A DNA stretch of 28,412 nt from a virus: the IMG/VR virus record IMGVR_UViG_3300014499_000024, positions 1 through 28,412 of that record, one strand, 5' to 3'. Below are positions 1-28,412 of the stretch, in pieces. The translations under genes and the position numbers were made by a program. The first letter of the stretch is position 1; the number at the start of each line of letters is the position of its first letter. The notes beneath the pieces were generated by a model. It was not told where the DNA came from and did not search any database. It saw only the letters and a list, made by a program, of their open reading frames with translations.

Positions 1-230
1 CGATCTCTGGCCAGCCGGCCATGGGGGCCATGGGGCCATCCCAGCCGGCCATGGGGGCCATGGGGCCATCCCAGCCGGCCATGGGGGCCATGGGGCCATC
101 CCAGCCGGCCATGGGGGCCATGGGGCCATCCCAGCCCGGCTATATGGGCGATCTCTGGCCAGCCGGCCATGGGGCCATCCCAGCCCGGCTATATGGGCGA
201 TCTCTGTGGCCATGGGGCGATCCCGGTCTA
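1..230. repeat. GC-rich tandem repeat block (30-bp and 49-bp units)
   Basis: A perfect 30-bp unit beginning ATGGGGGCCATGGGGCCATC runs head to tail from about 21 to 134 (three full copies plus most of a fourth), with no unique spacers between copies. It passes into a longer related unit of about 49 bp containing CGATCTCTGGCCAGCCGGCC, seen at 1, 149 and, degenerate, at 198. Because 30 is a multiple of three, all frames stay open: the plus strand reads MGAMGPSQPA repeats, and a minus-strand frame beginning at 213 stays open to the window edge. Neither has a good ribosome binding site, so I do not call a gene. The block lies downstream of the SNF2 helicase gene and differs sharply in composition from the rest. 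Possible roles are iterons of an origin, a recombination-prone spacer, or an assembly artefact at the sequence end. Confidence 0.9.
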
Positions 231-339
231 TAAAGAAGTCGCCCGTCCGGAGGAGGGAGCAGCCCCCGGACGGGCCGTCAGTTTAGCGATTCAGCCGGTC
301 CTAGGGGGGATAGGATAGCTTTTATCATCAATAGACTGA
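229..339 (-). ncRNA. candidate short untranslated transcript
   Basis: A promoter-like element (346-355) would start minus-strand transcription near 339. No open frame of useful length with an SD follows; the best is a 16-codon ATG frame without one. About 65 nt downstream lies a 10-bp GC hairpin followed by a short T-rich stretch. Promoter, about 100 nt of non-coding sequence and a terminator-like hairpin together suggest a small RNA. This is inference; read-through toward genes left of the window is the main alternative. Confidence 0.28.
241..275 (-). terminator. GC hairpin, probable terminator
   Basis: GCCCGTCCGG (241-250) and CCGGACGGGC (266-275) form a perfect 10-bp stem around a 15-nt loop. 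On the minus strand the stem is followed by GACTTCTTTATAG, a weak U-rich tail; on the plus strand no U run follows. It would end transcripts from the promoter-like element at 346-355 and possibly those of the helicase operon. Confidence 0.5.
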
Positions 340-345
340 CATCTT

Positions 346-355
346 GATATATACC
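346..355 (-). promoter_or_regulatory. TATATA-type promoter element P1
   Basis: The minus strand reads GGTATATATC, a member of the repeated (G/T)GTATATAAT family in this window. It sits 18 nt past the SNF2 helicase stop codon. It is the only member with no gene immediately downstream, so it may drive a small RNA or a gene beyond the left edge. Confidence 0.4.
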
Positions 356-372
356 CATGGCCTTTTATTAAG

Positions 373-1971
373 CTATTCCAGCCGCAGCTTAGTAGGATCG
401 CGCCGCAGCTCTCTAAGAGCATGCTTGCCTTCGCGGATAAAGCTAAGAATGCGGTACTCAATACTAGAACAAACTAGGTCCTCGATTAGTATAGGACGAT
501 TACCACGGTCAGCCATAGGACGTGCTTCGGCCTGTTGACGTATGATAGGAGAAGTTGGGCTCTCATAGAAGATAAGATAATCCGCCTCGCTAAGATTGAT
601 TGACATTCCACCTGTAGCAGTAGTGGCGACTATCACCTGTATCTTACCGGACTTGAAGTCGCTAATAATCTTGCTCTTATCCTTAACGTCGCCGTGTATC
701 CAGCCATGTTTAATCTTAGCTGACTTCAATGCACGGCAGATCATTCCGCCTGAGTACAAAAACTCATGGAATACTACACACTTTGCGTTTAGATCACTCA
801 ATAGCTCAATCAGCCACGCCAGCTTGATCGACCCAGGGAACTCGACATTAGTTATCTTGTCGTCATTAACATATGGCAAGAATCCAGACGCAATCTGCCG
901 TAGCCGTATGAAGTTGTTAAGCTGAGCCTGAGGTGATCCATGCTCGTGATGTTCTTTGATCACTTGTGCGACCATATCATCATAAGCGTCTTGCTGAAGT
1001 TTAAGCATTTTCAGCTTTACTACATTTGGCACAATGTCACTAGGAGCAACTTCTCCTCTAGTATAAGTTATAGCCAACCTAGATATTTTGTCGTGCAGTA
1101 TAGCTGTCTTGGTTTTGTCAAACTCCCAACTAAAGCTGACTACCTCATCCTTACCAGTTTTTTCGTTTCGCATAGTAGTCTTCATAGGGGAAAACCAGTT
1201 GCGCTTTTTTACCCCGAAAGCCTGCTCAAAGAAGTAGTAGTTAGCACCTAGAGATCGGCCTTCGTCCAGTAGAAACGCTTGTGACCATATAGCCATAGGA
1301 TTACGTCCGATAGGCGTTCCGGTTAGTCCTAGTCTAAACTGACAATGACGTACCAGTTGCGATGCTATATTAAACCACAACGCTCTGTGATTCTTAGCTC
1401 GATGTATCTCGTCTATAATACAAAGTGAAAACTCGCCTGATATGATAGATAATATCTTACTATCTGGGTATAGTTGATTGCGCCCTTTTCGATTTTGCTG
1501 CTTGATCGAGAATAACGATTGCAGTCCAGTCCACGGAATAGCGATAAGGTCGGAATCACTTTCAAGTGCCTCCATTAACTCGACCTCGCTACTACGTACA
1601 CAACTGATTGTCAGATTACTATGCTTAGCAACTTCAGTACGCCAGACATCAAGCCCTACCGGCGCATGTGTGATCACCAGTCCACGACCTTTCCATGCGC
1701 CTGATCTTCTGAGGTGCTCTGCCCAGTTTAATGATGTTGCGGTTTTCCCGATCTGCATATCATATATCAGTAAAGCGCGTTTAGCCCACAACGCAAATAC
1801 CATTCCATCAAGCTGATGCTTACGAAGTGTGGTCTTACCTGTTGGTGTGAACTCTACTCCTGTTGAGTTGTAGATGTAACGTAACAACCGATCAGTGTCA
1901 GCTCCTTTGATCGGCGGTACTACCGGCTTTTGATCAAGATACCTAGCAATAGTTTCGGATGATATTGGCAT
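373..1971 (-). CDS. SNF2-type superfamily 2 DNA helicase/ATPase
   Basis: 532 aa. Likely an ATP-driven dsDNA translocase or helicase used in phage replication, repair or recombination. Visible motifs in order: Q-like RKHQLDG (about 50-56), Walker A DMQIGKT (71-77; the SNF2 consensus is DMGLGKT), DEIH box in IIDEIHRAKN (185-194), motif III LTGTP (216-220), and in the second RecA-like lobe HGDV, ATTATGGMSINLSEAD (motif V) and RQQAEARPMADRGN (motif VI region). The length covers both RecA lobes, with no extra nuclease or DNA-binding domain. The start is ATG with GAGG 8 nt upstream, just past the stop of the 104-aa gene, so the two are probably co-translated. It ends in TAG. The exact role in the phage is not known. 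Confidence 0.88.
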   Translation of the reverse strand: MPISSETIARYLDQKPVVPPIKGADTDRLLRYIYNSTGVEFTPTGKTTLRKHQLDGMVFALWAKRALLIYDMQIGKTATSLNWAEHLRRSGAWKGRGLVITHAPVGLDVWRTEVAKHSNLTISCVRSSEVELMEALESDSDLIAIPWTGLQSLFSIKQQNRKGRNQLYPDSKILSIISGEFSLCIIDEIHRAKNHRALWFNIASQLVRHCQFRLGLTGTPIGRNPMAIWSQAFLLDEGRSLGANYYFFEQAFGVKKRNWFSPMKTTMRNEKTGKDEVVSFSWEFDKTKTAILHDKISRLAITYTRGEVAPSDIVPNVVKLKMLKLQQDAYDDMVAQVIKEHHEHGSPQAQLNNFIRLRQIASGFLPYVNDDKITNVEFPGSIKLAWLIELLSDLNAKCVVFHEFLYSGGMICRALKSAKIKHGWIHGDVKDKSKIISDFKSGKIQVIVATTATGGMSINLSEADYLIFYESPTSPIIRQQAEARPMADRGNRPILIEDLVCSSIEYRILSFIREGKHALRELRRDPTKLRLE

Positions 1972-1982
1972 TGATGCGGCCT

Positions 1983-2297
1983 CTACTGATCAGCCTGTTT
2001 TAACGGGCCATCAGGTCGTCTTGCTTTTTCATGATCAATGGCTTCGTCGGTCCACACGTCACTAATATATGGACATTCTCCTAATTCATATGTGGGAAAG
2101 TTCGATAGGCAAATAGACGCACATTGCTTATTGCCTATCGATCTACATGCGGCTTTTTGTATCATTCTCTTATTCAAAATTATAGCAGTACGTCTGAGTA
2201 GCGTATCGGCGTCTATTCCTGAAGCAGCCGCAAGATCATTTAATGTGATCGCGTTTGGTACTTTATCAGGATTGTCATTTGCCGGATCAGTCGTCAT
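1983..2297 (-). CDS. small cysteine-containing protein, unknown
   Basis: 104 aa, not recognised. Residues 18-40 (TLNDLAAASGIDADTLLRRT) look like a short helix-turn-helix-type segment. They are followed by a Cys cluster (C-x7-C-x3-C-x11-C, residues about 51-75) that could bind zinc or an Fe-S cluster; this is inference. The ATG has a good SD (AAGGAG, 9 nt spacing). The start overlaps the 3' end of the DnaB-type helicase gene by 11 nt and its TAG stop lies just before the SNF2 helicase start, so it sits between two helicases in one operon and may be a helicase accessory protein. Confidence 0.7.
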   Translation of the reverse strand: MTTDPANDNPDKVPNAITLNDLAAASGIDADTLLRRTAIILNKRMIQKAACRSIGNKQCASICLSNFPTYELGECPYISDVWTDEAIDHEKARRPDGPLKQADQ

Positions 2298-3711
2298 CTT
2301 CGCTATCTCCTTGTCCAGTTAGCTTTTCAAGTTCCGCCTGCGCCGCCTGCGACATGATAACTGAGTCTATGCAGAACTGTCCAGATTTGTAGCTTTGACT
2401 GATCATAGCAATGAACTTATCGGCCTTATCACGAGCGTATGCTACCATCACTCGCGCCAGTCCCATAGCAGTTTCCTGCGTAGTTCTGCTTAACGTCAGT
2501 ACAATATCTGCTGCAGTTACCATTCCCCAATCTTCGGCGACCATGGTTGCAGTAACTGTTGTTGCCTCAGCGGATTTTCTGGTTCCCTGTGTTGCGGTTA
2601 CAAAAGCTGCATTGCGTGTTTTAGCCAGCCCGCGAAGTTGGCGGATAGTACGACTTAATGCAAACCTAAGTTCGCCTTTTCCAGGGTTGATCTCCATCTC
2701 GTTGATGTAATCCAATATGATGATATCAGGTACGAATTTATCAGTATGTTCTATGCTCTGTAAATAAGCCTGAAGCCCTCCAACAGTCAGAGTAGCGCTC
2801 GGGAACTCCTTAATCAGCAAACGCCCACGACGTCCGAGTGTTTTTACCTTACGAACCAGATCAGCGCGGTTTGCTTCAACCGCAGCCTGTCGTACTACCT
2901 CGCTGAAATAGATTCCATTCTCGCTGGTCATTCGCCCGTGGCGATCTTTGTTGAACCGCCTTATCTGTAAGGTCCTAGTTTCATCTGATGTCATAGCAAA
3001 TACGGCCATAATGTAGCGCAGCGCTGTTTTTTGTGCCGACATTTCACATGTGATGTGTACCACATTCTTGCCGTGCTTTATTCCATGCTTACCGATATTT
3101 ACTAGGAACCAAGACTTGCCCATCCCCTTAGGAGCAATGAATAAAAGCAACTCACCTCGATCTGGACGTATCCCTAAGTTATCCAGTGCCTCGATACCAG
3201 AGGAGAAAAATTCGGATGCGCTGTGGTTTAGAAAAGCTAATGATTGCTCTGGGTCATGCAGCCAGATACTAGGAGTATTAGCCTGCATTACTGGGTGAGT
3301 ATATAGTAGCTGCCGAGCTACATCAAGATTGCCTTTATCAAGAGCGTCGGTTGCAGCTTCTATGCTATTCATCATCCGGCGGATATCAATAAACTGATGT
3401 AGCGAATCAATTACGAAGTCAGGCTTTAGATCATGCCGTAGCTTCTCGGTTTGATCCAGTGTGCGCTTAGTGATTTTCGCTTCTGAACTGCTGCGACGAA
3501 GCAGGTCCTCCAATTTATCATAAATGTGGATGCCGGGAGGGCCACCAAATCGTTCTATGTGGTCTATCGCAAGTGCTGCGATACGCTTGTATTCTGGGGT
3601 TGAGAAAAGCTCAGGCTCTACCTCCAGCATGACTGCGTGTGCTATGTCATCACGCCAGATCAGCGCAGTGAGGACATTTTCCTCAAGTGCACCTGGCAGT
3701 TGATCAGACAT
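2287..3711 (-). CDS. DnaB-type replicative DNA helicase
   Basis: 474 aa. Predicted hexameric 5'-3' replicative helicase that unwinds the fork and works with the CHC2/Toprim primase encoded at 21397-22326. The N-terminal 60 residues (LEENVLTALIWRDDIAHAVM, then LFSTPEYKRIAALA) match the DnaB N-terminal helical domain. The RecA-like core carries Walker A APKGMGKS (193-200), HITCEMS (H1a-like, 219-225), Walker B IILDYIN (331-337) and a sensor segment TATQGTRKSAE. Length is close to bacterial DnaB. The C-terminal tail is acidic (GDSEDDD). No clear SD precedes the ATG. It follows the MazG-like gene by about 30 nt. Confidence 0.88.
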   Translation of the reverse strand: MSDQLPGALEENVLTALIWRDDIAHAVMLEVEPELFSTPEYKRIAALAIDHIERFGGPPGIHIYDKLEDLLRRSSSEAKITKRTLDQTEKLRHDLKPDFVIDSLHQFIDIRRMMNSIEAATDALDKGNLDVARQLLYTHPVMQANTPSIWLHDPEQSLAFLNHSASEFFSSGIEALDNLGIRPDRGELLLFIAPKGMGKSWFLVNIGKHGIKHGKNVVHITCEMSAQKTALRYIMAVFAMTSDETRTLQIRRFNKDRHGRMTSENGIYFSEVVRQAAVEANRADLVRKVKTLGRRGRLLIKEFPSATLTVGGLQAYLQSIEHTDKFVPDIIILDYINEMEINPGKGELRFALSRTIRQLRGLAKTRNAAFVTATQGTRKSAEATTVTATMVAEDWGMVTAADIVLTLSRTTQETAMGLARVMVAYARDKADKFIAMISQSYKSGQFCIDSVIMSQAAQAELEKLTGQGDSEDDD

Positions 3712-3742
3712 TTATAAGTTCTTGTTGTATATGATCAAGTTT

Positions 3743-4096
3743 TTACTGAGCATTGTCCAGCCCCTTGAACCAAGACGCCTTGTACGCGAACTTCTTATTA
3801 CGGCGGTCTGTGATATGGACGCGATCAAGCGCAAACCGCTGTTTAATGTGCTCAATCATCGCTTCTACATCGGCTATTTCATTCTCCATGGCGATCCGGT
3901 TAATTTTTCCGGTGACAGGCTCAGCTTCATCGATGCCTTGAATAATACAGCGCGCGGTAATAGATGCACACCGAGCAAACGCCTCTATTCCCTCGCATAA
4001 TTCCTCAACAGTCTTTCCAAGCGTTGCAAGATCACCTTTATCGGTGATCGGCTGCCAGTCGCTAGGAGGATTGACTGGGATTTCATCAGTGTTCAT
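3743..4096 (-). CDS. MazG-like NTP pyrophosphohydrolase
   Basis: 117 aa. Probably an all-alpha NTP-PPase that hydrolyses (d)NTPs or ppGpp-like nucleotides to monophosphates. The diagnostic metal-binding pattern ExxE...ExxD is visible as ELCE (32-35) and EIAD (about 73-76) within a helical region that also contains ARCIIQGIDEAEPVTGK. The spacing between the two halves (37 residues) is longer than in classic MazG because of that loop, which I associate with a phage-type subfamily. Start: ATG with GGAG 7 nt upstream, in ATGA overlap with the open frame before it. It ends in TAA. MazG-like proteins are common in phages and are proposed to reshape host nucleotide signalling; here it neighbours replication helicases. 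Confidence 0.6.
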   Translation of the reverse strand: MNTDEIPVNPPSDWQPITDKGDLATLGKTVEELCEGIEAFARCASITARCIIQGIDEAEPVTGKINRIAMENEIADVEAMIEHIKQRFALDRVHITDRRNKKFAYKASWFKGLDNAQ

Positions 4097-4386
4097 CCAA
4101 GTTCTCCGAATGAGTTAATCTCATAAGCGAAGAAATTGATAAGGTCATTTATATCAACTTCTTCGCCTTGAGACGCGAGGTCGGCTAGATAGTTGTATAG
4201 GTCAACATTACGGTCCCACTATCGCGATGATGGCTTCTTTCGCTTCTGAGCCCGTTCCAGTGCAGCGGCAAGTTTCGCTGCGTATTTCCGCGCAGACGCT
4301 TGTGCGTCCTTACGCGGCGCACTGTATCGCTTATCATTGCGCATTTGGATACGACGCCTTCTGCAAGTTTGTGCAGCACACCCCAT
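4093..4386 (-). pseudogene. small basic protein with in-frame amber codon
   Basis: From an ATG at 4386 (SD AAAGGAG, 8 nt spacing, behind promoter element P2) a 55-codon frame (4219-4386) encodes a Lys/Arg/Ala-rich peptide starting MGCAAQTCRRRR and ending in TAG (4219-4221). The same frame then stays open for 41 more codons and closes with a TGA that overlaps the ATG of the MazG-like gene (ATGA), the junction style used by intact genes here. The 41-codon extension is acidic and helical-looking (it contains LYNYLADLASQGEEVDIND) and has no ATG, GTG or TTG of its own. Options: a 55-aa gene plus chance open frame, an amber-mutated 96-aa gene, read-through, or a sequencing error. Function unknown. 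The competing 68-aa frame at 4185-4391 is rejected because its start is only 3 nt from the SD. Confidence 0.5.
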
Positions 4387-4416
4387 GACATAAACTCCTT
4401 TGGATGGTCCCAATAT

Positions 4417-4426
4417 ATTATATACC
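4417..4426 (-). promoter_or_regulatory. TATATA-type promoter element P2
   Basis: The minus strand reads GGTATATAAT, a perfect consensus match. It lies 6 nt past the SbcDC stop and 31 nt before the ATG of the small basic gene. It would start the transcription unit for the small basic protein, MazG-like protein, DnaB-type helicase, 104-aa protein and SNF2 helicase. Confidence 0.65.
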
Positions 4427-4432
4427 GGGCGA

Positions 4433-7240
4433 TTATCCACTCTTACTAAGCAACTCTAACCTAGACCCTTCGGCGCTCTTAGTAACTCGCCATACTTCCG
4501 CAAAACTGCTGGAATTAAGCGAGCGGTGGTCGATCAACCAGATGGACTGTTGCGTGGTATTAGCACGAACCTGTAGGTATTCCAACAGCGCGTCTATGCC
4601 CTCCTGACTTAACCAATGCGTTGGTTCGTCGAAAGCGATCATATTCCATAGAGTGCCGGAAGTATGCTGAATCAAGGCAGCAAACCCGATAGCAACTGCT
4701 AGCCGGACCCGTTGCAACTCGCCAGGGCTCCACTCACGAGCGACTTCCTCGCCGGGCGATGTAACATTGATATATACTCCAGGTCGGTTACTTAGGCCTC
4801 CGGATTTGGTTTCTACCTCTGTTGTAAATCGGATGCCCCACCCAGAAAGCCCTAGCTGTTCTGCGATGTGGGCAGTTCCCATTTCAAGACTGTCCAGCAC
4901 TCGTCTAAGCTGGAACAGCCTTACGCGCTTGAAAGCTGTTTTCCACCATTCAGCGTGAATCAATTGCCCGCTGATTACAGCTTCTTGCTTTTTGGCTTTA
5001 TTTACGTCACTAGCTGCTTTACGCTTATAATTACGTAGATCATGCAATTGTTTAGTGTATGGGTTAGTAGTGTTCATAGCATTTTGGATTGCTTGCTCAA
5101 TCCGGTCCATTGCTTTCTGGTTAGCTGATATCGTGGCTTCCAGAGTTGCGATGTCATGCTGATATTGAGCTGCTTTTGTTTTTGCCGCATCACGGCGGTT
5201 TATTACCGTCTCCGCGGATACTCTAAGCTCCTGGCCTTTCTGATCAGCTTCTGTGATCAGCTGCTTTGTGTCATTCATCTTAGATGATAGATCATTTAAG
5301 CAGCTATCAGCGAAGTGCCCGCTGATCTTTTGTCGGCACACTGGACATATTTTGTTCGTCTTGTAGAACTCATGCGATCGACGGGCCTCAATAAGTTGAT
5401 TACTGAGGCTATTTGCTGTCGCATTGCACTCAGCAATCTGTTGATATACATCAACAACCGCCTGAAACAGAATATCACTGTTTGGCATACGACTTAAAGC
5501 TTTTTTGCTGACCTCGACGTCACGGGCGTTTTTTAGCGTTACCTGCTCTGTGATATCCAGTTCGTTTATTAGCTGGTCTACTATTGTTGTGTTATGATTA
5601 CTCCATGCGGTTTCTGCATCTAATAACGATTGCTCGTCGGCTAGTCCATCTAGGATGCCTTTAGCATAAGCCAGATCGTTCTTGGCCTCGACCAGATCAC
5701 GGTTTATCGATTGGACTATCTTGCCGGCTCTATCGGACGACTTGATCCATAAGCCTAAGTTAAGTACATCATCGAACAACAACCCACGATCAGGTACGCC
5801 CATGTCGAAGAAAGTAGGTACGCCTTGCCCAAATATCAGTGATTGTAGAGCTTGAGCCTTAGTTGTTTGTAACAGCTTATCAATCGCTGTCTGATCAACT
5901 AGCTCACCATCGATTGCAATACGCTCAGGCGGTCCTGACCTAAATAACTCGAAAGGAGTATCGTTGATTCGTATCCTAACCAGTACCTCGGCCTTGTCAT
6001 ACCCAACTGATACCAGCCGGGATGTACGAGCGCCGTGAATGGAGCATCCATAGAAGCACCAAAATATCGCATCGAATATTGAAGTCTTGCCGGCGCCGTT
6101 TGCACCTAGTGATGGCTCAACTTCATTAATACCGCCGATATACTTCAATCCACTGTTTTGCGACAGATTAATCACAGTAGGAGTTATGAAGCTTTTGAAG
6201 CATCGCAACTCGATTTGATCAATGTAAATATGGATCGCTGACGTCGCAGCAGCTTTATTGGTAGCATCACGATGCATCAAACTTTTACCAACCTTAATAA
6301 GCTGTTCGTCTATCCCTTCTGCTTTGGCGAATGCGTCCAGCACAACATCCGGGTCTGCCTCCAGCGATGGGACAGCATCATTATCCGACTGGGGTATCGG
6401 CACTACCGGCTCAACGGACGCCAGCACAATTCCTCGATCTGCTGCCCATGCTCGTACGTCGGCCTGGTTGATTGGCCACTCGTTGATCCTAGCACGATCT
6501 ATTGTAAATCTAACCCGTACCTGATCACCTGGCCTTAGGCTTTTGATATGCTTAAGCTGTTCCAGGTTATCTACCTCCAGGATCGCCTTTTGTATTGGTC
6601 TAAGTTTTATGGATCGGCTTATTTTGTAGGTACTAAGATCGACCTCCAGCAGTTGACATGCGTGAGTATCACCAAACTTTACCGGGTGAGGCGCTCCTAC
6701 ATAAGTAACATCACCTATTGCCTGAGGTACGTGCACATCACCGCTGTATATCCTGATACCACGAGGTATCGGCGGCATATTGTCACTATTAGCAAAGATG
6801 CCATTACCAAAGTCTGACCCACGTACGGTTTGATGCATCATAATGCATCGGTAGTTACGAAACGGAATCCCGGCCCAGTCCTTCTTAGGATCAATCGATG
6901 ACGGTAGCCACAGCATGTCTCCGTCTGCGTACGGATTACTTATGTAGTGGATACCATCGATCGCACTTAAGAACTCGAAGTACGATGGGCCATTGATTGC
7001 AGTATCGTGGTTGCCGCGAAGGATCGTGATTTCGCACTGGTTCCGCTTGATTAGTTTAATCAGCTCCCGCACAACCTGGTTCACAAAGCTAGCACTGTGG
7101 CGATCCTTACGATCTACCATATCACCAAGGATAGCGATCGGCATACTGTGGTAATAGCGATCCGACAGTACATCGAATATTTCCCAGCGATAGGTGTTCG
7201 CGGACGAGTCGTCTAAGTGCCAGTCACCAGTGATAATCAA
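4433..7240 (-). CDS. SbcD-SbcC (Mre11-Rad50) single-chain fusion nuclease
   Basis: 935 aa. Predicted DNA end-processing nuclease/ATPase in which the two subunits, normally separate (T4 gp47 and gp46), are one polypeptide. Residues 1 to about 200 are the Mre11/SbcD phosphoesterase: GDWHLD (5-10), ILGDMVDRKDRH (37-48), LRGNHD (74-79), MMHQ (134-137), SGDVHVPQ (166-173). A linker of about 100 residues follows. The Rad50/SbcC part starts near 337: Walker A GANGAGKT (379-386), zinc-hook CPVC (632-635) flanked by coiled coil, ABC signature EWSPGELQRV (836-845) and Walker B MIAFDEP (867-873), with H-loop-like LIDH (902-905). The coiled coil is short compared with cellular Rad50. The start is TTG with AGGAG 6 nt upstream, in TTGA overlap with the nuclease gene before it. 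Confidence 0.92.
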   Translation of the reverse strand: MIITGDWHLDDSSANTYRWEIFDVLSDRYYHSMPIAILGDMVDRKDRHSASFVNQVVRELIKLIKRNQCEITILRGNHDTAINGPSYFEFLSAIDGIHYISNPYADGDMLWLPSSIDPKKDWAGIPFRNYRCIMMHQTVRGSDFGNGIFANSDNMPPIPRGIRIYSGDVHVPQAIGDVTYVGAPHPVKFGDTHACQLLEVDLSTYKISRSIKLRPIQKAILEVDNLEQLKHIKSLRPGDQVRVRFTIDRARINEWPINQADVRAWAADRGIVLASVEPVVPIPQSDNDAVPSLEADPDVVLDAFAKAEGIDEQLIKVGKSLMHRDATNKAAATSAIHIYIDQIELRCFKSFITPTVINLSQNSGLKYIGGINEVEPSLGANGAGKTSIFDAIFWCFYGCSIHGARTSRLVSVGYDKAEVLVRIRINDTPFELFRSGPPERIAIDGELVDQTAIDKLLQTTKAQALQSLIFGQGVPTFFDMGVPDRGLLFDDVLNLGLWIKSSDRAGKIVQSINRDLVEAKNDLAYAKGILDGLADEQSLLDAETAWSNHNTTIVDQLINELDITEQVTLKNARDVEVSKKALSRMPNSDILFQAVVDVYQQIAECNATANSLSNQLIEARRSHEFYKTNKICPVCRQKISGHFADSCLNDLSSKMNDTKQLITEADQKGQELRVSAETVINRRDAAKTKAAQYQHDIATLEATISANQKAMDRIEQAIQNAMNTTNPYTKQLHDLRNYKRKAASDVNKAKKQEAVISGQLIHAEWWKTAFKRVRLFQLRRVLDSLEMGTAHIAEQLGLSGWGIRFTTEVETKSGGLSNRPGVYINVTSPGEEVAREWSPGELQRVRLAVAIGFAALIQHTSGTLWNMIAFDEPTHWLSQEGIDALLEYLQVRANTTQQSIWLIDHRSLNSSSFAEVWRVTKSAEGSRLELLSKSG

Positions 7241-7812
7241 GCCGCTCTCCTACTTCTGGTCAGAACATCAACAAACTTACTAGGTCTGACCTGTTTTATA
7301 AACTGATCAAGCCTCATCATTACGACAGTCCCGCCATGCAGTGTATGATATAACAGTACTTGGCCTTTACGGGTTGATGCACTAGCTATACTAGCCGCAT
7401 TCCCAACCATCGGGCTAGTCAGTATGATAGTAGGCCGGCGGTTCTCCTTTGCTACTACCATATACTCCAGCCCCACCGAACGCGCCTGATCCCGTGCTTG
7501 CGCAATGGTCCTGCTTAAGAAGCTGGTGGCGCTATCATTGATTACATAATGCAACAGGTCTATATTATGACGGTGCTTGCATTCAATACTAATCAGAGCA
7601 AGAAAATCGAACGCCAGAGGATGTCCTGCAATCAGATCACCTGGCATATTTAGCTTACTACCTTTGCGGGACGCGTTAGTAAACGCGCCTCCACTTAGTA
7701 CATTACGATTGAACAGATCAGACCGTTCTCCGGTAGTAAGCCATAATGATAGCTGCTTCGCGGTCAATCTCTCGAATGTGTTGCCTTTCTGCTTAGCACC
7801 TCCTGTTCTCAT
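7237..7812 (-). CDS. PD-(D/E)XK family nuclease, Hjc-like
   Basis: 191 aa. Probable DNA endonuclease. The fold signature is visible: an N-terminal KGNTFERLTAKQLS with E14, then PGDL (D59) and SIECKH (E77, K79), spaced as in Holliday-junction resolvases of the Hjc/PD-(D/E)XK type. Remaining residues form predicted strands and helices with a basic C-terminus (LTRSRRAA). It overlaps the TTG start of the SbcDC fusion, so it is translationally coupled to that repair nuclease. This suggests a role in recombination, junction resolution or end processing. Substrate cannot be told from sequence. Its start codon is in ATGA overlap with the upstream 120-aa gene. Confidence 0.65.
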   Translation of the reverse strand: MRTGGAKQKGNTFERLTAKQLSLWLTTGERSDLFNRNVLSGGAFTNASRKGSKLNMPGDLIAGHPLAFDFLALISIECKHRHNIDLLHYVINDSATSFLSRTIAQARDQARSVGLEYMVVAKENRRPTIILTSPMVGNAASIASASTRKGQVLLYHTLHGGTVVMMRLDQFIKQVRPSKFVDVLTRSRRAA

Positions 7813-8171
7813 GGTATCTTATATCCTTTAGTTTTGTTGCGGTTTCTAGCTTTAGGAATTGGATCGCCGTACCGCATGATAGTAGCTTGCGCTGCAGTAT
7901 GTGCGTATGGGTACTTATAAACGGCCGTTACCTCTCTGCCAAACATGATTATCTCAGCAGCTTCTAGCTTGCGTATTTCCTGAACCAGGAACTCAGGAGT
8001 CATCAGTATGTATTGCAATATACTGACGGCTGACATTTTGATGTTGTTGTCATGGATCGCACGCCTAAGTAATGGAGGCAACATATCGATGCACTCCATT
8101 TCCCTATCTAGGTCATCAAGTCGTGTTATTACCGCGCTGCTGACAACTGCGTCGTAAGTACGATTACCCAT
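7809..8171 (-). CDS. conserved-looking hypothetical protein
   Basis: 120 aa, not recognised. It looks mostly helical, with an acidic N-terminal third (RLDDLDREMECIDMLPPLLR), a middle helix (EFLVQEIRKLEAAEIIMFG) and a basic C-terminal tail (ARNRNKTKGYKIP). I place the start at the ATG at 8171 rather than the GTG one codon earlier because GAGGG lies at normal SD spacing. Its stop overlaps the start of the nuclease gene, and it follows the ribonucleotide reductase gene by 13 nt, so it belongs to the same operon. Confidence 0.75.
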   Translation of the reverse strand: MGNRTYDAVVSSAVITRLDDLDREMECIDMLPPLLRRAIHDNNIKMSAVSILQYILMTPEFLVQEIRKLEAAEIIMFGREVTAVYKYPYAHTAAQATIMRYGDPIPKARNRNKTKGYKIP

Positions 8172-8184
8172 CACACCCTCTTAA

Positions 8185-10770
8185 CTATCCGCACTTATTA
8201 TAGTCACACGCCAAACAGCGAATACATCCCTGCTCATGCACTAAAAAAGCGCCGCCGCATTCTGGGCAGCATTCTGTGGACGGTCCGCCGCCATGATGCA
8301 CAGGGGATGCCATTACGCGCGCTTGCTGTGGTTGCTCGGGCCGCGCGTTGGCGGTTTTATCCATAAGCCCCAAGGTGCGGAACTCCTCCTCCAGCACGCC
8401 GCCGATCGCTGCGACGATAGATGGGCGATATTTATGCTGTTCAGGGATGAAAGCACCACTCATAGCAGAATGTACTGAAGTCAACTCGTTGATCAAGAAA
8501 ATCACATCACCGCCGCGACGCAATACAGCTGTCAGTAATCGTGACATCGCTTGTATCCACTCACTTGCCTGAGCATTGCTGCTAGTGATGAATACTTCAA
8601 AAGGCGTGTTGCCGCATCGGCTAATGGCGATGTACCAGTTCTCGCCGGTTTGTGGCCATTTTAGCCTGTATCTCCGGGCCTCCACTACTCGCTGCGCTGG
8701 CATCATAGGAGGTACACTTAAAGAAGTAGATACAGGGACAGCAGTTCGTGCATTATCAGCTGCGATTTCATCAGCGCCTACTCCCATGTAAGCCCCAGGA
8801 TTGGTACCTGCTTTTGGCTCACTCTCCGGCTGTTTTGGTTCCTCAGATAGAACTGATCCTCGCCCGGATGTTGGATCATATCTATAAGTTGTGCACCCTT
8901 TGCATCCGAGTGTGTAAGCTGCAAAGTACACTGACTCAAAAGCACTATAAGATGTATCAGTCGGCACGTTAATCGTCTTAGAAATACTGGAGTCAATGTA
9001 TTGTTGCCATGTTGCGTGTACTTTAAGGTGATCCTCGATTGATATGTCCATTGCACCTACGAAGTACTCTGGCAGCTGATTACGCTCCTTCTTGCCGTAC
9101 ATTGCCTCATACAAGGCATAACTATAAGGCGTTGCTACGAACTCAGTAGCTGATCCATCTGGATTGAGGACCTTTCGATGTGTTTTATTAAACGAGAATA
9201 CAGGCTCATGACCCGATGATATGTTACCCACGTATATTGAGATAGTTCCATTCGGCGCAATAGTATTTAGTACTCCATTGCGGATTCCGTATTGATTAAT
9301 ATCATGCACCAAGTCCTTAGGAAGATCTTGGATGTTGAACCCACTGCAGAACTTATCAGCGTCAAACAATGGAAATGGTCCGCGTATCTTCGCTAGATCA
9401 ACAGACGCGGCGTAAGATGAGTGCTTAAATAAAGTACCTATCTTTTTTTCCAGGCGTGTAGATTCGTCAGAACCGTAGGTTATCCCAAGCTGGATCAATG
9501 CATCAGCAAACCCTGTGGGGCCCAGTCCGATGCGCCGTTTCTGCATAGACTCGTTGCGCTGCTCCTCTAGTGGGTATTGGGTGATATCCAGTACGTTGTC
9601 AAGGAACCGTACGCCTGTTTTAACAGTTCTTTCCAGTATGTCCCACCGAAAAGTAGCACTTGGTGTAAACGGATTATCGACCATGAACGCAAGGTTGCAT
9701 GATGCCAAACAACAAGCGCCGTACGGCGGTAAAGGCTGTTCGCCACATGGATTCGTCGCACTAATATCCTCACAATAGGATAGGTTATTGCGATCGTTGA
9801 TTCTGTCGATGAATAACACCCCAGGCTCTGAGTATTTATAGGTCCCTCGCATGAGGTCCCCCCATATCCGCCGAGCCTTCACACGCTTATAGACAAACCA
9901 AGGTTTCATCTGTCCTTTTGATACTCCAGTAGGCGTGCTTATTAAACTATTGGTGTAGTCAACTTCATCATAAAGAAACGGCCTATCATAAACATCCACA
10001 TGACGGCCATCGGCTCGGGGTACATGAAAACCCAAGTCCCAATCCAGGTCCTTATTGACTGCGGTCATGAAAGCGTCGGATATCGCCACACTTACATTGA
10101 ATCTTAACAGACGACCTTTCTGCTGTTTAGCTGAAATGAAAGTCGGATGGGTCAGGACCAACTCGCCTGTTGATGGGTGAATATGGGTTTTGTATTGATC
10201 TTCATCCCACAGATCAGGATGGGTATCAGACAATACCGCCATCATAGCTCCTCGACGTGTGCTGGCGCTGATGATAGTATCACACATAGCCGACTGGTAG
10301 TCCATAAATGGGATTACACCACTTGATGTAGAACCAGTCCTCCGAACAATAGCCCCCCGTGGTCTGATAGTACTGAAGCCGCCCCCAATACCGCCGCCTT
10401 GCTGCATAGTAAATGCTGATTGGCTGAGAGCGATTTGAATACCTGGCATACTGTCTTGAATAGTACCTTCAACAAAGCAGTTTATAAGCGTTACTGCTCT
10501 ACCAGTACCAGCACCTGCATTGACGCGTCCGGCTGGTATCAACAAACCTCTGCCGACCACAACCAACGCATCGGATTTAGCAACAGGATCAGGATCGTGT
10601 AAATAAACCGCCCTAACCACTCGCTCGCGTGTTGCCATCACATTCGGCTCTGGTGAAGAGCCATCCGCATTTTTAAGCCGGTACTTATCGTCCCAAATAT
10701 GCCGAACCAGGGGATCACTGTTAAGCAGGTCTTGCTGGAACTTATTGATATCAAAATCAGAGCTGGTCAT
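8185..10770 (-). CDS. nrdJ: class II (B12-dependent) ribonucleotide reductase
   Basis: 861 aa. Reduces ribonucleotides to deoxyribonucleotides with adenosylcobalamin, supplying dNTPs without an oxygen-dependent radical subunit. Key residues: NCF (C98) and C353 or C354 as the probable redox pair, NPCGE (340-344; C342 thiyl, E344 acid/base), GSTSSGVIPFM (146-156), RRIGLGPTGFADAL and IAPNGTIS. After the barrel (ending near GCKGCTTYRYDP) comes a TSCPD-like domain (RYRLKWPQTGENWYIAI onward) and a C-terminal Cys-rich tail (CCPECGG...CIRCLACDYNKC) suited to reductant shuttling or zinc. The ATG has its SD (AAGGAG) inside the end of the upstream small membrane-protein gene. No class I subunit or thioredoxin gene is in the window. 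Confidence 0.93.
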   Translation of the reverse strand: MTSSDFDINKFQQDLLNSDPLVRHIWDDKYRLKNADGSSPEPNVMATRERVVRAVYLHDPDPVAKSDALVVVGRGLLIPAGRVNAGAGTGRAVTLINCFVEGTIQDSMPGIQIALSQSAFTMQQGGGIGGGFSTIRPRGAIVRRTGSTSSGVIPFMDYQSAMCDTIISASTRRGAMMAVLSDTHPDLWDEDQYKTHIHPSTGELVLTHPTFISAKQQKGRLLRFNVSVAISDAFMTAVNKDLDWDLGFHVPRADGRHVDVYDRPFLYDEVDYTNSLISTPTGVSKGQMKPWFVYKRVKARRIWGDLMRGTYKYSEPGVLFIDRINDRNNLSYCEDISATNPCGEQPLPPYGACCLASCNLAFMVDNPFTPSATFRWDILERTVKTGVRFLDNVLDITQYPLEEQRNESMQKRRIGLGPTGFADALIQLGITYGSDESTRLEKKIGTLFKHSSYAASVDLAKIRGPFPLFDADKFCSGFNIQDLPKDLVHDINQYGIRNGVLNTIAPNGTISIYVGNISSGHEPVFSFNKTHRKVLNPDGSATEFVATPYSYALYEAMYGKKERNQLPEYFVGAMDISIEDHLKVHATWQQYIDSSISKTINVPTDTSYSAFESVYFAAYTLGCKGCTTYRYDPTSGRGSVLSEEPKQPESEPKAGTNPGAYMGVGADEIAADNARTAVPVSTSLSVPPMMPAQRVVEARRYRLKWPQTGENWYIAISRCGNTPFEVFITSSNAQASEWIQAMSRLLTAVLRRGGDVIFLINELTSVHSAMSGAFIPEQHKYRPSIVAAIGGVLEEEFRTLGLMDKTANARPEQPQQARVMASPVHHGGGPSTECCPECGGAFLVHEQGCIRCLACDYNKCG

Positions 10771-10776
10771 AACATG

Positions 10777-10935
10777 TCACTCCTTCATCAGTAGAGATAT
10801 TGTAGCAAATATGGACAGTGCTACGGCTATTCCGATTATGGCGTATCCAAACAAAAGATTACCGGTCGCCCAACATAAGAAAGTTAGCGAACTGACTAGT
10901 GTAGTGACGACCATCATTACCATAATCTCTATCAT
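10777..10935 (-). CDS. small two-helix membrane protein
   Basis: 52 aa. The frame starts ATG ATA GAG with a strong SD (GAAGGAG, 6 nt spacing) 12 nt after the recombinase stop codon, and ends TGA just before the ribonucleotide reductase start. The product is very hydrophobic (MIEIMVMMVVTTLVSSLTFL, then FGYAIIGIAVALSIFATISL), giving two predicted membrane helices around a short CWATGN turn and ending in KE. Its last codons contain the SD of the reductase gene, so the two are probably translationally coupled. Family and function are unknown. Confidence 0.7.
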   Translation of the reverse strand: MIEIMVMMVVTTLVSSLTFLCWATGNLLFGYAIIGIAVALSIFATISLLMKE

Positions 10936-10947
10936 GGTAGCTCCTTC

Positions 10948-11943
10948 TCATCTGTATTTATGAACGTTTGGTTGCAGGGCTTGCTCAATTTTAAGCCAAT
11001 GAGTTTCAGTGGCTTGGCGTAAATCATCAGATAACGCCTTCAGATAAGCGTAGTCCTGCTTTTGACGAGCTTTCGATATCAGAATAGGCAAAGCATTGAT
11101 ATCGATACCAGGCAGTAGTTTAGGATTAGCTTTGTTGCTTTTTAGCCACTCAGCCATGCCTATATGATCATCGGTGCCGTAGTTGAACAGGATTACAATA
11201 GGCGCCTCTCGGAACGGAAGAGCCATTTTGTTTTTCCTGATATTAGCAACTATATCGATACCGACAATTCGATCAGCGCCGAACACAGTCCGCTTGATCT
11301 TACCAGTCTCCCTTAGCCACACTATCTGCGACGCGTAGAACTCCAACGCCTGCCCACCACTACGGGTTTTTTTAAGTCCGAACACCACACCGATTTTGTC
11401 TCTGGTCTGTGAGACAACCATTAAGGTACAATTCGAGTGTGCGATCTCTGAATTTATGCGGCGGAACAACTCAGACATCAGTTTAGCTTTGGCTACCCCG
11501 TAAGTATCGCTGCCGAACTCACGCTTCATTTCCGAGTTGTCGGAAAGCGCGTCTAGTGAGTCAATGACATATAAACAGGGAACTCCGGTCTGATGTTGCT
11601 TAAGGAATGTACTGAGGTCTTTTTCAAAGTCCTCAATAGTCCTGACTGCTCCAGGCTCAGTACGGCCGATGCCGTCAGGCATTCCGATCACGCGGCCGTA
11701 CGCCTCATCAAACGCATCCTCTGACTCAGCGTATCGGACTTGTTCAGGTCCGAATAACATTGCGAAGTTAGCGCATGCATCAATTGCCAATAAGGTCTTA
11801 CCGCTTGATCTGTCTCCAACTAAGTTGATGATACGGCCTGTACCCCAGCCACCACTGAGATTTCCGCCCAGCGCGAGGTCCAGCAGCGTACTGCCGCTGG
11901 ACACACAACGCGGAGGAGCTTTATCGATTACTCCTCGTTTCAT
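10948..11943 (-). CDS. RecA/UvsX-type recombinase
   Basis: 331 aa. Predicted ATP-dependent strand-exchange protein that pairs ssDNA with homologous duplex for recombination-dependent replication and repair. Visible: Walker A GDRSSGKT (43-50), AESEDAFDE (72-80, holding the catalytic-type acidic residue), Walker B PCLYVIDSLDAL (122-133), the L1/L2 region with TLMVVSQTRDKIGVVFG and KTRSGGQALEFYAS. No N-terminal oligomerisation domain as long as in RecA is present, so it is closer to UvsX or Sak4/RadA-core proteins. The start overlaps the ssDNA-binding gene stop as TAATG, supporting joint expression with its natural partner. Confidence 0.85.
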   Translation of the reverse strand: MKRGVIDKAPPRCVSSGSTLLDLALGGNLSGGWGTGRIINLVGDRSSGKTLLAIDACANFAMLFGPEQVRYAESEDAFDEAYGRVIGMPDGIGRTEPGAVRTIEDFEKDLSTFLKQHQTGVPCLYVIDSLDALSDNSEMKREFGSDTYGVAKAKLMSELFRRINSEIAHSNCTLMVVSQTRDKIGVVFGLKKTRSGGQALEFYASQIVWLRETGKIKRTVFGADRIVGIDIVANIRKNKMALPFREAPIVILFNYGTDDHIGMAEWLKSNKANPKLLPGIDINALPILISKARQKQDYAYLKALSDDLRQATETHWLKIEQALQPNVHKYR

Positions 11944-13091
11944 TATGTAGCCTCGCGCCGACCTCTGTACTCGTTACGAAGGCGATCGGCCCTAGACATA
12001 GTAGGTGGGTCGCTAGGTTCTTCACGCGGAGACAATACGGCACGACGAGCTTGATAGCGCGACGGATCATTATCCTGCTGTTGGTTTCGTGGTGCTCCAC
12101 GACGTGGTGGTGGATCGTCATAAGGAGGCGGATCATCATCCTGCTGTTGGTTTCGTGGTGCTCCACGACGTGGTGGTGGATCGTCATAAGGAGGCGGATC
12201 ATCATCCTGCTGTTGGTTTCGTGGTGGTGGGCCGTCGCGCCGTGCTTCTCTCCCTGACCCTACGCGCGGTGTCGGTTCGTCTGGGTCGGGCCCCTGACTA
12301 GTAACCCGTCTTTGTTGCCCCCCACCGCGGCGTGTATCCGGTTCTTCAGGATCAGGATACCGGCGTGACGAGTCGGTGCTGCCACTATCATCACTACGTC
12401 TATCACTACCACGTGCTGTATTATCAGGAGGAGCACCTTCATACAACTCCAGTGCTTCTTCGTATGACAGATATTGGAGTAATGAAGGCAGCGGGTTATC
12501 GACCGCAAAGTCTATCAGTTTTGGGTCGACTGATGTTGCCTTGCGGGACAAATTCACTCCAACGTATTTGCGTTGTTGATTCTCTCCCTCCGTAATAAAA
12601 CTTATGTTGTACCCCCTTTCCGGGTCATCCACTGCGTAAATCTCACCAGAGTCCGGGTCCTCTGCATGCTTAGCAATGTCGCTATCCAATGTATGCGGCA
12701 TTGCCCAAAGTTGAGGTCCTTTTTCTTCTTCTTTTTTGTCGATCAGCCAGACTAGGACCCGACGTCTGGCAATGAGCGCTTTCTTCTCGGCTTCTTGCCC
12801 GGCCCGGTCAAACTCATTGACCGCTTCGCAACAAGGGCATGGTTTGTTCAGCATTCGCTTCATGCACAGGCAGCTCTTGCGATCCGGCCCTAAGCCGTAA
12901 TGCACCCATACATCAAGTCCGAAGTGGTGCGCGTTATCCCAGGTCGGCGGGAAGATACGAATGTAATTATCCCCTTTCCTGACCTGGTAAATCGCTAAAT
13001 CGCCAGGAAGGAACCCCTCACCACGGTTTTGAGCTGCGCGCTTGCGCCACTCGTTAGGGTCACGCTGTTGGTAGGTGAATCGCTTAGCCAT
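11943..13091 (-). CDS. gp32-like single-stranded DNA-binding protein
   Basis: 382 aa from the ATG MAKRFTYQQR. A longer frame from a TTG at 13130 has no better SD. Probably coats ssDNA at forks and recombination sites. The zinc-site pattern resembles T4 gp32: VWVHYG (H64), C76, then CPCC with C85 and C88. The core runs to about residue 240. The last 140 residues are low complexity, rich in Pro, Asp, Gln and Arg, with a 22-residue repeat (DDDPPPYDDPPPRRGAPRNQ...) encoded by a 66-bp DNA repeat. Unlike gp32 or SSB, the extreme C-terminus is basic (RLRNEYRGRREAT), not acidic. It lies directly before the recombinase (TAATG), and its GGAG SD (about 11 nt) falls in the end of the small membrane-protein gene upstream. 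Confidence 0.8.
   Translation of the reverse strand: MAKRFTYQQRDPNEWRKRAAQNRGEGFLPGDLAIYQVRKGDNYIRIFPPTWDNAHHFGLDVWVHYGLGPDRKSCLCMKRMLNKPCPCCEAVNEFDRAGQEAEKKALIARRRVLVWLIDKKEEEKGPQLWAMPHTLDSDIAKHAEDPDSGEIYAVDDPERGYNISFITEGENQQRKYVGVNLSRKATSVDPKLIDFAVDNPLPSLLQYLSYEEALELYEGAPPDNTARGSDRRSDDSGSTDSSRRYPDPEEPDTRRGGGQQRRVTSQGPDPDEPTPRVGSGREARRDGPPPRNQQQDDDPPPYDDPPPRRGAPRNQQQDDDPPPYDDPPPRRGAPRNQQQDNDPSRYQARRAVLSPREEPSDPPTMSRADRLRNEYRGRREAT
12074..12228. repeat. 66-bp tandem repeat inside the ssDNA-binding gene
   Basis: Two essentially identical 66-bp copies (12074-12139, 12140-12205) and a 23-bp partial third start with CCTGCTGTTGGTTTCGTGGT on the plus strand. In the gene each unit encodes 22 residues of the disordered Asp/Pro/Gln tail. 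Near identity at DNA level points to recent duplication, so copy number may vary between isolates. Confidence 0.9.
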
Positions 13092-13099
13092 GTGTTGTA

Positions 13100-13267
13100 T
13101 TACTCCATTACATGTGGTAGTAGTCTGCAAGTAGTATTTCTGTCGCGGATGTGTCGATCACGCGCACGGAAATACGCAGCGGCGCCGATACCGACAGCTG
13201 CGTAGATGAATACAAGTATCAGTGGCACTGATACTAGTACTATTCCAGAATAGTATATAGCTGTCAT
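13100..13267 (-). CDS. small single-helix membrane protein
   Basis: 55 aa. Starts ATG ACA GCT with AGGAG about 10 nt upstream and promoter element P3 36 nt upstream. Residues 7-32 (SGIVLVSVPLILVFIYAAVG and on) form one predicted membrane helix, followed by a strongly basic segment (RARDRHIRDR) likely on the cytoplasmic side. The stop (ATG GAG TAA) carries the SD of the ssDNA-binding gene, so it is the first gene of that recombination operon. The layout matches the 52-aa membrane-protein gene before the ribonucleotide reductase gene. Function unknown; a membrane anchor or a small toxin-like effector are both possible. Confidence 0.68.
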   Translation of the reverse strand: MTAIYYSGIVLVSVPLILVFIYAAVGIGAAAYFRARDRHIRDRNTTCRLLPHVME

Positions 13268-13302
13268 TATAAAGGCTCTCCTGGCTAATGCCGCGTAGTT
13301 GT

Positions 13303-13312
13303 ATTATATACC
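13303..13312 (-). promoter_or_regulatory. TATATA-type promoter element P3
   Basis: The minus strand reads GGTATATAAT, an exact consensus match, in the gap between the 193-aa gene and the 55-aa membrane-protein gene, 36 nt before the latter's ATG. It probably drives the membrane protein, ssDNA-binding protein, recombinase and, by read-through, the ribonucleotide reductase to SbcDC genes. No TTGACA-like -35 is seen about 17 nt upstream. Confidence 0.7.
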
Positions 13313-13331
13313 GCGAGGGTTTTTACTGCTC

Positions 13332-13913
13332 TTAACGGTAATCAGATGTTCCTCGCCCTCCAGCATTGCGAATCTCTGCTCGTCGTACAGCGGTGACTGA
13401 TGAATTACTGATGTATCCGCTGATGATAAGCCTAGATACGTTTTCTAGGGATGCGCTTTTAGCGCGGAGACCTTCCATAATAGCCATCCACAAAGAAAAC
13501 TCAAGTTTAGCATCCTCAAGTCTGCGCTGTGCTCGCTTTACAGCGGGGTAGTTAGGTATTTCGGACTTGATCTGTGCTTCACTTCTACGCTTACCTGTGC
13601 CTGGTTTCTTGCGGGCTGGCGGGTCTCTATCCTCGTCTCCTGGTTCAGGAACAGGCTCTATCAATTCTCGCCTCAACTCATCAGCAGCAATAGCCTCAGC
13701 GTACTCAACCCCGTTGTGTGCTGTATCTCGAAAGTTTGCAGCAAACGCGACTTGCTCTCCACACTCCATAAGGTTTGAGGGGTTCTCAATCAACTCTTCA
13801 TCAATCCGCATCATGTTGATCCGGACTGCCGCACGCAATCTATCTCGGACAGCATCACGCTCCCGTTCGGTTGTGTCATTGATCAGTTCTCGTTCTGCGA
13901 CCGCACGCTTCAT
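13332..13913 (-). CDS. coiled-coil protein, possible UvsY-like recombination mediator
   Basis: 193 aa from ATG AAG CGT at 13913 (SD AAGGA, 8 nt); a GTG 10 codons earlier lies inside the clamp-loader gene. Mostly helical and charged, with a Pro-rich hinge (EPVPEPGDEDRDPPARKKPG). The C-terminal segment (PAVKRAQRRLEDAKLEFSLW...LRAKSASLENVSRLIISGY) has the pattern of a long helix followed by R-x-K-S-xx-L-xx-xx-L, which recalls the UvsY family. UvsY loads UvsX recombinase on gp32-coated ssDNA, and those two partners are encoded within 2.5 kb downstream. The assignment rests on this resemblance and context. At 193 aa it is longer than T4 UvsY. Confidence 0.4.
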   Translation of the reverse strand: MKRAVAERELINDTTERERDAVRDRLRAAVRINMMRIDEELIENPSNLMECGEQVAFAANFRDTAHNGVEYAEAIAADELRRELIEPVPEPGDEDRDPPARKKPGTGKRRSEAQIKSEIPNYPAVKRAQRRLEDAKLEFSLWMAIMEGLRAKSASLENVSRLIISGYISNSSVTAVRRAEIRNAGGRGTSDYR

Positions 13914-13930
13914 CAATTTTATCCTTGTTG

Positions 13931-14863
13931 TTAGTCTCCCCACATGATGCGGCCTATTGCTGCGTAGAACGCAGCTTTACGGTCGAATGTGGATGATGGG
14001 AAAGTTAAGGCATCGATTAGTATCCAGGCTTTCCTAGCATCAGAATCGCTAGTGGCTTTAGCCATGGCTCCCATGAAATATCGACAAGCTATTATACTAG
14101 CCTCATCGAACGAATCTCCGTCAATAGAATTAAGTAACTTAGCAATTTGTGTCCATATCAGTTTGCCACTTAATAAAAGCTGGCAGAGCTGTATCAGCGG
14201 CTCGCTAGCGTCTTGAAGACTGATGATGCGCCTAACCTCATCACGGGATGTAACGCCATGTAAGACTTGTAATAACGAAAGCGCCTGTCGTGGGCTACCT
14301 TCTGCTGATGTGATGATAGCTTCTCTCACATCATTATTAACTGTCCACTCTTCCGCGCCAATCACGGCTTCAAGCAAATCATCGATATCTCGCTCATGCA
14401 GCTTCTTAAGCTGTATGTGATAGCTTCTGGTCTTGACAGCCATAGGAACTTTATCAGGTTCTGTAGTAGTCAGAGCAAAATACAAATGACTCGGCGGCTC
14501 CTCTAGAGTGGTCAGCAGCGCGTCGAAAGCTCCGCGAGACAACCGCTGTACTTCATTCAGAATATACATACGGGCGCCTTGTCCTGTGAGAGCCCGGTGC
14601 CCGCTGCTCTCGATTAGCGTTCGCATATCAGCAACTCCGCTATACACTGCAGCGTCTGATTCAATCATGTTGCATTTGAAATGCGCTCCGATCAGCCGTG
14701 CTATAGTTGTCTTACCAGTTCCACTTGGACCTGTTAATAAGTAAGCATGTGGGTGGGTCGGCTCAACCAAAGCACGTTTTAGTGCTGATATAGTATCAGT
14801 GTGTCCGATAACATCCTCGAACGAGCGGGGTCTATATAGATTGATCAGTTCTTCGTGCGGCAT
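13931..14863 (-). CDS. clamp loader AAA+ ATPase (DnaX/gp44-like)
   Basis: 310 aa. Predicted to load the sliding clamp at primer ends. N-terminus NLYRPRSFEDVIGH (8-21) is typical of DnaX/RFC. Walker A is GPSGTGKT (45-52). The Walker B position reads MYILNEVQRL (99-108), with Asn-Glu where most family members have Asp-Glu. Sensor 1 is in ALTTTEPDKVP (130-140), an SRC-like KTRSYH follows, and sensor 2 is EGSPRQAL. The DnaX zinc-binding Cys4 module is absent, and no second loader subunit is seen in the window. A homo-oligomeric or host-assisted loader is therefore possible. Its start lies inside the end of the 62-aa gene (32-nt overlap). Confidence 0.85.
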   Translation of the reverse strand: MPHEELINLYRPRSFEDVIGHTDTISALKRALVEPTHPHAYLLTGPSGTGKTTIARLIGAHFKCNMIESDAAVYSGVADMRTLIESSGHRALTGQGARMYILNEVQRLSRGAFDALLTTLEEPPSHLYFALTTTEPDKVPMAVKTRSYHIQLKKLHERDIDDLLEAVIGAEEWTVNNDVREAIITSAEGSPRQALSLLQVLHGVTSRDEVRRIISLQDASEPLIQLCQLLLSGKLIWTQIAKLLNSIDGDSFDEASIIACRYFMGAMAKATSDSDARKAWILIDALTFPSSTFDRKAAFYAAIGRIMWGD

Positions 14864-15020
14864 GTTTTTTCATCCTCTGTTGCTCGGCCACAACTAAGTG
14901 GTATTCGTATATTATTTGATCGATACACTCAACGGCGGCGCTGTTGTTGCGTGTCTCTCGACATCTTTTAAGCATGAAGGGGAACCGCTTAATAGCTATA
15001 TTAAGTGCTTGCTGATCCAT
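14832..15020 (-). CDS. small helical protein, unknown
   Basis: 62 aa from ATG GAT CAG at 15020, with an ideal SD (GAGGAG, 4-5 nt). Promoter element P4 is 23 nt upstream, so this is the first gene of the clamp-loader transcription unit. The protein is basic and helical (IAIKRFPFMLKRCRETRNNS, then CIDQIIYEYHLVVAEQQRMK). It ends in TAG within the 5' end of the clamp-loader gene. No family recognised; the overlap suggests translational coupling with the loader. Confidence 0.68.
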   Translation of the reverse strand: MDQQALNIAIKRFPFMLKRCRETRNNSAAVECIDQIIYEYHLVVAEQQRMKKHAARRTDQSI

Positions 15021-15042
15021 GGTTCTCCTCATCTTCTGACAA

Positions 15043-15052
15043 TTTATATACC
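15043..15052 (-). promoter_or_regulatory. TATATA-type promoter element P4
   Basis: The minus strand reads GGTATATAAA. It fills the 36-nt gap between the polymerase stop and the 62-aa gene start, 23 nt from the ATG. No -35 match. Predicted to drive the 62-aa, clamp-loader and UvsY-like genes. Confidence 0.6.
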
Positions 15053-15056
15053 CAGA

Positions 15057-17609
15057 TCATCGGCGGTAATCCCCTTCAAGCGTTACCAAGTCCTCAAGAT
15101 CGCACCAGTTCGGCCCGAATTTGATCTCGATCACAAGGGGTACGATCTGCCAGTCGAAGCGTACTTTCAGCATTACATCAGCGATGTCCACGATGTACTT
15201 ATCCATTCGTTCGTCATTAGGAAGGATGAAAGTCAAATCATCATGGACATTGATTCTTGGGTGCAGGTAGGGGTCACTACGATGGAGTGATAACTGACTT
15301 AGCTCGTTCTGAGCCCGAAAAACTATCTCTGCTTCAGCGTTCTGGATTGGAAAGTTGATCGGCTCATTACCTATCTTTATGACGCGGCCTAACACAACTC
15401 CTGTGAGGCCGCGTACTGTCCCTGTATCACGGTACTCATTGCGACGTAACTTATGCCAGCTGCGAACATCACGGTACTCCTCCCATAATTCTGACTGCAG
15501 CTCCTGACAAATACGAAGTGGGATGCTTGTACGCGCTGATACATTATCAGCGCCACCACCGAAAAAGCTGTTGAACACAAAATCTGACTTAATGATATTG
15601 CGCCCTTCCTTCCTGATCTTCTTATCGTCTGTCTCACCAGTCTTATCTGACAGGTGCTGCAGGTAATCAGGATGCATAGTTAACAGATTATTAAGCCAAT
15701 CGGTGTGAATATCGCGACCGTCAATTAGATGCTTAACCAATTTTCGATCTTCTGACGCCATAGCAAGGTTGCGTACCTGCATCTGTCCGTAATCAATCGG
15801 TACAAGTACATGGCCTTCAGGTGATACTACCGCTTTGCGGACTTCACGGTGTTTCCGCTTAGGATAGTTCTGAGCGTTTGGAGCATCACTGGAGCTGCGG
15901 TAGGTAGATACTAATGTGGTACTGTAGCTAGGATGGATCAGTCCATCGGTGGTGGTTTTAGGAATCTCGATCAGTGGTATTAGATAAGTGCCATCCAGCT
16001 TATCCGCCTCTCGATAATCCAGTGCAGCTCTAGTAAGCGGGTTGTCTGGGGCAAGTTGTTGCAGTATCTGGTCGTCTGTGCTATATTGCTTGCCGCCGGC
16101 TGTCTTTGGTAGTGGTACTTTGCCATATTCAGCTAAGGCTATTCCGACATCGGTTGGTGATCCTAAGTTGAACTCCTTACTACGATGGCGCGTGAACTCC
16201 TTGACCTCGTATATACTAGACGCTTTCCTGTTCGTAGCTGCTGCTATCCCGCTCCAGTGTTCGTGCATGTCTTTAGCACATGCTGCGTCAACCGGCAGTC
16301 CCATGATCTCCATACGGGTCATGCTATCAGTACGGTTTAGGAGTTCATCGTAGTGATCACGTTTAACTAAATTATGTAACTTATCGAATATCCGGCGAGA
16401 CGCCCAAGAGTCCAGTCCGTTGTAGACTAAAGTGTCATGGATTGGGTACTCAGTGATACGCTCAGGGTTTACATCCATGACCCGCTTAATATTCAAGCCT
16501 AAGTGAATACGACTGCCGATCTCCAGACCGAGAATCCGCTCACTTTGATGGTACAGTCGCATCATCGCCATAGTACAATCAAAATTCTTTGGAGGCGCGT
16601 GATGCTTTTGCTCGGCCATCCATAATATCCAGACCAGTTCATATCCGGCGGAGTGCGCGACCCATGGATGCTCGGCCACGGTATCCAGCAGCAAGTCTAG
16701 CCCCCAGTCAGTGGTGGCCTGAGGACCATCGATCGGAAAAGCGATAGTCGTCTTACCATCACTAATAGACGCACAAAGCAGACGAGCGCCTTTTTGATAA
16801 GGCTTAGGGACCCCTTTCGGCGGACTAAATGTTTCAACATCAACACCAAAAGGATGCGACATCAACTTGATATATGATTCTGCTTCCTCGCGTGTTACAG
16901 GTAACTTAACATCTTCCGCACCAACCTTAATAATGTGTGGTTTACCCCAGCTATCCACTTCTCGGAAGAAGCGGTTTATGTCGGATCGAAACACAGGAGC
17001 GGCGGGGCCTTCATAACCACGCGCCTCCTGATTATTACGCATAACAAAACTTGGATGCATGATCGGATAGTACCAAAGCACTCGATCGCCTATCTGTACT
17101 GGAAACTGATAACCGTGAATGTTAGTAATAGTCGTTTCATTGATGAACTTAGAAAGTGGAACCTGCCCAGCTCCTAGAACTACCTTCAATGTTGGGAGCG
17201 CGTTTACATCATCATCAATGTACCCACTGCACGCATAAACTTCACTTTTGGTAGGTGTACGGTTGCCGAATGGGTGACATCTTACTGCGTTCTGGAAGGC
17301 GATCCTTTCCATATCACGGCCAGGAATATGATCACGTAGAAACTGGCCTGTTGGTCCGACAAAGACTGCGCCTTTTCTATCCTCTTCTTCTCCGGGAGCT
17401 TCACCAAGTACTAGAATATCAGGATCACTTTTATTGCCTGAAAGTCGCATGCGCGGGCTGGTGATTCTAGGCCACTCTGACTTAAGCGGGCACACATCAC
17501 AGCCACGCACGCCGCTGGTAATAGGCGCTGGTTTAGCTGTAATAGGGCCTTTGGTCTTGCTGCGTTTCATAAGCGCAGATTGCTCTTCGTCGGATGTCCA
17601 GAACCCCAT
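15057..17609 (-). CDS. uracil-DNA glycosylase - family A DNA polymerase fusion
   Basis: 850 aa from ATG GGG TTC (SD AAGGAG, 7 nt; an upstream in-frame ATG at 17684 overlaps the clamp gene and lacks an SD). Domain 1 (about 30-215) looks like a family-4 uracil-DNA glycosylase: C37-x2-C40 and C111-x15-C127 fit the 4Fe-4S ligands, with LGEAPGEEED (68-77) and MHPSF (184-188). Domain 2 (about 250-410) is a 3'-5' exonuclease of DEDDy type: DVET (D257, E259), AHSAGYELVW, and YNGLD (Y396, D400). Domain 3 is PolA: motif A DYGQMQVRNLA (606-616), motif B region GRNIIKSDFVFNSFFGGG (669-686), motif C VHDD (788-791). No 5'-3' nuclease domain. This is the main phage replicative polymerase. Confidence 0.93.
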   Translation of the reverse strand: MGFWTSDEEQSALMKRSKTKGPITAKPAPITSGVRGCDVCPLKSEWPRITSPRMRLSGNKSDPDILVLGEAPGEEEDRKGAVFVGPTGQFLRDHIPGRDMERIAFQNAVRCHPFGNRTPTKSEVYACSGYIDDDVNALPTLKVVLGAGQVPLSKFINETTITNIHGYQFPVQIGDRVLWYYPIMHPSFVMRNNQEARGYEGPAAPVFRSDINRFFREVDSWGKPHIIKVGAEDVKLPVTREEAESYIKLMSHPFGVDVETFSPPKGVPKPYQKGARLLCASISDGKTTIAFPIDGPQATTDWGLDLLLDTVAEHPWVAHSAGYELVWILWMAEQKHHAPPKNFDCTMAMMRLYHQSERILGLEIGSRIHLGLNIKRVMDVNPERITEYPIHDTLVYNGLDSWASRRIFDKLHNLVKRDHYDELLNRTDSMTRMEIMGLPVDAACAKDMHEHWSGIAAATNRKASSIYEVKEFTRHRSKEFNLGSPTDVGIALAEYGKVPLPKTAGGKQYSTDDQILQQLAPDNPLTRAALDYREADKLDGTYLIPLIEIPKTTTDGLIHPSYSTTLVSTYRSSSDAPNAQNYPKRKHREVRKAVVSPEGHVLVPIDYGQMQVRNLAMASEDRKLVKHLIDGRDIHTDWLNNLLTMHPDYLQHLSDKTGETDDKKIRKEGRNIIKSDFVFNSFFGGGADNVSARTSIPLRICQELQSELWEEYRDVRSWHKLRRNEYRDTGTVRGLTGVVLGRVIKIGNEPINFPIQNAEAEIVFRAQNELSQLSLHRSDPYLHPRINVHDDLTFILPNDERMDKYIVDIADVMLKVRFDWQIVPLVIEIKFGPNWCDLEDLVTLEGDYRR

Positions 17610-17625
17610 GATACAGCTCCTTTTG

Positions 17626-18696
17626 TTATCCTTGTACTCCCGAGATGTAGTAGCAGAACGGCTGTTTTTTGCTGCACAGAACAATGATGTGCTGGTTGAT
17701 GTAGTCTAGTACGATGCTATCAGTACTTTTCAACGCTCTAGCCAGCTTGCCGGCGTTTAAGCTGATAGGACTTAGTTTTGGGATTTTGTACTGCTTGTCT
17801 AGCAGGTGGTACTCTTCGGAGTCGGCTGTGTCCTCAGCAAACTTCAATATAATCTTGCCTGACTCCACGCTTAGGATAACCCGCGCGAAGTTAGCAACCG
17901 CTGCCATGGCTTCTACTCGACTGACAAATGTCCGGATTATAGCCTGCGGCAGTGGGACCATAAGCTTACGGGTTTGGTATTTATCGATGATGTCCTTAGT
18001 GTCTTTCAACTTAGGAGCTGTGCATGTTACTACTATCAGTTTGGTGTTGGTGTCATGGTAGTACATACCAGATTCATCGATATCCAGACTACCCTGGCCC
18101 GGCTGGATTACCTGACTCATCAACGATATAGAGTCTGGTGAGAATGTTAGCGGAGGGGATGCGCTTCCTGTCATTATACCATCAAATCGGTACTCTGATA
18201 AGGTGCTGCCATCAGTAGATACGACAGATGCGTTTTTGCTAAGATCAATCGATACGCCATACATACCTGTTGCAGCTAACGCTCTATCGTCACATGATAT
18301 AGACCCCAGTTTCAGTGCTTCCACGAAGTCTGTGGTGGTTTTCCATGATCTTTGCATACGTCTCCCTATCTTAGGGATATCACCTTCAGCGAGCGGGATA
18401 GTAGCCAATCGACCGCTTGCAGTACCGCATTTCCAGGTAACAGTGGTATCACCGGACACTAACTCAACCGGTTGATTTGATGTCATAGAGTTAACTAAGG
18501 CAATAAACACGGTACCATTAACGCAGCAAACTTGATTGATCGGGAGCGGCACCTTACGCTCCATAATACCGAACACAGAACAACCCCTGATTCCAACTGG
18601 AGATAGCTCAATGCATCGATAAGGCATAGCTATCGCCTTAGCACTTACTAGCTTGCTGAAGGCGCTTAGTACTGACGATAATTCTTGACTATTCAT
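17626..18696 (-). CDS. DnaN-like sliding clamp (putative)
   Basis: 356 aa. Length and pattern of alternating strands and helices suit a beta-type processivity clamp, and it is followed 16 nt later by the polymerase gene. Recognisable features are weak: three repeating alpha/beta blocks, IDLSKNASVVSTDGSTLSEY near the middle (similar to the VATDGHRLA region of DnaN) and a C-terminal YYISGV, where bacterial clamps end near MPM/MRL-type sequence. No nuclease or ATPase motif is visible. Together with the clamp loader, a sliding clamp is the expected missing component, so context supports the call. Start ATG AAT AGT has AGGA 9 nt upstream, with promoter element P5 30 nt upstream. Confidence 0.55.
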   Translation of the reverse strand: MNSQELSSVLSAFSKLVSAKAIAMPYRCIELSPVGIRGCSVFGIMERKVPLPINQVCCVNGTVFIALVNSMTSNQPVELVSGDTTVTWKCGTASGRLATIPLAEGDIPKIGRRMQRSWKTTTDFVEALKLGSISCDDRALAATGMYGVSIDLSKNASVVSTDGSTLSEYRFDGIMTGSASPPLTFSPDSISLMSQVIQPGQGSLDIDESGMYYHDTNTKLIVVTCTAPKLKDTKDIIDKYQTRKLMVPLPQAIIRTFVSRVEAMAAVANFARVILSVESGKIILKFAEDTADSEEYHLLDKQYKIPKLSPISLNAGKLARALKSTDSIVLDYINQHIIVLCSKKQPFCYYISGVQG

Positions 18697-18725
18697 CGCG
18701 GGATTTCCTACTTGTGACCTACCAA

Positions 18726-18735
18726 GATATATACC
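18726..18735 (-). promoter_or_regulatory. TATATA-type promoter element P5
   Basis: The minus strand reads GGTATATATC, 12 nt past the CCA of the second tRNA and 30 nt before the clamp ATG. It could give the clamp-polymerase pair its own transcript, separate from the tRNAs. Confidence 0.6.
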
Positions 18736-18747
18736 GCTATGAAAATT

Positions 18748-18840
18748 TGGTGGCGGCGGTGAGGTTCGAACTCACAAGCTCCTTTGGGGAACCCCTTAAC
18801 TTCATAGGATAAGTGTATCTGCCATTTCTACTACGCCGCT
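18748..18840 (-). tRNA. tRNA with long variable arm, apparent anticodon AUG (His?)
   Basis: Cloverleaf by eye: acceptor AGCGGCG/CGCCGCC (A1 against C72 is a mismatch, other six pairs perfect), D stem GTA/TAC with GAAATGGCAGA loop, anticodon stem CTTATC/GTTAAG (six pairs with one T-T mismatch), loop CTATGAA, variable arm GGTTCC-CCAAA-GGAGCT, T arm GTGAG-TTCGAAC-CTCAC, then A73 and encoded CCA. The anticodon would be AUG, reading the His codon CAU. The D-loop and long variable arm resemble Leu/Ser-type (type II) tRNAs, and the 6-bp anticodon stem is one pair longer than normal. An alternative 4-bp stem with an 8-nt loop would expose CCU. It lies 3 nt after the other tRNA; the two share the same architecture. 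Charging identity is uncertain. Confidence 0.7.
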
Positions 18841-18843
18841 CAC

Positions 18844-18935
18844 TGGTAAGGGTGACGGGACTCGAACCCGTAGATTCCTTTAGGGAACCCCGCAGATTTG
18901 CAGTCTGCGCGCGTCTACCATTCCGCTACACCCTC
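18844..18935 (-). tRNA. tRNA with long variable arm, anticodon GCA (Cys?)
   Basis: Cloverleaf by eye: acceptor GAGGGTG/CACCCTT (one G-U pair), D stem GCG/CGC with GAATGGTAGA loop, anticodon stem CGCAGA/TCTGCG (6 bp), loop CTGCAAA with anticodon GCA (Cys codons UGU/UGC), variable arm GGTTCC-CTAAA-GGAATC, T arm ACGGG-TTCGAGT-CCCGT, A73 and encoded CCA. Ordinary tRNA-Cys has a short variable loop, so a type II body with a GCA anticodon is unusual. The anticodon arm equals that of bacterial tRNA-Tyr apart from GUA to GCA, while the D arm looks Leu-like. The amino acid actually attached is therefore open. Promoter element P6 ends 9 nt before G1. Confidence 0.82.
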
Positions 18936-18943
18936 ATACTAAT

Positions 18944-18953
18944 ATTATATACC
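18944..18953 (-). promoter_or_regulatory. TATATA-type promoter element P6 (tRNA promoter)
   Basis: The minus strand reads GGTATATAAT, an exact consensus match. Its GGT ATA TAA supplies the last Gly-Ile-stop codons of the 209-aa gene. G1 of the first tRNA follows after 8 nt, the spacing expected between a -10 element and the transcription start. This is the best evidence that the repeated element works as a promoter. Confidence 0.7.
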
Positions 18954-19574
18954 GGCCTTCATTTCCGAGGAGGCTTTCCTAAACCTAGGTAGTGATGCAG
19001 CGTTGTGCTTTCGGAGATCATTACGATCCAACGCAGCTTGTTTTTTTACCATCAGTCGGCCCGGAAGCCCTTTGGTCGGTGGCTTGTACCCAGCAACTAT
19101 TACAGCCGGAATATCTTCATCAAGTATCCATTGACCTAGCTGTATCTTGATACTTTCTCCACCTCCGAGAAGAGCGACCGCCTCATCAGTTGTGATATAC
19201 CCTTGTGGCCGATCCGCAACTGTGTAACAGACGTCACTTGCCGTCCGGTACTTTCTCTTATGCTTTATGGTCCGCGACTGTGTGTTGGCTCCAACCTGAC
19301 GGGCCGGTTTATCTACAACAGGCACAGCAACAGGCGCAGCAGCAGGCACATCAACAGGCACATCAACAGGCGCGGCAGCAGGCACGGGATCAGGATTGAT
19401 GGGGATTGGGGGCGGCGGTGGGGACGGTGCTTGCTGGACCGTACCAGCATCATCGGGGCGTCGGATTAGCCCCTCTCTCGCCAGTACTCTGAACGCGCGC
19501 ACTATCGCGCGCATGAAGGTGTCCTCGAGTGATTTGAAATCATCTTCGCTAAGTAACTTCATGTCTATTTGCAT
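18945..19574 (-). CDS. Pro/Ala-rich linker protein, unknown
   Basis: 209 aa, not recognised. The N-terminal 40 residues are helical (FKSLEDTFMRAIVRAFRVLA). A low-complexity linker of Pro, Ala, Val and Asp (about 45-90, with repeated DVPVDVPAAAPVAVPV units built on a 12-bp DNA repeat near 19310-19390) follows. The C-terminal half is a compact domain (ASDVCYTVADRPQGYITTDE...IQLGQWILDEDIPAVI) whose TTDEAVALLGGG segment could be a MerR/excisionase-like DNA-binding helix pair. That is only a suggestion. Basic tail. SD GAGGGG is 6 nt before the ATG, and promoter element P7 is 27 nt upstream. The stop codon is part of promoter element P6. Confidence 0.75.
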   Translation of the reverse strand: MQIDMKLLSEDDFKSLEDTFMRAIVRAFRVLAREGLIRRPDDAGTVQQAPSPPPPPIPINPDPVPAAAPVDVPVDVPAAAPVAVPVVDKPARQVGANTQSRTIKHKRKYRTASDVCYTVADRPQGYITTDEAVALLGGGESIKIQLGQWILDEDIPAVIVAGYKPPTKGLPGRLMVKKQAALDRNDLRKHNAASLPRFRKASSEMKAGI

Positions 19575-19600
19575 AGATGGCCCCTCTGATCATCATCATT

Positions 19601-19610
19601 ATTGTATACC
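19601..19610 (-). promoter_or_regulatory. TATATA-type promoter element P7
   Basis: The minus strand reads GGTATACAAT, one substitution from consensus, 27 nt before the 209-aa gene and just past the terminator hairpin of the preceding gene. Confidence 0.55.
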
Positions 19611-19656
19611 ACGAGGGCGAGTTGCCATCGCTTAATGATGATGTATCTTACATAGA

Positions 19657-19692
19657 AAAGCCGGCAAGGTGTGTTACACCACTGCCGGCTTT
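19657..19692 (-). terminator. intrinsic terminator after the Ala/Lys-rich protein gene
   Basis: AAAGCCGGCA (19657-19666) pairs with TGCCGGCTTT (19683-19692), and the inside pairs again as GGTGT/ACACC around GTT. On the minus strand the hairpin ends GCCGGCTTTTC, a proper U tract, 19 nt after the stop codon at 19712. The flanking A and T runs make it potentially bidirectional. It separates two transcription units, with promoter P7 just beyond. Confidence 0.85.
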
Positions 19693-19711
19693 AATAAGTA
19701 GTTGTGTCAGA

Positions 19712-20497
19712 TTAGTTCTTCCAGTGGCCTGCTTCCTTCACCGCGTTGATAGTTGATGTCACCCAGTAGCGGGCAGTTCTGGCCGTTGACTGGTTCATCT
19801 CAAAACCCTCGCCCGAGAGGTAAGTAATCATTTCCTCGAACGTGGCTTTGGGATCGTCGATCAAGAAAGAGCGAAGCGCGCCGATTGCCGAGTCACTCGA
19901 CGGTTGAGCAGGCGCGACTTGCTTTCGTGCCGGTGCAGCCGGTGCAGCTCTCGCTGTCGCTTTGGCCGGTGCGGCCGGTGTAGCTCTCGCTGTAGTTTTG
20001 GCCGGTGCGGCCGGTGCAGCTCTCGCTGTAGTTTTGGCCGGTGCAGCTTTGGCCGGTGCGGCCGGTGTAGCTCTCGCTGTAGTTTTGGCTCTCGCTGTAG
20101 CTTTCGGTGCTTCCTCCGGGTCTTCCTCCGGGTCTTCATCCAGTATTTCATCATCCGGTTCCGGTTCCGGATCAGGCTTGGCGACAGCGGGGCGTCGCTT
20201 ACCTTTTGCTGGGGGCGCCGGGTCCGGCTCGACTCCATCAAGCGGCAACGCAGCTTTTTCGGCTGCGACCAGCTCCAGGCTGTCGTTGTACCAGGTTTGG
20301 GCTTCGTCACTCAGGACGTCCCATGCTTCACTCGGTATCTCGCCGACCGCTTTGTGTATGCGGGCGAGGTAATCGTTCGCAGACTCGTCAGGCTCCCGAT
20401 CAGGAAACTCAGTATGCTCCTGCACTGACGCCAGCAGCTCGTCATGGAGCGTGCTGATATCCTCCGGCTCTGGTGCCGGTGCGGCTTTTCTGGCCAT
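19712..20497 (-). CDS. Ala/Lys/Pro-rich putative DNA-binding protein
   Basis: 261 aa from ATG GCC AGA (SD AAGGA, 8 nt; a frame from 20530 lacks one). Three parts: an N-terminal helical domain (about 15-85, TLHDELLASVQEHTEFPDRE... WDVLSDEAQTWYND); a long low-complexity middle with acidic Asp/Glu/Pro runs then AKTTARAAPAAP-type repeats (12 residues, 36 bp) like histone-H1 tails; and a C-terminal 60-residue domain (IGALRSFLIDDPKATFEEMI... MNQSTARTARYWVTSTINAV) that looks like a winged or simple helix-turn-helix. The basic Ala/Pro/Lys tail suggests nucleic-acid binding, perhaps nucleoid-like. Single-gene unit: promoter element P8 upstream, intrinsic terminator downstream, consistent with high separate expression. 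Function is inference. Confidence 0.72.
   Translation of the reverse strand: MARKAAPAPEPEDISTLHDELLASVQEHTEFPDREPDESANDYLARIHKAVGEIPSEAWDVLSDEAQTWYNDSLELVAAEKAALPLDGVEPDPAPPAKGKRRPAVAKPDPEPEPDDEILDEDPEEDPEEAPKATARAKTTARATPAAPAKAAPAKTTARAAPAAPAKTTARATPAAPAKATARAAPAAPARKQVAPAQPSSDSAIGALRSFLIDDPKATFEEMITYLSGEGFEMNQSTARTARYWVTSTINAVKEAGHWKN
19931..20107. repeat. 36-bp imperfect tandem repeat in the Ala/Lys-rich gene
   Basis: About five imperfect copies, each containing CTCTCGCTGTAGTTTTGGCC on the plus strand, encode the TTARAAPAAPAK-like units of the protein. Copies differ at a few bases and some are shortened, suggesting repeated slippage or unequal recombination. Confidence 0.8.
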
Positions 20498-20547
20498 TGA
20501 TGCGATCCTTGTTGTTGCCCCCATAAGCACTATTGCCTGGGCAACGG

Positions 20548-20557
20548 GATATATACA
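20548..20557 (-). promoter_or_regulatory. TATATA-type promoter element P8
   Basis: The minus strand reads TGTATATATC, 51 nt before the ATG of the Ala/Lys-rich protein. The leader contains a small TTGCC/GGCAA hairpin at about 20533-20544. It has the longest leader of the family. Confidence 0.5.
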
Positions 20558-20584
20558 TCGATTGCAACAGGTCGCAAGAGGGAT

Positions 20585-21316
20585 TTAATCACCTCCCACG
20601 ATTTCTTTGATCGCGCTGATGATATCCTCATTGGTCCGGATATTACACCAGCGCATTAAAGCGTTATTTACCTTCGTTCGGGTTGCTGGGGCGGACAGCA
20701 CGGAACTGTCACTCCCCCCGATCAGATAGCTCACAACCTCTTGAGGGGCCTCCAGCAGGCGAGCCAGCACACATTGGACAGCATTGGTAGATTCCTGGAT
20801 AGCACAGTTCAGTACTCCGTCAGGATACTGTACATCCGATGCTTCAAGTTCCCTCGACCGCCGCCAGCCAGACTCGTTTTGATAAGGTGTTGGCGTAAGG
20901 TTACTTAACAGGTCCTCGACATGAGTATCGCTCTCGATTGATCTCATTGCCTCATCATTCCATTGCAGTCTGATCCAACGGTAGTAAATCGACTGCTTGA
21001 ACAGGGCCATGAACCATGCATGGTTGTTAACCACACCGTAACCTTCCTTAGCGTTTTGTTCAGAGTTATTGATGTATCGATCAACGCATTTTGCATACAC
21101 CAACGCACATTCAGATATAGCATCATCCCGAGTAGGACATACATGGCGGACACGCCAGTACTGTTTGCGCACCCAATGACGCGCGTAGTTCTCATATGGA
21201 CCAGTCCATTGAGGTCGCCATTTGATTTGCTTTCGTGGTTGCCCCCCTCCCTTAGTAACGATGATCGTGCGGCGGGGTTGCCCTCCCCCAATGCATTTAC
21301 GTCGTTGATTTCCCAT
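20585..21316 (-). CDS. sigma-factor-like (region 2-like) protein
   Basis: 243 aa from ATG GGA AAT (SD GGGAG, 6 nt; the ATG 7 codons earlier has none). A basic N-terminus holds two GGGQPR repeats. Residues about 41-118 (YENYARHWVRKQYW, DDAISECALVYAKCVDRYI, AWFMALFKQSIYYRWIRL) follow the helix pattern of sigma-70 region 2: acidic helix with E-C-A-L, then a core with N-x-A-W-F-x-x-L-x-x-x-I. The C-terminal part (VQCVLARLLEAPQEVVSYLI... TRTKVNNALMRWC) could be a region-4-like helix-turn-helix. If so, it may redirect host RNA polymerase to the TATATA elements seen throughout the window. Similarity is by eye and moderate. It sits behind promoter element P9, directly after the primase gene. Confidence 0.5.
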   Translation of the reverse strand: MGNQRRKCIGGGQPRRTIIVTKGGGQPRKQIKWRPQWTGPYENYARHWVRKQYWRVRHVCPTRDDAISECALVYAKCVDRYINNSEQNAKEGYGVVNNHAWFMALFKQSIYYRWIRLQWNDEAMRSIESDTHVEDLLSNLTPTPYQNESGWRRSRELEASDVQYPDGVLNCAIQESTNAVQCVLARLLEAPQEVVSYLIGGSDSSVLSAPATRTKVNNALMRWCNIRTNEDIISAIKEIVGGD

Positions 21317-21350
21317 GATTTTCTCCCACTTTCCCATCGGAAAATAAAAG

Positions 21351-21360
21351 TATATATACC
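21351..21360 (-). promoter_or_regulatory. TATATA-type promoter element P9
   Basis: The minus strand reads GGTATATATA, 35 nt before the sigma-like gene and 37 nt past the primase stop. If the sigma-like protein recognises this element, the gene is autoregulated. Confidence 0.6.
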
Positions 21361-21396
21361 ATTTTCCCGCATGTCAATGGGAGGATTTTTTGGTAC

Positions 21397-22326
21397 CTAA
21401 CGGACCCATTCCCTTAAAACATTGAATGGAGCTTCGCCGGCATCTTTGTAGCCTTTCGGCAGTCTGCGTTTGATTATTTCTCTATCACGCAACAAACTAC
21501 GAAGAAGAGTAACTACTCGTCTGTTACTATTCAGTGATGCGTCATTATCTAGTGCTACTATTACTCTACTAACTTCATTACAGAGGTCCATTATGCGTTG
21601 TCTCTTAGGATCATTTATAGCCTTGCCAAGTAAGGCTATAGCTGAAACATCATCGTGCTCGGTTGCATCTACTATCTTAAGTGCATCCATAGGACCTTCA
21701 ACTATCACCATAGTACTACGTGGGCCGCGCGGGAGATAAATCATACCATCGCCAGACTCCTTACTCATTCTGTACTTAGGTTCAAGTGTGTCAGAAATAT
21801 CCCTCCCGGTCCATGCTTCGACTGCATGTTGTTCAGGCAGTGGGAATAATAAACGCCATGCCCACTCGCCTCTCAAGGCGTATCTTAGATCGTAACGCCG
21901 GATGGTATCATAAGCGTTGTCGAACCCCCGACGGTGCTTGAGGTAATCGACCATCCTGGAGTTGTCTGACGCCGCGCTAAACTTGTTCCACTCAGCTGTA
22001 ATCAATACGCGTTGCTTCTCAGCCTGCGTAGAGCTTGCAGTACGGCGGCTTCCTGCCAATACACAACTGTTACGAAGTACGATTGCATGATCTCGACTGA
22101 TACCCATTTCGGTTAACAGTCTGATTATGCTGGTGCCCGCGTGTCTGTCGTCTCTTAGACAATAGTAGGCTTCTTTTTCTTCGGACACCTTGAGATGTCC
22201 GCTGTAGTCACTCGATCCACAGAACGGGCAGTTAATTGTTATGTTGTTACGGGATGTGTTCTTACCTCGATCGCGCCACTGCACATCAATAGTATCAAAC
22301 AGCTGCCGTACGTCAATAATAGCCAC
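21397..22326 (-). CDS. DnaG-type DNA primase (CHC2 zinc finger and Toprim)
   Basis: 309 aa. Makes RNA primers for lagging-strand synthesis and should pair with the DnaB-type helicase. An N-terminal zinc finger is visible as CPFCGSSD (C33, C36), H44 and C56 in YYCLRDDRHAG. The Toprim domain has VIVEGPMDAL (207-216, catalytic E210) and VIVALDNDA (255-263, D260 and D262). Shorter than bacterial DnaG, with no C-terminal helicase-binding domain visible. The start is GTG with a weak purine-rich SD, 6 nt after the stop of the 227-aa Cys-rich gene. Confidence 0.9.
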   Translation of the reverse strand: MAIIDVRQLFDTIDVQWRDRGKNTSRNNITINCPFCGSSDYSGHLKVSEEKEAYYCLRDDRHAGTSIIRLLTEMGISRDHAIVLRNSCVLAGSRRTASSTQAEKQRVLITAEWNKFSAASDNSRMVDYLKHRRGFDNAYDTIRRYDLRYALRGEWAWRLLFPLPEQHAVEAWTGRDISDTLEPKYRMSKESGDGMIYLPRGPRSTMVIVEGPMDALKIVDATEHDDVSAIALLGKAINDPKRQRIMDLCNEVSRVIVALDNDASLNSNRRVVTLLRSLLRDREIIKRRLPKGYKDAGEAPFNVLREWVR

Positions 22327-22332
22327 AGCAGA

Positions 22333-23016
22333 TCACTCTGGTTCGTGTGGCATGTATTGTCTGGCAAGTTTATATAAATGTTCAAGATCACGGACAGCAT
22401 CCTTACCATCTTTATTCGCTAATTCCAGTAGCAAAGGCAATCCGGACAGCATAGCATAATCAACCTCCTGATAAGTCGCGGGCCTTCCTCTTGCAAACCA
22501 TTCAACAGATGACGGTTCGCTCATGCGGAATAAAACACCTCTATCTACTTCAGGTCGCCACACTTTATAGGCTGATACTGTCCACAAACAGACCACGCCT
22601 GGGTTGCGTTTAATGCCAATGCCGGCTTGTACAGCCCCATCAGGCATTCCTTCTACTACCCGTTCTCTTTTAGGATCACTGAGAAATGGACATGCTTGAG
22701 CACTGTATCGCCCACATTCCAGGTGCGATGGCGGCTCTGATGATGTACGAGTGATAATACACATAGGACCTACTACGAAAGTCATGTATCTACCTAGTGG
22801 TTTGCCACACACCCAACACTGTTTTTTAGTGACACACTTTGCTAAGTATTCGGTGTTCATGACCCGAAACTCAGGGCGTCCATTGACCAAATCGACAAAT
22901 TTAGGGGTAGGGTACCCTCGGCTATCGACTGGCAAGTAGCTGATACGCACCGGAGTTTTTATTGCTGCCAGTCGTGCAATGACTGGGTTATTATTGCTGT
23001 CGGACTCGTTGCTCAT
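22333..23016 (-). CDS. Cys-rich phage protein of unknown function
   Basis: 227 aa from ATG AGC AAC at 23016, in exact ATGA overlap with the stop of the 66-aa gene, which decides the start (a frame to 23091 exists). A central block has C61, C67, C70 (CWVCGKPLG), C86 (VVGPMC), H98 and C101 (PPSHLEC), and C109 (ACPFL), arranged like one or two zinc sites. The phrase FVVGPMC...SSEPPSH is one I associate with a family of uncharacterised phage proteins, from memory only. The C-terminus is helical. It directly precedes the primase gene, so a role in priming or DNA metabolism is plausible but unproven. Confidence 0.75.
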   Translation of the reverse strand: MSNESDSNNNPVIARLAAIKTPVRISYLPVDSRGYPTPKFVDLVNGRPEFRVMNTEYLAKCVTKKQCWVCGKPLGRYMTFVVGPMCIITRTSSEPPSHLECGRYSAQACPFLSDPKRERVVEGMPDGAVQAGIGIKRNPGVVCLWTVSAYKVWRPEVDRGVLFRMSEPSSVEWFARGRPATYQEVDYAMLSGLPLLLELANKDGKDAVRDLEHLYKLARQYMPHEPE

Positions 23017-23213
23017 TTTCGGTGCCCCAGTTGATGTACCAGATTGCGGATAGTGGCGGCAGCATCGCGCATGTAGATCGCAAACATCCAACTAGTATGC
23101 ATGGATGCGTAACTCTCCATGGCTTCGGCCAGCTTAAGCGGTGGCATCACAGGTAATGGTGATGTTGTAGTTTCCGGAAACAGAGTATGGTTTGGTATCT
23201 GCCGACGCTCCAT
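23013..23213 (-). CDS. small hypothetical protein
   Basis: 66 aa, not recognised. Pro/Thr-rich N-terminus (NHTLFPETTTSPLPVMPPLK) then a helix (AEAMESYASMHTSWMFAIYM) and a short basic end. Good SD (AAGGA, 7 nt spacing), 10 nt after the stop of the 97-aa gene. Its TGA overlaps the next ATG (ATGA), which argues that it is translated. Confidence 0.7.
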   Translation of the reverse strand: MERRQIPNHTLFPETTTSPLPVMPPLKLAEAMESYASMHTSWMFAIYMRDAAATIRNLVHQLGHRK

Positions 23214-23223
23214 AACACGATCC

Positions 23224-23517
23224 TTAGTGCTTGGTTATTGATCCTGTGTTATCTATTAGACTACTGGAGTCGTATCCCGATATGAACATCACTCGCGCTG
23301 CGTCTATGACCTCTTGTAAATCACATCCGGCTAATGTCGAAAAATCTATAGCAAGACGTGCCATAGATATTGCATTGTTGGTTACACATGATTGGCAGTC
23401 ACATCGAGTAGTGACCTGTACGCAGTGATCGGTACCTTCTTTACCACTGCTAATCAATATCGCAGTTTCTCCTATGTGGCCTTTTGTGAGTACGGGAAAC
23501 TTTAGTTTGTTCGGCAT
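23224..23517 (-). CDS. small hypothetical protein with CDC-x2-C motif
   Basis: 97 aa, not recognised. An N-terminal beta-rich part (FPVLTKGHIGETAILISSGK) is followed by TTRCDCQSCVTN (three Cys, possible metal site) and a helical part (ISMARLAIDFSTLAGCDLQE). SD AAGGG at about 10 nt. It lies between the methyltransferase gene and the 66-aa gene in the same operon. Confidence 0.68.
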   Translation of the reverse strand: MPNKLKFPVLTKGHIGETAILISSGKEGTDHCVQVTTRCDCQSCVTNNAISMARLAIDFSTLAGCDLQEVIDAARVMFISGYDSSSLIDNTGSITKH

Positions 23518-23530
23518 ATCATGAATCCCT

Positions 23531-24817
23531 TCAGACTGTTTTGCGTGGTTGCTTCTTGATAATTAACTCAGTAACTTGCACCTCATGCTGAGTTAATCGG
23601 TTTTTGATAGACTTAGCATAAGTCGCATTAAGCTCACACATGATACTGTTGCGGGCGCGTAGTCCAGCTGCTAGAGCAGTAGTACCATGCCCACCGAACG
23701 GATCAAGCACGATACACGGTACAGGATCGCCAGCGTTGCATTTGCAACTAGGAGCCCATCCTGTCTGAGGACCTTTTCGTCTATCATTTTTGATAGCTGG
23801 AGACGACCGCTCTATTACCCTTATCCACGGATCACCGCACTGAGCACAGCACCCACGCTCGCTAGTACCAGCAAGCAGACATAATGTCGGTAGTGCTTGG
23901 GGAAATATTGCTTGATGATCTCCTAGATAAGGCTCGAGTGGAATTTCCCATACATCCCGACGATTGGCCCCTTTTAATTCTTCGTATCGTCGCATGCTTT
24001 GCCCGCGCTTACCGGCAAGTGGCCCCTTAGTGAAATCAGATGGAACTGTTACTTTACCTGTGTACCACCCAGGTTTTACTTCATCACGGATTGATTCCTG
24101 ATCGTAGTAGTATATTTGGGATTTAGTAAGATGAAACACATACTCATGAGCACATGTAGTGCGATCAGTAACACTATCTGGCGCCGGCCTAGGCTTAGCC
24201 CAAATGTTGTCTTGTCGTACCCACCATCCATCTTCTTGCAATGCTATAGCAAGACGGAACGGTACTAAGTGTTTATCTTTTGGCTTAAACACAAAAGACG
24301 GCTTTTCGTGATTCTCTAACACGCGGCGTTTCGGTTTCGCTGAGGTGCTAGTCGCAAATGAATCACCAATGTTTAGCCATAGCGTACCATCGTCCCTCAA
24401 AACACGACGCACTTCACGCATGACACCGACCATAACCTTTACGTAAGTATCTACAGTATTCTCAGCGCCAATCTGGCGATCATCGCAGGTCGCACCACAC
24501 CTAGGACAGACTCCAACGGCTTTTATCTTGTAGATGTGTTCATTGGCTATATGGGGTGCAGTGGTAGCGACAAGTGGAGGTACCCCGATCTGCATCCGCT
24601 TACTGATGACGTGGTCGCATGATGGGTCGCCTCCTTCCCAAGTACCAGTTTCGTAGTCCCTAAGTTTGAAATAAGGTGGCGATGTTATGACACAGTGCAC
24701 AGACTTATCTGGTAACCGCTGCAAAGTTTCCCGTACGTCACCTTCTAGTATAGCACAAGAACCACTCCACTCCATAAAGCCGCGCTTACGCAGCGGAGGA
24801 AACACAAGCCTATTCAT
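23531..24817 (-). CDS. site-specific DNA methyltransferase (N4-C or N6-A)
   Basis: 428 aa. Transfers a methyl group from S-adenosylmethionine to an exocyclic amino group of A or C. The catalytic motif TSPPYF (45-50) comes first and the SAM-binding VLDPFGGHGTTALAAG (370-385) near the end, the beta-class order. SPPY slightly favours N4-cytosine, but N6-adenine is possible. Between them are two Cys pairs (CPRC-x3-C near 104-111; CCAQC-x(32)-CKC near 323-360) that probably form zinc modules. Start ATG AAT AGG has AAGGG at 9 nt; an in-frame ATG at 24775 has no SD. No restriction endonuclease gene is adjacent, so it looks like an orphan enzyme protecting phage DNA. Promoter element P10 is 46 nt upstream. 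Confidence 0.88.
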   Translation of the reverse strand: MNRLVFPPLRKRGFMEWSGSCAILEGDVRETLQRLPDKSVHCVITSPPYFKLRDYETGTWEGGDPSCDHVISKRMQIGVPPLVATTAPHIANEHIYKIKAVGVCPRCGATCDDRQIGAENTVDTYVKVMVGVMREVRRVLRDDGTLWLNIGDSFATSTSAKPKRRVLENHEKPSFVFKPKDKHLVPFRLAIALQEDGWWVRQDNIWAKPRPAPDSVTDRTTCAHEYVFHLTKSQIYYYDQESIRDEVKPGWYTGKVTVPSDFTKGPLAGKRGQSMRRYEELKGANRRDVWEIPLEPYLGDHQAIFPQALPTLCLLAGTSERGCCAQCGDPWIRVIERSSPAIKNDRRKGPQTGWAPSCKCNAGDPVPCIVLDPFGGHGTTALAAGLRARNSIMCELNATYAKSIKNRLTQHEVQVTELIIKKQPRKTV

Positions 24818-24862
24818 TCTGTTTTGCCCTTAGATTGCCAATTGGAAAGTGATCCATGTCAC

Positions 24863-24872
24863 GTTATATACC
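24863..24872 (-). promoter_or_regulatory. TATATA-type promoter element P10
   Basis: The minus strand reads GGTATATAAC, 46 nt before the methyltransferase ATG. A 7-bp GC hairpin starts about 2 nt further upstream. Confidence 0.55.
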
Positions 24873-24873
24873 C

Positions 24874-24901
24874 CCACCGGCACACGGCTATGTACCGGTG
24901 G
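24874..24901 (+). terminator. hairpin before the methyltransferase promoter
   Basis: CCACCGG and CCGGTGG pair across a 14-nt loop. A TTTTT run follows on the plus strand (TGGTTTTTAAGC), so as an intrinsic terminator it would stop plus-strand (antisense) transcription. On the minus strand, where the 165-aa gene ends, the stem runs into promoter P10 without a U tract. It may still weaken read-through into the next unit. Confidence 0.45.
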
Positions 24902-24907
24902 TGGTTT

Positions 24908-25405
24908 TTAAGCTGCTTGGGCAATACGGACAACCCGGTTTAGCAGCTTAGAGGCATGGTAACCAGGGAGCGCCCGGTTTATCACAGTAGGCACCATACT
25001 GATACTATCTAGTAAGGTGCGTGGTGCGAGTGGCCGGCTACGCTGATCCAGATAATCACACATACAATTAAACACCAGTCTAAGCACGGCTTGGTGCTCA
25101 ATGCGCGTCAGATCAGCCCCACACCCACTACGAATGAAGTTGTCCATAGCCGCCAAAGCGTCTCGGCACCGCTTAATACCATACGATGTAGCGAAGACGT
25201 TAAGTGGTGGGATGTTGGAGACGCCACGACCTTTTAGCACCTGCACGATCACAGCCCAGCTTATTGTCTCATCTGCGCTGAAATCATGAGTAGTCGTGGC
25301 TCGCGGTTTATCAAACCGCATGCTTAGTAGCATGTAGAGATTACGAAGCTCGCCGTCATCCATACGGTTGATCAGCGCATCGCGAACTGTTAGTCGTATA
25401 GCCAT
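24908..25405 (-). CDS. hypothetical helical protein
   Basis: 165 aa, not recognised. All-helical by composition, with an acidic Asp-rich early segment (NRMDDGELRNLYMLLSMRFD) and a basic C-terminal half (DQRSRPLAPRTLLD). No motif or membrane segment seen. The start overlaps the 3' end of the HTH-protein gene by 16 nt, so it is probably co-expressed with it. It ends in TAA just before the hairpin near 24900. Confidence 0.7.
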   Translation of the reverse strand: MAIRLTVRDALINRMDDGELRNLYMLLSMRFDKPRATTTHDFSADETISWAVIVQVLKGRGVSNIPPLNVFATSYGIKRCRDALAAMDNFIRSGCGADLTRIEHQAVLRLVFNCMCDYLDQRSRPLAPRTLLDSISMVPTVINRALPGYHASKLLNRVVRIAQAA

Positions 25406-25689
25406 CTGTGCACCAAATCGGGTCTGTACTGGTTAAGCCAATTCACCAAAGCTACCTCATCAAACCGTACTCTAGTAGTCTTGCCGTACCGAGCGACATT
25501 GGCCGTGAGCGGCTTGCGCTGCGGAGAGCCATCACGCCAGATCAACAGTGATCTACGCGTTATGCTCAACCGGCGGATGACTTCGGCGGTGGTGACGGTT
25601 GCGCCAAGGCGGCGTTGACGGCTCGGACGCGATGCTTCTTTAACTGGGTAGGGCATCGCATTGATCTGATTAGTATTTACGTGTGACAT
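25390..25689 (-). CDS. helix-turn-helix (MerR/excisionase-like) protein
   Basis: 99 aa from ATG TCA CAC at 25689 (GAGGA about 11 nt upstream; the ATG at 25707 has no SD). Residues about 35-90 contain TTAEVIRRLSITRRSLLIWR, followed by RVRFDEVALVNWLNQY. This is the arrangement of a MerR or excisionase-type DNA-binding domain (helix-turn-helix, wing, and a helix ending in W-L). It is short, with no effector domain, suggesting a small regulator or DNA-architectural protein. Promoter element P11 is 36 nt upstream. Target unknown. Confidence 0.6.
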   Translation of the reverse strand: MSHVNTNQINAMPYPVKEASRPSRQRRLGATVTTAEVIRRLSITRRSLLIWRDGSPQRKPLTANVARYGKTTRVRFDEVALVNWLNQYRPDLVHRWLYD

Positions 25690-25724
25690 TTTAGTAAAGG
25701 TCCTCATTTTGTTCTATTAGGAGG

Positions 25725-25734
25725 TATATATACA
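25725..25734 (-). promoter_or_regulatory. TATATA-type promoter element P11
   Basis: The minus strand reads TGTATATATA, 36 nt before the HTH-protein ATG. The TATATATA core is palindromic, so direction is set only by context. Confidence 0.5.
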
Positions 25735-25739
25735 TCAGA

Positions 25740-25764
25740 CTTGCCTGGACACTCCATAGGCAAG
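25740..25764. other. inverted repeat upstream of P11
   Basis: CTTGCCT (25740-25746) and AGGCAAG (25758-25764) form a 7-bp stem with an 11-nt loop in the gap between the 95-aa gene stop and promoter P11. There is no U tract on either strand. It could be a weak terminator or a protein-binding operator. Confidence 0.45.
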
Positions 25765-25790
25765 TGGTAACATTTTCGTGATCGGGCACC

Positions 25791-26078
25791 CTACAGCCAA
25801 ATCTCGACTATAGGATGTGGGTCGTTTATCTGCTTATCTATCCGAAACAGCCCGTGCGGAAGTAGATTACGAACACTGTTGATAGTGCTTGCTAATATTA
25901 CTATGTCGCACTTTCTGTAGTTTCCTTTGTTATCATGAGTCCATGGACGAGCCGCGTAATATTGAGGATAATCTGACGGGTGATCGTACACCACCCATAG
26001 CATCAGTTTATTAGCCGCAGTCGCAGAGTTGTGGTACTCCTGCGCCTCTTGCTGTCGCTGAATGATGATATCACCCAT
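25791..26078 (-). CDS. small hypothetical protein
   Basis: 95 aa, not recognised as a named family. Compact alpha/beta look: a Gln-rich N-terminal helix, then LWVVYDHPSDYPQYYAARPW, a central IVILASTINSVRNLLPHGLF, and PIVEIWL at the end. The ATG directly follows the TAA of the zinc-finger gene (0 nt gap), with AAGGA 10 nt upstream. Co-transcribed from P12. Confidence 0.72.
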   Translation of the reverse strand: MGDIIIQRQQEAQEYHNSATAANKLMLWVVYDHPSDYPQYYAARPWTHDNKGNYRKCDIVILASTINSVRNLLPHGLFRIDKQINDPHPIVEIWL

Positions 26079-26336
26079 TTATGTTAGATCCTTTTTAGCA
26101 ATCCACTTCTGAACCTCACGCGCCACACGTAGGTATTCTGCGGAGGGGCGTTTATCAGTTTCTTGCCCAGGTCGGTAATTACGCCAGATATCATCACGAA
26201 GACGCTTCGGTAACATAAACCAGTGTTCCTTACATCCCCACATGGCCGGCGGTACTTGCTGGCCGCACTTAGGCCAGTGGCAGGTGTGATTACCTGTCGT
26301 GGTCTGTTGCTTGACGTACTCAGCCTTGTTAACCAT
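26079..26336 (-). CDS. small zinc-finger-like protein
   Basis: 85 aa. A probable zinc site is HTCHWPKCGQ...MWGCKEHW (C19, C24, C35, H38). The rest is a helical domain (LPKRLRDDIWRNYRPGQETD, then EYLRVAREVQKWIA). I recall similar short proteins in unrelated phages, but no function. The ATG has only a weak SD. Promoter element P12 ends 18 nt upstream, giving a very short leader. Confidence 0.7.
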   Translation of the reverse strand: MVNKAEYVKQQTTTGNHTCHWPKCGQQVPPAMWGCKEHWFMLPKRLRDDIWRNYRPGQETDKRPSAEYLRVAREVQKWIAKKDLT

Positions 26337-26353
26337 AACTTGCGGCTCTACCT

Positions 26354-26363
26354 ATTATATACA
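26354..26363 (-). promoter_or_regulatory. TATATA-type promoter element P12
   Basis: The minus strand reads TGTATATAAT, 18 nt before the zinc-finger gene and 15 nt past the preceding stop codon. No -35 box. Confidence 0.6.
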
Positions 26364-26377
26364 TTACAACCTTATTA

Positions 26378-26536
26378 CTAAGCAGTAGTTAAGTACCGCC
26401 AAATGACACGGGCGTTTAAGCCTTTGTCATTAGCGCATCGAACTATCTCCACCCATGTCTGATCTTCTGGCACAGCTAGTTTCCATAGATGATACTGGCC
26501 ACCGGAGTCATACCAATGGATGTCAAAGCTATTCAC
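26378..26536 (-). CDS. very small hypothetical protein
   Basis: 52 aa from GTG AAT AGC at 26536 (SD GAGGAG, 8 nt). A GTG 8 codons earlier at 26560 would coincide with the likely transcription start and has no SD, so I reject it. Trp/Tyr-rich (DIHWYDSGGQYHLWKL), then a helix (TWVEIVRCANDKGLNARVIW). No family recognised. First gene behind promoter element P13. Confidence 0.62.
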   Translation of the reverse strand: MNSFDIHWYDSGGQYHLWKLAVPEDQTWVEIVRCANDKGLNARVIWRYLTTA

Positions 26537-26562
26537 TGATCTTTCTCCTCGCCACGTCACTT

Positions 26563-26572
26563 TTTATATACC
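26563..26572 (-). promoter_or_regulatory. TATATA-type promoter element P13
   Basis: The minus strand reads GGTATATAAA, 27 nt before the GTG of the 52-aa gene. GGT ATA TAA encodes the last Gly-Ile-stop of the SLOG gene, the same overlap as at P6. A TTGCAT-like hexamer lies about 16 nt upstream, the only hint of a -35 among the family. Confidence 0.6.
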
Positions 26573-27088
26573 GATCAGTGAGTCATGCAAGGCTGAGCAA
26601 TGTAAAGCTTCCCTTCGTTTTCTTGATTTGTTAGATTGACATAACCTGCACCGTGTTTCTGTCCGTAAGCGTCCCTTATGAGGATATTGGATTTGGTAGA
26701 GATACCGAACATGATGATCACAGTTCATGGTATGTCTCAGAGGCACACCAAATCTATTAGCGAGCTCGACCAGCTTTGTTGTACTGTGTGTGGGGTCTGG
26801 AGTGATTATAACCAGATCGGCCATAGTTACTCGCAATAACTGACTGTTTCGTACACGCCGCGCGTCTTTATCATATGTCGCCCAGTCTGGAGTGTGTACA
26901 GAAGTAGCTACATTATGGCGCTTAGCCCATTTATCAGCTATCGCGTCGGTACCTGCCTCTCCTCCATGTACTAAGAGTGTGATCGGTCTTTTGCCATGCG
27001 TGAGGTCTAACATAGAGAACAGCCGCGTTGAGTTGTCAAACAGCAACCCGCCGCATACCAGCACAACATATTCGTTTGACTCAACCAT
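26564..27088 (-). CDS. YspA/DUF2493-type SLOG protein with Cys-His tail
   Basis: 174 aa. The first 120 residues match the cpYpsA-related SLOG fold (nucleotide or ADP-ribose-derivative binding): VVLVCGGLLF, TLLVHGGEAGTDAIADKWAK (the GGxxGxD loop), SVHTPDWATYDKDARRVRNS and ADLVIITPDPTHSTTKLVEL. A basic tail with CDHHVRYLY...CRLCQSNKSRKRRE adds a probable zinc site of HNH or zinc-ribbon type. SLOG proteins are known as sensors or processing enzymes for nucleotide signals, sometimes in conflict systems; for phage copies the role is not established. SD AAGGA, 9 nt. Its stop codon lies within promoter P13. Confidence 0.8.
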   Translation of the reverse strand: MVESNEYVVLVCGGLLFDNSTRLFSMLDLTHGKRPITLLVHGGEAGTDAIADKWAKRHNVATSVHTPDWATYDKDARRVRNSQLLRVTMADLVIITPDPTHSTTKLVELANRFGVPLRHTMNCDHHVRYLYQIQYPHKGRLRTETRCRLCQSNKSRKRREALHCSALHDSLIGI

Positions 27089-27114
27089 TGTGTATTATCC
27101 TTACTTAGCATCAA

Positions 27115-27183
27115 CTAAGAAGCCGGATGATGGATCATCGCCGCAAGTTTCACGTCGGTGTTGGGGACACTGTTGAAGTTCAT
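27115..27183 (-). CDS. 22-residue micro-ORF
   Basis: ATG AAC TTC overlaps the TGA of the 126-aa gene (TGATG) and has a very strong SD (GGGAGGAG, 8-9 nt). It encodes MNFNSVPNTDVKLAAMIHHP plus two residues before TAG. It fills the 95-nt gap before the SLOG gene. It may be a real microprotein or a leader coupling translation to the next gene. Confidence 0.45.
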   Translation of the reverse strand: MNFNSVPNTDVKLAAMIHHPAS

Positions 27184-27563
27184 CAGTTGCTCTCCTCCCA
27201 AATCTCAACGCCATGGTTAAACCCTTCCTGCCAGCGGTCGGCATCCATACCGGGAGGAAACGGGTTATCGCCCATGCCATCGTTCGCGGCGGCGTTGCAG
27301 TAAGCTAAGCCTACTGCAACGCCGAGAGCATACGCGCCATCGACATCAGGGTACTTTGTCATTGCTGTCTTGAACGCATCCAATGCCGCCCTACTGCCGT
27401 CGCTGTCATGGCAACACATTATATGGTTTTGCGCGATATTGCGCCACCGTTCGGCCGCTTCAACAAGCGTCCGAAGTCTTACGCCCTTACTGAACCGGAT
27501 CGGCCCGCAAATCACTTCACATGGCAGCGGTGTGTCCATCGGATCGTTAACACGTTTGCGCAT
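27183..27563 (-). CDS. hypothetical protein
   Basis: 126 aa, not recognised. The ATG has the best SD in the window (AAGGAGGTGAT, 3 nt after the TGAT). Sequence is helical with VRLRTLVEAAERWRNIAQNH and an Ala-rich segment (YALGVAVGLAYCNAAANDG). No membrane segment long enough. The start overlaps the end of the 68-aa frame by 52 nt. Higher GC than the replication genes. Confidence 0.7.
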   Translation of the reverse strand: MRKRVNDPMDTPLPCEVICGPIRFSKGVRLRTLVEAAERWRNIAQNHIMCCHDSDGSRAALDAFKTAMTKYPDVDGAYALGVAVGLAYCNAAANDGMGDNPFPPGMDADRWQEGFNHGVEIWEESN

Positions 27564-27718
27564 TTTATCACCTCCTTACTATAAGCTTCAGCATCTGTCA
27601 CACTCATGAACGTCTGCACCGTCGCGCCAGGGTGGCTCTCCATCAGCAACGCGACGCGCTCCGGGCTTGGCGTGACCGGAGCACAAGCGATGTGCCAGCA
27701 GACCAGGTAGATTATCAC
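27512..27718 (-). CDS. small hypothetical protein
   Basis: 68 aa from GTG ATA ATC, in GTGA overlap with the stop of the 95-aa gene upstream. Reads as a short alpha/beta chain (IIYLVCWHIACAPVTPSPER, then ATVQTFMSVTDAEAYSKEV). The final 17 codons overlap the 126-aa gene, which is unusual here, so the true end or reality of the frame is less sure. The neighbouring 63-aa frame at 27588-27779 has no SD and is treated as a shadow. Confidence 0.5.
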   Translation of the reverse strand: MIIYLVCWHIACAPVTPSPERVALLMESHPGATVQTFMSVTDAEAYSKEVIKCANVLTIRWTHRCHVK

Positions 27719-28002
27719 GGTACCGCGTCCCCCTCCACAGCAGCTGGAGGATCATCCTTCTGGCGTTCGACAGCAGCACCGAGCGGTCGCAGAGCGATAT
27801 TGATATTCATCAGAGCGACGCCGTTGATCTCCAAAAGGTATCCCTGGTCGCGTTTATCAGGGTGGCCCGTCTTTTTCATCGAAGCATATCGGGCCATAAG
27901 GGAACGGCGCTGTTTGAGCAAGCCGTCCCGCCATGCCAACAGCGTGTTCAGGTAGTATGCCCGCGTCCGGGTGGTTTGAATCTGTGCATGATCGTGTTTC
28001 AT
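27715..28002 (-). CDS. hypothetical helical protein
   Basis: 95 aa, not recognised. Basic coiled helix (YYLNTLLAWRDGLLKQRRSL) then GVALMNINIALRPLG and an acidic Pro-rich end. SD AAGGGG, 7 nt. ATGA overlap with the upstream gene and GTGA overlap with the downstream one place it inside a polycistronic unit. Confidence 0.65.
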   Translation of the reverse strand: MKHDHAQIQTTRTRAYYLNTLLAWRDGLLKQRRSLMARYASMKKTGHPDKRDQGYLLEINGVALMNINIALRPLGAAVERQKDDPPAAVEGDAVP

Positions 28003-28412
28003 AGCAACACCCCTTCGTTGTCAGACACACCTGCTCCAATCGGCGTGTCTCCCCGTCCTTCCGCCGCTGCGTCGTCGATATCAGCGTCGTCCATCCCGAG
28101 TTCCAGCAGACACGCTTTGGCTTCCGCCAGAGCCCTGCCGCCGTCTCCGATATTGCCCCAATACGGATGCATCGGTTCTAAGCGAGTGCGTGATGACTTC
28201 AGCGACCGCAGCACGTGATAGCAGCGCCTGAGTGCATTTTGGCAGTGGCGCATAGAGTCGCCGTCTGCATCGTCGGATAGCGCATCGTTCACTGCAATGA
28301 AGCGGGCATGTGACCGTTCCCTCCTCTGCCTCCATTGCAAGGAGAACTGTCTGAGTTCCTCATCCGACCACGCTGATGGACGGCGCACCACGAAATAGTT
28401 CGTCTGGGCGCG
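27999..28412 (-). CDS. hypothetical protein, partial at the window edge
   Basis: The frame is open to the right edge. An internal GTG GTG at 28391 could start a 130-aa product, but the preceding codons (NYFV before VRRPS) also read as protein, so the true start probably lies outside. Arg-rich helical N-terminal part (SDEELRQFSLQWRQRRERSH), a middle with CYHVLRSLKSSRTRLEPMHP and an acidic tail (MDDADIDDAAAEG). The stop overlaps the next ATG as ATGA. No function recognised. Confidence 0.6.
   Translation of the reverse strand, partial: RAQTNYFVVRRPSAWSDEELRQFSLQWRQRRERSHARFIAVNDALSDDADGDSMRHCQNALRRCYHVLRSLKSSRTRLEPMHPYWGNIGDGGRALAEAKACLLELGMDDADIDDAAAEGRGDTPIGAGVSDNEGVLL

What the first reader, a model, noticed from the sequence alone, without database searches (positions are those of the whole stretch)
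18748..18935. Tandem pair of type II tRNAs with 6-bp anticodon stems and anticodons GCA and AUG
Both tRNAs share a non-standard plan: 7-bp acceptor, 3-bp D stem, 6-bp anticodon stem, 6-bp variable arm with 5-nt loop, 5-bp T stem and encoded CCA. Long variable arms belong to Leu, Ser, Tyr and Sec tRNAs, yet the anticodons read Cys (GCA) and His (AUG). AUG with A at position 34 is rare for His. One has an A1-C72 mismatch and a T-T pair in the anticodon stem. They may be mischarged decoders, a Leu- or Ser-accepting tRNA reading foreign codons, or decoys for host tRNA-cleaving defences.
Basis: partly seen in the sequence, partly recalled or inferred. Interest (0 to 1): 0.72.

Follow-up and report, generated by a model that had tools for sequence, protein, structure and literature searches.

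The report
Phage transfer RNAs with mismatched anticodons
A phage carries two genuine but oddly built transfer RNAs that look like leucine carriers yet would read cysteine and histidine codons; they belong to a tiny, previously unseen phage family that sits beside the same gene in another phage group, and what they do during infection is not known.

Summary
Two tRNA genes lie on the minus strand at 18935-18844 (anticodon GCA) and 18840-18748 (anticodon AUG), with a 7/3/6/V-arm/5 plan and encoded CCA. None appears in 100 shuffles. Relatives exist in two other viral contigs (L178, L181; anticodon GUG). They have the same 6-bp anticodon stem and the same variable arm, and also sit directly 3' of a homologue of the window gene 18945-19574. 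Across the family 15 of 28 pairs change on both sides and 98.6% of cells pair, so the fold is under selection. The extra anticodon-stem pair sets this family apart from the 88 other Leu-D-arm tRNAs measured. The tRNA pattern is absent from 84,980 species genomes.

Identity: both window tRNAs have A73, A20a and a large variable arm, the bacterial Leu determinants. They lack the bacterial Cys (U73) and His (G-1:C73) determinants. Phage recoding is not supported, because an aligned catalytic RNR cysteine is a TGC codon. Best reading: leucine-accepting (missense) tRNAs, resembling allo-tRNAs but 7/5. Rivals: alpha-proteobacterial-type His tRNAs, anti-nuclease decoys, decaying tRNAs. Charging and function are untested.

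The parts
18844..18935 (-). Type II tRNA, anticodon GCA, G1.U72, A73, encoded CCA, 6-bp anticodon stem
   Evidence: ARAGORN; RF00005 51.0 bits; MFE fold is the cloverleaf
18748..18840 (-). Type II tRNA, anticodon AUG, A1.C72, U.U in the anticodon stem, A73, encoded CCA, 6-bp anticodon stem
   Evidence: ARAGORN; RF00005 32.8 bits; covariation
18945..19574 (-). Gene of 209 aa directly 5' of the tRNA pair; C-terminal winged-helix/Xis-like domain; the homologue in L178/L181 also directly precedes a tRNA of the same family
   Evidence: tblastn 46% over 107 aa; alignment A1; model and fold search (weak)
17626..18696 (-). DNA polymerase processivity factor (beta clamp), the gene downstream of the tRNA pair; in Vibrio and Edwardsiella relatives this neighbourhood has no tRNA
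   Evidence: PHROG 947

Best explanation
Shown: two real type II tRNA genes form, with one tRNA in two other related viral contigs, a small phage tRNA family with a 7/5 acceptor-T branch, a 6-bp anticodon stem and a 7-bp variable arm closed by a CYAAA loop, placed directly 3' of a shared gene. Inferred: they are transcribed with that gene, cut out by the host tRNA-processing enzymes (CCA is encoded) and, in the window phage, charged with leucine by the host LeuRS, which does not read the anticodon. They would then be missense tRNAs able to place Leu at UGY (Cys) and CAU (His) codons. As the phage's own TGC and CAT codons are ordinary and TGC encodes an aligned catalytic Cys, such decoding must be weak, conditional, or aimed at host translation rather than a recoding of phage genes.
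For: Covariation: 15 of 28 pairs changed on both sides, 98.6% of cells paired; 0 of 500 shuffles reach either value, and slid registers fall to 42-50%. The sixth anticodon-stem pair itself covaries (CG to GU). The shared spacing of 7 nt between D stem and anticodon loop separates the family from 88 other Leu-D-arm tRNAs with 6. Conserved gene-tRNA linkage in viruses that otherwise share only two further weakly similar genes with the window, as far as searched. Bacterial Leu determinants are A73, A20a, a large variable region and no anticodon element; Cys needs U73 and His needs G-1, C73 (PMC9976931). Phage tRNAs in the fetched loci follow this (Cys 7 of 7 short ones U73, Leu 36 of 37 A73). Profile of the GCA tRNA: Leu 30.0, Ser 17.8, Tyr 14.6, with cross-validation 52 of 53 Leu correct.
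Against: The AUG tRNA body is not classified as Leu (Ser 12.9, Leu 7.6) and carries two mismatches. The Leu-type D arm also occurs in phage His, Gln and Asn tRNAs with their own identity elements, so body similarity is not proof of charging. L178/L181 have G73, which blocks LeuRS in E. coli, so the family would not share one amino acid. Missense insertion would also harm the phage. Nematode type II tRNAs with foreign anticodons are leucylated in vitro, yet no mistranslation was found in vivo (PMC4300185).
Confidence: 0.45

Rival explanations
1. They are histidine tRNAs of the alpha-proteobacterial kind, in which HisRS reads G1:U72 and A73 without G-1. The AUG and GUG members would be cognate His decoders and the GCA member a His-accepting oddity.
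For: That identity set is documented (PMC9976931; PMC7590224, where one such HisRS charged variants through G1:U72 and A73 rather than the GUG anticodon). The GCA tRNA has G1.U72 and A73. The AUG tRNA has A73 and A1.C72, a pair isosteric with G.U. Two of the three distinct tRNAs carry His anticodons and share acceptor pairs 2-6 (alignment). The integrase of L178 is closest to alpha-proteobacterial plasmid copies, at 37-40% identity.
Against: L178/L181 have G73. The host of the window phage is unknown; its nearest named relatives infect Vibrio and Edwardsiella, gammaproteobacteria that should use canonical G-1:C73 (own knowledge). G1.U72 is also common in phage Leu tRNAs (11 of 37). A large variable arm is not a His feature.
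Confidence: 0.17
2. They are counter-defence RNAs: decoys or nuclease-resistant stand-ins for host tRNAs cut by anticodon nucleases, with translation secondary.
For: Phage tRNAs can rescue phages from tRNA-cutting defences and show anticodon-loop changes (PMC10264068, PMC11555353). The anticodon arm of the GCA tRNA equals that of Tyr tRNAs in two phage loci except at position 35. Anticodon loops of another tRNA in L178/L181's genomes differ sharply in conserved surroundings.
Against: In the retron-Eco7 case changing the anticodon abolished rescue. Outside the anticodon the Tyr-like arm is also found in a Leu tRNA, and the loop is a common Cys loop. No nuclease partner is known.
Confidence: 0.2
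3. They are former tRNAs (Leu- or Tyr-like) drifting after loss of need, the AUG copy being half decayed.
For: Mismatches and the lower score of the AUG tRNA; a D-loop variant (GG to GA) at 18918 in a contig 99.95% identical.
Against: Seven pairs in the AUG tRNA carry their own double changes and still pair, against two broken. Encoded CCA, T loop, G18G19 and U33 are intact in both. The linkage is kept in two phage groups.
Confidence: 0.13

Closest known systems
allo-tRNAs (Mukai et al. 2017, as reviewed in PMC7609411)
   Same: Long variable arm, lengthened anticodon stem, anticodons that do not match the predicted amino acid.
   Different: Allo-tRNAs have 8/4 or 9/3 acceptor-T branches and mostly Ser identity. 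These are strictly 7/5 (the 49-65 pair covaries; U8 cannot pair with 65) and the window pair has A73.
Bacterial tRNA-Leu
   Same: D arm GCGGAA..GGTAGACGC (GCA member), A20a, A73, large variable arm.
   Different: Anticodons GCA and AUG; one extra pair in the anticodon stem.
Nematode nev-tRNAs (PMC4300185)
   Same: Type II tRNAs with foreign anticodons, leucylated in vitro, CCA-mature.
   Different: Eukaryotic, other anticodons (CCC, UAU); no 6-bp anticodon stem described in what I read.
selC* tRNA-Cys
   Same: Long variable arm and GCA anticodon.
   Different: selC* has U73 and a modified 8/4 branch; here A73 and 7/5.
Alpha-proteobacterial tRNA-His without G-1
   Same: G1:U72 (GCA and GUG members), A73 (window pair), His anticodon (AUG, GUG members).
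   Different: Large variable arm, 6-bp stem, no single member has all three elements.

Membership tests
Bacterial tRNA-Cys | U73 discriminator with GCA anticodon | tested here: not met
   GCA present but A73; all 7 CCA-ended short phage Cys tRNAs have U73; rule in PMC9976931
Canonical bacterial tRNA-His | G-1 paired to C73, GUG anticodon | tested here: not met
   AUG tRNA has A73 and A34; base -1 is G but faces A73
Bacterial tRNA-Leu | A73, A20a and large variable region | tested here: met
   Sequence; rule
Bacterial tRNA-Leu | Leu anticodon (NAG or NAA) | tested here: not met
   GCA and AUG
Bacterial tRNA-Leu | Charged by LeuRS | not testable with these tools
   Needs aminoacylation assay
allo-tRNA | 8/4 or 9/3 acceptor-T branch | tested here: not met
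   Pair 49-65 is standard in all five rows with double changes (GC 3, AU 2), so T stem is 5 bp; U8 faces U or C at 65
allo-tRNA | Long variable arm, long anticodon stem, non-cognate anticodon | tested here: met
allo-tRNA | Ser identity (G73) | tested here: not met
   A73 in the window pair; G73 only in L178/L181
Alpha-proteobacterial tRNA-His | G1:U72, A73 and GUG anticodon | tested here: inconclusive
   GCA: G1.U72, A73, wrong anticodon. AUG: A1.C72, A73, U35 G36. L178: G1.U72, G73, GUG. Host unknown
Anti-defence phage tRNA | Protects against a tRNA-cutting defence | not testable with these tools
   No partner known; needs plaque assays

The most novel reading that the evidence does not exclude
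A phage-borne class of 7/5 missense tRNAs, charged by the anticodon-blind synthetases LeuRS (window pair) and SerRS (L178/L181) and carried as a unit with a winged-helix gene, that deliberately misreads Cys and His codons during infection.
Probability: 0.2. Interest if true: 0.82.

Novelty: new variant of a known kind. Interest (0 to 1): 0.52.

Why it matters
Phage tRNAs are usually explained by codon supply or by replacing tRNAs cut by host defences. A conserved family whose anticodon and acceptor identity disagree fits neither simply. It is small enough to test directly: three transcripts, a handful of synthetases, one reporter.

Tried and rejected
Recoding of UGC or CAU in the phage: codon use is ordinary (TGC 67, TGT 76, CAT 114, CAC 90), RNR Cys98 (TGC) aligns with a conserved cysteine of class II RNR and Mre11-like metal motifs use His codons of both kinds. 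Alternative cloverleaf with another anticodon: none. 8/4 allo-tRNA fold: U8 cannot pair with 65. Phage-encoded synthetase: no aaRS among the window genes scanned. Known defence genes nearby: none in PADLOC for eight unknown genes. Tyr origin of the GCA anticodon arm: suggestive but also shared by a Leu tRNA. More family members: the scans found only L178 and L181 beyond the window's near-identical contig; genome scans for the gene and the tRNA found none; P0001 and P0002 had no match in phage records and P0002 none in plasmids. Single-strand energy alone does not support the AUG tRNA (z -0.82), so covariation was used instead. Host assignment failed. DOIs I tried for the original allo-tRNA paper are not held.

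Full report
What is there. The window is a 28.4-kb viral record from IMG/VR, a fragment of a tailed-phage genome. It carries a replication module: helicases, Mre11/Rad50-like proteins, a class II-like RNR, recombinase, SSB, clamp loader, family A polymerase, beta clamp, primase and methyltransferase. Its nearest named relatives are Vibrio phages of 75-79 kb (Mardecavirus for the one looked up) and the 71-kb Edwardsiella phage ZHS, at 27-38% protein identity. The two tRNA genes lie on the minus strand between an unknown gene (18945-19574) and the beta clamp gene. The corresponding neighbourhood in Edwardsiella phage ZHS and Vibrio phage VP06 has no tRNA.

The observation. The plan is as described, except that the variable arm is 7 bp. 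The anticodon loop is a normal 7-nt loop in both, so the anticodons GCA and AUG stand whether the stem is counted as 5 or 6 bp.

Relatives. A near-identical contig (IMGVR_UViG_3300014492_000107, 7 differences in 14.3 kb) carries the same pair with one change in the D loop of the GCA tRNA. Viral scans for the D arm plus variable-arm signature found L178 and L181, 90-96% identical to each other over the aligned stretches, each with one 93-nt type II tRNA with anticodon GUG. The three distinct tRNAs are 60-68% identical. They share the 2-nt step between D stem and 5-bp stem that makes the sixth pair, the 7-bp variable arm and its CYAAA loop. Among Leu-D-arm tRNAs in all fetched loci the spacing is 6 nt in 88 cases and 7 only in this family. 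The pattern is absent from one genome each of 84,980 species.

Linkage. In L178 and L181 the tRNA starts within the last codons of a gene whose C-terminal domain is 46% identical over 107 aa to the window gene that ends 9 bases before the GCA tRNA. A low-confidence model and weak Foldseek matches (best: a mycobacteriophage Xis, E 0.55) suggest a winged-helix domain. Only two other window genes have counterparts in the 60 kb of L178's genome that I fetched. The same gene next to the same kind of tRNA in otherwise dissimilar phages argues that the two travel or work together. This rests on two phage groups.

Evidence for selection on the fold. On the five-row alignment 98.6% of cells pair and 15 of 28 pairs change on both sides; no shuffle matches this, and slid registers fall to 42-50%. 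The sixth anticodon-stem pair and the 49-65 pair of the T stem both covary, which fixes a 6-bp anticodon stem and a 7/5 branch. Rows are few and related, so this supports the fold, not any function.

Which amino acid. Bacterial Cys identity needs U73, His needs G-1 and C73, Leu needs A73 with A20a and a large variable region and no anticodon element, Ser prefers G73 (PMC9976931). Phage tRNAs in the fetched loci mostly follow these rules. The window pair therefore fits Leu and fails Cys and canonical His; the discriminator of L178/L181 fits Ser better. Sequence profiles with the anticodon masked give Leu for the GCA tRNA and for L178/L181, and no clear answer for the AUG tRNA. A caution: the Leu-type D arm also occurs in phage His, Gln and Asn tRNAs that carry their own identity bases. 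A second reading is open: some alpha-proteobacteria recognise tRNA-His by G1:U72 and A73 without G-1. The GCA tRNA has both, and the AUG tRNA has A73 with an A1.C72 pair that is isosteric with G.U (established structural knowledge, not tested here).

How it may work. The step from leucine charging to misreading of Cys and His codons is inference. It cannot be a wholesale recoding of the phage, because TGC and CAT are used normally and RNR Cys98, aligned to a conserved cysteine of the B12-dependent enzyme, is a TGC codon. Weak or conditional misreading, effects on host translation, or a non-translational role as nuclease bait remain. Phage tRNAs do protect against tRNA-cutting defences (PMC11555353; proposed more widely in PMC10264068), but in the tested retron case an altered anticodon lost protection. 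Nematode nev-tRNAs show that leucylated foreign-anticodon tRNAs can persist without detectable mistranslation (PMC4300185).

Novelty. The nearest known kind is the allo-tRNA: long variable arm, long anticodon stem, mismatched anticodon (PMC7609411). Its defining 8/4 or 9/3 branch was tested and is not met, so this is not filed as an allo-tRNA; it is a new variant of phage type II tRNA with mismatched anticodon. Such tRNAs in general are not rare in phages: the loci fetched here include Leu-bodied ones with Pro, Gly, Ala, Trp, Arg and stop anticodons. That lowers the surprise of the mismatch itself and leaves the extra pair, the shared plan and the gene linkage as the new points.

Noticed in passing
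L072:4863-4949, L174:2764-2848, L083:2939-3027, L161:6484-6567, L111:173-258, L170:1719-1806, L082:8377-8461, L162:2145-2232, L168:12347-12434: Many viral contigs carry Leu-bodied type II tRNAs, most with visible A73, whose anticodons read Pro, Gly, Ala, Trp or stop codons.
   Followed up: partly
L165:7314-7398, L171:2078-2166, L142:1316-1404, L169:2543-2632: Type II tRNAs with Asn anticodon GUU and the proper Asn discriminator G73; in phages a long variable arm does not imply Leu, Ser or Tyr identity.
   Followed up: partly
L183:1498-1571 versus L182:1501-1574 (genomes of L178 and L181): In two phages that are about 94-98% identical here, the anticodon loop of a short tRNA differs at several bases (UGU versus UAA anticodon) while its flanks are nearly unchanged; a second tRNA differs at the wobble base.
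   Followed up: partly
window 12047-12244: A 66-bp tandem repeat inside the SSB-like gene; the near-identical contig 3300014492_000107 appears to hold one more copy.
   Followed up: no
window 19916-20107: Imperfect direct repeats (51-nt copies, spacing 18-51) inside the unknown gene 19712-20530.
   Followed up: no
window 18918: One of only 7 differences to the near-identical contig lies in the GCA tRNA D loop and turns GG into GA, the G19 that normally pairs with C56.
   Followed up: partly
L064, L067, L084, L085, L100, L101: Leu tRNA 5' halves interrupted after the anticodon loop, as expected of introns in phage tRNA-Leu genes; in L084 Rfam fits one tRNA over 129 bases.
   Followed up: no
L063, L081, L103, L107, L114, L116, L138, L147, L179: A recurrent element with a Leu-like D arm (GTGGCGGAATAGGTAGACGC) and a 3' part GGTGCAAATCC, in viral contigs; Rfam names nothing at it in the five of these contigs scanned (L103, L114, L138, L147, L179). 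L147 also carries a ROOL RNA at 5973-6569; whether it overlaps the element was not checked.
   Followed up: no
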